Part shown: positions 1 to 56,057 of the stretch, piece after piece
Layout of the letters: each line of letters starts with the position of its first letter
How positions within the stretch are numbered: the stretch's first letter is position 1
Assembly (NCBI GenBank): GCA_021463865.1
Contig: JAJTXY010000026.1
Coordinates: 1 to 56,057, forward strand
Direction: 5' to 3'
Source of the DNA: Anaerolineae bacterium
GTDB lineage: Bacteria; Chloroflexota; Anaerolineae; Aggregatilineales; J027
Length of the DNA: 56,057 nucleotides
The notes under the pieces: model-generated
Databases searched by the model: none
Seen by the model: the letters and a program-made list of their open reading frames with translations, nothing else
Told to the model about the DNA's origin: nothing
Made by a program: the position numbers and the translations under genes

Positions 1-1
1 G

Positions 2-100
2 TTGGAAAAGCCGATTGCCCTTGAACAAGGCTCCAAGTTCGCCATCCGCGAAGGTGGTCTCACCGTCGGGGCCGGTGTCATCACTGAGATTATTGAATAG
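2..100 (+). CDS. tuf: Elongation factor Tu, C-terminal end (partial)
   Basis: The first 33 codons read through to a TAG stop and encode the end of EF-Tu domain III, with the typical tail motifs FAIREGG and [10 protein letters not shown]. The rest of the gene lies upstream of the window. EF-Tu delivers aminoacyl-tRNA to the ribosome. Its place directly before tRNA-Trp, secE and nusG is the common bacterial tufB-trpT-secE-nusG order, which supports the call despite the short fragment. Confidence 0.93.
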
Positions 101-131
101 AATACGACAGGGGTAGCAATACCCCTGATAT

Positions 132-204
132 ACGGGTGTAGCTCAATTGGCAGAGTAGCGGTCTCCAAAACCGTTGGTTCGGGGTTCGAATCCCTGCACC
201 CGTG
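132..204 (+). tRNA. tRNA-Trp (CCA), copy 1
   Basis: A full cloverleaf can be drawn. The 7-bp acceptor stem pairs 132-138 with 197-203. The anticodon loop CTCCAAA has anticodon CCA, and the T arm at 180-196 has loop TTCGAAT. The discriminator base is G204, as expected for Trp. The 3' CCA is not encoded. The second acceptor pair is C-G, unlike the G-C of the downstream copy. It follows tuf by 31 bases and is probably cotranscribed with it and processed out. Confidence 0.93.
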
Positions 205-230
205 CTCGATATCTAAAGATTATGATCAAT

Positions 231-306
231 AGGGGAGTAGCTCAATTGGCAGAGTAACGGTCTCCAAAACCGTCGGTTGGGGGTTCGAGGCCCTCCTCCC
301 CTGCCA
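231..306 (+). tRNA. tRNA-Trp (CCA), copy 2, with encoded 3' CCA
   Basis: A second cloverleaf with anticodon CCA lies 26 bases after the first. The acceptor stem pairs 231-237 with 296-302, the discriminator is G303, and CCA is encoded at 304-306. D arm and anticodon loop match copy 1, while the acceptor and T stems differ. The T loop is TTCGAGG, so position 60 is a purine where a pyrimidine is usual. The acceptor sequence resembles the typical bacterial tRNA-Trp more than copy 1 does. Confidence 0.9.
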
Positions 307-324
307 ATTCATGTGAAGTTCGCG

Positions 325-349
325 GACACCGCCCCCTAAAGGCGGTGTC
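325..349 (+). other. Perfect hairpin between tRNA-Trp and secE
   Basis: Nine bases at 325-333 (GACACCGCC) pair perfectly with 341-349, closing a 7-base loop. No long T-run follows, so it is not a standard intrinsic terminator. It may be a partial terminator, an RNA-processing site or a stabilising 5' end for the secE transcript after tRNA excision. Confidence 0.5.
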
Positions 350-388
350 TTAGTATGTCGAATTTACTATTTTTGAGGAGTACACACT

Positions 389-985
389 GTGTCGAAAGTA
401 AACGCCCGTAAGAATGACGTCCTTGGTGAAGAGGAATTGGAAGAAACCTACGACGAACTAGAGGGCGAAGAATACGACGATGATGAATATGGGGATGAAC
501 CAGACGAAGTAGAAGTTGGGAAGGCGTCTGGGTCACAGGTAGTCGTTTCTGACAGCCGTGCGCGTCGCAAGCGTAATCGTGGTGAGGTTTTTGAGACCGC
601 CGCCCCCGGCTCTGCGACGACAGAAAAGAAAAATCGCCCAACCCCCAGTCGCCGTGATGCCAAAGTTTCTACTGGTAATCGTCTTGAGAATTTACCCGTC
701 ATTGGTGGGCTTGTAAGCTATTTCCGCAATGTCTATTTGGAAATGCAAAAAGTGACTTGGCCGACCCGGGAGGAAACGGTTCGATTGACCCGCATCGTGC
801 TAAGTGTCACGGTTGGATTCTCTATGGCGCTTGGGGCGCTCGATATTTTCTATTCGTGGTGGATGCACAACGAACTGTTAAGCAATACTGGCGGGTTCCT
901 CGCAATTGCAGCGGTCTATGTGGCGCTTTTGGGTGTCACCAGTTGGTATTTGTTTTATCGTAAAGATGAGACATTACCTTATTAG
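389..985 (+). CDS. secE: Preprotein translocase subunit SecE with long acidic N-terminal extension
   Basis: SecE is the small essential subunit that clamps SecY in the Sec translocon. The SecE domain lies at about residues 105-160, with the family signature MQKVTWPTREE followed by a membrane helix at about 132-155. A second hydrophobic stretch at about 167-190 follows, which most SecE proteins lack. Residues 1-100 are predicted disordered: first Asp/Glu/Tyr-rich, then Arg/Lys-rich. Many bacterial SecE proteins have only 60-80 residues, against 198 here. The start is GTG, preceded by GAGGAG at 375-380. It lies in the conserved order before nusG. Confidence 0.93.
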   Translation: MSKVNARKNDVLGEEELEETYDELEGEEYDDDEYGDEPDEVEVGKASGSQVVVSDSRARRKRNRGEVFETAAPGSATTEKKNRPTPSRRDAKVSTGNRLENLPVIGGLVSYFRNVYLEMQKVTWPTREETVRLTRIVLSVTVGFSMALGALDIFYSWWMHNELLSNTGGFLAIAAVYVALLGVTSWYLFYRKDETLPY

Positions 986-1016
986 CACAAGCCGGATAAG
1001 TAAAAAGGCTTAGGTC

Positions 1017-1754
1017 GTGACAAAAAAACGTCAAGAGCAATATGATGACGACTTCGACTTCGATCCAGAACCCATTTATATGGATGACGAAGGCGATGAA
1101 GCGGATGAAAATCCTCGTCTAAAAGAAGATATTCTGCCCAGTGAACGTGGCAAGCGCATCGGCGACAATATTGAAGTTGCTCTCAGTGATGATTTCAAAC
1201 TTGGTATCGGTGATGAATCCGATGACTTGGGTGGCAAACACTGGTATGTTGTTCACTGCTATTCCGGTCAGGAAAACAAAGTCTGCCACGCTATTGAACA
1301 GCGTATTGAAACAATGGGGATGCAAGACAAGATTTTTGATGTGGTGGTCCCCACCGAAGAGGAAATTGAAGTCAAAGAGGGCAAACGCCGTACTGTTGAG
1401 CGCCGAGTTTTCCCCGGCTATATCCTTGTCCAGATGATTATGGATGAAGACTCGTGGTACGTGGTGCGTAATACTCCCGGTGTCACGGGCTTTGTGGGTA
1501 TGGGTAACGATCCAACCCCGCTGCGTCCGGAAGAAGTTAATCAGATTATGCGCCGGATGGAAGCCGATACACCGAAGATTAAAGTCACCTATAAACCCGG
1601 CCAAAAAGTGCGTATCATTGATGGGCCATTCAACGAATTTGTCGGTATCGTCAGCGATATTGACCAAGAAAAATCCAAAGTACGGGTTATGGTATCGTTC
1701 TTTGGGCGTGATACGCCTGTCGAACTCGACTTCTTGCAGGTCGAAAAAGTCTAG
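1017..1754 (+). CDS. nusG: Transcription termination/antitermination protein NusG
   Basis: NusG binds RNA polymerase and affects elongation, pausing and Rho-dependent termination. The NGN domain spans about residues 74-182 (KHWYVVHCYSGQENK, RRVFPGYILVQM, TPGVTGFVG). The KOW domain spans about 192-245 (PGQKVRIIDGPF). The first roughly 70 residues are an acidic extension absent from short NusG proteins, parallel to that of SecE next door. The start is GTG, and the core domains lie entirely downstream of it. It is 31 bases after secE and in the same operon. Confidence 0.95.
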   Translation: MTKKRQEQYDDDFDFDPEPIYMDDEGDEADENPRLKEDILPSERGKRIGDNIEVALSDDFKLGIGDESDDLGGKHWYVVHCYSGQENKVCHAIEQRIETMGMQDKIFDVVVPTEEEIEVKEGKRRTVERRVFPGYILVQMIMDEDSWYVVRNTPGVTGFVGMGNDPTPLRPEEVNQIMRRMEADTPKIKVTYKPGQKVRIIDGPFNEFVGIVSDIDQEKSKVRVMVSFFGRDTPVELDFLQVEKV

Positions 1755-1767
1755 CCGGATGTGACAC

Positions 1768-1836
1768 GATGGAGACACATCAACCCCTCCATCCAAAATT
1801 GAGTAGATAACGTTCGGGCGGGTCACAAAACCCGCC
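1768..1836 (+). other. nusG-rplK intergenic region with two hairpins
   Basis: The 131-base gap between nusG and rplK holds two inverted repeats. GATGGA (1768-1773) pairs with TCCATC (1788-1793). GGCGGGT (1817-1823) pairs with ACCCGCC (1830-1836) around a 6-base loop. No T-run follows either stem. These may be attenuator or processing structures ahead of the ribosomal protein genes. Confidence 0.35.
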
Positions 1837-1885
1837 TCATGTTGAGATAAGTCAAGTCAAGAAGTAACCCAAGGATAATTTTCAA

Positions 1886-2311
1886 ATGGCTAAGAAACTC
1901 AAAGCAATTGTCACCCTGCAATTGCCAGCCGGGAAGGCAAGCCCCGCACCGCCCGTTGGTCCCGCATTGGCCCAACATGGTATTAACTTGATGAACTTCG
2001 TCAAGGAATATAACGCCAAGACCGCCAGCCGGATTGGTGAGATCATTCCGGCGGAAATCACGATTTTTACCGATGGGTCATTCAAATTCCGCCTCAAGAG
2101 TCCGCCTACCGCGTTCCTGATTCGCCGCGCCGCTGGTGTGGATAAAGGCTCTAGCACGCCGAATCGGGATAAGGTTGGCAAGATTAGCCGCGCCCAAGTC
2201 AAGGAAATCGCTGAGATCAAACGCGAAGACCTAAACGCGGTAGATGTTGAAGGGGCGATGCTGCAAATCGCAGGTACGGCCCGCAGCATGGGTATTGAAG
2301 TTGTAGACTAG
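1886..2311 (+). CDS. rplK: 50S ribosomal protein L11
   Basis: L11 binds the GTPase-associated region of 23S rRNA. The 141-residue length is standard. The N-terminal domain shows [24 protein letters not shown] in two adjoining blocks (QLPAGKASP and [13 protein letters not shown]), and the C-terminal RNA-binding domain follows with SPPTAFLI and a GTARSMGI ending. The ATG is preceded by AAGGA at about 1871. It forms the usual pair with rplA. Confidence 0.97.
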
Positions 2312-2350
2312 CGAGTCGTATCAATCGAATTTTGTTCTAAATCATAGAGA

Positions 2351-2381
2351 GTGGGAGAGCCTCTTTCGGCTCGTGTACCAC
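2351..2381 (+). promoter_or_regulatory. Putative L1-binding autoregulatory RNA in the rplA leader
   Basis: The rplK-rplA spacer folds as an interrupted hairpin. GTGG (2351-2354) pairs with CCAC (2378-2381), and GAGCC (2357-2361) pairs with GGCTC (2368-2372). This leaves an asymmetric internal loop of GA opposite GTGTA. The GTGGGAG...TACCAC pattern resembles helix 77 of 23S rRNA, the L1 binding site, and L1 is known to repress its own mRNA by mimicry. The stem ends one base before the GGAGG ribosome-binding site at 2383-2387. Function is inferred from this match and position. Confidence 0.6.
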
Positions 2382-2394
2382 CGGAGGAAAATCA

Positions 2395-3117
2395 ATGTCT
2401 CACGGAAAGAATTATGCTGGCGCTCTTGCCAAAGTAGATCGGGACAAGAATTACAACCCCGAAGAAGCGATTGCCCTGATTAAACAAGTAGCCTTCGCCA
2501 AATTTGATGAAACGGTTGAAGTCCATGCCCGCCTCGGCATTGACCCCCGCCAAAGTGACCAACAAGTCCGCAGCACTGTTTTGCTACCACATGGCTTGGG
2601 CAAGACCGTCCGCATCCTCGTGTTTGCTGAGGGTGAGGCCGTCCAGATCGCCAAAGACGCCGGAGCCGACATCATTGCGGATGATGACATCATCACCCAG
2701 ATTGAGCGCGATGGGTGGGTCGAATTTGACACGGCTATCGCTATTCCCGCCGTTATGCGTAAAATTGGTAAACTCGGCAAGGTGTTGGGCCGCCGCAATT
2801 TGATGCCCAGCCCCAAATCGGGCACGGTGGTTGGGCCAGAAGACCTAGCCAGCGCGATTCAAGAAGCTCGCGCAGGCAAGCTGGCTTATCGTAATGACAA
2901 GACCGGCAACATCCATGCCCCCATCGGCAAAATCCGCTTTGAAGAACAGCAACTGGTCGAAAACTTGGCCGCGTTGATGGATTCACTGCGCCGCAACAAA
3001 CCCGCCAGCGCCAAAGGCACCTACCTCAAGCGGTTGGTGGTGACCAGCACCATGGGTCCCGGTGTGCGGGTTGACCCCAACCTTGCATTGGCGATGGGGA
3101 TCACCGTCGCTCCCTGA
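2395..3117 (+). CDS. rplA: 50S ribosomal protein L1
   Basis: L1 forms the ribosomal L1 stalk and regulates its own operon. The 240-residue length is normal. Characteristic blocks include the N-terminal [16 protein letters not shown] and [25 protein letters not shown], and the C-terminal [23 protein letters not shown] site stands 7 bases before the ATG, immediately after the putative L1-binding RNA. The usual downstream rplJ-rplL-rpoB genes do not follow here. Confidence 0.97.
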
Positions 3118-3147
3118 GTTGAGACTGAAAAACACGAATATACAATG

Positions 3148-3178
3148 GGGCGGGTCGCAGGATTCGCCCTATTTGTTT
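3148..3178 (+). terminator. Probable terminator after rplA
   Basis: GGGCGGGTC (3148-3156) pairs with GATTCGCCC (3161-3169), including two G-T pairs, around a 4-base loop. ATTTGTTT follows. It lies 31 bases after the rplA stop and before a new promoter, so it plausibly ends the ribosomal operon. Confidence 0.5.
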
Positions 3179-3203
3179 AGACGGATGTTTTTCGGGTTAT
3201 AAT
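3173..3203 (+). promoter_or_regulatory. Promoter placing transcription start at or near the hydrolase ATG
   Basis: A perfect -10 TATAAT lies at 3198-3203, with a weak TTGTTT -35 at 3173-3178 (19-base spacer). The expected start point, about 7 bases downstream of the -10, coincides with the ATG at 3210. This suggests a leaderless mRNA. Confidence 0.5.
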
Positions 3204-3209
3204 CCAACT

Positions 3210-4151
3210 ATGATGCCCAGCAACGAAAAGCCGATTCCGATCACCACTCGTCCACGCCGCTTCAGCCGCCGTTATTGGTTGCGGATGTTTCGGTTGCTCA
3301 TGCTCCCGATTGTTTTGTTGGCAATATTGTTGCCCTTATTAGCCGGAGCGATCCCGACTTATGCCATTTTGCATGGGGAGTGCGGAGATGATGGTGTGCG
3401 ACCTGATGATTTTGGGCATCAATGGGAAGCAATTACTATCAATGCCAGTGCAGGGGGTAAATTCCGAGCCTATTTTGTCGCGGGGACGAACGGGGCAACC
3501 ATCATCATTCCACCTGCCCACCGCGGTGGACTCAATAATCGGCTTGATGAGGCCGATGTATTGATCCGACACGGGTATAGTGTCTTGGGTTTTGAATCGC
3601 GGCGTTGTGCAGATATGGGTAGCCTTAGTTTGGGTTATAAAGAAGTCAGCGAAGTGGGCGACGCCTTGCAGTATCTTCAATCCCGACCCGATGTTGACCC
3701 TGATAAAATTGGTATTCTTGGATTTTCGTCGGCGGGTGCGACCTCGATTATGGCTGCGGCCCAATATCCTGAAATCAAGGCAGTGGTCGCTGAGGGGGGA
3801 TACGCCGATATGGGTGGTTTGGTCGAAGGGGACGCCAAACTGCGCTATCCTGAGACATTGATGCGAATCTCGATTCGTTTGACGTATCGGGCGATTACTG
3901 GAACAAATATCGAGAAACTCAGCCCATTGGATGTAATACACAATATCTATCCACGCCCAATTCTGCTGATTTATGGTACAAAAGAACCGTCGCTTTCGGG
4001 AGCTTATGACCAACAGGAAGCGGCGGGCGACAATGCAGATCTGTGGGTCGTGGTTGGAGCGGACCATGGTGGGTATTTTCCAACGGAACCGGAAGAATAT
4101 GAACGGCGGGTCATTGAGTTTTTTAATCGGGCACTTTTGCAATCCGCATGA
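3210..4151 (+). CDS. Membrane-anchored alpha/beta hydrolase
   Basis: An N-terminal basic segment and membrane helix (about residues 26-50) are followed by a serine hydrolase fold outside the membrane. The nucleophile elbow is ILGFSSAG with Ser173. It reads G-x-S-x-A-G, with Ala replacing the first glycine after the serine in the usual G-x-S-x-G. Likely partners are Glu259 in YGTKEPS and His286 in GADHGG. This resembles the dienelactone hydrolase/prolyl oligopeptidase-like S9 group. The substrate is unknown. There is no Shine-Dalgarno motif, consistent with a leaderless start, and an alternative ATG is at 3213. Confidence 0.8.
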   Translation: MMPSNEKPIPITTRPRRFSRRYWLRMFRLLMLPIVLLAILLPLLAGAIPTYAILHGECGDDGVRPDDFGHQWEAITINASAGGKFRAYFVAGTNGATIIIPPAHRGGLNNRLDEADVLIRHGYSVLGFESRRCADMGSLSLGYKEVSEVGDALQYLQSRPDVDPDKIGILGFSSAGATSIMAAAQYPEIKAVVAEGGYADMGGLVEGDAKLRYPETLMRISIRLTYRAITGTNIEKLSPLDVIHNIYPRPILLIYGTKEPSLSGAYDQQEAAGDNADLWVVVGADHGGYFPTEPEEYERRVIEFFNRALLQSA

Positions 4152-5584
4152 CACCCTTTAGCAACGACTATCTCCATCAAGTTTCGGATTTGATTGCCAT
4201 ACGCACGGGCCTCAATACCTATGAGCATCGGCGGGATCGGCTGGTCGAAATTCTCCAACTTCACCCCGAGGCCCAATGTTATCCCACCAGTTTCTTAGAG
4301 CGATTGTGGCTCTTGCCGGATGAACACCCCCTGTGGCAGGCCCTGTTAGCAGAACTCACCATCGGCGAGACGTATTTCATGCGTGATGAGGCGCAGATTG
4401 CGGCCCTACGTGATGAAATTTTACCTGCCCTCATTCAAGAGAAACGCCGTCAACGCAATTTTAAGCTGCATATTTGGAGCGCGGGGTGCGCGACAGGCGA
4501 AGAACCCTATACACTTGCGATTTTGCTGAATGATTTGCTGCCGGATATAGACCGCTGGCATATCCAAATCATCGGCACGGACATCAATGAAGCGGCGCTT
4601 GAAATTGCGCGGATAGGTCGTTATCGGGAGTGGTCATTGCGGGGAACGTCCTCAAGCCTGCGCCAGCGATTTTTTTCTACTCTTGAGCAACATGAGCCGT
4701 CCAATCATACCTTGCCTGTATTTGAAATCCGACCTGAAATTAAAAGGCTAGTCATTTTTCAGCATGGTAATCTTTTGGGGGATGCTCTTTTTCCAACCCA
4801 ACAGGATATCGTATTGTGTCGCAATGTCTTGATGTATTTCACTCAAGATCAGCGCGAAAAAATGGAACAGCGTTTATTACATGCGGTTCGTGAAGGGGGT
4901 TGGTTGCTGTTAAGCCCTGCTGAATTTTTGTCTCAGACCCGCCCGCACTATGGTACTCGCTATTTTAATGGTGCATTGGCCCACCAAAAAAACCATAATG
5001 GGGCAAATCTCGCCAAGCACTATACAATGAGCTTTGCTCCCATTGTCGTGTCACCGACCATTGACCCCAAATTGACCACTCAAGAGATTGAGAATCGTTA
5101 TCGGGTGGCGGTGACGGCAATGCAGGCCGGACGTTTAGAAATTGCGATGCGTTTGGCCCAACAAGCCCTTGAAGATCGCCCCCATTCTCCAGCGGTGCAT
5201 ACCCTCATTGGCAGCATTCTGGCGAGTTGGGGAGAAGCGGCTCACGCTCATACACATCTTAAGCAGGCCCTTGAACTCGATACCCTTTTTGCGGATGCCC
5301 ATTATCTGATAGGGTTGATGCAGCTAGAAACGGGAGATTATCTGTCCGCACGGGCTTCACTACGCGCCGCAATCTACTGCCGGCCAGATTTTCCATTGGC
5401 CTATCTGGTCAGTGGGGATTTATTTAAGACCGAAGGCGATTTGCCGCGTGCTGCCCATGCGTGGGAAACCGCCCGCCGATTTGCGACTGTTCTGCCCGCT
5501 ACCATACCTCTGAGTGATGTGGCCGATGTCACTGCCGAGCAGTTGATTCGCTTGGTGGAAAACCGCCTGAACACCTCCGCTTGA
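4148..5584 (+). CDS. CheR-type protein-glutamate methyltransferase with C-terminal TPR repeats
   Basis: CheR enzymes methylate glutamates on chemoreceptors using S-adenosylmethionine. The CheR N-terminal all-alpha part is at residues 1-70, with TYFMRD at 75-80. The SAM-binding motif SAGCATGEEPY lies at 111-121, GTDINEAAL follows, and the CRNVLMYF motif is present. Residues of about 310-470 carry TPR-like repeats (AMRLAQQALEDRP, AHTHLKQALELD). The start overlaps the hydrolase stop as ATGA, indicating translational coupling. No chemoreceptor, CheA or CheB gene is in the window, so the target is unknown. Confidence 0.9.
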   Translation: MTPFSNDYLHQVSDLIAIRTGLNTYEHRRDRLVEILQLHPEAQCYPTSFLERLWLLPDEHPLWQALLAELTIGETYFMRDEAQIAALRDEILPALIQEKRRQRNFKLHIWSAGCATGEEPYTLAILLNDLLPDIDRWHIQIIGTDINEAALEIARIGRYREWSLRGTSSSLRQRFFSTLEQHEPSNHTLPVFEIRPEIKRLVIFQHGNLLGDALFPTQQDIVLCRNVLMYFTQDQREKMEQRLLHAVREGGWLLLSPAEFLSQTRPHYGTRYFNGALAHQKNHNGANLAKHYTMSFAPIVVSPTIDPKLTTQEIENRYRVAVTAMQAGRLEIAMRLAQQALEDRPHSPAVHTLIGSILASWGEAAHAHTHLKQALELDTLFADAHYLIGLMQLETGDYLSARASLRAAIYCRPDFPLAYLVSGDLFKTEGDLPRAAHAWETARRFATVLPATIPLSDVADVTAEQLIRLVENRLNTSA

Positions 5585-5604
5585 GTTGCCAAGCCCTTTC
5601 ACAA

Positions 5605-5633
5605 TTGCCTGCAATGCCAGCCTATGTTAAGAT
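5605..5633 (+). promoter_or_regulatory. Possible promoter of the LysM protein gene
   Basis: TTGCCT (5605-5610) and TAAGAT (5628-5633) are separated by 17 bases and lie 38 bases before the start codon. Both hexamers match the sigma-70 consensus at four of six positions. Confidence 0.4.
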
Positions 5634-5671
5634 GCGCGATAGGGATATTCGTTTGTTTAAGGAAATGATTC

Positions 5672-6685
5672 ATGACACGTCGGGCATTGGGCGGATTTGT
5701 CTTAATCAATATCGTGGTATCAATTGCGGCGGCTTTACTCATCATCATGATTGCCTCTCCCTCTGATGATGACAATAACCAACCTCAAGTGACTAGGCGT
5801 GTGGTGGTCTACACGGCTACTTCGCAACCCGGCGTATTACCTCCGGCAGCGTTGGAGGGCACGATCTTCGCCCTAAACTCGACAATTCAAGCCCTTAATT
5901 CACAAATCGGCAATGGTGGCCCCATTTTGCCGCCGAACAATGGCGAGCAGGAGACTCCCCAACCAAATACTGATAATGTGCCGTCGGGTATTCCAACTTT
6001 AGACCCGACCATAGTATCGTTGGCAAATGTTCCTAGCCTGAATTTAAGTACACCCGGTCAATCTACAGGCGGAAATCAACCAACCCCTGCCGATGGGTGT
6101 CAGCGTTATGTAGTCGTGCCGGGGGATTCGTGCAGTGCCATCGCGGATCGTTTTGATGTCAGCGTGAATGATCTGATTGAAATCAATGGCCTTTCTGCTG
6201 CTTGCCCACTCAATGTGGACGACGTGCTGCGTATCCCCGGTGAAGGCTGCAAGCCACCTGAACCGCCAACTGGCACTCCCACTGCGACCAATACACCCTT
6301 TGTTTTTGGTACGTTTTCGGTGACCAATACCCCAGCACCTACCGCTACCGAAGCGGATGTGCAGATTTTGCAGATTCTCAATGCGGGCGTGACTTCGAGT
6401 GAGCAGGTAGATATTCAAAATACGGGGGATGCTGTCGTCAGTTTGCAAGGGTGGACGCTGACCGATAGCGAAGATAACATATTTACCTTCCCCGATTTGC
6501 TGCTCCAATCTGGGCAAATTATCCGTATCTTTACCCGTGTCGGACAAAATACCCCCGCCGCCCTCTATTGGAATTTGACGGCGGCGGTCTGGGAAAATGG
6601 TGAAGTAGCGACTCTCGCTGATGGCTCCGGCCAAACCCAATCTACCTTTACCGTCGGCGGCCAAGCGATTAATTTTGGCAATTAG
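5672..6685 (+). CDS. Membrane-anchored LysM and lamin-tail domain protein
   Basis: One N-terminal membrane helix (about residues 8-29) is followed by a Pro/Thr/Asn-rich linker. A LysM domain comes next at about 143-193 (YVVVPGDSCSAIADRF, LIEINGL, VLRIPG), which binds peptidoglycan or chitin-type glycans. A second Thr/Pro linker leads to a lamin-tail (LTD) fold at about 230-335 (VDIQNTGDAVVSLQGWTLTD). The protein therefore probably sits outside the cytoplasmic membrane, bound to wall glycan. LTD is common in secreted nucleases and surface proteins, but no catalytic domain is visible here. Confidence 0.85.
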   Translation: MTRRALGGFVLINIVVSIAAALLIIMIASPSDDDNNQPQVTRRVVVYTATSQPGVLPPAALEGTIFALNSTIQALNSQIGNGGPILPPNNGEQETPQPNTDNVPSGIPTLDPTIVSLANVPSLNLSTPGQSTGGNQPTPADGCQRYVVVPGDSCSAIADRFDVSVNDLIEINGLSAACPLNVDDVLRIPGEGCKPPEPPTGTPTATNTPFVFGTFSVTNTPAPTATEADVQILQILNAGVTSSEQVDIQNTGDAVVSLQGWTLTDSEDNIFTFPDLLLQSGQIIRIFTRVGQNTPAALYWNLTAAVWENGEVATLADGSGQTQSTFTVGGQAINFGN

Positions 6686-6722
6686 GCCAAGTGAAGCGGA
6701 TGAGTAAGCCGTGAGTATCCTT

Positions 6723-6753
6723 TTGACCCTTGCCGCCTACCCTAAATTATAGA
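6723..6753 (+). promoter_or_regulatory. Possible promoter of the ferredoxin gene
   Basis: A near-consensus -35 TTGACC (6723-6728) precedes an AT-rich -10 region (AATTATAGA, 6745-6753). The exact -10 hexamer is uncertain: AATTAT gives a 16-base spacer and TATAGA gives 19. Confidence 0.35.
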
Positions 6754-6795
6754 TACAGTTCGGTTTGTTAGGGTCGCATCAAAAGGAGACGATTT

Positions 6796-7164
6796 ATGCC
6801 TCTGCTCAAAGTAGAGGGTCAAGTATTTGAGGTGGAAGACGGTAAACGGCTGATTTTGGCATTGGAGGATAGTGGTCTTGATGTCATGCACCGCTGTGGG
6901 GGTTTTGCCAAATGTACCACCTGCCGTGTGAAATTCATCGAAGGTGAACCCACCCGCATGACCCAAGCCGAGTTTGACCGCCTTAAAAATACGCCGGATT
7001 TGTTGGGGCAGACACGCTTGGCCTGTCAAATTGTGTGTGACCACGATATGGAGGTTGAACCCGTCATCCATTTATCAAATGCCGATGTCAAATCTCCCGG
7101 CGCTCGACCCGAAAAACAAATTACCCCGAAACCTGTATGGATTGACCGCCCTATTGATCTATGA
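6796..7164 (+). CDS. 2Fe-2S ferredoxin (plant/adrenodoxin-type fold)
   Basis: This small electron carrier has the cluster motif RCGGFAKCTTC, giving Cys34, Cys40 and Cys43. The fourth ligand is Cys77 in TRLACQ. An extra cysteine (Cys81) follows. The spacing Cx5Cx2C is that of the adrenodoxin-like 2Fe-2S class. The last roughly 25 residues form a Pro/Lys-rich tail. AAGGAG stands at about 6782-6787. The stop overlaps the next start (ATGA), so the two genes are translationally coupled. The redox partner is unknown. Confidence 0.9.
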   Translation: MPLLKVEGQVFEVEDGKRLILALEDSGLDVMHRCGGFAKCTTCRVKFIEGEPTRMTQAEFDRLKNTPDLLGQTRLACQIVCDHDMEVEPVIHLSNADVKSPGARPEKQITPKPVWIDRPIDL

Positions 7165-7784
7165 CCACTCTAAGCCCACGCACGGTTCATAACCTACCAG
7201 ACGATTATCAAGAGGCCGATTTTCTGCATTTGACCTCGACCAAAAATATCCTCTGGTTGAATGTGGTGTCCTTTGTCCCATTGGTCATTGCAGGGGTATT
7301 TCTGTGGGCATGGATGATTTTTTATCATGGCATATTGGACGCTCCATTGGCGATGGATTGGCCGCGTGGCGGTATCAGTATCGTTATGGGACTATTTTTG
7401 ATGTTGGGCATGGTGGTGCTGCATGAACTTCTGCACGGCCTCGCTATCACGTATTATGGACATCAGGCCCGTTATGGCATGAAGCTGCACAAGGGCGTGG
7501 TTTATGCCACCGCTGAAGGCAGCTTGTTTTGGCGCAATCAATATATCGGAGTATGCCTTGCCCCGCTCATGGGGATTACCCTGTTGGTGTTGTTGGGCAG
7601 CTTGTTTGTATCGCAGACCCTCGGTTTATGGTTGATGCTGGTTGGTGCCATGAACGCAGCGGGGGCAATCGGCGACCTTTGGATGGTCAAATTTGCCCTG
7701 CGTTATCCTCCCCACACCCTCATTCGAGATGAAGCCGACGGAATGCGTATTTTTGTGCCTCAATCCGCACCTATGCCTTTGTGA
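7161..7784 (+). CDS. DUF3267-type putative membrane zinc metalloprotease
   Basis: This is a 207-residue integral membrane protein with about four hydrophobic segments. The helix after residue 75 carries VVLHELLHGLAI, an HExxH zinc motif at residues 88-92, and HKGVVYA and LAPLMG follow. This arrangement matches the DUF3267 family, which is related to site-2-type proteases. The substrate is not known. It is coupled by a 4-base overlap to the ferredoxin gene. Confidence 0.75.
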   Translation: MTTLSPRTVHNLPDDYQEADFLHLTSTKNILWLNVVSFVPLVIAGVFLWAWMIFYHGILDAPLAMDWPRGGISIVMGLFLMLGMVVLHELLHGLAITYYGHQARYGMKLHKGVVYATAEGSLFWRNQYIGVCLAPLMGITLLVLLGSLFVSQTLGLWLMLVGAMNAAGAIGDLWMVKFALRYPPHTLIRDEADGMRIFVPQSAPMPL

Positions 7785-7790
7785 TATAAT
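7782..7790 (+). promoter_or_regulatory. Extended -10 promoter of the CPBP protease gene
   Basis: TGATATAAT is a perfect extended -10 element (TG, one base, TATAAT) at 7782-7790, overlapping the stop codon of the preceding gene. No good -35 is present, as is normal for extended -10 promoters. The start point would lie about 33 bases before the next ATG. Confidence 0.5.
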
Positions 7791-7829
7791 TTTTGCGTTA
7801 CGCGGAGCAATAGCACTGGAATAGATTGC

Positions 7830-8948
7830 ATGGATGTGATTCTCTATCTGATTTTGATTGGTGTTTTGTTGGCCCTCGCTATCGCCGCGAATATGGCGCT
7901 GCGTGAACGCGAACGCAATCTGCATTATCTTGTGGTCGTCGCGCTGGCCTTGCTAAACGCCATTGTTGCAACATTTGGGTTGTTGTATATGGTGATTGGT
8001 ATTTCTCCAGACCTTGCCGAGGGTATGCTGGAAACCGATATAGATCGTGGTTATGCGCTCGTGGGCGGGGTGTTATTTCTTATAACAGGTATAGTCTCTT
8101 CCCTATTATTGTTCGACAGGGTTCGTGTCGCCATCGCGGGGTGGTTTCCACGCCTGCGCCAACCAGAGCAATTTATTGCAACCATGCCCGCAACCAGTTC
8201 TCTTAAAAAGCAAGGCAGCAATCCTTTTGAGATGCCTTCAACCTTGCCAGAACTACCGAGCCGGGTGGTGTACCGAGGGGAACTGCGCGGTTTTGATCCC
8301 CACAATACGGTACATATGTTGGCGATGGTCATTAGCTTCCTGTTTATTGGCACTCAAATCGCTGGTTTCGCCGCAGGTGGTGGTTTGTCAGGCTATGCGG
8401 AGGATGCAGGAATCTCATGGGGTAGTCTAGGAATTCAATTTATCCTCATGACGCTTGTTCCCATGGTTGGAGTAGGTTTATTGACCCGTCGCAGTCTGGG
8501 CGAGATATTGGAACGCTTGGGTTTCCATCGTCTTACGGCTGAATCTATCGGGGCAGGCATTGCGGTTGCGGTTGGGGCGCTTGTATGGTTGTTTGTCGTT
8601 GTAGTCGTTTGGTCTCAACTTGTTCCGCCGGATGTTCTCGAAGAGCAGACGGAGGCTAGTGAGGCCATTAGCGAGAGCATAAATACTATTTGGTTAGTTC
8701 TGGCTGTGGTTTTTACGTCCTCAGTCGGTGAAGAAATTGCATTTAGGGGAGCACTCCAACCCATTTTTGGTTTTTGGTGGACAGTTATCATTTTCACTTT
8801 TGCCCATATGCAATACACGTTAACGCCTGCTACGGTGATCATATTTGTGGTGGCAATAGGACTAGGCTGGCTAAGGCGTCGCTACAATCTCTATGCCGCT
8901 ATCACTGCCCATTTTCTTTATAATCTTGCCATTTTGTCTTTTAGGTAG
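7830..8948 (+). CDS. CPBP family intramembrane glutamic-type metalloprotease (Rce1/Abi-like)
   Basis: This 372-residue polytopic protein has the three CPBP motifs in its C-terminal half. GEEIAFRG at residues 300-307 contains the catalytic Glu pair and Arg, FAHMQ contains His326, and TAHFLYN contains His361 and Asn365. The N-terminal 150 residues add two to three extra helices and a cytoplasmic loop. Family members include CAAX prenyl endopeptidases and proteins used in bacteriocin self-immunity. The substrate here is unknown. It probably has its own promoter at 7782. Confidence 0.85.
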   Translation: MDVILYLILIGVLLALAIAANMALRERERNLHYLVVVALALLNAIVATFGLLYMVIGISPDLAEGMLETDIDRGYALVGGVLFLITGIVSSLLLFDRVRVAIAGWFPRLRQPEQFIATMPATSSLKKQGSNPFEMPSTLPELPSRVVYRGELRGFDPHNTVHMLAMVISFLFIGTQIAGFAAGGGLSGYAEDAGISWGSLGIQFILMTLVPMVGVGLLTRRSLGEILERLGFHRLTAESIGAGIAVAVGALVWLFVVVVVWSQLVPPDVLEEQTEASEAISESINTIWLVLAVVFTSSVGEEIAFRGALQPIFGFWWTVIIFTFAHMQYTLTPATVIIFVVAIGLGWLRRRYNLYAAITAHFLYNLAILSFR

Positions 8949-8961
8949 TGCTAGAGTTCAA

Positions 8962-8989
8962 TTGCAACGATTCTTTAACTGAGTATACT
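8962..8989 (+). promoter_or_regulatory. Promoter of the TPR/cyclase operon
   Basis: TTGCAA (8962-8967) and TATACT (8984-8989) have a 16-base spacer and stand 38 bases before the first gene. No other good promoter or terminator was noticed between here and 16522, so the six following genes probably share this transcript. Confidence 0.55.
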
Positions 8990-9027
8990 TGAACTACGAT
9001 TGACCACCACAAGGGATAGAGATTTGT

Positions 9028-9408
9028 ATGCGTAATATGGGGATGTCTTCATCCGACGAGGCTGCCAATCTAGAAGACCTTTTGCAACTTGCCATTACCC
9101 AAGCGCGACAAGGAAATAAGCAAGGGGCACGGGTGCTTTTGGAACAGGTTTTGGCTGCCGATAAACACAATGACCGGGCGTGGTTGTGGATGGCCTACAC
9201 CAGCACAAACGATATTGACCGCCGTCGCTATCTCCGTACTGTGCTGCAACTCAATCCGAGTAATAAGGCTGCCCGTCAAGCGCTCGACAAAATGCAGCAT
9301 CAGCGCCAAAAATCCGAAGCACGTACTCAGCAGTTTGGTATCTTGGTGCTGGCGATTCTGGTGTTTATCATTGCGGCAGCTTGTTTGGTTGTTATAGTAG
9401 CTCGCTAA
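9028..9408 (+). CDS. Short TPR-like protein with C-terminal membrane anchor
   Basis: Residues of about 15-95 form a TPR-like helical module shared with the next three genes (AITQARQGNKQGARVLLEQVL, split over two helices, then DRAWLWMAY and LQLNPSNKAARQALDKM). The last 25 residues are one hydrophobic helix with no tail, so the helical domain faces the cytoplasm. Function is unknown, and the module suggests protein binding. AAGGGAT at about 9011 supports the ATG at 9028, with later ATGs at 9040 and 9043. Confidence 0.75.
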   Translation: MRNMGMSSSDEAANLEDLLQLAITQARQGNKQGARVLLEQVLAADKHNDRAWLWMAYTSTNDIDRRRYLRTVLQLNPSNKAARQALDKMQHQRQKSEARTQQFGILVLAILVFIIAAACLVVIVAR

Positions 9409-9444
9409 TTTAATCCGCTATTCGACGAGGGGCAGGATAAAATC

Positions 9445-11175
9445 TTGGATCCCGAAGAGATCAAAGCACTTTTGAAGGCAGGTATTGATGCGGCGCGAGG
9501 CAATAACCTGATTATCGCCCGCAGTATCTTTCAGCAGGTCATAGATGCTGACCCGCGCAACGAACTGGCATGGATGTGGCTGGCTCAGGTGTCTGACAAT
9601 ACCGAGCATCGGCGTCAGGCGCTTGAAGAAGTCCTGTCCATTAACCCGAACAACGAAAAAGCACGCTTGGCATTGGATAAGCTGCAAACCGGAACTGGCT
9701 CACTTCGTCCGGCCAGCACGCCGCCATCCCGACCTAGTGAGTCTGGGTTACGGCGACCTACGAGTTTCCCTCAATCGGGCGGTGCATCGGAACCCCCGAA
9801 TTATCTCCGACCTGTCCAGCGGCATGAGTTACCCGGCAATATTTGGGCCAATTCTCGGCGCGAAAACAGTCGCTTGGGGTTCTATCTAACAGGGGCAGTC
9901 GCCGTAGGGCTGATTGGGTTAGCTGTGCTGCTTATTATTTTGCGCGTCACGGGGGATGAAGAAGCCGCCACCGAAACGGATACCCCAACCCCGGTGATTA
10001 TCTTTAGCCCAACTGCGACCATTCCAACCCCGACCCCCACGCAGGGGCGTATTGTGCCAGCTATTACGGTGACACAGCGCACCGTTGATCTGCCGCCAAC
10101 GTGGACACCTTCACCTACATGGACACCCCTGCCCTCGCCGACATGGACACCACAACCACCCGGCTTAGACCAATATACGATTGTCTATGCGGGTAATGAA
10201 ACAGCAGGTGATCCGTTTGTTCTGTACAGTATCGTCGCCGATGGAACACAGCTTCAAGAGGTGCGAATTAGCCTGCCTCCGCTAGAAATAACCTCCGATG
10301 AGGAACCTGCCCAAGAACCCACTGAAGCTCCTACTGAGGAAGGAGAACCTGCCGAAGAAGCCCCAACCGATGTGCCGACAGAAGCACCTGAATCCTCCGG
10401 GGAAGTTGAAATTCTCGATCCAGCACTGTCGCCTGATGGGACTCAACTGGTCTTTACGGCCCAAGAGGGGGCGATTCAAGAGCTATTTATTATGGACTAT
10501 CCCAGTGGCACACCGCGCCAATTAACATATTTGGGGGCTGAACAGACTCTTGGGGCCGCATGGTCACCTGATGGGGTAAACATTTTGTTTGCCTCGAATG
10601 CCACCGGGGATTTTGATGTCTATATGTTAGACCTCACAACGGGCGATGATCCGTTTAATTGGACGAACGACGAAGACTTTGATGATCGTGACCCAGCATG
10701 GTCGCCCGATGGCAGGGCGTTTGCGTTTGCTTCGGATCGTGCTGCCAAGGGCCAGTTGGAAATCTTCGTTACCCCGTTGCAAGGGGGTGAGGTCTGCCAG
10801 ATGACCGATTCCAGCAACAGCAGTTTTGCGCCCGCATGGTCGCCCGATGGTACACGTATTGCGTTTATTACCAATCGCAACACCGATAATGACCTTTTTG
10901 TGATGCGCTCGGATGGTGCAACCGAACGAGTGTTGTCGGTTAATGATGGTGATGCAGAAGAACGTGATCCAGCTTGGTCACCCGATGGGTTGTGGTTAGT
11001 AGTCAGTTCCAACCGTGAAGGTAGTGACACCTCGAATTTGTGGTTGGTGTCAGCCGACGGTGGAACATGGCAGCGTGTTTCGGAGAGCAGCGGAGAAGCC
11101 CGTGATGCTCAGTGGTTGACCAACTCGTTAGCGGTTGGTCCGGCTCCAGATTACACATTCAATTGTGCTAGATAA
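9445..11175 (+). CDS. TPR-module, single-pass membrane protein with PD40 beta-propeller
   Basis: Residues 1-80 are the TPR-like module (DPEEIKALLKAGIDAARGN, NELAWMWLAQ, INPNNEKARLALDKL). A membrane helix lies at about 145-168. A Thr/Pro-rich linker follows (PTPTPT, WTPSPTWTP), including an acidic Glu/Pro stretch at about 280-320. TolB-like PD40 blades then run from about 325 to 560, with repeats of AWSPDG and ALSPDG. The propeller is predicted outside and the TPR module inside, as for a membrane sensor or scaffold. The start codon is TTG, preceded by a GAGGGGCAGG region at 9426-9435. Confidence 0.8.
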   Translation: MDPEEIKALLKAGIDAARGNNLIIARSIFQQVIDADPRNELAWMWLAQVSDNTEHRRQALEEVLSINPNNEKARLALDKLQTGTGSLRPASTPPSRPSESGLRRPTSFPQSGGASEPPNYLRPVQRHELPGNIWANSRRENSRLGFYLTGAVAVGLIGLAVLLIILRVTGDEEAATETDTPTPVIIFSPTATIPTPTPTQGRIVPAITVTQRTVDLPPTWTPSPTWTPLPSPTWTPQPPGLDQYTIVYAGNETAGDPFVLYSIVADGTQLQEVRISLPPLEITSDEEPAQEPTEAPTEEGEPAEEAPTDVPTEAPESSGEVEILDPALSPDGTQLVFTAQEGAIQELFIMDYPSGTPRQLTYLGAEQTLGAAWSPDGVNILFASNATGDFDVYMLDLTTGDDPFNWTNDEDFDDRDPAWSPDGRAFAFASDRAAKGQLEIFVTPLQGGEVCQMTDSSNSSFAPAWSPDGTRIAFITNRNTDNDLFVMRSDGATERVLSVNDGDAEERDPAWSPDGLWLVVSSNREGSDTSNLWLVSADGGTWQRVSESSGEARDAQWLTNSLAVGPAPDYTFNCAR

Positions 11176-11205
11176 TTTATTGGTAGGTAAAGTGAGGGTG
11201 ACCGG

Positions 11206-12696
11206 GTGGATCAGCAATCGCCCAATTCCCAAGTCGAGAATTTGATACGCGACGGTATTGCAAAGGCACGGGCTGGGGACAAAGCTACAGCCCGTCTACT
11301 TCTCCAAAAAGCTGTCGAATTAGATGAATATAGTGAACGGGCATGGTTCTGGTTAGCCAGCGTGGTCGAAACCGATGACGAACGGCGTACCTGCTTGCAC
11401 AATGTCGTTTTGATTAACCCCAACAACGCCCGTGCCCAAGAAATGCTAGATCGGATGGATGAGGCCGGCAGTGGCGAAGCTGCTCCCAAACCCCCGCTGA
11501 ATCCACGCAAAGCGATGATCGGGGCAGTTGTAGCGCTGGTCATCATCTTTTTTGCGTGCATTCTATTTTTGGTGTTTTCCGGCGACGATGGTGACGAAAA
11601 AGAGACACGGGTCACTCCATCCAGCACACCAACAGCGAGCCATACACCGACTGGAACCCCAACCGCAACGGCCACTGCGATCCCAACGATTGACCCGCGC
11701 AGCCTGCCGCCGACGTGGACACCCAGTCCCATGTTTTCACCCACCCCGAACTTGATCGAATCTATTCCAACCCCACCAGCGGAGATCCAAGGCAGGATTA
11801 TTCTGCGGTCTGGTAATGAAGCCCTCGACCGTGAAAATCAGCCCATCTTTTTTGTCAATATCGCCGACCTAAGCCGACTGCCTGCATCTGCCGAGGGAGT
11901 ACGTGGACGAAATCCATCGGTATCGGCGGATGGCACACGCTACGTCTTTATCCAATACTTGTCGGGGACACAGGACATCGCGCTGACGATTTCCAATTTG
12001 AACGGATCAGAAACCCGTACAGCCAGCCAATATTGGGGTGGGGCGAGGACGATTATTTTTGAACAGGATATGCCTGCGTGGTCACCTGTTGGCCCCCAAA
12101 TCGCCTTTATTGGTATGGAAAGTGGCAAACCAGCCACCGATTTATATGTGCTCACCATTGGCGATACTCCTCCTGTTGAAGGTGGCAACCCTGAACTCTT
12201 GCGCCGTCTGACCAATGACGATTCAGCCGAATCTTGGCCTGCATGGTCGCCTGATGGTTCGCGGATTGTGTATGTGGCCGATTTTGTTGATGAGACCCTA
12301 GCCCAACCCAATGGCATTGATCTGTATATCATCAATGTCGGGGATGGCTCCATTGCCCAATTGACCACAGATGTGAATGAATTGGTCGAGTCACAACCGG
12401 ATTGGAGTCCAGATGGGACGCAAATTGTTTTTAGCGGGACGGCTGCGGGCGCGAATACGAGCGATATTTATATGATGCCAGCAGATGGGTCAGCCCCACC
12501 CTCGGTATTGGTGGATTTTGGCCCGCATGACACCCAACCACGTTGGTCACCCGATGGACGTTATATCGTGTTCAATTCCGACATTTTGGGGGGGATTGGC
12601 ACGGATGTCTATATCTATGATCTAGAAACCCAAATGACCTATGCTGTGACCAATGATCCACGCAGTCAAGATGAAGCTAATGATTGGGTGCGTTAG
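11206..12696 (+). CDS. TPR-module, single-pass membrane protein with PD40 beta-propeller (paralog)
   Basis: It has the same architecture as its upstream neighbour: TPR-like module at residues 1-85 (ERAWFWLASVVETDDERRT), membrane helix at about 103-125, Thr/Pro linker (TPTGTPTATAT), and PD40 blades at about 220-490 (PAWSPDGSRIVYVAD, PDWSPDGTQIVFSG, PRWSPDGRYIVFNSD). The start is GTG with GTGAGGG upstream at about 11191. The 30-base gap supports cotranscription. The ligand of the propeller cannot be inferred. Confidence 0.8.
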   Translation: MDQQSPNSQVENLIRDGIAKARAGDKATARLLLQKAVELDEYSERAWFWLASVVETDDERRTCLHNVVLINPNNARAQEMLDRMDEAGSGEAAPKPPLNPRKAMIGAVVALVIIFFACILFLVFSGDDGDEKETRVTPSSTPTASHTPTGTPTATATAIPTIDPRSLPPTWTPSPMFSPTPNLIESIPTPPAEIQGRIILRSGNEALDRENQPIFFVNIADLSRLPASAEGVRGRNPSVSADGTRYVFIQYLSGTQDIALTISNLNGSETRTASQYWGGARTIIFEQDMPAWSPVGPQIAFIGMESGKPATDLYVLTIGDTPPVEGGNPELLRRLTNDDSAESWPAWSPDGSRIVYVADFVDETLAQPNGIDLYIINVGDGSIAQLTTDVNELVESQPDWSPDGTQIVFSGTAAGANTSDIYMMPADGSAPPSVLVDFGPHDTQPRWSPDGRYIVFNSDILGGIGTDVYIYDLETQMTYAVTNDPRSQDEANDWVR

Positions 12697-12714
12697 GGAA
12701 ATCTGGGGCATACG

Positions 12715-12990
12715 ATGAATGACCTTTCCAATGAAGAGCGTGAAGAATTTATTCGGCTTTGTCAGGCTGCCCACGCTGCAACAGTTGCCGGAAGAAACCA
12801 TGATGCCCATTTGTATTTCCGGGAGGCCATCAAAATCTTCCCACTGAGTACCAACGTGTGGTTGTGGCTGGCAAAAGTGGTGGATACCGAAGAAGACCGC
12901 CGCGTCGCGCTCGAAAATGTGTTAGCAATTGACCCCAATCATAAAGAAGCCCGGCGTCGGTTGGCGGAAATCAATCGGCGTTCCCCATAA
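12715..12990 (+). CDS. Small soluble TPR-module protein
   Basis: This 91-residue protein consists almost entirely of the module seen in the three genes upstream: AHAATVAGRNHDAHLYFREAI in two helices, then NVWLWLAKVVDTEEDRR and LAIDPNHKEARRRL. It has no membrane helix. It sits 18 bases after the propeller gene and 20 bases before the first cyclase gene, so it could link the membrane proteins to the cyclases. That role is only an inference from order and shared modules. Confidence 0.75.
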   Translation: MNDLSNEEREEFIRLCQAAHAATVAGRNHDAHLYFREAIKIFPLSTNVWLWLAKVVDTEEDRRVALENVLAIDPNHKEARRRLAEINRRSP

Positions 12991-13010
12991 TTTTCTGAGG
13001 GCAGCAGCAA

Positions 13011-14786
13011 ATGTTCAACAATGGCACGCTTATTCATGATAGTATTCAACGCATTCATCAACTGAGCCGTGACGCAATTCAGTTGGCAGAAAAACTTCGT
13101 CAGCAAGAGCGCCAACTCCGCAAACAGGGCATGGCACTGCCAGCAGGCTCGCTGCAAAAATTGGAAGCGATCCATGTTGACCTTGAAGGGCTGGCCCAAA
13201 AAATTCAGGAGCAGCAAACCGAACTCAGCCAGTTGCGGATGTTGGCAAATACGACAGAATTTGTAAACTCTAGTCTCGATCTAGATGAAGTGCTGAATGG
13301 CGTGATGGATCGTGTGATTCAGCTAGTCGGGGCGGAACGCGGCTACATCATGCTGCACAATCGCGTAACTAATGAGATGGAAATTGTGGTCAACCGCAAA
13401 CTCGACCCGACTTCCAGCCAAGACGAAGAATTTATCTTTAGCCGAACAATTGTGGAAAATGTGGCGCGGACAGGTGAAGCCATTGTCACCACCAATGCTC
13501 AAGAGGACTCGCGCTTTAAAGAACAAGACAGCATTATCAGTCTTGCCCTCCGTAGCATCATTTGTGTGCCGCTCATTTTTAGGGATCGTATCTTAGGAAC
13601 GATCTATTGCGACAACCGTATCAAAGATGGCCTGTTTGGTAAACGTGAGCGCCGTCTGCTGAATGCTTTTGGCGACCAAGCGGCAATCGCTATTGAGAAT
13701 GCCCAACTGTTCGAGCAAATTCAGCAGACCCTTCGTGAAATCACGGCGATTAAAGTGCTGCTTGATAATATTCTGGCTTCTATCGCCAGTGGTGTGGTGA
13801 CCTTAGACGGGCAAGAGGTCATTACCAGCTATAACCTTGCCTCCGAAACCATTTTTGGGCTAACTGCCGAAAGCGCCCTAAATCAACGCTTTGATGTCAA
13901 ACTGCCGCAGATTTACGAACAGATTCAGCGCGAGGCGCAGTTGGTTCGGAGTCTATCTGAAAATTTAACGGTTGAGGCCTCACCAACTCTCGATCAACGT
14001 GGCCCACTGTCTCTAAATTTCAAACTTAGTCCCTTTAAGGATTCCGAGCGCATTACGCAAGGGGTCGCTATTGTGGTGGATGATGTTACGGAATTGAAAA
14101 AGCGTGATGCTACCCTCGCTGCGGTGCGTCGGTATTTGCCACCTGCGATGGTGGACAATATTCGCAGCATCGAACGATTGGCGTTGGGGGGTGAACGGCG
14201 CATGGTGACGGTTTTGTTTGTGGAGGTGCGTTCATTTGATACCTTCCCGGATGCCATGCCGCCGCGCGATGTGATGGAACTGCTCAATACCTATCTCACC
14301 ATCAGTTCTGAGGCGATTCATCACCATGCGGGTTTGATTGATAAATTTATGGGTAGTGACATCATGGCCTTGTTCAATACCCAGCTAAATCCATCTGACC
14401 AACATGCGTGGGATGCCCTATCCGCAGCAATGCGCATGGCTGCTGACTTACGGACGTTGGCAGCCTATGGGGACGTGACCACTGAAGGTAAGGCCTATTT
14501 CCGCATCGGGATTCATTCGGGCGAGGCGACATTAGGCAATGTTGGCAGCACTGACCGTCGTGAATTCACAGCGATTGGTGATACGGTCAATCTTGCCAAG
14601 CGCTTGCAGGAAAATGCTGTCTATGGTCAATTGATTGTCAGCCGTGAAACATTGGCCCTGTGTCAAAATCAGTTGAACCAAACCGACTGGATTGGCTATA
14701 GGGAACTGGAACCCTTGAAAGTGAAAGGCCGGGTACAGCCTGCCTATATCTATGAAGTTTTTGACACGGCGGAAGTTAGCGCATGA
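13011..14786 (+). CDS. GAF-PAS-class III cyclase subunit lacking metal-binding aspartates (catalytic-half partner)
   Basis: An N-terminal coiled coil (1-80) is followed by a GAF domain (about 85-235), a PAS domain (about 245-360) and a class III nucleotide cyclase domain (about 395-585). The two metal-binding aspartates are replaced: FVEVRSF has Glu405 and DKFMGSD has Ser449. The residues for substrate choice and transition state are kept: Lys445, Thr520, and Asn527/Arg531 in AIGDTVNLAKRL. Lys/Thr is the class IIIb pattern for ATP. Alone as a homodimer it should lack metal-dependent activity. The next gene is a paralog with the reverse losses, coupled by an ATGA overlap. Confidence 0.88.
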   Translation: MFNNGTLIHDSIQRIHQLSRDAIQLAEKLRQQERQLRKQGMALPAGSLQKLEAIHVDLEGLAQKIQEQQTELSQLRMLANTTEFVNSSLDLDEVLNGVMDRVIQLVGAERGYIMLHNRVTNEMEIVVNRKLDPTSSQDEEFIFSRTIVENVARTGEAIVTTNAQEDSRFKEQDSIISLALRSIICVPLIFRDRILGTIYCDNRIKDGLFGKRERRLLNAFGDQAAIAIENAQLFEQIQQTLREITAIKVLLDNILASIASGVVTLDGQEVITSYNLASETIFGLTAESALNQRFDVKLPQIYEQIQREAQLVRSLSENLTVEASPTLDQRGPLSLNFKLSPFKDSERITQGVAIVVDDVTELKKRDATLAAVRRYLPPAMVDNIRSIERLALGGERRMVTVLFVEVRSFDTFPDAMPPRDVMELLNTYLTISSEAIHHHAGLIDKFMGSDIMALFNTQLNPSDQHAWDALSAAMRMAADLRTLAAYGDVTTEGKAYFRIGIHSGEATLGNVGSTDRREFTAIGDTVNLAKRLQENAVYGQLIVSRETLALCQNQLNQTDWIGYRELEPLKVKGRVQPAYIYEVFDTAEVSA

Positions 14787-16522
14787 CACTCATTACCCAA
14801 CAAATTGACAACCTGACTACTGAAATCATGCGGCTCAATTATATGGCACAAGAAGTTAGCCATATGCTGCAAGAACAATCTAATCTTCTTCGCATCCGCA
14901 ATATGAGCCTGCCTGCGCCCGTGTTGGAAGATACTCAGGGGTTTAGTGAAGCTGTTAAGTTATTATCCGAGCAGTTGGCTTCGGAACAGGTCGAGCTTGC
15001 CCAGTTGCGTGCCCTTGCCCATACTGGAGGTTTGATTAATTCCTCACTTGATCTTGATACTGTGCTGCGCCGCGCAATGGATACCGTTATTGGCCTCACC
15101 GGGGCAGTACATGGCTATGTGATGCTGCTTGATCAAAATACGGGTGAAACAGAAAAGGTCATCAGCGTCAATTTGGAAGATGGTTCTACCGATGAGGCCG
15201 AGCTGATGATTAGCCGGACAATCGTGGATGAGGTCATGCGGACTCGTCAACCAATCTTGACCACCGATGTCCAAGATGATGAGCGCTTTCAATTGACCGA
15301 GAGTGTTTTGAAATATGACCTTCGCAGCATTCTGTGTGTGCCGATTATCTATCGTGACCAACTTTCCGGCGTGGTGTATGCCGATAATCGTATTCGAGAA
15401 GGGCTGTTTGGCGAAAGCGAATTAAATCTGCTGGTAGCCTTTGCCAATCAAGCTGCCATCGCCATTCAAAATGCCCGCTTGTTCGAACGGGTCAAGGCAC
15501 GGTTGGAAGAAGTTACCGCCATCCGCCAATTCTTGGACAGCATCTTCGCTTCCATTGCCAGCGCTGTCATCACGACGGATGTCAATGGCAATATCCGTAC
15601 CTGCTCCCCCGTCGCCGAGCAAATTTTGGGGGTAACGGCTACTGAATGTGTTGGACAGCACGTGACTCAAGTCTTACCTGCTTTATACGAGGGATTTGAG
15701 AACGTTTTAATCGCGGTGCAGCAGCAGGGGCATCAGGAAATTATCGAAGTCAACACCGTCTTAGCCCATCGCGGCCCAACCAGCCTTAGCCTCAAACTTA
15801 GCCCCCTGCGCGGCGAACAAAATGAAACGCAGGGCGTCGCTATCGTGTTGGATGACTTGACCGCTATCAAGGAACGCGATGAAACTATCAATGTGATTCG
15901 CACCTATTTGCCGCCTGCAATGGTACGCAACATTCAAAGTATTGACAGCTTGGGTCTTGGCGGCGAAGAGCGTGAAATCACAGTGGTCTTTGCGGATGTG
16001 CGTGGTTTTACGACCTTCAGCGAACGGCTTGCCCCCGAAGAATTGATGCAGATTATCAATCAGTATTTGTCGGCGGGTAGTTCGGCTATCCAGTTAATGG
16101 CAGGCATCATTGATAAATACATGGGAGACGCCATTGTTGGGTTGTATAACACTCAGTTAAACCCCCAAACCGATGACCATGCCCTACGGGCGGTTCGAGC
16201 AGCAATGGCCTTGGTGAGCGACGTGCAGGCGCTCCATGAAGTGATGCCGCCTGAACAACGCCTCTTTTATGGCATTGGTATTCATACCGGAACGGCCATT
16301 GTAGGCAACGTAGGCAGCCCCAGCCGCAAGGAATTTACGGCGCTAGGTTATGCTGTTACCTTTGCTAAGAAATTGCAGGAAATTGCCCAGCCGGGTGAGG
16401 TCATTATCAGTGAAGAAACCTATCAGGCGGTTAAGGATCATGTCGTTGCCCAACCCACCGAACGGCGGCTACGTGGCGACAATACCCCGGTGATGGTCTA
16501 TCAATTGACTGATATTCGCTAA
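14783..16522 (+). CDS. GAF-PAS-class III cyclase subunit retaining metal site but lacking Asn/Arg
   Basis: This collinear paralog of the upstream gene has coiled coil 1-80, GAF at about 85-235, PAS at about 245-360 and a cyclase domain at about 395-575. Metal aspartates are intact: FADVRGF (Asp405) and DKYMGDA (Asp449). The transition-state residues are lost: the canonical VNLAARL reads VTFAKKL, so Asn becomes Thr526 and Arg becomes Lys530. Lys445 and Thr519 remain. It is expected to supply the metal site in a heterodimer with the upstream product. Its start overlaps the upstream stop by 4 bases. Its TAA overlaps the stop of the convergent methyltransferase gene. Confidence 0.9.
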   Translation: MTLITQQIDNLTTEIMRLNYMAQEVSHMLQEQSNLLRIRNMSLPAPVLEDTQGFSEAVKLLSEQLASEQVELAQLRALAHTGGLINSSLDLDTVLRRAMDTVIGLTGAVHGYVMLLDQNTGETEKVISVNLEDGSTDEAELMISRTIVDEVMRTRQPILTTDVQDDERFQLTESVLKYDLRSILCVPIIYRDQLSGVVYADNRIREGLFGESELNLLVAFANQAAIAIQNARLFERVKARLEEVTAIRQFLDSIFASIASAVITTDVNGNIRTCSPVAEQILGVTATECVGQHVTQVLPALYEGFENVLIAVQQQGHQEIIEVNTVLAHRGPTSLSLKLSPLRGEQNETQGVAIVLDDLTAIKERDETINVIRTYLPPAMVRNIQSIDSLGLGGEEREITVVFADVRGFTTFSERLAPEELMQIINQYLSAGSSAIQLMAGIIDKYMGDAIVGLYNTQLNPQTDDHALRAVRAAMALVSDVQALHEVMPPEQRLFYGIGIHTGTAIVGNVGSPSRKEFTALGYAVTFAKKLQEIAQPGEVIISEETYQAVKDHVVAQPTERRLRGDNTPVMVYQLTDIR

Positions 16523-17325
16523 CTACCCAGCTTCTCAAACATGGCGTAGAGCATTACTCCTGTTGCCACCGAGAGGTTGAGTGAACTGACCTGCCCCACC
16601 ATTGGTAACCGTACCAATTGATGACAGATGGCAATTTGTTCCGCTGACAGCCCATCGCGCTCACTCCCCATCAATAAAATGAGTGGTTTGGGGTAATGGG
16701 TTACGGTGCGGTAATCCACGCTGCCGTGTGCCGATGTCCCCACGATATGGTAACTGTGTTGATGCGCCCATGCTGCAAATTCGGCAAACGAGGTTTGGAC
16801 GATGGGGTGCCAAAAACTCGCCCCCATACTGGCCCTAATCGCAGTAGGGTGATAGGCATCTGTGCCACTCTCCAATAATAACAAGCCGCTTGCCCCAACC
16901 GCGTTGATCGTCCGCAAGGTCGTGCCAACATTGCCGGGGTCTTGTGGCGCGACGAGAGCCACCCCCCACCCAAAATTGGTCGGGCTTAAATCGGTCAAGG
17001 CGGTTTCGGGTTGGCGCACCACCGCCAAAATGCCCTGCGGCCCTTCGCGGGAGGCCACCGATTCAAAAACATCGGCGCTGACCGGGTAACATGGGACACC
17101 GCGTTGTGTTTGCTGATGAATGAGATTCAGGGCAAAGTCGCTTATCAGCAAATCGGGGGCGTAACAGATAAATGCAAGGTCCGCGTTGGCGGCGACGGCG
17201 TCCCCTACATGCCGGATACCCTCTACTACAAACAAATGCGACACCTCGCGCTCTTTGTGATTTTGGAGGGCACGGACTTGTTTGATCTTGGGATTGGTGC
17301 GGCTGGTGATTAGATCGTATTTCAT
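16519..17325 (-). CDS. SpoU/TrmH family RNA 2'-O-methyltransferase
   Basis: These enzymes methylate ribose 2'-OH groups of rRNA or tRNA using SAM bound in a knotted fold. The three SPOUT motifs are visible: PQDPGNVGTTLRT, LILLMGSERDGLS and SSLNLSVATGVMLY. The N-terminal domain (ITSRTNPKIKQVRALQ, FVVEGIRHV) resembles the RlmB/TsnR-type substrate-binding domain. A likely target is 23S rRNA, but the site is not determinable. The start lies 18 bases after the stem of the rpsT terminator and has no clear Shine-Dalgarno motif. Its stop overlaps that of the cyclase gene on the other strand. Confidence 0.9.
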   Translation of the reverse strand: MKYDLITSRTNPKIKQVRALQNHKEREVSHLFVVEGIRHVGDAVAANADLAFICYAPDLLISDFALNLIHQQTQRGVPCYPVSADVFESVASREGPQGILAVVRQPETALTDLSPTNFGWGVALVAPQDPGNVGTTLRTINAVGASGLLLLESGTDAYHPTAIRASMGASFWHPIVQTSFAEFAAWAHQHSYHIVGTSAHGSVDYRTVTHYPKPLILLMGSERDGLSAEQIAICHQLVRLPMVGQVSSLNLSVATGVMLYAMFEKLGS

Positions 17326-17342
17326 AAGGCTTTAAAGAACGC

Positions 17343-17362
17343 AAAAAGCCCCATGTGGGGCC
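17343..17362 (-). terminator. Intrinsic terminator after rpsT
   Basis: Read on the minus strand, GCCCC ACAT GGGGC (17361-17348) is followed by TTTTT (17347-17343). It lies between rpsT and the methyltransferase gene, so read-through or a second promoter must supply the latter. Confidence 0.75.
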
Positions 17363-17395
17363 AAGGGGCAAACCCGGCAAACAAATAACAGACGG

Positions 17396-17674
17396 TTATT
17401 TTTGCTTTTGCGCTTGCAGTTGATTGAGGTGTTGCATCAGGCGGCTCTTACGACGAGCAGCGTTATTTTTGTGCAGTATCCCTTTGTTCACAGCCTTATC
17501 CAAAATTTGAATGGCATGGCGTGTCTGTGCAATCGCTTCTTCAAGGTTGCCCGAGCTAATCGCGGTACGTGCCTGCTTCAATTCGGTGCGGGTACGTGAC
17601 CGATAAATGCGGTTCCGCTCACGCTTGCGCTCCGAACTACGGATGCGTTTCTGTGAGGATTTCGTGTTTGCCAC
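17396..17674 (-). CDS. rpsT: 30S ribosomal protein S20
   Basis: S20 is a helical primary 16S rRNA-binding protein. From a GTG start the product is 92 residues, the usual size, beginning [11 protein letters not shown] and containing [32 protein letters not shown]. An in-frame ATG further upstream would add 24 non-conserved residues. GGAG stands 7 bases before the GTG and decides for it. The gene has its own promoter and terminator. Confidence 0.95.
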
Positions 17675-17722
17675 CGTTAATCTCCGAAAAAAGTTACCTA
17701 TCTGTTCAAATACAAGGAAAGC

Positions 17723-17751
17723 ATTGTAGCAGAGCATCGCTGGCATGTCCA
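17723..17751 (-). promoter_or_regulatory. Promoter of rpsT
   Basis: On the minus strand, TGGACA (17751-17746) and TACAAT (17728-17723) are spaced by exactly 17 bases, and each differs from consensus at one position. The start point is predicted near 17716, giving a leader of about 40 bases. Confidence 0.65.
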
Positions 17752-17827
17752 GAAGGTTTTCCCATCCTATTGTATATGGATTTAAGAAACTTTTACGTAG
17801 AATTTGTCTTTTGACCCATCTATTTGC

Positions 17828-17856
17828 TTGCAGTTTTCCGCATCAGGCGATTAAAT
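17828..17856 (+). promoter_or_regulatory. Promoter of the sugar-type permease pair
   Basis: TTGCAG (17828-17833) and TTAAAT (17851-17856) are spaced by 17 bases and lie about 40 bases before the permease start. The region between rpsT and this promoter (17752-17827) shows no other recognisable element. Confidence 0.45.
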
Positions 17857-17898
17857 ACAGGCTATAAAAACTGGTGCAATTAGGGAATTTTATTTTTG

Positions 17899-20256
17899 AT
17901 GGAAAACTCATCTGGCAATAAGTCATATCAGCGTGATTTGGCGATAGGTCATTTTAAACGGCGCTTGCGCGAATCGGCACTAGCCTATCTGTTGGTCGCC
18001 CCTGCCTTTATCATCACCCTCATATTCGCTATCTATCCGGTCATTTCGGCCACATGGGAGAGTCTGAAATATGGACGCCCCATCACCAACAGCTATGTGG
18101 GCTTAGATAACTACGTTAAGGGGATTGGTAGCCTGATCTACATCGTCCTAATGCTCTTGGCAGTTGTCTTTTGTTATTTGGCCTCCAAAGCATGGAAACG
18201 TGCCCGTGACCATCAGCGTGAACACCCTAGCGATCATTTGTGGTTCTATCTCATTCCCAGTTTTATCTTCGCGCTGGCAATCATCTGGCTCGTTTTTCTC
18301 GGCATCACCGAATATTTTAAATTTGGCCCGTGGTTGGTGGGGATAGCGCTTGTGGCCCTAAGTATCGGCGGTTATGTCTTTTTACGGCAACGTACCGAGG
18401 GGCGAGTCGGCACCTATATCGGCAATACTGTGCTATTGATGGTCTTAACGGTGCTGGCTGTTTTGATTGTGCGCTATGCCTACGACCAGATGGAAAAAGA
18501 TGTGCAGGAATCACGTGAGATTGCCCAGTTGCTCTTCACTACCCATGTTTCCAACGCCGTGCCCGATTTACCGATTGAGGGAGCGCGGGTGGTCAATGTT
18601 TCGCTGGATGGGGATATTCCGCTCAAGGCAACTATTGGCGATACCACCTATGAGGCTTTTCTTGCACCCCAAGCCTATCAAAATATCCCCGTAGATAATT
18701 TTACGGATGGGGCTATCACCTTTGCCAACAATCAAAAAGTACAGATTCTCCTCCCGTTGATGGTAGGACTTGGCTTTCAACCCGCGTCCTATACCACCGA
18801 AGCCGCTGTTCAGCTTGAGACCAATAACCTATTGGGGACAACCGAAACGCTTGATGCGACTATTTTGTTGAGTGAAAACACGGAGGTTTTGGCACCCTTC
18901 GATTTGTACCAAGCCCAAGATGTGGGGTTGGCGCTGGTGACACGCGGCGGTTATACCCCTCCTATTAGCCGTCCAATGATATTGGCGCTTGTTATTGCCT
19001 TTGCCATTGGGTTGATTTTCCTCATTGGCAGCTATCGTGAAAAAATGTTGGTGGATGCGCCTCTGTATGGTTGGTTGGGTCTGGCCCGCGCAGCGTTGGG
19101 AGTTTTGGTATTGGGCCTGTTTATCTACCTGCTCATGACCATCCAGCTTTATCGAGAGACGGCACATGGGTTTGATAACCTTTCAGATCAGCAGTTTAGC
19201 GCGGCTTATGAGTATGCGACAGGGGCGCCACCCCGCGCCACCCCGCCTCTCCGCCCAGAGGATTTGGCTGCTGAGATATTATTTGTTCCCCAACTGATTT
19301 TGATTGGCACGGGCATGTTCCTCATTGGTATTGCCTATCTGGTCTGGAAAGATGCCCAAAAGCGCGAGACTACATTTGGATTATCCGGCATGTTCCTCTT
19401 GGCCCTGCTACTGATGGTGGGGGGCTGGCTGTGTATTAGTGAGCTTCCCGGTACGATGATGCGGGCAGGCGCACCCGCCCTTGAAGTTCGAGAGGCGCTG
19501 ACTCGCACTGTCATTTTCAGTATAGTCAGTGTGCCTGCCCAACTGATGTTTGGACTTCTATTGGCCTATGTGATGTTCTATGAGATCAATCTGGGCAAAG
19601 GCATGTTTCGCCTTGTCTACTTTATGCCCTATATCGCGCCCAGAATTGCAACTGCTACCGTCTTTACAGTTGTATTTAGCCTTGACCCCGGCGGCCTAGC
19701 TAATAAATTCCTCGGTGTCGTGGGCATCGAGACGCAAAAGTGGCTAATGGAACCCAACGGGCTTATTCGAGTCATCTTTAGAGAGGTTTTTAACGGCAAC
19801 CCCAATCAAATCCCCTCGGCCTTCGAAGGCCCCAGCATGGCCCTAACAACAGTGATTTTGTTTAATATTTGGGTTTATTCGGGTTATTATGCAGTCATTT
19901 TTCTGGCGGGGCTGGGGTCTATTCCGGGTGAACTGTATGAAGCCGCAAGGGTGGATGGGGCAGGTCGCTGGTCAGCGTTCCGCAATATTACCCTTCCACT
20001 GCTTTCACCGGTGACCTTTTTCCTCTCAATGTTGGGGATCATCGGGACGTTTAGTTCATTTGACAGCATTTACGTCATGCGAAGTGGGGCGATTGGTCAG
20101 GAAGTAGATACCCTAACTGTTCGCATCTTTGAGGTCTTCTATAAACAAAATGACCCCGGCTATGCAACGGCCCTCGCGTTTATATTATTTATGGTGATTT
20201 TGATTCTCACCCTCATTCAAAACCAACTTTCGAAGGATCGGGTGTTTTATGGCTAG
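17899..20256 (+). CDS. MalF-like ABC transporter permease with very large insertion
   Basis: This is a carbohydrate uptake (CUT1-type) permease subunit. The N-terminus has the typical first helix (AYLLVAPAFIITLIFAIYP, then SYVGLDNY). The C-terminal core carries the EAA loop (YEAARVDGAGRWSAFRNI) that docks on the ATPase, and the usual last helices. Between the two lies an insertion of about 450 residues with several extra membrane helices and a soluble domain of about 170 residues. Family members usually have about 300 residues; this one has 785. A TTG three bases upstream of the ATG is also possible. No ATPase or binding protein gene is near. Confidence 0.85.
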   Translation: MENSSGNKSYQRDLAIGHFKRRLRESALAYLLVAPAFIITLIFAIYPVISATWESLKYGRPITNSYVGLDNYVKGIGSLIYIVLMLLAVVFCYLASKAWKRARDHQREHPSDHLWFYLIPSFIFALAIIWLVFLGITEYFKFGPWLVGIALVALSIGGYVFLRQRTEGRVGTYIGNTVLLMVLTVLAVLIVRYAYDQMEKDVQESREIAQLLFTTHVSNAVPDLPIEGARVVNVSLDGDIPLKATIGDTTYEAFLAPQAYQNIPVDNFTDGAITFANNQKVQILLPLMVGLGFQPASYTTEAAVQLETNNLLGTTETLDATILLSENTEVLAPFDLYQAQDVGLALVTRGGYTPPISRPMILALVIAFAIGLIFLIGSYREKMLVDAPLYGWLGLARAALGVLVLGLFIYLLMTIQLYRETAHGFDNLSDQQFSAAYEYATGAPPRATPPLRPEDLAAEILFVPQLILIGTGMFLIGIAYLVWKDAQKRETTFGLSGMFLLALLLMVGGWLCISELPGTMMRAGAPALEVREALTRTVIFSIVSVPAQLMFGLLLAYVMFYEINLGKGMFRLVYFMPYIAPRIATATVFTVVFSLDPGGLANKFLGVVGIETQKWLMEPNGLIRVIFREVFNGNPNQIPSAFEGPSMALTTVILFNIWVYSGYYAVIFLAGLGSIPGELYEAARVDGAGRWSAFRNITLPLLSPVTFFLSMLGIIGTFSSFDSIYVMRSGAIGQEVDTLTVRIFEVFYKQNDPGYATALAFILFMVILILTLIQNQLSKDRVFYG

Positions 20257-21898
20257 TACCACATCGGCAACTTCTACAACGCCGCTTGCCGAAAAATCCA
20301 GCGAGCAAAAGAGAGTGCTTCCCCAGCGCCCACCACTGCATTTGCCAGTGGGCACGCTTTTTGCCTATCTGCTGCTTACGCTTGGGGCGATCTTGTTTGT
20401 GTTGCCCTTTTTGTGGATGGTGTCCACCTCGTTGATGACGATTAGTGAGGTGTCGCGGGGAGTTTTGGTACCCCAATCACGGTTGCTGGGCGTCTATAAA
20501 GCCACTGACGCTGAATTAAATCGCCCACTGGGGGAATTCCTGATTCCAGAAGCCGAAGTTCAATTTGATGGGGTTGCCGCCTCGTTGGTGTATGATACCA
20601 GCCGCAAGGGTGGTGCAGTGGATGTGTATGTGGATGGACAGCAGGTGGGTCAGCTAGATACCTACAGCGATCAACCACAGATTGCTCAATCTTTCTTAGT
20701 AGACAGTTATCCCAATGTGACAGCCCTCAGCCAAGAGTTGCGCGTGATGCTGCCAGAGGGCAACCATACTATTCGCTTGCTGCAGAACGAACGCGCCAGT
20801 CGAGGGGATTTACTGGCATTTCGTGGGTTGAATGTCCAAAAAGCGGACGGGACGGAGGAATTTTTCCCCGCTTCACTAGATACCTTCGAGATTTCGGTGG
20901 GATACTGGACAATGGAAACCGACGCTGATGGTAGCCTCATTCTCCAAGCCACCAATCTGGGTTTCCCTGAATATATGGAGTCTTGTTGTCGCGGTTCTAT
21001 TGAGCGGACACCTGCCCTGCAACGCACCCCACAAGCACAATATATCAAGGAGCGTCAAAACGGCGGTCTGGCTATCCTCAAGGTGAATTTGCCTTTTGGG
21101 TTGTACAAAGCCGATCTCGTTTTGTCAGGTGGGGTTTCACATTACGTGAAGGTCTGGATTGACGAAAACTTCTCGGAGTATTTTATCAATTCGACCATCA
21201 TCACACTGCTGACGGTTACGGGGCAAACCTTGTTCTCGATTCTTGCGGCGTATGCCTTTGCCCGTATGAACTGGCCCGGACGAAATCTGGTGTTTAGTAT
21301 TTTTCTGATGACATTATTCATCCCGTCCGTCGTTGTCCTCATTCCCCGTCTGCTGATTGTGACCTCCATTAGTCGCTGGTCAGTCGAAAATGTCGGCCCG
21401 ATTTTTGACAGTATCGGTGATTTTTCCAATTCCCTGTTGGGTTTTAGAATTATCACTGCCGAAAGTGCCCGCTGGTTGGATAACTGGCCGGCGTTGGTCG
21501 TGCCATTTCTTGCCAGTACCTTTGGGATTTTCCTGCTGCGCCAATTTTTTATGCAAATTCCTACTGAGCTTTTTGACGCGGCGCAAATTGATGGGGCGGG
21601 TCATCTGCGCTTCCTGTTCCAGATTGTCCTACCCATTTCGCGGGCGGCGATCACGACAGTAGTCTTGTTTACGTTTATTGCCACATGGAACGCGCTGGAT
21701 TGGCCCATATTGGTCACGAGTACCGATGAATGGCGGCCCATTGCCTATGCGTTGTACAGTTTCCGTGAGGAGGGTGGTTCGCGGCCCAATCTCTTGATGG
21801 CGGGCGCATTTATCGCGCTTTTCCCGGTGATGTTGATGTACTTTGTGGCCCAAAAACAATTTACCGAAGGGATTGCGACGACAGGTTTGAAGGGTTAA
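20249..21898 (+). CDS. MalG-like ABC transporter permease with inserted extracytoplasmic domain
   Basis: This is the second half of the permease pair, overlapping the first by 8 bases. The first helix ends VLPFLWMVSTSLMT. The core resumes at FSEYFINSTIITLL with AAYAFARMNWPGR, and the EAA loop reads LFDAAQIDGAGHLRFLFQI. About 230 residues lie between helix 1 and the core, predicted outside the membrane and rich in beta-strand patterns (VDVYVDGQQVGQL, HTIRLLQN), resembling a carbohydrate-binding or jelly-roll domain. Typical MalG-like proteins have about 280 residues, against 549 here. Confidence 0.85.
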   Translation: MASTTSATSTTPLAEKSSEQKRVLPQRPPLHLPVGTLFAYLLLTLGAILFVLPFLWMVSTSLMTISEVSRGVLVPQSRLLGVYKATDAELNRPLGEFLIPEAEVQFDGVAASLVYDTSRKGGAVDVYVDGQQVGQLDTYSDQPQIAQSFLVDSYPNVTALSQELRVMLPEGNHTIRLLQNERASRGDLLAFRGLNVQKADGTEEFFPASLDTFEISVGYWTMETDADGSLILQATNLGFPEYMESCCRGSIERTPALQRTPQAQYIKERQNGGLAILKVNLPFGLYKADLVLSGGVSHYVKVWIDENFSEYFINSTIITLLTVTGQTLFSILAAYAFARMNWPGRNLVFSIFLMTLFIPSVVVLIPRLLIVTSISRWSVENVGPIFDSIGDFSNSLLGFRIITAESARWLDNWPALVVPFLASTFGIFLLRQFFMQIPTELFDAAQIDGAGHLRFLFQIVLPISRAAITTVVLFTFIATWNALDWPILVTSTDEWRPIAYALYSFREEGGSRPNLLMAGAFIALFPVMLMYFVAQKQFTEGIATTGLKG

Positions 21899-21916
21899 TT
21901 GGCAGTGATAAAAAGC

Positions 21917-21959
21917 AAAGGGGTGATGCCGTAATTTGGGAATCGCCCCTTTTTGTTTT
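21917..21959. terminator. Bidirectional terminator between convergent genes
   Basis: AAAGGGGTGAT (21917-21927) pairs with ATCGCCCCTTT (21942-21952) over 11 bp with one T-G pair. TTTTGTTTT follows on the plus strand and CTTTTTATC on the minus strand. It can serve both the permease pair and cpaF. Confidence 0.8.
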
Positions 21960-21966
21960 CACAAGA

Positions 21967-23472
21967 TTAACCGAATTTCTTGGAACGCGCCCCAAATACA
22001 TCCGCACTCAAGCGAATTCCAGCATGTTCAAAGCGTTCAGCAAATCTCGGACGCATCCCAGTAGGTTCTAGTGTTCCACCACCTTCGTGACTAGGGCCTG
22101 ATCCGGTGTGACCGGGAGTCTTATAGACAAATACGTCTTGCAAAGTGACGTTTTGGCCTTCCATCCCCTGAATTTCGCTGATTTGGACGATTTTACGGCT
22201 GCCATCCTTTAGTCGCGCCTGCTGGACAAACAAGTCCACTGCGCTGGCAATCTGGTTGCGCACGACCTGAACGGGCAAATCCATGCCTGCCATCAAACAC
22301 AAGGTTTCCAAGCGGGAGACCGCATCACGGGGGCTGTTGGAGTGAACAGTGGTCAATGAGCCGTCATGTCCGGTGTTCATCGCTTGGAGCATGTCCAACG
22401 CCGCACCGTCACGAATTTCACCAACGACAATCCGATCAGGCCGCATACGCAGCGACCCCTTGACCAGATCGCGGATGGTCAGTGCCCCTTCTTTAGTACC
22501 TTGCACATTGGGGATGGTTTCAAGCCGGACTACATGCCGCTGCGCCAATTGCAGTTCGGCGGAGTCCTCAATGGTGACGATACGTTCATCTTCGGGGATA
22601 AATGAGCTAATCACATTTAGCAGGGTGGTCTTGCCCGAACCAGTACCACCGGAGACGACGATGTTTAGGCGTACCTTGACACAGGCAGCAAGGAACATTG
22701 CCACTTCTTCTGTCAATGAACCGAAACTTACCAAATCTTGCCATGTCAGACGTTTTTCGGGGAATTTACGGATGGTGATGGTCGTGCCCTGCAACGCTGA
22801 AGGGGGCATAATAACATGGACGCGGCTGCCATCGGGCAAGCGGGCATCTACCATCGCTTGTTTGCGGCTCAATTCACGCTGCATGGGGCGCACGATGCGT
22901 TGGGCTGTCCATTGTACATGCTCATCGTCGTCAAAAACGATGTCGGTTTCGATCAACTTGCCTTTACGCTCGGCAAAGATAATTTCTGGGCCATTGACCA
23001 TAATTTCGCTGACACTTTTGTCGCGTACCAGCGGTTCAATCGCCCCGAAACCGAGTAAATCATAAATGAGGCCAGTTTCGAGGTCTTGATATTCTTGTGA
23101 ACTGAGTTGCAGATTGGCTCGCTGGATGAGTGTTTGGAGACGATCAACGACCAATTTACAGTGTTCAGGATTGATGGATTCTAGCTTGTCAAATTCTTCA
23201 GCCGTTGCCATCAATTTGACACGCAGCATTTTGCGTAGTTCGGCAACACGAGGGCTGCTGCGTTTCTTGGTCGGTGGCCCATACGCGCTACTATCGTGAA
23301 GCAGTGTACCTGCCTGATTGATTGGGCCAGCCGGTACTGCCGTCGTAAATGGTGACGTGCCGGGTTGGGGTGCCTCATTGATGGCAAATATCTCATCCGC
23401 ATTGAAATCAGGCTGTTCGCGGCGGTCTTTTTTGGGTGGAGGGCCGGAAAGTTTGGAAAGTCGTGAACCCAT
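21967..23472 (-). CDS. CpaF/TadA-family secretion ATPase
   Basis: This is a hexameric ATPase of the type II/IV secretion superfamily, used for Flp/Tad pili or related machines. Residues 1-75 are a Pro-rich variable region. An N-terminal domain spans about 80-230. Walker A is GGTGSGKTT at 275-283, the Asp box is VTIEDSAELQL, Walker B is RIVVGEIRDG, and the His box is NTGHDGSLTTVHSNS. All catalytic motifs are intact. No other tad/flp/cpa gene is within the window, so its partners lie elsewhere. Confidence 0.9.
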   Translation of the reverse strand: MGSRLSKLSGPPPKKDRREQPDFNADEIFAINEAPQPGTSPFTTAVPAGPINQAGTLLHDSSAYGPPTKKRSSPRVAELRKMLRVKLMATAEEFDKLESINPEHCKLVVDRLQTLIQRANLQLSSQEYQDLETGLIYDLLGFGAIEPLVRDKSVSEIMVNGPEIIFAERKGKLIETDIVFDDDEHVQWTAQRIVRPMQRELSRKQAMVDARLPDGSRVHVIMPPSALQGTTITIRKFPEKRLTWQDLVSFGSLTEEVAMFLAACVKVRLNIVVSGGTGSGKTTLLNVISSFIPEDERIVTIEDSAELQLAQRHVVRLETIPNVQGTKEGALTIRDLVKGSLRMRPDRIVVGEIRDGAALDMLQAMNTGHDGSLTTVHSNSPRDAVSRLETLCLMAGMDLPVQVVRNQIASAVDLFVQQARLKDGSRKIVQISEIQGMEGQNVTLQDVFVYKTPGHTGSGPSHEGGGTLEPTGMRPRFAERFEHAGIRLSADVFGARSKKFG

Positions 23473-23598
23473 GACATACCCTTACATAAATTTTGACTTG
23501 TCTTGACTGTTGTAGTGTATGGCGAATTTAATTTTATGACAAGTAGAAGAGCGGATACTATAGTGGGATTCACGGAATTTTCAGAGCGGGTTAACAGT

Positions 23599-23623
23599 GG
23601 GGCGATAAACCGATTACCGCCCC
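23599..23623 (-). other. Hairpin at the 3' end of the ABC/FtsX operon
   Basis: GGGGCG (23599-23604) pairs with CGCCCC (23618-23623) around a 13-base loop, 10 bases past the ATPase stop. There is no T-run on the minus strand. It could be a weak terminator or a 3' stabiliser before cpaF. The rest of the 160-base gap shows nothing else recognisable. Confidence 0.35.
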
Positions 23624-23632
23624 TCACCTATA

Positions 23633-24421
23633 TTACGCAACGGTATAGGCGCTACGTGAATCTTCCATATAGGCAGTGTTCCCCTTGGAGCCGTCTGGCA
23701 GAATAATTCCCGGCTTAATGCGCGTCTCCATCAATTTGCCGTCCCGCATTTCATGGACGACATCGGCTTCCTGCATCACTTGGGGGTCATGACTGACAAT
23801 CACGACAGTAATTTCACGTTCCACAACCAAACGGCGCAGCAAATCCAGAATACGGCGGCCTGTGCGTGTGTCCAATTGACCTGTCGGCTCGTCGGCGAGG
23901 ATCAGTTTGGGGTGAGCCGCCAATGCGCGGGCGATTGCCACACGCTGTTGCTCCCCACCGGATAGCTCGTAGGGACGATGTTTGGCACGTTCGGCTAATC
24001 CGACCCATTCCAATGCTTCGCGGACTTGGGCATCGCGTTCACGGGGCGAAGCTCCACGCATCCGCAGGGGAATACTGACATTTTCGAAGGCGCTCAACAG
24101 AGGCATAAGGCCGAAACTTTGGAAGACGAAGCCGATTTCGTGCAAACGCATATTGAGACGTTCCGGCTCATTCATCGCGCTCAAATTGCGCCCCAAAATG
24201 TGAATATCCCCCTGTGTGGAATTGTCCAATCCCGCGACTAGATTGAGCAGGGTTGTTTTGCCCGACCCTGAGCGTCCGACAATCGCTGTCATGTAGTTGG
24301 GCCAAATATCGAGAGAAATCCCATTGACCGCGTGAATATCTTCACCTTCAAGGTGATAGATGCGGTGTAGGTTGTTGATGCTGATTGTGGGTTCAATCCC
24401 ACTTGAATAACCGTTGCTCAT
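23633..24421 (-). CDS. ABC transporter ATP-binding protein (MacB/LolD type)
   Basis: This ATPase drives FtsX-type permeases. Walker A is GRSGSGKTT, the Q-loop is FVFQSFGLMP, the signature is LSGGEQQRVAIARAL, Walker B is LILADEPTGQLD, and the H-loop is VIVSHD. All motifs needed for ATP hydrolysis are present. The tail of about 40 residues after the core is variable. It is the last gene of a four-gene minus-strand operon, 20 bases after the other ATPase gene. Confidence 0.92.
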   Translation of the reverse strand: MSNGYSSGIEPTISINNLHRIYHLEGEDIHAVNGISLDIWPNYMTAIVGRSGSGKTTLLNLVAGLDNSTQGDIHILGRNLSAMNEPERLNMRLHEIGFVFQSFGLMPLLSAFENVSIPLRMRGASPRERDAQVREALEWVGLAERAKHRPYELSGGEQQRVAIARALAAHPKLILADEPTGQLDTRTGRRILDLLRRLVVEREITVVIVSHDPQVMQEADVVHEMRDGKLMETRIKPGIILPDGSKGNTAYMEDSRSAYTVA

Positions 24422-24441
24422 AAAATAGCTGCTCCAGTGAT

Positions 24442-25338
24442 TTAGGCCCCGACAGTCGTTTCTTCTTCTTCATCAGTTTCTTCAGAATGGTGTTGTGCAT
24501 ACACCCCAATATGGTCATCCCGCAGTTTCAGGCGTACCCGATCTTCCAAGCTGAGGGTCTCAATGTACGCTTCTGGTAGTTGCAAACGACCAGCACGGTC
24601 AAGGATGGCATACTCTTCATCACTGACCAGCACATCCCCATCACGGCGACGTAGGATTTCAGTGACTGTACGTCCGTCACGCATCCCGATCACACGGCCA
24701 ACCCGATTGGCGACACTCACGTCGTGGGTTACGATGATAATGGTCACGCCATATTCATCTTTGAGGGTGTGCATGGTGTTAAAGATGATGCCAGCGGCTT
24801 CGGAGTCCACTTCCCCCGTCGGTTCGTCGGCGAGGAGCAGGCCGGGCCGATTTGCCATTGCCACCGCAATCGCCACGCGCTGCTGTTCACCCCCGGAAAG
24901 GCGATCCGGGCGGTGATTGAGGCGTTCACCGAGTCCCACCATCTCCAATAATTCTTGGGCACGTTTATGCCGTTCGCGGCGTCCAACCTTTGCCAGTGCC
25001 ATTGGCAGTTCAACGTTCTCACGGGCGGTCAGATAGGGCAGCAGGTTACGCGCCGTTTGCTGCCACACAAAACCGACCTGTGTCCGCCGATAGAGGGTCT
25101 GCTGGGGGCGGCTCATTTCCAAAAGGTTGTAATCACCGACCCACACTTGTCCGGTGGTGGGGGTATCCAGCGCCCCAAGAATATTCATCAAGGTGGACTT
25201 GCCAGAGCCAGAAGCCCCGACAAGCGCTAACATTTCACCTTTGTCTATTTCCAGATCAAGGCCGCGTAGCGCAACAACCTCTAGATCGGCTATTTTATAG
25301 ATTTTTACGAGGTCATCACATTTGATATAGGGTCTCAT
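24442..25338 (-). CDS. ABC transporter ATP-binding protein with C-terminal AbrB-like domain
   Basis: This is a second MacB/LolD-type ATPase. Walker A is GASGSGKST (42-50), the signature is LSGGEQQRVAIAVAM, Walker B is LLLADEPTGEVD, and the H-loop is IVTHD. After the core, residues of about 242-282 read AILDRAGRLQLPEAYIETL followed by EDRVRLKLRDDHI. This is the pattern of SpoVT/AbrB swapped-hairpin domains, fused here to a transporter ATPase. The tail is acidic. The ATG at 25338 has AGAGGGG 8 bases upstream; an ORF start at 25389 would overlap the preceding gene and is less likely. Confidence 0.9.
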   Translation of the reverse strand: MRPYIKCDDLVKIYKIADLEVVALRGLDLEIDKGEMLALVGASGSGKSTLMNILGALDTPTTGQVWVGDYNLLEMSRPQQTLYRRTQVGFVWQQTARNLLPYLTARENVELPMALAKVGRRERHKRAQELLEMVGLGERLNHRPDRLSGGEQQRVAIAVAMANRPGLLLADEPTGEVDSEAAGIIFNTMHTLKDEYGVTIIIVTHDVSVANRVGRVIGMRDGRTVTEILRRRDGDVLVSDEEYAILDRAGRLQLPEAYIETLSLEDRVRLKLRDDHIGVYAQHHSEETDEEEETTVGA

Positions 25339-25378
25339 TGAATATGCCCCTCTTCTCTTTCCCGATATTCGCTTTCTT

Positions 25379-28300
25379 TTATTCTTCACCCAAACGCAGC
25401 ACTTGATTCACACTCATGCTCCGTAACCATGTCGCCGTCAAAGTCAACAGCACGCCAAATCCACCAACCAAACTAACCAACATCAGCACGACTTCCAGCG
25501 GCTTAAACTGCAATGTTTCATTCCCTGCCAGTATCAAGAACGGCAGCAGCAGGTAGGCTAGTCCTGCACCAAGCAAGGTGCCAATAATCAAGGCGGGCAC
25601 AACCAATGCTAGGTTTTCAAACAACAACAGCCGCCAGATATTGTTGGTGTCCCAACCCAATGAGCGCAGCACGCCAAAGGTGAAGGAACGCTGTTTGGCT
25701 GTGACGATGATATAGAAGGCGAAGTCGAGCAGGCTGAGAATGAGGCTTACAATGAAACCCACATACAACAACCCCGCGACGGCACTTGGCAGCGGTTCAC
25801 GCTGAATCTGCCCAAAGCGATCCCATGCAAAACGGGTTACAGTCACTCCCGGAACTTGCGTGATTTCTTGCTTGAGCTTATCCGTCGGTTCACGTTCTGG
25901 CAAATTGAGCCACACCTGATTGGTATCAAAAAATGAAGACGGCCCACCCGTTTGTTGGTTCATCAGCGCACGGGCCACATCCAGCGGCACAATGATGAAG
26001 GCGGCTTCAATCGTCCCGTCATCGGTTACGCGGCGGTCAATGGTCGGGAAGCCTTCATTGGTGACACCCACAACGTTGAAACCAAACGGTACGGTGCCGG
26101 GGCCGACATCCACATTGAGATCACGTTCGCTGCCCACTTCCAACGGCGGGATGCCTCGATTGGCCGAACCCTGCCCTGTGCCACGAAACACATCCGCAAA
26201 TTTGCCAGAGATGATGGCAGGGATGCGGTCTACGGGTAAGGTGTCAATCATGACACTTGGCTCGGTTGAACGCCCCGACACACGCCGGACGCTATACTCG
26301 ATCTTTAGTGCAGTTGAGTCGTCTTGGGCAACCGGGTCAACCTCATTTTGAACGTATTGAATTTGAGCACCACCGATTTGTCGTTGGGCAATATCCAATG
26401 GTACCCACGTCCCCGAAAATGGCGAGACAAACGTCGCAGGCTGCCATCCGGCGGGTTGTGTTTCATAGTTTTCCAATGGAGTCGCAATGCCATTGGCATC
26501 TACTGTCTGCCAGTAGTCCAAATAGACCTTGTGCGTAAAACTGTCAAGATTTCCCTGTCGAGAGGCCATACCAATACGCCACATGCGATAGGGTAAACGA
26601 CCCGACACAGGCAGATAACCCGACAGTGTTACCCATTGTTCTGGTGGAGTTGGCGGCGGGCCAGCATTCGGCTCACTGGTTTCGCCTGTTGGCCCGGTTA
26701 CATTCGTACCCGCATCGCGGCTCAATTGAACCAAATAAGGCGTCCCCACCGCATCCACGAGATAGACGCTGATAATGACGCTTGGCTCCGGCACTTCCTC
26801 GGTTGCCAACGATTGCGACCATACCTGTACGGTCAATTGATTCGCATCATCGGGCAAAACAATGCCGGGTTGCGTTAACGCGGGAATATCGCGCAGGGCC
26901 GCAACTTCATCGGCATAATCGGGGAAGGCGGTTGCGAATTCTTCAGGGTTCACCCCAATAAGGACGAAGCTCTCGCGTCCCAGTGCCGTCCCGGTCACGC
27001 GAATCACATTCGCTGAGTCCGCAACCCCATCGAATCTATCCCAAGCGACATTAGTAATATCGCCCTGCGTTGGATTGATTTCGACCCGCGCCGAACCACC
27101 AATCTCTTTTTGGGCCTGTCGCCAGCCCCCTGCCTCACGGGTTGCCGTTAAGCCGAGGCTCGCGGTACCGAGTGCCAACGTACCAATCAGCAGCAAAATT
27201 AGCTGGGCATAGTGACCCGGATTGCGCTCAATATTCCATACCGCCAGCGGGCCAGTCAAGGCTTTGCGGCGGGAGGTGATTTTGGAAACAAAGCCCATCA
27301 GCATGGGGAAGATACGTAGCCAGAACAGGGCAATCCCTGTAACCAGCAGAGCCATCGAAAGCAAGTTGCCGGGGTCTTTTAGACCGCCTGTTTGGGATGG
27401 ATGATCCGCCACAAACTGCACCATCTTGGCTGGATTTATCAGATAGCGATACAAATCTTTGATACGGCCATCGGCAATCCAGTACATGCGGATGACGAAG
27501 CCTATTCCTGCCAATATCAGTACAAAGTCTAGGAAGAAACTTGTCCAAAAAGGTTTGGTAGGGGGGCGGGAGGCGGCTTGTTTTAGGCGGAGCAGGCTCT
27601 TTTTGGCGGCTGGATAAGCAGGTAGGCTTAAAAATGTGACGCACGCTACACCCGCCGCAATGCTCAGAAGGTAGGAGGTGATAGGTGTCTCCAAATTGCC
27701 AAAGGATGCGCCGTCGAGGGCTTGGGCTAATGGACCAAAGCGCTCCATAAAAAACAGGAAGATGCGGCTTAGGTAAGGCCCGACCACAAACCCGATGAAA
27801 CCTAACAAAAACACCGTTATAAATTGGAGCTTCATCAGTTGGAAGGTGCTGCCCCCGCGCGAACTAATCGAACTCCATTCAGTGCCTTGCTGCTGCAAAA
27901 TTAGGCTCACCGTCGTGACTAGGTGGTACAGCATGATAAACAAAACCGCACCTGACAGCAGGACAATTGGCCCTTCGGCCTCTTTTACGCGGTCATCATA
28001 TCCTGAAATAAGCGGGGCCAGTCCCGAAAAAGTTTGTGCGCCATTCAACGCGGTGCCTAGTCGGTTTTGCAGTGAGCTATAGGCGGCACTGTACTCCCCA
28101 GCGTTATTGGAGTTAATCACATCTGGATTGGTGTGAATCCGCCAGATATAACTGGTGCCGGGAACAACCGGAGCAACCCAGTCCTGATAGGCTGCCGGGT
28201 TAAACGCCATACCCCAGTCATAACGGGTTGTCGTTAGGTTTACTTCCACCTCGGCACCCCTCAAAAACATCTGATTCCCTGTCCAAATCGGGTCAGACGG

Positions 28301-29002
28301 GTCTTTGGGTTCCACAATCCCTACAATTACAACAGAGGTGACCCGGGATGTACCATCGGTAAAAACTTGTCCCATATAGAAGCGACTGCCAAGCTCTAAT
28401 CTTGCTGTTTCCGCCACTTCTGGGGTAATTACCGCTTCCGTTTGGCCGCGATTGTAGATGCCGATTTGTTGAGCCGCCTGTTGTTCTTCTGAGAGGCCAG
28501 CAGCATTCACCATATCCGGTGTCGCCAACCGTTCGGGCAAGCGGCCTTCGACCACATTCACCAACTGGTCAAGACGTTCAAATGCAAATGGTTGATAACA
28601 CTCATTTGCACCCGGCAGACCGTCATTAGGATTGGCCCCCAAGACCATCACAAACCCACACACAGCAATCTGGGGTGTACCCGGATCACCTTGACCAGAA
28701 GGTGCTTCTGGCGCGGTATATTGGGCACGGATATAACGATCCACCCCTACTGCTAGTGGGCCCAGTTCTTCCCGGATAATATTTTCAGCGTTTTGGTCAA
28801 CTGGGAAATCGCTGACTACTGTAATCTTCAGTTCTTCCGGGTTCGCACTATCCAATGCGCTTCGAATATCTACTTCAGTAACGGCGCGAATGTAGAGCGG
28901 CCCCAGCGCTAAGAACCCGGTCACGAGGCAGACCGCCAATAATAGAATGGAGAGGACACGCCATTCGCGGCGCATCCGTTTAAAAATCAGGTTAAGGGTC
29001 AT
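25379..29002 (-). CDS. Very large FtsX-family ABC permease
   Basis: This 1207-residue membrane protein has two FtsX-like halves. An N-terminal helix (LLLAVCLVTGFLALGPLYI) is followed by a large extracytoplasmic domain. A central group of helices comes next (about residues 345-660, with LTGPLAVWNIERNPGHYAQ). A second extracytoplasmic domain precedes the final FtsX core (ITAKQRSFTFGVLRSLGWD, then helices ending NQVLRLGEE). The architecture resembles MacB/LolE-type exporters or envelope remodelling systems. The substrate is unknown. It is cotranscribed with its paralog upstream and two ATPases downstream. Confidence 0.88.
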   Translation of the reverse strand: MTLNLIFKRMRREWRVLSILLLAVCLVTGFLALGPLYIRAVTEVDIRSALDSANPEELKITVVSDFPVDQNAENIIREELGPLAVGVDRYIRAQYTAPEAPSGQGDPGTPQIAVCGFVMVLGANPNDGLPGANECYQPFAFERLDQLVNVVEGRLPERLATPDMVNAAGLSEEQQAAQQIGIYNRGQTEAVITPEVAETARLELGSRFYMGQVFTDGTSRVTSVVIVGIVEPKDPSDPIWTGNQMFLRGAEVEVNLTTTRYDWGMAFNPAAYQDWVAPVVPGTSYIWRIHTNPDVINSNNAGEYSAAYSSLQNRLGTALNGAQTFSGLAPLISGYDDRVKEAEGPIVLLSGAVLFIMLYHLVTTVSLILQQQGTEWSSISSRGGSTFQLMKLQFITVFLLGFIGFVVGPYLSRIFLFFMERFGPLAQALDGASFGNLETPITSYLLSIAAGVACVTFLSLPAYPAAKKSLLRLKQAASRPPTKPFWTSFFLDFVLILAGIGFVIRMYWIADGRIKDLYRYLINPAKMVQFVADHPSQTGGLKDPGNLLSMALLVTGIALFWLRIFPMLMGFVSKITSRRKALTGPLAVWNIERNPGHYAQLILLLIGTLALGTASLGLTATREAGGWRQAQKEIGGSARVEINPTQGDITNVAWDRFDGVADSANVIRVTGTALGRESFVLIGVNPEEFATAFPDYADEVAALRDIPALTQPGIVLPDDANQLTVQVWSQSLATEEVPEPSVIISVYLVDAVGTPYLVQLSRDAGTNVTGPTGETSEPNAGPPPTPPEQWVTLSGYLPVSGRLPYRMWRIGMASRQGNLDSFTHKVYLDYWQTVDANGIATPLENYETQPAGWQPATFVSPFSGTWVPLDIAQRQIGGAQIQYVQNEVDPVAQDDSTALKIEYSVRRVSGRSTEPSVMIDTLPVDRIPAIISGKFADVFRGTGQGSANRGIPPLEVGSERDLNVDVGPGTVPFGFNVVGVTNEGFPTIDRRVTDDGTIEAAFIIVPLDVARALMNQQTGGPSSFFDTNQVWLNLPEREPTDKLKQEITQVPGVTVTRFAWDRFGQIQREPLPSAVAGLLYVGFIVSLILSLLDFAFYIIVTAKQRSFTFGVLRSLGWDTNNIWRLLLFENLALVVPALIIGTLLGAGLAYLLLPFLILAGNETLQFKPLEVVLMLVSLVGGFGVLLTLTATWLRSMSVNQVLRLGEE

Positions 29003-29021
29003 GACTTTTTATGCTTCCTTC

Positions 29022-32000
29022 CTACTCGTCACCGAGCCGCAGTGTCCGCGACAGTGAGAGTTGGCGCACCAGTAGGAACGAGAAGGCAAATACTACTGCC
29101 AGCACGATTCCCATAATCAACCAGAAGTTACCTACCGCTGCCCATTCCGTCTCGGTAATAAAGGGCGGCACAACACCTTCGCCCGTCGTGCCAATCGCTA
29201 GGGTGGGGACGACAAAAATACTGAGCAGATAGCCCAATACTGACCCCAGAACGCCAGCTACCGCCACGACGAATAGCTGCTCCAAAATCAAGCTCCACAC
29301 GACACGACCTGAGGACATCCCCAACGCCCGCAGCACGCCAAATTCACTGCGCCGTGCCTGTGAGGTCAAGGAGGCATAGGTCAGCAACCCTACGATACTC
29401 AAGGCCAGCCCGATAATAAAGGCAAGGAACATCAACCCTAACAAGCCGAGCGCCAATGGGTCGGTTTCCAAGCGGTCAAATTCACGGGCGTAGGTTACTT
29501 CACGAACATTGACGACCCCGGTATCATCGCCGCCTTGTAAATCTGCCAATACCGCATTGACATCAGCCACCGAGGTCACTTCCTCATTGAGATTTAGCCA
29601 GACTTCGTTGGGATAAAACTGGGCGGAGGGGCGCTGATTAATCCAATACATCATTTCGCGCACATCCACAATCACGAATGGGCGTTCATTGTAGAGCGAT
29701 GGGAAATACTCCGTCGTGCGCTGCGGCACAAATTGAACGGCGGTGCGGGCCACATTCGGCAGGGTCACAATTTGCGCATCCTCGCCACCCACTTGGAGAT
29801 CATTCTCCTCGGCCATAGACTTGCTGACAATAGCCTGCATCGGTTGCGGGTCAGGATAATTGAGATTAATCCCGGCCCGTGTTCGCAGGGCCACTTGGTC
29901 AAAGGTCACATAAATTACGTCGGTATGAAGATTGTCGAGATCACTGCCGAGGGTTACATCACCTTCTGAACCCGCGCCTGAATCATAGACGTAATCCCAA
30001 TTCCCGCGATTGAAAATTTCATAGGGGGTAATGTTTTGTTGATCGTCAATGAGTGTCATTTGTGCCAAAGACAACCGGACGTTCGCTTCACCAAAACTAC
30101 TATTACTGCGATGATCCCAAAAGACGGATACAAGACGCACTTTGCCCACCGGAGCGTAATTTAAGCGTGAGAAATCGGCCTCATAATAGACCCAACCGCT
30201 AGTGACATGCGCGGCGCTTTCCATGCCCGGTTCATCCAAGCCCTGCCGTAGATATTCCACCCGTACTTCTTGTAGCGGTACGATCATCCATGTGCCAGCT
30301 TCGTCTTGCAGCCGTACTCGCAAAATTACTTGGCGTCGCAGCCGTTGAAGGTTGGGCTGGAAAATATCTTGGTCACTAAAGGCAAACCCCGTCAGACTGA
30401 TGCGTGCCCACATGCCGATTTTAGCGGGATTAAACGGCAATTCTTCACCCACCGTTGGCATGGTCACTTCGTCATCAGGATTAAACGGAATCAAGATGTT
30501 GCCGAGGTCGGAACGCCATTTTTCGAGCGTGACATCGCCAAAATTACGCGAATCAACCGCCAAGACATTGCCTGTCAATAGCTGATTAAAGCTGGTGGCG
30601 ACATTGACCCCGTTAACGCGATAACCAATACTGCTGGCTTCCACACTGGCGTTCTCATTATAAAACTCCGGCTGACGGGCACGGTCAACATTGAGACGGG
30701 TATCTCGTTCATACAACCGTACATCCGCCCCCACCAGATAGTTGGCTTGGTCGCCCTGACTGCGCCGCACAGTGGCTTGGAACGATGTGGCAAACCAACC
30801 AATTCCAATCGCTAGGGCCAACAAGAACGTAATGCGTCCATAATGCAGGGGTTCACGGGCCAATTGCCAGCTTGCCAGTGTATTGAGCAGACCCCGCCGC
30901 CGCGCACTAATCGCTGAGGTGAAATGGGCTACCCCGGGAAAAACACGCAGGGCCAAACTACCAAATCCAAAGAAGGCAAGCGCTGGAGCCAAGACCATCA
31001 ACGGGTCAACCTGCTTTTCCCCTGTATTGGTTTCGATCAGAGGCGAGTCACGTTGAATCAGCAGAATCAAGCCACCGAGCGCCAAAGCTGCCACGATGAC
31101 ATCCACATAATATTTTTGCCACCACTGCTTGGCCGAACTCCGCAGCGCCGCACCCCCCGCTGAAATCAAGGGCATCCGCAGCACTGGAATCAGCGTTAGG
31201 GTCAGCGCTACCAATGTAACCCCGGCGGCCATCGCACTAAACAAGAATACATTGGTGGTCAGCGGCAGGGGGAATTCATCAGTGTTGGCGACGGTTGGCC
31301 CTAAGACAATTAACACCTGTTGGGCGATGAAGGGAGCGACGATAGCCCCAAAAATACAGATGAGTAGGGCTTCAATGCCACGCAGAGCCAGAATATGACC
31401 ATCCCATGCCCCGCGACTTTGAAACATCGAGATTTCACGCCGTTCACCGCGCCGCACCAATGCCGCCGTTACGACCAAGAAGAAGATCACTAGCGCTCCT
31501 ACCTCAAGCAGCAATAGCGCAAACGGGACATTATTCAATTCTTGTTTCTTGTCATAATCCAACAAGATACCCCGGTCAACATCGGCGCGAGTATCACTGA
31601 AATCAATCAGGCGGGTGTAGTAGTTATATTTCAAATCCCGATCGGTGTTCAGTTTGAGCGTTTGATATAACTCGTTATCGAGGGTATGCAGGGCGGTGCG
31701 GGCTTGAGAAATGCGGGAATAGGGTAGACGGTCATGGTCGAACACAATGCGCCAGCCAAATGTCGTATCGGTTTCCGGCACATAATCCAGCATGACGGTT
31801 TCAACAGTGGCCTTGTCCGTCAAAAAATAGAATTGGTTGTTCCATACCCCTTCGGAAGTCAATCCAAGCGGATTCGGTTCCATCCAATAGGAAGAGCTTT
31901 CGTCACGTGGGGCGACCACTGCTGCTATATGGACGACTAGGGGTCGGCTGGTGGCATAGGCACCGGATCGCTGATTACCCCGCTCATCCAACCGTTGGTC

Positions 32001-32654
32001 GAGTGTAATAAGGCTACCCGCTTCCAGATTTAGCTCGTTTGCCACGTTTAGGCTGACGGCCACATTAAAATCTGCACCCTCTGGAACGGCGGCTCTTGAG
32101 GGTGCTTCCCCATCCACAATACGCACCTGATTTTCCCACTTGTCGAGATAAATCAGACTGGTACGTGTGCCCACAAGGGCTTCATCATTTACGATGATCC
32201 CCATGCGGGTAGTTTCTACATATCCAGCAATTTGACCGACCCAGCCCTCAACTGACCCGCTGTTGGCATGGGCGTTGATGGTATCACGGACATAGGTGTC
32301 TAATACTGCGGCACGGTCAACAATATTGCCACCTTCAGCACTGGCAAAGTCTGTTGGTTTGAGTGAGATGCGAAGCTGACTATTGCTGTCGCGGGCAGGT
32401 TCTTGCTCCAACCGCTGGACCATGCCCACTTGGGCGACGGCAGTGGTGTAAAGCGGCACTAATGCGCCTATGCCCGATCCCAAAATCACTCCCACGATAA
32501 TCGTGAGCAGCGAGCGCCATTTGGCAATCAGGCGTGCCACTGCCAAACGCGGTGCCCAACTGATAAAGTTGGTCGTAGTGGAGACGGCGGGTCGGATATA
32601 GCGTGCGCCGATAGACTGAACGAATAATTGAAAAAGAGGCAAGATCAATGGCAT
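29022..32654 (-). CDS. Very large FtsX-family ABC permease (paralog)
   Basis: This paralog of the next gene has the same two-half layout: first helix LLTIIVGVILGSGIGALVPLY, large external domain, central helices (about residues 395-650), second external domain and terminal FtsX core (SQARRSEFGVLRALGMSSG, ending SRTLRLGDE). From the chosen ATG it has 1210 residues. An in-frame TTG at 32714 would add 20 residues but has no ribosome-binding motif. Both permeases probably act as a heterodimer with the two ATPases. It is the first gene of the operon. Confidence 0.87.
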   Translation of the reverse strand: MPLILPLFQLFVQSIGARYIRPAVSTTTNFISWAPRLAVARLIAKWRSLLTIIVGVILGSGIGALVPLYTTAVAQVGMVQRLEQEPARDSNSQLRISLKPTDFASAEGGNIVDRAAVLDTYVRDTINAHANSGSVEGWVGQIAGYVETTRMGIIVNDEALVGTRTSLIYLDKWENQVRIVDGEAPSRAAVPEGADFNVAVSLNVANELNLEAGSLITLDQRLDERGNQRSGAYATSRPLVVHIAAVVAPRDESSSYWMEPNPLGLTSEGVWNNQFYFLTDKATVETVMLDYVPETDTTFGWRIVFDHDRLPYSRISQARTALHTLDNELYQTLKLNTDRDLKYNYYTRLIDFSDTRADVDRGILLDYDKKQELNNVPFALLLLEVGALVIFFLVVTAALVRRGERREISMFQSRGAWDGHILALRGIEALLICIFGAIVAPFIAQQVLIVLGPTVANTDEFPLPLTTNVFLFSAMAAGVTLVALTLTLIPVLRMPLISAGGAALRSSAKQWWQKYYVDVIVAALALGGLILLIQRDSPLIETNTGEKQVDPLMVLAPALAFFGFGSLALRVFPGVAHFTSAISARRRGLLNTLASWQLAREPLHYGRITFLLALAIGIGWFATSFQATVRRSQGDQANYLVGADVRLYERDTRLNVDRARQPEFYNENASVEASSIGYRVNGVNVATSFNQLLTGNVLAVDSRNFGDVTLEKWRSDLGNILIPFNPDDEVTMPTVGEELPFNPAKIGMWARISLTGFAFSDQDIFQPNLQRLRRQVILRVRLQDEAGTWMIVPLQEVRVEYLRQGLDEPGMESAAHVTSGWVYYEADFSRLNYAPVGKVRLVSVFWDHRSNSSFGEANVRLSLAQMTLIDDQQNITPYEIFNRGNWDYVYDSGAGSEGDVTLGSDLDNLHTDVIYVTFDQVALRTRAGINLNYPDPQPMQAIVSKSMAEENDLQVGGEDAQIVTLPNVARTAVQFVPQRTTEYFPSLYNERPFVIVDVREMMYWINQRPSAQFYPNEVWLNLNEEVTSVADVNAVLADLQGGDDTGVVNVREVTYAREFDRLETDPLALGLLGLMFLAFIIGLALSIVGLLTYASLTSQARRSEFGVLRALGMSSGRVVWSLILEQLFVVAVAGVLGSVLGYLLSIFVVPTLAIGTTGEGVVPPFITETEWAAVGNFWLIMGIVLAVVFAFSFLLVRQLSLSRTLRLGDE

Positions 32655-32844
32655 AGGTTCTTGTCCAAAGGTTTTTCTAAAACACTCCTCAACTGAATCC
32701 AGAGGGGTGACCAAACGCTAACCGTAACAGTTTGAACTCCCAATGAGGAAAAACACCTTATCATTTTAACGGTATAAACAGGTAGGTGAAAGGTTATTCT
32801 TGTTGAGGAACATGGCAACTCCATTTTTCGGGACTCATAATCGG

Positions 32845-32860
32845 GTGTGCATCGTCACAC
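32845..32860. promoter_or_regulatory. Inverted repeat upstream of citrate synthase (possible operator)
   Basis: GTGTG (32845-32849) and CACAC (32856-32860) flank six bases in the divergent spacer between the FtsX operon and citrate synthase. The TGTG...CACA half-sites recall CRP/FNR sites, but the spacing is two bases shorter. No factor can be assigned. The rest of the 300-base spacer is AT-rich without a confident promoter. Confidence 0.3.
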
Positions 32861-32955
32861 AATTTACCTTTAAGGTTTTTATTCAGTTCAAAACTGCTTA
32901 AAATTCTTTCAATGTAAATTGAGGTTACACATATACACCGGAGAAAAGAAAAAAG

Positions 32956-34095
32956 ATGCACGAAGTGGCAAAAGGCTTGGCAGGGGTGATTGTAACCGAA
33001 ACAACCGCCAGCATGGTAGACGGTTCAGCCGGACACCTGACCTATCGTGGGTACGCCATTGAAGACTTGACCGCACACGCCAGTTATGAAGAAGCGGCTT
33101 ATTTATTGCTCCATCATCACCTGCCCAATCGTCGAGAATTGACCGAATTTCAAGCGGGCCTCGCTGCTGAAATGACGTTGGAACCGTATTTTGTCGAGGC
33201 GATGCGGCGTTTCCCCAAAAATTCTCATCCGTTAACCATTCTTCGCACACTGATTTCTATGACCGGGGTTTACGATCCCACTGCGGATGATAATTCACTG
33301 GAAGCCGAATTACGCAAAGCCAATCGCCTGATTGCCTATACCCCAATTTTTACAGCGGCATGGGCACGCATTCGACGAGGGTTAGCCCATATCCCACCCG
33401 ATACAAATCTGAGCCTCGCCGCCAATTTTTTGTACATGCACACGGGTATAAATCCAACCCCGGCGGAAATAGCGGCCCTGAATGTTTATCTCATTTTGAT
33501 GGCGGATCACAGCCTCAATCCCAGCACCTTTACCAGTCGGGTAGTTGCCAGCACAGACAGCGATATTTACAGCGCAATTACAGCGGCCCTCGGTGCGCTG
33601 AAAGGGCCAAAACACGGTGGTGCGAATGAAGCGACGATGGAAATGTTTATGGAGATCGGCAACCCTGAAAATGTGACGTCATTTTTTACCGAGCAGGTCA
33701 AAGGCAACGGGCGCAAAATTATGGGTTTTGGGCATCGGGTCTATCGTACTACCGACCCGCGTAGTGTCATTTTACGTCACCACACCGAAGCTCTTGCCAA
33801 AAATTTAGGGAACACGCACTGGTTCGACATTGCGGCAGGTCTGGAAAATCTGGCTCTGGCTGACCCCTATTTCATCGAACGACGCATCTATGCTAATGTG
33901 GATTACTATAGTTCAGTGCTACTGTATCTATTGGGGATTGAGCCAGATTTGATGCCGTTGGTGTTTGCAATGGGGCGTATGGCAGGCTGGGTCACGCATA
34001 TTTTGGAACAGCGGCTCGAAAAGCGGCTGATTCACCCTGAGGCCTTATACATAGGCGAAAGTGACCGTGTATGGGTGAAATTGGAAGATCGGTAG
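32956..34095 (+). CDS. gltA: Citrate synthase
   Basis: It condenses acetyl-CoA and oxaloacetate to citrate, the first step of the TCA cycle. The 379-residue length fits the short type II/Gram-positive and archaeal form. Catalytic residues are visible: His220 in KHGGANE, His260 in MGFGHRVY, and Asp316 in NVDYYSS. The N-terminal motif is DGSAGHLTYRGY. A GGAG site precedes the ATG. 2-Methylcitrate synthase is a close alternative that sequence alone does not exclude. Confidence 0.92.
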   Translation: MHEVAKGLAGVIVTETTASMVDGSAGHLTYRGYAIEDLTAHASYEEAAYLLLHHHLPNRRELTEFQAGLAAEMTLEPYFVEAMRRFPKNSHPLTILRTLISMTGVYDPTADDNSLEAELRKANRLIAYTPIFTAAWARIRRGLAHIPPDTNLSLAANFLYMHTGINPTPAEIAALNVYLILMADHSLNPSTFTSRVVASTDSDIYSAITAALGALKGPKHGGANEATMEMFMEIGNPENVTSFFTEQVKGNGRKIMGFGHRVYRTTDPRSVILRHHTEALAKNLGNTHWFDIAAGLENLALADPYFIERRIYANVDYYSSVLLYLLGIEPDLMPLVFAMGRMAGWVTHILEQRLEKRLIHPEALYIGESDRVWVKLEDR

Positions 34096-34129
34096 GGCGA
34101 TTTTGCTTAACCGCCCCAACGAAACTCGT

Positions 34130-35038
34130 TTATTTCTTGAATAGATTATTCAAAGCAGGCTCGATAGTGGGGTAGGTGAATTCAAAATGCTGGTTCTGCA
34201 AACGTTGTGGAATAGCCCGCTGACCATCAATCACCATGATTGCCATTTCACCAAACATGAGTTGCAGGGCCAATTTGGGGACAGGAATCACAGCGGGTTT
34301 TTGCATGATCTTGCCAACCTCGTGGGTAAAATCGCCATTGGTCAGCGGGTTGGGGGCCATAACGTTAAATACCCCTTTTGCGCCGTCATTTTCAATCAAA
34401 AAGCGGATGGCCTTAACCTCATCATCAATATGGATCCAAGGAAACCAATGACTGCCGTTACCAATTGGCCCACCCACCATTAACTTAAAAGGCAGCAGCA
34501 TTCGTGGTAACGCGCCGCCATCCATGCTCAAGACAACCCCGCTGCGGATGATGACCCGTCGTACACCCATGCTCTCGACGGCTTGGGTGGAGTCTTCCCA
34601 TTGTTTACAGACATCCGCTAGAAAATCATCGCCTGCCGGACTATCTTCGGTCAATACCTGATCGCCGGGAGTACCATAATAGCCGACAGCCGAGGATTGA
34701 ATAACGACACGCGGTTTTTCAGCGGCTTTTTCGATGGCATCTACGACGGCTGCCCCGGCATTAACGCGGCTCTCCAAAATCAGTTTTTTACGCTCGTCTG
34801 ACCAGCGTTTATCGCCAATGCCTGCCCCGGCGAGATTGACAATTGCGGTGTCACTGGTGATGAGGTTGCTCCATCCATCCCCAGATCGTGCCGTCCAATT
34901 TTCAATCCGTACTCCGGGTTCAATCTTGGCACTGCCGGGATTTCGACTCAGCACAATGACTTCATGCCCGTCTGCTAGAAGACTCTTGGCGAGGGCGCTT
35001 CCAATCAGGCCAGTGCCGCCTGTAATAATCACACGCAT
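34130..35038 (-). CDS. TIGR01777 family NAD(P)-dependent epimerase (SDR39U1/YfcH type)
   Basis: This is an extended short-chain dehydrogenase with the Rossmann motif ITGGTGLIGSALAKSL at the N-terminus. The family signature SRVNAGAAVVDAI and the SSAVGYYG active-site segment (Tyr-type) follow. The C-terminal DUF1731-like part reads MAPNPLTNGDF and ends in the PTIEPALNNL region. The physiological substrate of this family is unclear. AGGAGAG stands about 7 bases before the ATG. Confidence 0.9.
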   Translation of the reverse strand: MRVIITGGTGLIGSALAKSLLADGHEVIVLSRNPGSAKIEPGVRIENWTARSGDGWSNLITSDTAIVNLAGAGIGDKRWSDERKKLILESRVNAGAAVVDAIEKAAEKPRVVIQSSAVGYYGTPGDQVLTEDSPAGDDFLADVCKQWEDSTQAVESMGVRRVIIRSGVVLSMDGGALPRMLLPFKLMVGGPIGNGSHWFPWIHIDDEVKAIRFLIENDGAKGVFNVMAPNPLTNGDFTHEVGKIMQKPAVIPVPKLALQLMFGEMAIMVIDGQRAIPQRLQNQHFEFTYPTIEPALNNLFKK

Positions 35039-35139
35039 GGGAACTCTCCTTTTGATTCGCTATAATGCCTCTAGTTTAAACGCCTATTGTTTAAAAGATG
35101 CTTAAGCCCTGATGAGCAAACGTTGGTAATGCGTCGTGC

Positions 35140-35168
35140 TTGCGTAGAGCCGAATTCTGAGTTATACC
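35140..35168 (+). promoter_or_regulatory. Possible promoter of the FHA regulator gene
   Basis: TTGCGT (35140-35145) and TATACC (35163-35168) have a 17-base spacer. The predicted leader of about 55 bases before the ATG at 35229 shows no other clear element. Confidence 0.35.
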
Positions 35169-35228
35169 CCATACTTTCAGCAGGGCGTTTCTATATTAAC
35201 TCGGAATAGATAGGTTGAGGTCTTATTT

Positions 35229-35888
35229 ATGTCAACCCCGCCATGTTTCTATATAAAAGAAGAGAACCGAATTGTGGGTCAGCTAGACTTGGCCCATTTT
35301 CCATTCACCATCGGACGGGCCAGAGAATGCGATTTTGTGATTGATACCACCGAGATTTCGCGGGTGCATCTCAAGTTGGAATTTTCGCACGATCAGGTCG
35401 TGGCGATTGACCCCGGCAGCACCAATGGCTCATTTTTGAATGATGTACGCCTACTGCCCAACCGCGAATATCGCCTTAAAGCCAATGACGTATTAAACTT
35501 GGGCAATGCGTGTATTCTCGTGTTCGATGACCCCGCGACGACGGCCCAAGTAGACCCACGCCATGCTCGCATCGAAGGGTTGCGTTTGGATGAGACCACC
35601 GCGCAGGTGTTTGTGATGAATCAGCGCCTTGATCCGCCCCTAAGCCCTAGCCAAATTTTATTGCTGCAATTGTTGATGCGGAATGAAGGGGCGGTAGTCA
35701 CCCGTGAAGACATCCGCGATTTTGTGTGGCATGGCAAAGAAATCACCGACCAAGCCCTTGATGCACTGGTGAGTCGGCTGCGAAAGCGCCTTGAAGAAGT
35801 TGACCCCGAACATGAATATATTACGACGCGGCGTGGGTTTGGTCTAATCTTCCGAAATCGGCATATTGACTGGGCAAATTCGATCTAA
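35229..35888 (+). CDS. FHA domain protein with C-terminal winged-helix DNA-binding domain
   Basis: The FHA domain (about residues 15-100) has the phosphothreonine-binding residues in the expected order: TIGRA (Gly29/Arg30), SRVH (Ser44 to His47) and GSTNGSFLN (63-71). The C-terminal part (about 125-210) is an OmpR/PhoB-type winged helix, with LVSRLRKRLEE as recognition helix and a TRRGFGLIF wing. It has no receiver domain. The protein probably couples Thr phosphorylation by a kinase to DNA binding, as in EmbR-like regulators. The kinase is not in the window. Confidence 0.88.
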   Translation: MSTPPCFYIKEENRIVGQLDLAHFPFTIGRARECDFVIDTTEISRVHLKLEFSHDQVVAIDPGSTNGSFLNDVRLLPNREYRLKANDVLNLGNACILVFDDPATTAQVDPRHARIEGLRLDETTAQVFVMNQRLDPPLSPSQILLLQLLMRNEGAVVTREDIRDFVWHGKEITDQALDALVSRLRKRLEEVDPEHEYITTRRGFGLIFRNRHIDWANSI

Positions 35889-36025
35889 GGCCATTGATCT
35901 GTAAGGCAGTAGTGGGTTTGGCGGCGATTACCCGTCAAGTTATCCCCGTTTAGGTGGGCTATCCTAACAAACATACTGTGGTGGTTAAAATGCCCCCCTA
36001 ACCATCCGGTTGCTCCCTAATCGCT

Positions 36026-36058
36026 GAACCCCCAAAGACGGGGGTTTAGTGTTTATTT
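36026..36058. terminator. Terminator between the FHA gene and the DUF4240 remnant
   Basis: GAACCCCC (36026-36033) pairs with GGGGGTTT (36040-36047), including a G-T end pair, around 6 bases. AGTGTTTATTTT follows on the plus strand. The 170 bases between the FHA stop and this point contain only minor inverted repeats. Confidence 0.6.
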
Positions 36059-36641
36059 TATGAGCCACCAAAGTTGGCACGTAGTTTCGGCAATAGGGCT
36101 TTTAACTTATCTACATCTTCGTTCCATTCCAATACGATTTCAGTGGGCTGGCCGTATCCATATTTTTGGATATACATTTCCGTGAAATTGTCTTTCCCTG
36201 TGACTAATTTGTGGGCTTTCGTTGGCGCATACATAATTTCTTCCCAGAAAATATCATCTGATTCAACAAACTCTACCAACACTTCAGGGTCAGCCACCAC
36301 CCGCCGAAAAGTCGTTTGACCCTGCATAATCAACCATGCCCGAAAATAATCGAACGCATCATCCGAGCAGCCACTATTAATGATATAGACCGCTGCCCAA
36401 AGGGTTGAAGTGTAGCTTGCATTCATGGCACATCAAAGTGTTTCTCATAGGCCAGAATTTCATCAGGTGGTAGCTGTGATAATTTGGCAATAAGCGTTTG
36501 CACCCCAGCAGTGCCACTTTCTTGAACCTCATCTATCAATTGCTAAAAACGGATTTCATCCATCGTCTGATTGACCTCACAAATTTGTACATGAAGTGGC
36601 TTGAACAAATCCACAATTTCTGTAAAACTCGTAGCCATCAT
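36058..36641 (-). pseudogene. DUF4240 protein gene broken by a stop codon and a frameshift
   Basis: The open part 36426-36058 encodes 122 residues with the DUF4240 core (LWAAVYIINSGCSDDAFDYF, RAWLIMQGQ). The missing N-terminus is still readable upstream. From ATG 36563 the frame gives MDEIRF, then TAG (36545-36543) where the family has Trp in FWxLI, then QLIDEVQESG and LSQLPPDEILAYEKHFDV. The frame is then lost by one base just before 36426. Twenty-six further codons run up to an ATG at 36641. I infer recent decay. The family function is unknown. Confidence 0.75.
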
Positions 36642-36676
36642 CTATTGTATTACAGAGGCTAGGACTTCTCAGCAGC

Positions 36677-38587
36677 ATGTCCGTACTCACCGCAATTCAT
36701 GTCAACAAAGCATTTGGCCCCGATGAACTATTTGGCGGCATTTCGGTTTCGATTCCCAACCATGCCAAAATCGCACTGGTCGGGCCAAATGGCGCAGGCA
36801 AAACCACCCTTCTGAATATCCTGATTGGCAACGACGAACCCACTACCGGCAAGGTTGAAACCAAGCGGGGTTTAAGAATTGGCTTTTTGCCGCAACGCCC
36901 CAAATTGACGGGTAATCGCACCATCTGGGAAGAAATGCTGACCGCGTTTGAACCCCTGTTGGCCCAACAAGCCAGATTGACCGAATTGGAACATGCCCTC
37001 GCTGACGGTGCTAACAATGGCGACCATGATGAATTATTGCGGCGCTATGGTGCGGCCCAAGAAGCCTTTCAAGAGGCAGGGGGCTACACCTATGAGACTG
37101 AAATCAAGCGGGTGTTGATGGGGTTGGGTTTTAAGCAGGATGAATTTTCGCGTCCCCTGACCTTACTTTCCGGTGGGCAAGTCACCCGCGCATTATTGGC
37201 CCGCTTGCTGTTGGAAGTACCTGAATTATTGGTATTGGACGAACCGACCAACCATCTCGACATCAATGCCGTCGAATGGCTGGAAGGGTATCTGCGCACA
37301 TGGCAGGGGGCATTGTTGCTCGTCAGCCATGACCGCTATTTTATGGATAAGGTCGTTAATGTCGTTTGGGAACTCGAATTTGGAGAACTGGACACCTATC
37401 ACGGCAATTACAGCCATTATGTCCAGCAACGGCAAGAACGCCACGAGCGCATGTTGAAAGAATATGAGTCGCAGCAGGAATTTATCAAAAAAGAGCAGGA
37501 CTACATTGCGCGTAACATCGCAGGGCAGAATACCAATCAAGCCAAAGGCCGCCGTCGTCGCTTAGAACGTCTCATTAAAGAGGGGGAGTGGATCAAAAAA
37601 CGCCCCCAGACCAAACACAAACTGCATATGCGTTTGGAGGCCTCCCGTACAGGCAATGAAGTATTCAAAACAAAGGGCATGGCGATTGGCTACCCCGATG
37701 CCGACGAACCCCTATTTGATGTCTCCGAAATCTTACTGATGCGCGGCGAGGTCGCGGCGATTATCGGGCCAAATGGGTCGGGCAAATCCACCTTTTTGAA
37801 AACAATTTTGGGCGCCCTTCAACCCCTGCAAGGTCAATATCAGTGGGGGGCGCGGGTCGAAATCGGCTATTTCGCGCAGGCTCACGAGGGTCTGAATGCC
37901 GAAAACACGCTGCTCGAAGAAATCCTGCAAACCAAAGATATGCCCATCAGCCAAGCCCGTAATTATCTAGCGACCTATTTGTTCACCGGGGATGATGTGT
38001 ATCGCCAAATCAGCACGTTGTCGGGTGGGGAGCGTGGACGCTTGGCATTGGCAAAATTATCGCTGGCAGGGGCCAATGTGCTGCTGCTAGATGAACCGAC
38101 CAACCATCTCGATATTGCCTCGCAAGAAATTTTGCAGAATGTACTGGTGGACTATGAAGGCACCATTTTGCTGGTCAGCCATGACCGTTATCTGATTGAC
38201 GCCCTCGCCACGCAGATTTGGGCAGTACGCCCAGACGGTATGACCATTTTTCAGGGGGCCTATCATGACTATGTGACCCTGCGCGAACAAGAGGCGGCAA
38301 AATTGGCCGAGGCTGTCAATCCATCCAGTAAAAATAATGGTCGCCAAGCCAAACCTGTCGTCGAAAAACACCCCAGTGGACTTTCCCAATTTCAACGCAC
38401 CAAACGTCTTGCCGAACTTGAAGCCCAAATTCATAAATTAGAGGTCGAATTGCAAACCATTTTGGATAATCTCGAAATTGCCAGCGCCGCCGGAAAAGTA
38501 CAAGAAGTATCGCGCTTGGGTCAGCAGTATACTGAGACGGAAGCCGCCCTCGATGCGACGATGGCGGAGTGGGATGGACTCGCATAA
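36677..38587 (+). CDS. ABC-F family ATPase (ribosome-associated)
   Basis: Two ABC domains lie in one chain with no membrane helices. Domain 1 has GPNGAGKTT, LSGGQVTRALLARLL and VLDEPTNHLD. Domain 2 has GPNGSGKST, LSGGERGRLALAKL and LLDEPTNHLD. The linker between them is the charged ABC-F arm (KGRRRRLERL). A C-terminal coiled coil follows at about residues 560-636 (AELEAQIHKLEVEL). ABC-F proteins act at the ribosomal E site in translation control or antibiotic resistance. This layout is closest to Uup/YdiF-type housekeeping members. Confidence 0.92.
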   Translation: MSVLTAIHVNKAFGPDELFGGISVSIPNHAKIALVGPNGAGKTTLLNILIGNDEPTTGKVETKRGLRIGFLPQRPKLTGNRTIWEEMLTAFEPLLAQQARLTELEHALADGANNGDHDELLRRYGAAQEAFQEAGGYTYETEIKRVLMGLGFKQDEFSRPLTLLSGGQVTRALLARLLLEVPELLVLDEPTNHLDINAVEWLEGYLRTWQGALLLVSHDRYFMDKVVNVVWELEFGELDTYHGNYSHYVQQRQERHERMLKEYESQQEFIKKEQDYIARNIAGQNTNQAKGRRRRLERLIKEGEWIKKRPQTKHKLHMRLEASRTGNEVFKTKGMAIGYPDADEPLFDVSEILLMRGEVAAIIGPNGSGKSTFLKTILGALQPLQGQYQWGARVEIGYFAQAHEGLNAENTLLEEILQTKDMPISQARNYLATYLFTGDDVYRQISTLSGGERGRLALAKLSLAGANVLLLDEPTNHLDIASQEILQNVLVDYEGTILLVSHDRYLIDALATQIWAVRPDGMTIFQGAYHDYVTLREQEAAKLAEAVNPSSKNNGRQAKPVVEKHPSGLSQFQRTKRLAELEAQIHKLEVELQTILDNLEIASAAGKVQEVSRLGQQYTETEAALDATMAEWDGLA

Positions 38588-38596
38588 GAGAAATTT

Positions 38597-38625
38597 TTGC
38601 ATCCCTGCCCCGCCGAAACTATAAT
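38597..38625 (+). promoter_or_regulatory. Promoter of the liv operon
   Basis: TTGCAT (38597-38602) and a perfect TATAAT (38620-38625) are spaced by 17 bases, giving a leader of about 50 bases before livK. Confidence 0.65.
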
Positions 38626-38682
38626 GAATAACCATCCATTTGGGTGGACACTAAATATTCTTATAAGGAGAGAATCCTACTT

Positions 38683-39951
38683 ATGCGAAGTAAAAATTTG
38701 CTATTCGTTTTTGTTTTAATTGCCACACTCGCCTTGCCACTCGGCGCGATGGCGCAAGATGATGGGGAACGTCCCCTCATTGGTGCATGGGATACCTGCG
38801 CTGATCCGGTGAGCCTATCCGGTGAAGTGAAAATTGGGGTTGCCTTTGCCCAAAGTGAAGCCGCCGCGATTTATGGTGTGCCCCAACAACAAGCCGTTGA
38901 ATTGGCGATTGCTGAAATCAACGAAAGCGGGTATCTGGGTGAAGCAACCCTTGTAGCCGTGACCGAAGATGCAGGCAGCACCCCTGAGACCGCGATTTCG
39001 GCTTTCACCAACTTGGTGGCCGAAGATGTTTCAGCCATCATCGGGCCAACCCTCTCCAATCAAGCGATGGCGGCTGACCCGGTGGCTTTTGGGACGGAAC
39101 GCCAAGAATCCGGTGATCCTCTCATCCCTGTGGTTGGTGTCAGCAACACCCGCACGGGGATGGAAACTGATTTTGCTGCCAGCTATGGGGATGGCGGGGC
39201 CTATTTCCGTCGCATCAGTCTGCCCGAATCCAAAGTGATCCCCGGCACGGTTGAACAAGTCGTGGATATTCTCGGTATCGAAACCGTTGGGATCATGTAC
39301 AGCGACAACGACCAATTTACTGCCAGTGCCTATGAAGTATTCGTTTCGGCGTTGGAAGAAAGTGGCGTTGAAATCGTGGCGACTGAAACCTTTGCGACAG
39401 GTGACGTAGATTTTACCGCGCAGTTGACCAATATTATCGCTGCTAATCCGGATGCGATTGTGGTTTCCGCGCTGGCTGCTGAAATTGTGCCACTGCTCGA
39501 ACAGGCCCGCAGCCAACTGGGTTACACTGGCCCCATCATCGGTGGTAATGGTTTCAATACCCCCGGCATCGCCTCTGAAGATCGTGGCGCTGGCACGGAT
39601 GCCAATGGCGTGGTCGTGGGTGGTGCTTGGAATGTGGCCCGCCAGAACGAAATTAGCACGGCCTTCACCGCCAAATATGAAGAAGAATATGGTACACCCG
39701 CTGACCAGTTCGCGGTGCAGGCCTATACAGGCACATGGGTCGTTGCGACAGCCATTCGCTGTGCCGACTCCGCTGACCCGGCTGCTGTGTTAGAAGCGCT
39801 CGCGGCCACTGCTGATTTTGAGACTCCGCTGGGAACGTTCTCTTTTGACGAAGAAGGCCTACCGGAGCATGAACCGGTTGCCCAGATCATCAAAGATGGA
39901 CAATATCTGTTGTTGACCGAAGAATCGGCGGCAGAAGTATTCGGTGAATAA
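38683..39951 (+). CDS. livK: Branched-chain amino acid ABC transporter substrate-binding protein
   Basis: This is a periplasmic or lipid-free external binding protein of the Leu/Ile/Val-binding (type I fold) family. A signal peptide covers the first 25 residues (LLFVFVLIATLALPLGAMA, cleaved near AMA-QDD). The body shows VKIGVAFAQSE, VTEDAGSTPETA, IIGPTLSNQA and a GPIIGGNGF segment. The start at 38683 is chosen because the signal peptide begins there and AAGGAG lies upstream; a GTG 39 bases earlier is only an ORF extension. The ligand may be another amino acid or an amide. Confidence 0.9.
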   Translation: MRSKNLLFVFVLIATLALPLGAMAQDDGERPLIGAWDTCADPVSLSGEVKIGVAFAQSEAAAIYGVPQQQAVELAIAEINESGYLGEATLVAVTEDAGSTPETAISAFTNLVAEDVSAIIGPTLSNQAMAADPVAFGTERQESGDPLIPVVGVSNTRTGMETDFAASYGDGGAYFRRISLPESKVIPGTVEQVVDILGIETVGIMYSDNDQFTASAYEVFVSALEESGVEIVATETFATGDVDFTAQLTNIIAANPDAIVVSALAAEIVPLLEQARSQLGYTGPIIGGNGFNTPGIASEDRGAGTDANGVVVGGAWNVARQNEISTAFTAKYEEEYGTPADQFAVQAYTGTWVVATAIRCADSADPAAVLEALAATADFETPLGTFSFDEEGLPEHEPVAQIIKDGQYLLLTEESAAEVFGE

Positions 39952-40011
39952 GGGTTGCGGGATGTAACTAGAGGCATCCCTTCAACCGAGTTTAGGTAGG
40001 AATCCAAAAGA

Positions 40012-40042
40012 AGGCAGGTTGTAAGGGGCCTGCCTCTTTTTT
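40012..40042 (+). terminator. Partial terminator between livK and livH
   Basis: AGGCAGG (40012-40018) pairs with CCTGCCT (40029-40035), followed by CTTTTTT. A smaller hairpin, GGGATG/CATCCC, lies at 39959-39980. Placement after the binding-protein gene fits the usual lowering of permease and ATPase expression relative to livK. Confidence 0.7.
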
Positions 40043-40074
40043 ATGAATTGATAGACTGACTGTCAAAAAATCTT

Positions 40075-41109
40075 ATGCAAGCATCAAATCTCGTTTTGAA
40101 ACTTAAATCTGTTGCGATTACTGCGCTGGTCATGCTCGGTATTGCGCTTTTTGCCTATGAACTGCCGGATATTCTCGACAAAAAAGTGTTAAGTCCAGAG
40201 CAGCATCTCACCACCGTCATCTGGGTTGGTAGTGTTTATAGCCTCTTTGCGTTGGGCTATGCCCTAGTATTTAGTATCTTAGGGGTGCTGAATCTCTCCC
40301 ACAGCGCGGTGTTTATGTGGGGTGGCTATATCGGGGTCATGTCGGTCATTCGCTATGATGTCCCGATTTACTACACCTTGCCGTTGGCGATGTTGGGTGG
40401 TGGGATCATCGGTGTTTTAGTAGATTTAATCGCTTTTGCCCCACTCCGTCGTCGCAATGCTCCCCGTATTTCCCAATTAATTAGCAGTCTCGGCGCGTCG
40501 GCGGTGTTGGTCAATCTGGCCCAACTCGAATTTGGCACATCCCCGGAGCGTTTTCCGCGCACTACCCTCAAAGAACTGCCCTATGAAGCCACTGTCGCCC
40601 GACCCTATACGATTGATTGGCTAGGGGCGGAATTTCGTATTACCCCGCTGCAAGTCTCGATTGTGGTCATTGCGTTTGCCCTGATGTTGCTGCTGCAATA
40701 TTTGGTGGCCCGCACCAAAACGGGTAAGGCGATGCGTGTCGTCGCCTTTAATCAAAAAGTGGCAGGCCTCTTGAGCATTAGTGTCGGCGGCATTTTCCGG
40801 CTAACCTTTTTCCTTGCAGGGGCATTGGCTGGGGCAGCAGGCGTGTTGTATGCGCTGGCCTATCCCTCCCTCACCCCTTTCACTGGGGATGAAATGGCCC
40901 TCAAGGGGTTAACCGTAATTGTCTTGGGGGGGCTGGGGAGTATACGTGGGGCAGTTTTGGGTGGCTTGTTGGTTGCTGCCTTTGAAGTCTATGCTACCGC
41001 AATCGGCTATAGCTGGCTCAAGGATGCCCTGCCGTTTGTCGCTTTATTCCTTATTTTGTTGTTTCGACCTCAAGGTCTCTTGGGCGAAGCAACGGTCAAA
41101 CGCGCTTAG
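40075..41109 (+). CDS. livH: Branched-chain amino acid ABC transporter permease LivH
   Basis: This polytopic permease of the LivH/LivM family has 344 residues, slightly longer than usual because of an extra N-terminal helix (VAITALVMLGIALFAYEL). Family segments include FALGYALVFSILGVLNLSH, SQLISSLGASAVL, GKAMRVVAFNQ and the C-terminal LTVIVLGGLGSIRGAVLGG. It forms the membrane pore with LivM. The start follows the partial terminator by about 30 bases. Confidence 0.92.
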   Translation: MQASNLVLKLKSVAITALVMLGIALFAYELPDILDKKVLSPEQHLTTVIWVGSVYSLFALGYALVFSILGVLNLSHSAVFMWGGYIGVMSVIRYDVPIYYTLPLAMLGGGIIGVLVDLIAFAPLRRRNAPRISQLISSLGASAVLVNLAQLEFGTSPERFPRTTLKELPYEATVARPYTIDWLGAEFRITPLQVSIVVIAFALMLLLQYLVARTKTGKAMRVVAFNQKVAGLLSISVGGIFRLTFFLAGALAGAAGVLYALAYPSLTPFTGDEMALKGLTVIVLGGLGSIRGAVLGGLLVAAFEVYATAIGYSWLKDALPFVALFLILLFRPQGLLGEATVKRA

Positions 41110-41117
41110 GGGGGAAT

Positions 41118-42080
41118 ATGGGATTTGTTTCAGATGCCCTCGCTTCGATTGGCCTCAACGAATTTGTCATTACCCTGATGTTTGTAAACGCCATTCTTGC
41201 GATGAGCATCTATCTGACGCTCTATGGCGGGATGTTTTCGCTGGCAAATGCGGGATTTATGGCAATCGGCTCGTATGTCTCGGTCATCTTGACGCAGAAT
41301 CATGACTGGCCTTTTCTCCCGGCAATTTTGGTGGGCATGGTCGCCGCTGGGTTAATCGCTATTCCCATTGGCCTGCCTGTATTGCGCTTACGTGATATTT
41401 ATTTGGCGATTGCCACCATCGGCTTTGTTGAGATCACCCGCATTATGATTCTCAACTTTGACAAAATCATTGCTGAAGTCTACACCCGTCTGCATATGGA
41501 ATCCGAACCTCCTAAAATCACCAATGGGCCGCTTGGCATCACAGGGATTCCGGTTGAAACCAAGCTGGAATATTTGATCGTGACGGTCATCATTCTCAGT
41601 TACTTTATGATCCGTATGCACCGTTCGCGTTTTGGCCGAGCACTGGCGGCTATCCGTCAGGATGAAAATGTGGCAGCTAGTCAGGGCATCAACGTCGTCT
41701 ATTATAAAAATGCCGCATTTATTCTTGGGGCGATGATGGCGGGTTTGGGGGGTGGTTTTAGCGGACACCTCTCGCGCATTATCCAACCGGGGAGTTATGG
41801 TTTCGGGACGGCAGTAGATATTCTCGCCTATTCCGTTTTGGGTGGAATCTCCAGTTGGTATGGCCCAATTCTCGGTGGATTGGCCCTCACCGCCCTACCC
41901 GAAGTGCTGCGCCCCCTCAAAGAATATACCGGGCTAATTAACGGCGTAGTGCTACTCATTTTTATTGCCTATCTCCCCGGTGGCTTGGGTGATCCGGCTC
42001 TGTGGCGCAGTGTCCGCAAGACTGCTGGTCGTATTGTTAATTTCATCAACAAAGGCAAGACCGCCAATGCTGGTGCTTAA
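41118..42080 (+). CDS. livM: Branched-chain amino acid ABC transporter permease LivM
   Basis: The second permease has 320 residues. It shows MSIYLTLYGGMFSLANAGFM, LPVLRLRDIYLAIATIGF, the cytoplasmic coupling segment GRALAAIRQDENVAASQGIN, and VDILAYSVLGGISSWYGPILG. It lies 8 bases after livH with GGGGG as ribosome-binding site, and overlaps livG by 14 bases. Confidence 0.92.
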   Translation: MGFVSDALASIGLNEFVITLMFVNAILAMSIYLTLYGGMFSLANAGFMAIGSYVSVILTQNHDWPFLPAILVGMVAAGLIAIPIGLPVLRLRDIYLAIATIGFVEITRIMILNFDKIIAEVYTRLHMESEPPKITNGPLGITGIPVETKLEYLIVTVIILSYFMIRMHRSRFGRALAAIRQDENVAASQGINVVYYKNAAFILGAMMAGLGGGFSGHLSRIIQPGSYGFGTAVDILAYSVLGGISSWYGPILGGLALTALPEVLRPLKEYTGLINGVVLLIFIAYLPGGLGDPALWRSVRKTAGRIVNFINKGKTANAGA

Positions 42081-42828
42081 ACACGTCTACCGACAATTTG
42101 GCGGCTTGATGGCTCTACAAAATATCGCCATGCACATCCCGGCTGGTCAAATAGTGGGCCTAATTGGGCCAAACGGCGCAGGTAAGACCACATTGATTAA
42201 TTGCATGACAGGCCTCGATCACCCTACCGCTGGCGAAATCGAGTTTGGTGGTACACCTATCCAGAAAAAACCTGCCCACCGCATCACCGCGCTCGGCATG
42301 GCCCGCACCTATCAGAATATTCGCTTGTTTGGCGAAATGACCGTTCTCGAAAATCTGGTGGTCGCGCAGCACGGTTTAGGGAAGGCTAACTTGATAGATT
42401 CGCTCATTCAGACTCCCCGACATCGCCGTGAAAATGAACGCCTACGTGAAAATGGCTTACAACTCCTAAAACGATTTCATCTTGAGCAAAATGCCGCTGT
42501 GTTGGCCGGAAATTTGCCCTATGGCGATCAGCGGCGCTTGGAAATGGCCCGCGCTTTGGCGACTAACCCCAAGTTAATTCTATTGGATGAACCCACTGCT
42601 GGCATGAATCCAGTCGAAACCGCCGAATTGGGGGAGCAAATTTTACGCATGAAAGCCGAGGGCAAAACCCTCATGGTGGTTGAACACGATATGTCGCTCA
42701 TAGCCCAAGTCTGTGATGAAATTTATGTGCTGAATTTCGGGCAAATCATCGCACATGGCACTCATCAAGAAATCAAAAACAATCCGGTGGTGGTTGAAGC
42801 CTATCTGGGTCAGGAGGAGGGGGAATGA
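42067..42828 (+). CDS. livG: Branched-chain amino acid ABC transporter ATPase LivG
   Basis: This is an ATPase with Walker A GPNGAGKTT, a RTYQNIRLF Q-loop region typical of LivG, an LPYGDQRRLEMARAL signature variant, Walker B LILLDEPTAGMNP, and VVEHD. The start is the ATG inside the end of livM, because the conserved N-terminus (LVLKHVYRQFGG) begins there; the longer open frame upstream is only the livM shadow. The product has 253 residues. Confidence 0.92.
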   Translation: MLVLKHVYRQFGGLMALQNIAMHIPAGQIVGLIGPNGAGKTTLINCMTGLDHPTAGEIEFGGTPIQKKPAHRITALGMARTYQNIRLFGEMTVLENLVVAQHGLGKANLIDSLIQTPRHRRENERLRENGLQLLKRFHLEQNAAVLAGNLPYGDQRRLEMARALATNPKLILLDEPTAGMNPVETAELGEQILRMKAEGKTLMVVEHDMSLIAQVCDEIYVLNFGQIIAHGTHQEIKNNPVVVEAYLGQEEGE

Positions 42829-43535
42829 CCACACCACTCCTCGAGGTCAAAGAGTTAAATGTCAGTTATGGCGCGATTGTGGCCCTGCGCGGGATTTCCT
42901 TTAAGGTCGAAGCGGGACAAGTCGTCACTTTGATTGGGGCGAACGGGGCTGGCAAAAGTACGACCCTTAACGCACTGAGTGGGATTGTCAAACGCCGTTC
43001 TGGGCAAATCTGGTTTGATGGACGAGACATCAGTGGGATGCCTCCTGACCGGGTGAGCCGTTTGGGACTTGTCCAAGTTCCCGAAGGTCGCCAAATCATT
43101 GCACCGATGACCGTGCTTGAAAATTTGCAGATGGGTGCGTATAAACGGCGTGACCGTGAGGTTCACCACGACATCGAAGCTATTTTTGCTCGTTTCCCCC
43201 GCCTGAAGGAACGTCGCCGTCAAAAAGCTGGTTCGCTGAGTGGTGGGGAGCAGCAAATGTTAGCGGTTGGGCGTGCTCTGATGATGCGTCCGCGTTTGTT
43301 GATGCTGGATGAGCCGAGCATGGGCCTCGCTCCGCTGCTAGTGAGTGAGGTGTTCAGGATTATTCAAGATATTAAGGCACATGGCACAACGATTTTGCTG
43401 GTGGAGCAAAATGCGCGAAAAGCCTTAAAGGTCGCGGATTACGCCTATGTCTTGGAGCGGGGCACGATTTCACATCAAGGGCCAGCCACTGAACTCCAAA
43501 ATGACCCGCAGATTATTTCGGCGTACTTGGGCTAA
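42825..43535 (+). CDS. livF: Branched-chain amino acid ABC transporter ATPase LivF
   Basis: This is the second ATPase of the transporter, 236 residues. Walker A is GANGAGKST, the Q-loop region is LGLVQVPEGRQI (the LivF hallmark), the signature is LSGGEQQMLAVGRAL, Walker B is LLMLDEPSMGLAP, and VEQNARKALKVAD follows. It overlaps livG by 4 bases (ATGA) and ends the operon. Confidence 0.93.
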   Translation: MTTPLLEVKELNVSYGAIVALRGISFKVEAGQVVTLIGANGAGKSTTLNALSGIVKRRSGQIWFDGRDISGMPPDRVSRLGLVQVPEGRQIIAPMTVLENLQMGAYKRRDREVHHDIEAIFARFPRLKERRRQKAGSLSGGEQQMLAVGRALMMRPRLLMLDEPSMGLAPLLVSEVFRIIQDIKAHGTTILLVEQNARKALKVADYAYVLERGTISHQGPATELQNDPQIISAYLG

Positions 43536-43557
43536 CGTTTCTAATAGAAATTTTATC

Positions 43558-43586
43558 TGGACAGTTGAGCTATTTTGGGCTATAGT
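43558..43586 (+). promoter_or_regulatory. Promoter of tRNA-Cys
   Basis: TGGACA (43558-43563) and TATAGT (43581-43586) are spaced by 17 bases. The same -35 hexamer is used before rpsT. Transcription would begin about 13 bases before the mature tRNA. Confidence 0.6.
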
Positions 43587-43605
43587 TTAGTTGTGTATGA
43601 GATAC

Positions 43606-43677
43606 GGCGACGTGGCCAAGTGGACAAGGCAAGGCTCTGCAAAAGCCTGATCATCGGTTCGATTCCGATCGTCGCCT
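43606..43677 (+). tRNA. tRNA-Cys (GCA)
   Basis: The acceptor stem pairs GGCGACG (43606-43612) with CGTCGCC (43670-43676). The anticodon loop CTGCAAA gives GCA, the T loop is TTCGATT, and the discriminator is T43677, the Cys identity base. CCA is not encoded. Confidence 0.95.
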
Positions 43678-43687
43678 CAGCTGCAAG

Positions 43688-43734
43688 ACAAGCCTACTAA
43701 TCGAGTTTGTCCGATAGTGGGCTTGTTTTGTATT
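43688..43734 (+). terminator. Terminator of tRNA-Cys
   Basis: ACAAGCCTACTA (43688-43699) pairs with TAGTGGGCTTGT (43715-43726) over 12 bp with one T-G pair, followed by TTTGTATT. Confidence 0.75.
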
Positions 43735-43856
43735 GGTGTTATAACCCAGAGATGATAGGCAGCCAAACGGGTTTGCTTTGTTTTGGCATGTCGTATTGCT
43801 GCTTTTGTCTATGACGATCTCCCCATCATCTCCTCAACTTAACGCTTGGCTCCAAT

Positions 43857-43873
43857 ACCATTTTCAAAATGGT
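43857..43873. promoter_or_regulatory. Perfect inverted repeat upstream of RNase J (possible operator)
   Basis: ACCATTTT and AAAATGGT flank a single C. The repeat abuts a possible -35 TTGCTG (43874-43879) with TACTGT (43896-43901) as -10. It could be an operator or a small hairpin. The stretch 43735-43856 has no other recognisable feature. Confidence 0.35.
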
Positions 43874-43921
43874 TTGCTGGTGAATATCGTATACATACTG
43901 TAAAAAAGGAAATTGCGCTTT

Positions 43922-45571
43922 ATGGCAAATATTCAAAAACTGCGGGTCATCCCATTGGGTGGACTCGGCGAAGTTGGCAAAAACATGACGGCTTTCGAGT
44001 ATAATAACGAGGTCGTGATTGTGGATGCCGGACTCATGTTCCCCGAAAACGACATGCTCGGCATTGACTATATCATCCCCGATTTCAACTATCTCATTCA
44101 GAATCGTGACCGCCTCAAAATCCACGCCTTGCTGCTGACACATGGACATGAAGATCACATCGGCGCGATCACCCATATTTTGCAGAAGATTCCTGTGCCC
44201 GTATATGGCACACCGCTGACGTGTGGTTTGGCGGGGATCAAGCTCAAAAATGGCGGGATGAAAGATCATCCTATGCACGTTTTTAAGGCGGGTGAAACGC
44301 TGCAATTTGGCGTGTTTAAGGTGGAATCGTTCCATGTCAGCCACAGCATTCCCGATTGTGTCGGCTTTGGCATCGAAACTCCGGTGGGTCTGGTCGTGCA
44401 TTCCGGCGACTACAAATTTGACCAGACGCCTGTAGACGGTTGGCCTACTGATTTTGCAAAAATGGCGCTACTTTCCGAAAAAGGCGTGTTGGCGCTCTTC
44501 GCCGACAGTACCAATTCGGAACGTCCCGGCTGGACACCTTCCGAGAGCGTGATTGACGCCGCGTTTGACGGTGTTTTCCGTGAGGCACGTGGCCGCATCA
44601 TCGTGGCGACGTTTGCATCTCTCATTTCGCGTGTGCAGCAGGTGGCGACGGTAGCCGAATTCTATGGACGCAAAATTGCCATCGCAGGCCATTCCATGAC
44701 CGAGAATGTCAAAATTGCCCGTCGCTTGGGGTATCTGCAAATTGCGGATGAGCAGTTGATCTCGATTGAAGAGAGTATGAAGCTGCCGCCCGAAGAAGTG
44801 GTAATTATGGCGACAGGCGCACAAGGTGAACCTACTGCCGTATTGAGTAGGTTGGCTTTTGGCAATCATCGCCAACTCGAAATAGTGCCGGGAGATACCG
44901 TTGTGATGTCGGCCCATCCCATCCCCGGCAACGAAGAAGTCGTATCACGTACCATGAACAAACTGCTGCAAAAAGGGGCGCATGTCATTTATGATCCCAA
45001 AGCACAGGTGCATGTGTCCGGTCACGCCAGCCAAGAAGAAATGAAGTTGCTGATTAACCTGCTGCGTCCACGTTTCTTTGTGCCGATTCACGGCGAACTG
45101 CGACAATTGCACGCCCACGCCGATATTGCCTACAGCCTAGGCATTCCAGCGGACAATATCGCCGTCGTGGAAAATGGCACCATCTTGGAATTTACCAAGA
45201 CGGAAATGTCCATCGGGGATCGCTACCCCGGCGGCTATGTATTTGTAGACGGGGCAGGTGTCGGTGATATTGGCCCGGCTGTAATGCGGGACCGCGAGGC
45301 GCTGGGGCAAGATGGCTTTGTGATGGTCACTGCACTCGTCAACAACCGCACAGGCGAGGTCATCAACGGCCCGGATATTACGTCACGCGGTTTTGTGTTC
45401 ATGCAAGATTCCGATGAACTCTTTAATGGCGTGCGTGGATTGGTACGCCAACTGACCCGCGAATATAAGAATGGCAATCGTGAACAGGTCATTCAAGAAG
45501 CGGTGAAAAAACATCTGTATACCGAAACCAAACGCCGCCCGATGGTGTTTACTCAGATATACAACGTGTAA
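43922..45571 (+). CDS. rnj: Ribonuclease J
   Basis: This metallo-beta-lactamase/beta-CASP nuclease has 5'-3' exonuclease and endonuclease activity in mRNA decay and rRNA maturation. The metal motif HGHEDH is at residues 74-79. Also visible are PLGGLGEVGKNMT, VHSGDYKFD, FADSTNSERPG, the beta-CASP MTENVKIARRLGY and VHVSGHASQEEM, and FFVPIHGELRQL. The C-terminal domain contains DITSRGFVF. The ATG at 43922 (MANIQK) is preferred to a TTG 9 bases earlier because AAGGA at 43906-43910 is too close to the TTG. Confidence 0.94.
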   Translation: MANIQKLRVIPLGGLGEVGKNMTAFEYNNEVVIVDAGLMFPENDMLGIDYIIPDFNYLIQNRDRLKIHALLLTHGHEDHIGAITHILQKIPVPVYGTPLTCGLAGIKLKNGGMKDHPMHVFKAGETLQFGVFKVESFHVSHSIPDCVGFGIETPVGLVVHSGDYKFDQTPVDGWPTDFAKMALLSEKGVLALFADSTNSERPGWTPSESVIDAAFDGVFREARGRIIVATFASLISRVQQVATVAEFYGRKIAIAGHSMTENVKIARRLGYLQIADEQLISIEESMKLPPEEVVIMATGAQGEPTAVLSRLAFGNHRQLEIVPGDTVVMSAHPIPGNEEVVSRTMNKLLQKGAHVIYDPKAQVHVSGHASQEEMKLLINLLRPRFFVPIHGELRQLHAHADIAYSLGIPADNIAVVENGTILEFTKTEMSIGDRYPGGYVFVDGAGVGDIGPAVMRDREALGQDGFVMVTALVNNRTGEVINGPDITSRGFVFMQDSDELFNGVRGLVRQLTREYKNGNREQVIQEAVKKHLYTETKRRPMVFTQIYNV

Positions 45572-45612
45572 CACGAAATTTGCCCGTACCCATCCTTTCA
45601 ATTAATAATTGG

Positions 45613-45646
45613 GGGCGGTTTTTTGATAGCCGCCCTCATTTTATAT
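45613..45646 (+). terminator. Terminator after RNase J
   Basis: GGGCGG (45613-45618) pairs with CCGCCC (45630-45635) around an 11-base loop, followed by TCATTTTATATTT. Confidence 0.55.
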
Positions 45647-45668
45647 TTACTCATCAAAAGGCTAAAAA

Positions 45669-46532
45669 ATGCGCTACACCTTAATTGGCTATTTCACCAA
45701 AGATATTGCCCCAAATGTGCCCGAAGGCTATGTCTGGGGCGGCACAGTTACCTACAGTGGGCTTGTCGCTGCGGAATTGGGCGTGGATGTCACCGTGCTG
45801 ACCATCGGCGAACCCCATCCCTCTCCGGCTGATCTTGACCCGCGTGTGAAATGGCATATCTATCCAACAGCCCAAACCACCACTTTTGATAATCAATATG
45901 ACAAAGTGACCGGCAAGCGCCATCAATTGATGCCTGCCCGCGCCGGGGATATTCCGGTTGAGATGGTGCAAAAATTAGACCCGACCCAAGATATTGTGCA
46001 TCTTGCCCCGCTAGGCAATGAAGTCAGCCCCGAAATCGCGGCCCAGTTCCAAAATGCGTGGGTGGTGGCGACGCCGCAGGGGTGGATGCGCCAAGTGGAT
46101 GAAAACTATCATGTCCACAAGGTCGCGTGGCATGATGCCGATAAGATGCTGCCCTATCTAAAAGCTCTCTGTCTCAGTGAAGAGGATATTCACGGCGATA
46201 TTGATACCGTGCGTTTATGGGCAGCAGCAGGCCCAACCGTCTTATATACACGTGGGCCGCAGGGGGCGATTTTGATGCACGGCGGACAGGAGATTTCCAT
46301 CAAAGCGGCTCCAGCAGAAGTATCTGACCCAACAGGTGCGGGCGATGTCATCGCAGTGGCCTTTTTTATCCGCTATTACGAGACAGGCGACCCGATTGAA
46401 GCGGCGATTTTTGGCACGGTGGCGGCGTCTATTATTATCGAGCATCAAGGGGTAAGCCATCTGCCTAGTTATGCCGAAATTGAAGCCCGTCGTCAGCATT
46501 GGTCGCGTGAGGATGCGCTTGGTCTAAAATAA
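45669..46532 (+). CDS. PfkB/ribokinase-family sugar kinase
   Basis: This 287-residue kinase of the ribokinase fold has the C-terminal signature DPTGAGD at 220-226 (Asp226 as catalytic base) and TRGPQGAILMHGG before it. The N-terminal substrate lid is reduced (GYFTKDIAP, WGGTVTYSGLVAAELG), which resembles short PfkB-like proteins of unknown substrate. The ATG is preceded by AAAAGG. Confidence 0.85.
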   Translation: MRYTLIGYFTKDIAPNVPEGYVWGGTVTYSGLVAAELGVDVTVLTIGEPHPSPADLDPRVKWHIYPTAQTTTFDNQYDKVTGKRHQLMPARAGDIPVEMVQKLDPTQDIVHLAPLGNEVSPEIAAQFQNAWVVATPQGWMRQVDENYHVHKVAWHDADKMLPYLKALCLSEEDIHGDIDTVRLWAAAGPTVLYTRGPQGAILMHGGQEISIKAAPAEVSDPTGAGDVIAVAFFIRYYETGDPIEAAIFGTVAASIIIEHQGVSHLPSYAEIEARRQHWSREDALGLK

Positions 46533-46599
46533 GTTTTTCGCGTACAGGGCAACATTTGATGTTCAAAAATGGTAATTTCCTAAACAGGAGAGTTGCTTC

Positions 46600-47121
46600 A
46601 TGCTGCATCCAGTAGATTGGTTTAGCCGACCATTTGATTTCAACTTACCTTTGTGGATGTACCCCAATATCATCGAGCGCCTGCGGGGGACACCAGCCCG
46701 TTTGGAAACCCATGTAGCTGGACTTCCTAAAAATATTTTGACGCGCCGTTTGGGGGATCGCTGGTCAATTCAAGAAAACGCTGGACACCTGCTCGATTTA
46801 GAGGAATTGTGGTTGGGGCGAGTGGATGATTTTGAGAAAAAGCTGCCGAGATTACGGGCGGCTGACCTTGATAATCGCAAAACGTATGAGGCCGATCATA
46901 ATGCCCAAAACCTGCCAACGATTTTGGCTAATTTTCGGGCACAGCGCCTCCAATTGGTACAGCGTTTAGAGAACGCCAATGAGGATTTTGTGAAACAATC
47001 TGCCCTCCATCCCCGCCTTGATGCGTCCATGCGGCTGATTGACCACGCCTATTTTGTCGCCGAACATGACGACCACCATCTAGCCGAGATTACGGCCCTC
47101 ATTAAAATATTCATGCCTTAA
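46600..47121 (+). CDS. DinB-like (DUF664/YfiT fold) protein
   Basis: This four-helix bundle protein of 173 residues has the DinB-type conserved histidines: WSIQENAGHLLDLEELW (His about 63) and the C-terminal EHDDHHLAEI pair. Related proteins bind divalent metal and include thiol-dependent transferases and stress-induced proteins. The exact reaction is unknown. GGAGAG stands before the ATG. Confidence 0.82.
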   Translation: MLHPVDWFSRPFDFNLPLWMYPNIIERLRGTPARLETHVAGLPKNILTRRLGDRWSIQENAGHLLDLEELWLGRVDDFEKKLPRLRAADLDNRKTYEADHNAQNLPTILANFRAQRLQLVQRLENANEDFVKQSALHPRLDASMRLIDHAYFVAEHDDHHLAEITALIKIFMP

Positions 47122-47122
47122 G

Positions 47123-47164
47123 GAAAATAAAAATCGGCATGATAGGGGTCTTCTCATGCCGATT
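47123..47164 (-). terminator. Terminator of the orphan FtsX permease gene
   Basis: AATCGGCATGA (47132-47142) pairs with TCATGCCGATT (47154-47164) over 11 perfect base pairs. On the minus strand it is followed by TTTATTTT (47131-47124). It separates the gene from the convergent DinB-like gene. Confidence 0.8.
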
Positions 47165-47186
47165 AAAGCGTCAGGTCGTATCTGGC

Positions 47187-49730
47187 CTATTGATACCGTA
47201 GGATGTCCGAGACGGTTTCGCGTGCCGCCGCAATAGAAGGCCACGCACTGGCAATTGTCGCCAGTACAATGATACCGAATAATCCTTGTAGGGCGACGAG
47301 GATTGGGTATTCAAAGGTGAAAAAGTCCTCAAGCTCCAGCGCGGTGTTGATGCCTATGCCGAGCAGATAACTTAACGGAAGTCCGATCAGCCACGCGATA
47401 ATCGCCACGAGGATGCCTTCCACCAAAAACTGAACCATAATCGTCGTTGACCGTGCCCCCAGTGAACGCATCACCCCAATTTCTTTGCGGCGCTCCAACA
47501 CTGCCATTGAGAGTGTTGCCAGTAGACCGATGGCCCCAACCATTGCCATCACGACTGAGGTCAGATTGAACACCATCCCAAAAGTGGAAACGAATTGCGA
47601 AATATCCTCTTCGTTTTGGGGTTGATTAGCATAGACGGCTTGAATCCCATTTGCCGCTGCCACCGCTTTGATTTCGTCAATAATATCTGCCACCTCGTCC
47701 GCATCAGGATTGCCCTTGAGGTCAATATTAAAGACGCCGGGAGTTGGATTGCCCTCTGCATTGGTATAACCAGCGATGCGGGCAAGTTCCGACCACTCAA
47801 AAAAGATGGTATCAAAGGGCCAGCGATCAACCCCAATAACCTCATATTCATAGGTCTGTCCACCAATCGAAATGCGTACCGTATCACCTGCCTTTTTACC
47901 GATATTCTCTGCGACTGAGCGATTGAGGATGACACCTTTGCGGGTCGGGTCATCTTCCCAGCCTGTGCCACTGGTCAGACGGAAATGGATCAGGCCAGCC
48001 GTTGGGTCAACCCCGAACGCTTGTACTTGGTCGCCTGCGCTAAAGCTGTTCTCTGGTGCGGTATAACCCTCCAGCCCAACGGATACCGAATACCCCGGCG
48101 TAATGCTGGCAATGCTGTCCACGTTTTCCATCAAAATCTGCTGGACACGGGCTGGGTCTTCGGCTTTTTGGGTCGTCATCTGAATTTCGGTATCGAACGT
48201 ATCAAAGATGGTTTCAATCGCTTCATCCAACGAGGCGAAAAGCGCTGTCACCCCCATAAACGCTGCTGAGGCTAAGGTCAGGGTGAGTACGGTCAGCACC
48301 AAACGGCGTTTTTTGGTATTGACGTTGTTAATGCCATGCTGGAAATTGAGCGGCATAGGCAACTTTCGCATGAGCCATAAAATGGCTGCCATCAACCCCC
48401 ATATAACACCAAAAATAATCAACAGGGGAAACAAGACCAGCGCCAGCAAACCCACCCCAATTTTACTCGGCACGCTCATTTTGGTGCGTGTTCCGGTGGT
48501 AACACCGATGCCGAGGTCAGTCATAGCCTCCAAAATGGTGACCCGTGTGCCGTTGAAGACTGGAATCAGTGAGGCAAGTACCGGAATCAGCAGTCCAAGA
48601 ATGACCCCAATTACTACCCCCGTCACCGAAACGTTGAACCCTTGAATGTATGTGCCAGACAGTGGGGCAATGGCCTGTGCCATAAATGAGGCGGCTGGAA
48701 TCGCCAGCATCACTCCCAAAATCGTTCCCATTACCCCATACACCAACGCCTGCCCTGCATAAATGACAAAGTTGCCTGAACGGGACACGCCAAGTGATTT
48801 CATCACCCCAATTTGACGCTTTTGTTCCACCACAATGGTATTGATGACATTGACCACCAAGAATGCTGATACGATCATCGCCAATATCCCTAAAATATTG
48901 AGAATATTGGTGATCGTCGCAGTTCCCTCCACCAACACATTTTCTTCAGGGTCATCAATGAAGCTGAAAACGGTGATGTAGGGTGTTTCGGAAGCAATGA
49001 CACTGATAAACTCGTTTAGCCCATCGCGTGCGGTTTCCACATCGGTATAACGCGCCGAGAACGAACTAAAACCGGGGAAGCTAACAATAGATTGGGCATC
49101 TACATAGGTGGCATAGATATTGGTCACCGGGCGGGTTGCTGGGTTGGTCACATCAGTAGAGTGTGGAGTCATCGTCTGATAGGGCTGAAATACAATTCCG
49201 ACAATGGTCCAAACCGTATCCTCTGACCCACGAAAAACGATTTGATCGCCGATTTCGGTTTTGTGTTTGTCAGCAAACCGCTGTTCTACCGCAATTTCGT
49301 GCTGCCCTTCTACCGGGAAACGCCCTTCTACCACGCGCGAAATTGGCTCTAACTGTACTTCTTCAAACGGCTTGCTAAAGGCGATGACCGACCCCGCCTC
49401 AAAGTTATCATCACCCAGCGGATGCCAGTCTATCGGATAAATGGCCTGCCCTTCGACCTGTTGCACGCCCGGTAGCGCCCGTAGACTGTCTATAAAGGCT
49501 TGATTGTCATCCAGTGAAAGCTGTCCTCCACTTGACACCACATAGACATGGGTCATCGCTATTTCATTTTCGTCGAGGTCTTCGTTCAACTGGGAAATCA
49601 AGAGGTCGCCCATCCCTGCAAGGGTGGTTACACCAAAGACGCCAATCATAATACTGAGGACCACCAGCGCTGTACGCCCTTTGCGGGAAAGAATATCCCT
49701 AAAGATTTTCCGCAGATGGGTTTTGGACAT
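47187..49730 (-). CDS. FtsX-family ABC permease with two FtsX cores
   Basis: This 847-residue permease has an N-terminal helix at about 18-40 (GRTALVVLSIMIGVFGVTTL), a MacB-type external domain, and a first FtsX core (LVVNVINTIVVEQKRQIGVMKSLG). A central helix pair, a second external domain and a final core (LERRKEIGVMRSLGARS) follow. It probably exports or extracts envelope substrates. No ATPase gene is adjacent, so it must use one encoded elsewhere. AGGAG lies 8 bases before the ATG. It is shorter than and distinct from the pair at 25379-32654. Confidence 0.9.
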   Translation of the reverse strand: MSKTHLRKIFRDILSRKGRTALVVLSIMIGVFGVTTLAGMGDLLISQLNEDLDENEIAMTHVYVVSSGGQLSLDDNQAFIDSLRALPGVQQVEGQAIYPIDWHPLGDDNFEAGSVIAFSKPFEEVQLEPISRVVEGRFPVEGQHEIAVEQRFADKHKTEIGDQIVFRGSEDTVWTIVGIVFQPYQTMTPHSTDVTNPATRPVTNIYATYVDAQSIVSFPGFSSFSARYTDVETARDGLNEFISVIASETPYITVFSFIDDPEENVLVEGTATITNILNILGILAMIVSAFLVVNVINTIVVEQKRQIGVMKSLGVSRSGNFVIYAGQALVYGVMGTILGVMLAIPAASFMAQAIAPLSGTYIQGFNVSVTGVVIGVILGLLIPVLASLIPVFNGTRVTILEAMTDLGIGVTTGTRTKMSVPSKIGVGLLALVLFPLLIIFGVIWGLMAAILWLMRKLPMPLNFQHGINNVNTKKRRLVLTVLTLTLASAAFMGVTALFASLDEAIETIFDTFDTEIQMTTQKAEDPARVQQILMENVDSIASITPGYSVSVGLEGYTAPENSFSAGDQVQAFGVDPTAGLIHFRLTSGTGWEDDPTRKGVILNRSVAENIGKKAGDTVRISIGGQTYEYEVIGVDRWPFDTIFFEWSELARIAGYTNAEGNPTPGVFNIDLKGNPDADEVADIIDEIKAVAAANGIQAVYANQPQNEEDISQFVSTFGMVFNLTSVVMAMVGAIGLLATLSMAVLERRKEIGVMRSLGARSTTIMVQFLVEGILVAIIAWLIGLPLSYLLGIGINTALELEDFFTFEYPILVALQGLFGIIVLATIASAWPSIAAARETVSDILRYQ

Positions 49731-49829
49731 CAGATTTCACTCCTTGCAAAGAATTTGCCGGATTTTCTTGATATGAACTAGAGTCTCAATCAACAGGTGA
49801 GTGCAAAAACTCTAGGCGATGCTGACATG

Positions 49830-49988
49830 TCATTGGATGTTAACAAATGCAGGGAAACCCTGAAGTTCGTGCAAACTTTCCATCCACCCATGCTGATGCA
49901 ACAACCGCCCATCACTGTCATACGCAAAACTGCTAGGTAGGGTTTCACAGCGAACGAATGCTGTCGTAGGGCGGATGGGCTTATACAA
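49830..49988 (-). CDS. Possible small protein downstream of prs
   Basis: The 279-base gap between prs and the FtsX gene contains an open frame in phase with prs just after its TAA. From a TTG it encodes 52 residues, including TAFVRCETLPSS, FAYDSDGRLLHQHGW and MESLHELQGF, with composition like a real protein. There is no good Shine-Dalgarno motif. It may be a small gene, a remnant, or chance. I do not recognise a family with confidence. Confidence 0.3.
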   Translation of the reverse strand: MYKPIRPTTAFVRCETLPSSFAYDSDGRLLHQHGWMESLHELQGFPAFVNIQ

Positions 49989-50009
49989 TTTTCGAGGTGT
50001 CAGCCGAGT

Positions 50010-51017
50010 TTAGTCTCCGCCAGCCAGTTCTTTCGGAGTGCCTTCCTGCCAAAAGGTAAAGAGACTACCCACCGACTGCCCAAGATGATTGCAACGAATC
50101 CCTTCAGCCAAGACGGGGGCAATAGTCTCAATATGCAGCTTTTTAAGCTGATGGGCGCGGGGTGTATAGACTGTATCGGTACAGACCACCTCGGTCACAA
50201 TGTCCACCTCGTTAATTTTCTGGACGGCACTGCCCGAAAAGATGCCATGCGTGCAGGCAAGAAAGATTTCTTCGACGCCATAACGATCCCGCAGGGTCTC
50301 TGACATCTTGACCATTGTGCCGCCCGTCGCAATCTCATCATCAATAATGATAGCCTTGCGTCCAAACTGCCCACTCCATAGCACGTCATCTACTTCGACT
50401 TCCGAATCGCCATGTCGTACCTTTGTCCCAATCGCCAGTGGCAGATTGAGCAGTTTGGCAAAACGTGCGGCATTTTTGGCATACCCTGTGTCGGGGGATA
50501 CCAATACCGTCTCGCTTAGGTCACGGCGGCGGAAATATTGGGACAAAATGTAGGTGCTGGTGAGATGGTCAAGCGGAATACTGAAAAATCCATGTACTTG
50601 ACTGGCATGGAGCGCCATCGTAATCACCCGATCTGCTCCGGACTGTGTAATTAAATCGGCCACTAATCGGGCTGTGATGCAAATTCGGGGGGCATCTTTT
50701 TTGTCGGAGCGGCTGTAGGAAAAATGTGGGATGACTGCTGTCACACGGCTGGCAGCACCGGTTTTGGCGACATTCAACATCATCAACAACTGCATGAGGT
50801 GGTCTTGGGCGGGTTCAGAAAGTGACTGGATAATATAGACATCCTTGCCGCGTACACTTTCGCCCAGTTGAATCCACAAATTGTCATTGCTAAAGCGTTT
50901 GTAGTGGGTAGGTCGCAGTGGCACCCCCAGCAAACGGCAAATGTCTTCAGCCAGTGGGAGATTGGACTCCCCCGAAAAAATGAATAAGTCGTCCAGTGAG
51001 TCGCTACTCGTTAACAC
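50010..51017 (-). CDS. prs: Ribose-phosphate pyrophosphokinase
   Basis: It makes PRPP from ribose 5-phosphate and ATP for nucleotide, His and Trp synthesis. Motifs include FSGESNLPLAEDIC, HFSYSRSDKKDAPR (the flexible ATP loop), ADRVITMALHASQVHGFF, SPDTGYAKNAARFAK, and the PRPP loop IIIDDEIATGGT. The GTG start at 51017 has AGAGG 7 bases upstream and gives 335 residues, near the usual 310-320. An ATG 72 bases upstream lacks conserved sequence. Sequence details (SRSDKK rather than ARQDRK) differ slightly from classical class I enzymes. Confidence 0.92.
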   Translation of the reverse strand: MLTSSDSLDDLFIFSGESNLPLAEDICRLLGVPLRPTHYKRFSNDNLWIQLGESVRGKDVYIIQSLSEPAQDHLMQLLMMLNVAKTGAASRVTAVIPHFSYSRSDKKDAPRICITARLVADLITQSGADRVITMALHASQVHGFFSIPLDHLTSTYILSQYFRRRDLSETVLVSPDTGYAKNAARFAKLLNLPLAIGTKVRHGDSEVEVDDVLWSGQFGRKAIIIDDEIATGGTMVKMSETLRDRYGVEEIFLACTHGIFSGSAVQKINEVDIVTEVVCTDTVYTPRAHQLKKLHIETIAPVLAEGIRCNHLGQSVGSLFTFWQEGTPKELAGGD

Positions 51018-51152
51018 AGGTTGCCTCTTATGCTTGATGGTTGCCAGCGGGATTGAAATCTCAACTTTAAATATCCTTAATTGTCCCAAAGAACTAAAAC
51101 GTTCGCAATGAAAAAAGGATAGGGTTTGAATTTTTTAAACTGTTATCTGAAC

Positions 51153-51180
51153 AAAAAGGGCAGGTTCATCACCCGCCCTG
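51153..51180 (-). terminator. Terminator after lpdA
   Basis: On the minus strand AGGGCGGG (51179-51172) pairs with CCTGCCCT (51164-51157), including one G-T pair, followed by TTTTG. It lies 14 bases past the lpdA stop. Confidence 0.75.
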
Positions 51181-51193
51181 TTGGTTTTCCTAT

Positions 51194-52606
51194 CTAGGCC
51201 ATATTGATGGAGTGGCCCAAAATGCCATGTGCCGCTTCTTTTAGCACCTCACTTAAAGTGGGGTGGGCATGGACATTTCGGCCAATTTCTTCAGCCGTCA
51301 ACTCGGCATAATGGGCGAGGGTCAATTCTGGCAGCAATTCGGTTACATCCGGCCCAATCAGGTGTGCCCCCAAAATTTCGCCATAGCGTTTATCGGAGAT
51401 GAGTTTTATAAAGCCAATGTTCTCACCAAGTCCGTGTGCTTTGGCATTGGCTTGGAAGGGGAAACTGTACACGGTGATGTCATAGCCTTTTTCTTTCGCC
51501 TCCGCTTCAGTATAGCCAAAACTGGCAACCTGTGGCTGGCAATAGGTGGCACGTGGCAGCATAGCATAATCCAGTGTAATCGTTTCGACCCCTGCGATAT
51601 TTTCACAGCAAATCATCGCCATCGCTTCGGCCACATGCGCCAACATCAGCTTGCCCGTTACGTCGCCAATCGCCCAAACGCCGGGGATATTGGTTGCCAT
51701 GCGCTCATCAATTTCAATCGCCCCGCCTTTTTCCGAAACATTGAGGCCTTTGATATTCTCAAGGCCATAGCCTTTGGTGCGGGGTCGGAAACCAATGGAT
51801 TGCAGCACTTCTTCTGCTTCCAACACTTCCTGCTTGCCGTCAGGGGTGGTCACAGTGACACGTACCTTGTCGGGGAGTTCTTCGATCTTTTCGACCTTTG
51901 TCCCCGTCATAACTTTGACGCCCATTTTCTTATACTGCTTTTCGAGTTCAGTGGAGACATCCACATCTTCACGTGGCAGCATCCGGGGCATAAATTCGAC
52001 CATTGTCACCTTGGTGCCATAGTTGTGCATAACATAGGCAAATTCACAGCCAATCGCACCCGCCCCGACCACAATCGCCGATTTGGGTAGGTGATCGCGT
52101 TGAATCACCTCCAAATAAGTCAAAACGCGCTTGCTGACTTGGGTATTGGGCAGCAACATGGTTTCACTGCCCGCCGCGATAATCAGATTTTTGGTCTTGA
52201 GGGTTTCTGTGCCACCCGCATTGAGCGCGACCTCGATGGTGGATTTGTCTTTGATGGTTCCCCAACCCTCGTAAGTGTCAATTTTGTTGGCCCGCATCAG
52301 AAACTGCACACCTTTAACCCGACCAGTGGCGACACGGCGGCTACGGTCAAAGGCGACTTTGTAATCTACCTTGACTTCACCCTCATAGATAAAGCCAAAT
52401 TCCTTTGCCCGATCTCGGACGATATGGGCCAATTCTGCATTGCGAAGTAGGGCTTTGGACGGGATACACCCCACATTCAAACAGACCCCACCCCACCATT
52501 GTTTTTCGATAATGGCTGTTTTGAGGCCCAATTGAGTAGCCCGAATCGCTGCGGTATAGCCCCCCGGCCCCGCACCTAATACGACGACATCATATTCCTT
52601 TGCCAT
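51194..52606 (-). CDS. lpdA: Dihydrolipoamide dehydrogenase
   Basis: This flavoprotein reoxidises dihydrolipoamide with NAD+ in 2-oxoacid dehydrogenase or glycine cleavage complexes. It shows the FAD motif [16 protein letters not shown], redox-active cysteines 42 and 47 in [13 protein letters not shown], the NAD motif [13 protein letters not shown], the second FAD motif VWAIGDVTG, and the C-terminal base region [12 protein letters not shown]. Its 470 residues are typical. AAGGAGAA stands 8 bases before the ATG. No lipoylated E2 gene is in the window, so the complex it serves is unknown. Confidence 0.95.
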
Positions 52607-52623
52607 GCAATGTTCTCCTTGAA

Positions 52624-52645
52624 GCGTGTATGAAGCGATACACGC
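52624..52645. promoter_or_regulatory. Perfect inverted repeat in the lpdA leader
   Basis: GCGTGTAT (52624-52631) and ATACACGC (52638-52645) flank six bases. In the lpdA mRNA the hairpin would end 3 bases before the AAGGAG site, and a TATAAT -10 (minus strand, 52691-52686) lies upstream. It could be an operator or a translation-control hairpin. The rest of the spacer up to 53007 is AT-rich; I see no credible gene in it. Confidence 0.45.
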
Positions 52646-53007
52646 GCTTATTACCCCTCTGAGTCAGACAGAACTGCAAGACGAAATTATACTAGATGGG
52701 AGGGCGAAAAATCTAAATGAAATTATTCGTGATAATGCCAGTTTATCATGGAGTAATCAAGGGGGCGCGTTGTTCTAGTTGTCAAAATGTGAGTGTCATG
52801 TCTAATCTGGGATTGCTCTTCGTCATAGAATGGGTTTTGAAGACAGATGTTGGCGAAAACAATCAAAACAAAAAATTTCATATGCTAAAAAAAATTAAGC
52901 ACTTTGCCTGACATATCCACAATTTTAAAAATTTTAGAAAAATCCCCTTAAAAAATAAAAATTGCACTTGTCCATTAAATATATGACGTGTTGTACTATG
53001 CCCTCCC

Positions 53008-53036
53008 TTGCCCCTTCGGTATGGTAAGAATATAGC
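53008..53036 (+). promoter_or_regulatory. Promoter of the 2-oxoacid:ferredoxin oxidoreductase operon
   Basis: TTGCCC (53008-53013) and TATAGC (53031-53036) have a 17-base spacer and lie 25 bases before the first gene. Confidence 0.5.
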
Positions 53037-53061
53037 TAGAGCCGAGAAAAGAGGCCGTTTA

Positions 53062-53319
53062 ATGACCAAAGGAACTATTATTATTGACCAAGAACGATGC
53101 AAGGGTTGTAGTCTCTGTGTGACGGTCTGCCCCCAAGAAGTCATCGCCATGCAAGACAATCGCCTCAATATGAAGGGGTATCACCCAGCGTCGCTCAATG
53201 AAACCGACACACAACTCTGTACAGGGTGTGGAGTGTGCGCGGTGATCTGCCCGGATGTCTGCATTACCGTCTATCGTGAAGCGCCCGTCAAGGCAGCACG
53301 TGCTGCGGTTACCTGCTAA
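53062..53319 (+). CDS. korD: 2-oxoacid:ferredoxin oxidoreductase delta subunit (2x 4Fe-4S ferredoxin)
   Basis: This 85-residue bacterial-type ferredoxin has two complete cluster motifs, CKGCSLCVTVCP and CTGCGVCAVICP. It passes electrons from the thiamine enzyme to free ferredoxin. GAGG at 53051-53054 sits 7 bases before the ATG; an ORF start at 53008 overlaps the promoter and is rejected. It leads a four-gene operon in the order delta, alpha, beta, gamma. The kor symbol assumes 2-oxoglutarate as substrate, which is likely but unproven. Confidence 0.88.
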   Translation: MTKGTIIIDQERCKGCSLCVTVCPQEVIAMQDNRLNMKGYHPASLNETDTQLCTGCGVCAVICPDVCITVYREAPVKAARAAVTC

Positions 53320-53335
53320 CTGAAGGAATCCACAA

Positions 53336-54436
53336 ATGGCAAAAGAAATGTTAAAGGGAAACATCGCCATAGCTGAGGCGGCTGTCCGTGCTGGCGTTGA
53401 GGCCTATTTTGGGTATCCAATCACCCCCCAGACCGAACTGCTTGAGCATATGTCTAAGCGAATGGTTGAACTCAAGCGGGTTTTTCTGCAAGCCGAAAGC
53501 GAAGTAGCTGCAATCAACATGGTATATGGCGCGGCATGTACCGGTGTGCGCGTCATGACTTCTTCATCCAGTCCCGGTTTTAGTTTGATGCAAGAAGGGC
53601 TGTCCTATATCGCGGGGTCGGACTTACCCTGCGTCGTGGTAGATGTGATGCGTGGAGGCCCCGGTTTGGGCAATATCCTCCCCTCGCAAGGGGATTATTT
53701 CCAGATCACGCGCTCGGCTGGACATGGGGATTATCACCCTATTGTCTTAGCCCCCTCGTCAGTGCAAGAGGCGATAGATTTAACGACACTGGCTTTTGAT
53801 TTGGCCGACCAATATCGCCACATTGTTATTGTTGCGGCGGATGGCCTAATTGGTCAGATGATGGAACCCGCCGAACTGCCCCCCATGCAGTCGGTAAGGA
53901 CTGACCGTCCCGATTGGGCTTTGACAGGGGCTGATGGTCGCCAACCCAATTCCATCGCCTCGTTCTATCTCAAGGCCGAAGAAGAGGAAGCATTTAATCA
54001 AAAGATTCAAGATCGCCTGCATGAAATTCGGGATGCTGAACAGCGATTTATTGAATACTACACCGACGACTGCGAATTGTTGGTGGTGGGCTATGGCAGC
54101 GCCGGACGTATCGCGTTGAGTGCCGTCCAAGCTGCTCGTGATAAGGGGATGAAAGTTGGCCTTTTCCGTCCACTGACGCTGTGGCCTTTCCCTGAAAAAC
54201 GCCTTTCTGAATTAACAGATGTGGTCGGGGCCTGTTTGGTGGTTGAAATGAGCGCCGGACAAATGATCGAAGATGTGCGCTTGGCAACAGGTGGGCAAAT
54301 CCCCGTCGGCTTCTATGGCCGGATGGGTGGTGTTATCCCCATGCCAGATGAAATTCTACAAGCGATTACCACACATTGTCGGCAGTTGAAACATTGTGAG
54401 GGGGCATTCACCCCATTGGAGAGAGTGAATTCATGA
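53336..54436 (+). CDS. korA: 2-oxoacid:ferredoxin oxidoreductase alpha subunit
   Basis: The alpha subunit carries the pyrimidine-binding part of the thiamine diphosphate site. Visible motifs are [27 protein letters not shown], given here as GNIAIAEAA and [11 protein letters not shown], then [29 protein letters not shown] and [14 protein letters not shown]. Its 366 residues fit the VOR/KOR-type separate alpha subunit. Substrate may be 2-oxoglutarate or branched-chain 2-oxoacids. It is 16 bases after delta and overlaps beta by 4 bases. Confidence 0.9.
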
Positions 54437-55212
54437 TGACGACTACGCTTAATGAAACGAATACACTGGTTTATGAGCGCCCCCACAGCCTTGCCGCCTG
54501 CAACACCAATTATTGTCCCGGCTGTACACACGGCGTCGCCCACCGCTTATTGGCCGAAGCCATTGATGAATTAGGGCTGCGTGAACGGACGATATTGGTT
54601 GCTCCGGTAGGGTGTTCGGTGTTTGCCTACAAATATTTCAATATGGATGGTTGCGAGGCGGCACATGGTCGCGCCCCCGCGATGGCAACAGGCATCAAAC
54701 GGGTGCAACCCGACAAGATGGTTATTACCTATCAAGGCGATGGTGATCTTGCCTCGATTGGTATGGCAGAGATTGTTCATGCCGCTGCACGTGGTGAAAA
54801 TATTACGACGGTTTTTGTGAACAACGCGATTTATGGAATGACAGGGGGACAGATGGCCCCCACATCCCTCCCCGGTCAAAAAACGACCTCCTCGCCATTC
54901 GGACGAGATACCATTCTGACAGGTTATCCGGTGCGGATGAGCGAGCTACTCTCCACCCTCGACGGAGCATCCTATATTGTGCGCCGTTCGCTGCACGACA
55001 TAGCGAATATCCGCAAAGCCAAAAAAGCCATTTTGACGGCTCTCAAAGTACAGATGAAGGGCATGGGCTTTAGCATGGTCGAACTGCTTTCAAGTTGCCC
55101 CACCAATTGGGGACTGGAACCCGTTGAGGCATTACATTGGATTGAGAACAACATGATTCCGGCTTTCCCGCTGGGAGATTATAAAGTGATTGAGGAGGTT
55201 CGGTCACTTTAA
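54433..55212 (+). CDS. korB: 2-oxoacid:ferredoxin oxidoreductase beta subunit
   Basis: The beta subunit binds the diphosphate of thiamine diphosphate and a 4Fe-4S cluster. Motifs are [37 protein letters not shown], the TPP motif [11 protein letters not shown] with [12 protein letters not shown], and PTSLPGQKT. Its 259 residues are typical of KOR/VOR beta. The start at 54433 overlaps the alpha stop; a second ATG follows directly. Confidence 0.9.
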
Positions 55213-55241
55213 ACTGGGTGGAGTTTAGGAGGCTATTGAAT

Positions 55242-55796
55242 ATGCAAACGGAATTTATTTTTGCCGGTTTTGGTGGACAGGGCATTATGTTCGCCGGACA
55301 GGTTTTGGCCTACGCCGGGATGGACGCAGGATTGGAGTCCACATGGATTCCGTCCTATGGGCCAGAAATGCGCGGCGGCACAGCCAACTGCTGCGTAGTG
55401 TTGGCAGATCGCCCCATCGGTTCACCCGTCGTGCGCAATCCCCAAGTCGCAGTCGTATTTAACAACCCATCATTTGAAAAATATGAATCAAATGTCGCCA
55501 CAGGTGGTTTATTGGTCTATAACTCGTCACTGATTACGCTATCTCCAACCCGCGACACGGTTGAATTTCTACCCGTTCCGGCCAGTGCCGTTGCAGATGA
55601 GTTAGGCAGTATGCGGCTAACCAACATGGTGATGCTTGGGGCGGCAATTTCATCTCGGCCTGTTCTCACCCTAGACGATATAAAACACGCTCTCGAAGAA
55701 CATCTGCCAGCCCATCGGCGCGATCTGCTCCAAGCCAACTTCAAGGCACTGGAGCGCGGTATGGAATGTGCTGTAAAGCCTGTCCTCACACGATAA
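55242..55796 (+). CDS. korG: 2-oxoacid:ferredoxin oxidoreductase gamma subunit
   Basis: The gamma domain binds CoA. The N-terminus FAGFGGQGIMFAGQVLAYAG-like signature (FGGQGIMFAG) and SYGPEMRGGTANC are diagnostic. From the ATG at 55242 the product has 184 residues, and AGGAGG at 55227-55232 selects this start over a GTG at 55218. It completes the delta-alpha-beta-gamma set. Confidence 0.9.
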   Translation: MQTEFIFAGFGGQGIMFAGQVLAYAGMDAGLESTWIPSYGPEMRGGTANCCVVLADRPIGSPVVRNPQVAVVFNNPSFEKYESNVATGGLLVYNSSLITLSPTRDTVEFLPVPASAVADELGSMRLTNMVMLGAAISSRPVLTLDDIKHALEEHLPAHRRDLLQANFKALERGMECAVKPVLTR

Positions 55797-55807
55797 GCTG
55801 AGATCAT

Positions 55808-55840
55808 TAGGGTGGTTGATTAGGCCACCCTATCTTTTTC
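55808..55840 (+). terminator. Terminator of the oxidoreductase operon
   Basis: TAGGGTGG (55808-55815) pairs perfectly with CCACCCTA (55825-55832), followed by TCTTTTTC. Confidence 0.75.
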
Positions 55841-56000
55841 CTATTATTCCCCCACTCCCCTTCACAAAAATTTCGCCTTAACCGAAAGGCAACTGTAAGT
55901 TTGCGGTTACATTCGTAAGCCCGCCTGCAAGGGCGTTCCCCTATGATAAAGCACAGTTAAGGTTTGAAGGTCATAAAAATTGCTTTCGGGGGATCAAAAA

Positions 56001-56057
56001 ATGCAACTCTCACAAACGGTATATAACAAAAACGCGGCGCACAGCCAATTAAAAGTT
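56001..56057 (+). CDS. Start of an unidentified gene (partial)
   Basis: An ATG with GGGGGA at 55988-55993 (7-base spacing) opens a frame that runs to the window end, 19 codons (MQLSQTVYNKN...). Too short to identify. The preceding 55841-55987 has no clear promoter. Confidence 0.4.
   Translation, partial: MQLSQTVYNKNAAHSQLKV

Follow-up and report, generated by a model that had tools for sequence, protein, structure and literature searches.

Bacterial class III nucleotide cyclases are said to be built from monomers that pair as homodimers (in passages of PMC9552081 and PMC4821796; 'typically' in a passage of PMC4886424), with the catalytic centre forming at the homodimer interface (same passages of PMC9552081 and PMC4886424). 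Two adjacent genes in the window (the whole stretch of DNA analysed, 56,057 nucleotides) raise the question of whether such an enzyme can be divided between two proteins, each holding the catalytic residues that the other has lost.

Layout, domains and catalytic residues of the pair

Gene A (13011-14786, 591 aa) lies upstream of gene B (14783-16522, 579 aa); both start with ATG, and these and all features below are on the forward strand. The initial annotation had taken the two products for collinear GAF-PAS-cyclase paralogs, a description that holds: A and B are 43% identical over a full-length alignment and have their domains in the same order, and a Pfam scan finds in both, above the Pfam cut-offs, a GAF domain (A residues 90-228, 13278-13694; B residues 89-229, 15047-15469), a PAS domain (A residues 257-363, 13779-14099; B residues 250-358, 15530-15856) and a PF00211 cyclase domain (A 14202-14732; B 15971-16507). 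The PF00211 scores of 64.8 and 64.2 bits, against a curated cut-off of 21.9, place both proteins in class III. There is one cyclase domain in each of the two open reading frames, not C1 and C2 in one chain as in the transmembrane adenylyl cyclase (tmAC) family. Nor is there a sign by hydropathy of a membrane bundle in either protein, where a tmAC would have two: the 19-residue peaks are 1.65 for A (one position) and 1.33 for B, whereas a permease encoded in the window peaks at 2.73 and exceeds 1.6 at 51 positions. The Pfam scan detected no H-NOX domain of the kind found in soluble guanylyl cyclase (sGC) in A or B, the GAF and PAS domains standing instead. The annotated ATGA overlap of the A stop codon and B start codon is present at 14783-14786, and an ATG at -4 recurs in 57 of the 128 pairs that could be read across the order (see below). 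More broadly, 126 of the 128 pairs have a B start in range: the nearest one does not lie beyond the end of A in 89 of them, follows it by no more than 100 bases in 35 and is more distant in 2. The closest named records are the Chloroflexi MAGs CFX5 and CFX10, which are 97-98% identical.

Residues were read codon by codon from the DNA, and the substitutions proposed earlier for both proteins were borne out. In A, Glu405 (14223-14225) replaces the first metal Asp and Ser449 (14355-14357) the second, while the base-recognition residues Lys445 (14343-14345) and Thr520 (14568-14570) are retained, as are Asn527 (14589-14591) and Arg531 (14601-14603). B retains both metal residues, Asp405 (15995-15997) and Asp449 (16127-16129), and has Thr526 (16358-16360) in place of Asn and Lys530 (16370-16372) in place of Arg; it also has K445 and T519. 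Because B is one residue shorter than A ahead of T519, T526 and K530, these correspond to alignment positions 520, 527 and 531, which are used from here on. Aligning the proteins with HMMER to three cyclases of solved structure (6fht, 3r5g and 2w01) supports this mapping, and the spacings in A and B equal those of Rv1625c, whose residues are named in a passage of PMC4174876: Asp256 and Asp300 are 44 apart, Lys296 comes four before Asp300, Asp365 and Asn372 are seven apart, and Asn372 and Arg376 four apart. Neither A nor B carries by itself all six residues, as a bacterial homodimeric class III cyclase does.

AlphaFold2 monomer models of A and B (from 27 and 24 sequences; pLDDT 81 and 77, pTM 0.42 and 0.38) have the catalytic-domain fold of class III cyclases, matching the CyaC, CyaB and Cya2 chains with TM-scores by target length of 0.77-0.86 over 189-204 columns. 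Among solved structures, the best matches by sequence are bacterial cyclases. In the same PDB sequence search, B matches the first cyclase domain of AC9 and AC10 and A the second; in AC8, the first domain is the one matched by A and B alike.

Conservation and origin of the pair across the order

We searched an order sample of 154 genomes, the window's own included, and A found a match at E <= 1e-60 in 145 of them. Nine of these (G145-G153) make up family f8 and have a single homolog each; the other 136 of the 154 genomes have the tandem pair or the contig-edge or frameshifted remains of one. A and B were not found apart from each other in any of the 136, as far as contigs allow. Six lone copies outside f8 (G015, G050, G062, G075, G133 and G135) were considered as counter-examples and rejected, all lying at contig edges. 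In four genomes that are 75-89% complete (G006, G023, G080 and G081) other cyclase-like matches occur and the pair does not, so that it has been lost or left unassembled there. In 128 of the 136 genomes both members are readable; of the 8 left out, G034 has a frameshift in each gene and the others are truncated. Seven of these 8 are informative and all are consistent with the readable pairs, the eighth (G062) being without its catalytic region, and partner remnants were located for G133 and G035.

The composite site, consisting of Asp405 and Asp449 of B with Lys445, Thr or Ser520, Asn527 and Arg531 of A, is complete in 126 of the 128 pairs, and in each of the remaining 2 one of its letters is missing in a gap. 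By sequence, the six residues can be placed at one A-B interface site, and their complementary loss leaves one complete and one degenerate site, as in tmAC and sGC. In A, Lys445, Asn527 and Arg531 are each found in 128 of 128 pairs and position 520 is Thr in 122 and Ser in 6; in B, Asp405 and Asp449 are each found in all 127 readable rows. The initial annotation had also claimed that the losses are complementary, and a search for homologous pairs in which they are not returned none (0 of the 128 readable pairs). Complementarity is not a matter of chance, because it recurs in every readable pair. Two lesions are common to all readable pairs. A449 is Asn in 74, Thr in 28, Ser in 21 and another residue in 5, and Asp in none of the 128; B531 is Leu in 44, Phe in 36, Tyr in 17, Lys in 12 and another residue in 16, and Arg in none of the 125 readable. 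At the other lost positions the window's exact letters are lineage-specific: A retains Asp405 in 73 of 127 readable rows (it is absent in the other 55 pairs, one gap included), and B retains Asn527 in 19 of 125 readable rows, having lost the Asn as well in 106.

Trees were built with the catalytic columns removed. A and B come out as sister clades with the single-copy homologs outside A+B, both in a quick tree of 44 of the 128 pairs, the 9 f8 proteins, 20 single-copy homologs from the class and 3 other paralogs (SH-aLRT 99 for A, 97 for B and 100 for A+B) and in a careful tree of 24 of the 128 pairs, the 9 f8 proteins and 10 class singles (bootstrap/SH-aLRT 100/98 for A, 100/98 for B and 100/100 for A+B). 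A single duplication gave A and B. In the quick tree family f8 branches closest to A+B (97), a node that the careful tree does not recover. All six residues are present in 22 of 23 singles (14 named loci, L027-L040, selected out of 80, plus the 9 of f8), the exception being a change of Lys to Met. They are likewise present in 19 of the 20 class singles, the remaining one having a gap; these 20, drawn from the 111 matching genomes that belong to the class but not to the order, may overlap the 23. There is one match only in 98 of those 111 genomes and one match in 55 of the 57 phylum-sample genomes outside the order. Second copies in the other 13 class genomes were rejected as tandem partners, since they lie on other contigs or more than 1 Mb away; most are longer proteins, and three (L295, L296 and L298) are without Arg531.

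We then compared A and B column by column in the cyclase region, where 195 columns were comparable. Columns 527 and 531 rank 1 and 2 for being conserved in A and free in B, and columns 405 and 449 rank 182 and 183, that is, biased to conservation in B, as are columns 408-410. Some non-catalytic columns are equally biased between A and B, with 410, 468 and 409 exceeding 405 and 449. Parsimony, counted as the minimum of changes on one tree for the 128 A rows and another for the 128 B rows, gave 18 changes at A405, 22 at A449 and none at A527 and A531, and conversely none at B405 and B449, 34 at B527 and 20 at B531. In total, 94 changes fall at lost positions and 0 at the reciprocal positions. 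Lost positions drift freely while the partner's matching residues are frozen, which we regard as the best evidence that selection acts on a single composite site. Two further changes are specific to A and may shape the dead site: position 450 is acidic (Glu in 117 and Asp in 7 of 128, vs 1 of 127 in B and 0 of 23 singles), and Arg517 is present in 127 of 128 (vs 27 of 125 in B and 0 of 23 singles). Position 498, which we take to be equivalent to Arg484 of tmAC (Arg484-like), was weighed as a counter-example, with Arg in 83 of 128 A and Gly in 114 of 125 B, and rejected, the singles having Gly in 22 of 23.

The predicted heterodimer, its rivals and known systems

Given the residues, their conservation, the phylogeny and the adjacency of the genes, A and B very probably make up a soluble adenylyl cyclase of class III, in which one subunit of each kind joins to form the working A-B heterodimer. 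A homodimeric GAF-PAS-cyclase would have been duplicated in tandem, once, in this Chloroflexota (Anaerolineae) order, and reciprocal loss would have followed. At the active interface site, B as the C1/alpha-like half would provide the metal Asp pair and A as the C2/beta-like half would provide Lys445, Thr520, Asn527 and Arg531, with ATP converted to cAMP there; Lys445 and Thr520, together with what is known of the family, suggest ATP as the substrate. The mirror site, formed by the metal side of A and the Asn/Arg side of B, would be dead and could be regulatory, and a signal would reach the dimer by way of its paired regions (coiled-coil, GAF and PAS). The homodimers would presumably be inactive, making the heterodimer obligate with exactly one active site. 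We also regard as likely the fuller reading of a natural two-gene obligate heterodimer, present in 136 of the 154 genomes, that independently repeats the duplication and loss seen in tmAC and sGC; the acidic residue 450 and Arg517 gained by A close to the dead site hint that it may have turned into a regulatory pocket.

Three other accounts of the pair were weighed against this heterodimer. That the B homodimer is a working enzyme with altered transition-state residues, which A regulates or inhibits as a pseudoenzyme by heterodimerizing with it, is improbable. Some atypical cyclases of class III do lack the canonical Asn (Rv1900c, in a passage of PMC4886424), and B has the Asp pair in all readable rows and keeps K445 in 99 of 126; moreover, all 10 pairs of the window's own family have Lys at B531, the mildest change seen, so residual activity of a B homodimer is possible there. 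Against this, B531 is mostly Leu, Phe or Tyr across the order (97 of 125), with 20 changes vs 0 at A531, K445 of B has become Gln in 27 of 126 readable rows, position 520 of B is other than Thr or Ser in 57 of 125, and the invariant Lys445, Asn527 and Arg531 of A would be needless in a pseudoenzyme regulator.

It is highly improbable that neither protein takes part in cyclase activity, both being paralogs in decay or put to another use, such as signal-binding scaffolds: residues are indeed missing from both, but the catalytic residues are reciprocally invariant over 128 pairs, and the two proteins have the only class III cyclase domains above the cut-off in 13 sampled genomes of two genera. 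We find it scarcely credible that A and B form separate homodimers with different roles, their complementarity being a fossil of the duplication. Homodimers are the described rule in bacteria (passages of PMC9552081 and PMC4886424), yet in every readable pair an A homodimer would be without Asp449 and a B homodimer without Arg531, and the genes are never apart in the 136 genomes, contigs permitting, even though their flanks are common to closer relatives only.

In animal tmAC, C1 supplies the Asp pair and C2 supplies Lys, Asp, Asn and Arg. Residues missing from each half are supplied by the other, giving one active and one non-functional site (a passage of PMC2576301). A and B, as known from their sequences, resemble these complementary halves with one active and one degenerate site, but are two separate bacterial proteins with GAF-PAS inputs and, by hydropathy, no membrane bundle. 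The alpha and beta subunits of animal sGC are likewise the products of two genes, as in the heterodimer predicted here, and their pseudo-symmetric site without key residues has been proposed to be regulatory (a passage of PMC3591389); A and B differ in having no H-NOX domain and in Lys/Thr recognition residues that point to ATP rather than GTP. In chytrid NeoR/RGC two class III cyclase proteins form an obligate heterodimer, as we predict for A and B, but the enzyme is rhodopsin-linked and eukaryotic, and its RGC1 and RGC2 keep all cyclization residues, the cause of heterodimerization being thought to lie elsewhere (a passage of PMC8815786). The pair shares its residue scheme and sequence with the bacterial CyaB, CyaC, Cya2 and Rv1625c, and its fold with the CyaB, CyaC and Cya2 chains, but unlike these homodimers, as they are described, A and B are each without part of the catalytic set. 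The closest parallel in residues lost is engineered: Rv1625c D300A and R376A are described as inactive alone and are active together (section 7 of PMC4821796), and by role and spacing the same positions are lost in A and B, where the losses are natural and conserved rather than laboratory mutations. A natural bacterial two-gene heterodimeric class III cyclase was not found in the portions of open-licence papers covered by our literature search; the main text of PMC2447327 mentions neither heterodimer nor homodimer, and the text of PMC9433096 neither D300 nor R376. The heterodimer principle is already known from tmAC, sGC and chytrid cyclases, and it is the bacterial, soluble, two-gene form for which that literature offered no precedent.

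If the heterodimer reading is correct, a conserved split-site bacterial pair breaks the homodimer rule for bacterial class III adenylyl cyclases and is an independent replicate of the passage from a symmetric enzyme to an obligate asymmetric one, a split kept through most of a bacterial order as it arose separately in animals. Single-copy homologs persist in a family of the same order (f8) as natural controls, and a soluble two-protein system would open to testing the reason for abandoning one site and a regulatory role for the dead one.

Genomic context

Promoter and terminator scans found sites no more numerous than in shuffles, and a plasmid search returned one distant partial match only, in two records of Cupriavidus necator. 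Each locus contributed 1.5-6 kb of flank to the comparison, or a shorter stretch where a contig ended. Next to the pair lie TPR/PD40 genes, a SpoU methylase and S20, which have homologs at 5-6 other loci, chiefly in family f1; other flank clusters are common to genera or families only, at up to 30 loci, chiefly in g46. Neighbours were accordingly rejected as a functional clue, flanking genes being common only to closer relatives. PF00027 was also set aside as a discriminating clue, since all 25 genomes examined have its domains, including five without the pair.

As for other cyclases, the pair accounts for the sole PF00211 matches above the cut-off in 12 of 12 sampled g46 genomes (out of 34) and in G055, which together are the 13 genomes of two genera mentioned above. 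In G111 there is a third PF00211 match, below the cut-off. Five of five pairless genomes tested, from three genera (G036, G082, G083, G084 and G131), have no PF00211 match above the cut-off. The window's own genome has ten other PF00211 places besides the pair, so cAMP there need not depend on it.

Residues 450 and 517 of protein A and the neighborhood of the pair

Directly after the position of its lost metal Asp, protein A, the upstream member of the cyclase pair, has residue 450 (window 14358-14360), which is acidic in most A proteins: Glu or Asp occupies it in 124 of 128 A sequences, 1 of 127 B sequences and none of the 23 single-copy homologs. The A residue Arg517 (window 14559-14561) was found in 127 of 128 A proteins, 27 of 125 B proteins and 0 of 23 single-copy homologs. 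For one pair, L265 in genome G034, frameshifts split both genes in this assembly, which may be due to sequencing error.

Upstream of the pair, three consecutive genes (window 9028-12696) carry a TPR signal, and two of them also have PD40 beta-propeller repeats. Six further genomes, each a member of family f1, also have homologs of these genes next to the pair.

Class III cyclases of genus g46

Genus g46 comprises 34 genomes (G097-G130), all of which retained at least two matches to the protein A query. First-look candidates for this query numbered 4-11 in 33 of the 34 genomes and 100 in G098. Among the 12 genomes sampled for other class III cyclases, none above the cut-off was found besides the pair.

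Cyclases with reciprocal or partial losses

An open frame of 1075 aa on contig 26 of the window's own genome (L010/L011) encodes two PF00211 domains in one protein. When aligned, domain one has no Asn/Arg side, whereas domain two is missing both metal Asp residues; these reciprocal losses would make this protein a single-chain pseudo-heterodimer, perhaps sAC-like. It shares the genome with the two-gene A/B pair.

Outside the order, three cyclase proteins (L295 in G165, L296 in G436 and L298 in G412) keep the Asp pair and Asn, with Arg531 replaced by Gly, Val or Leu. Each is located on a different contig from the best homolog, and they are possibly other splits in the making.
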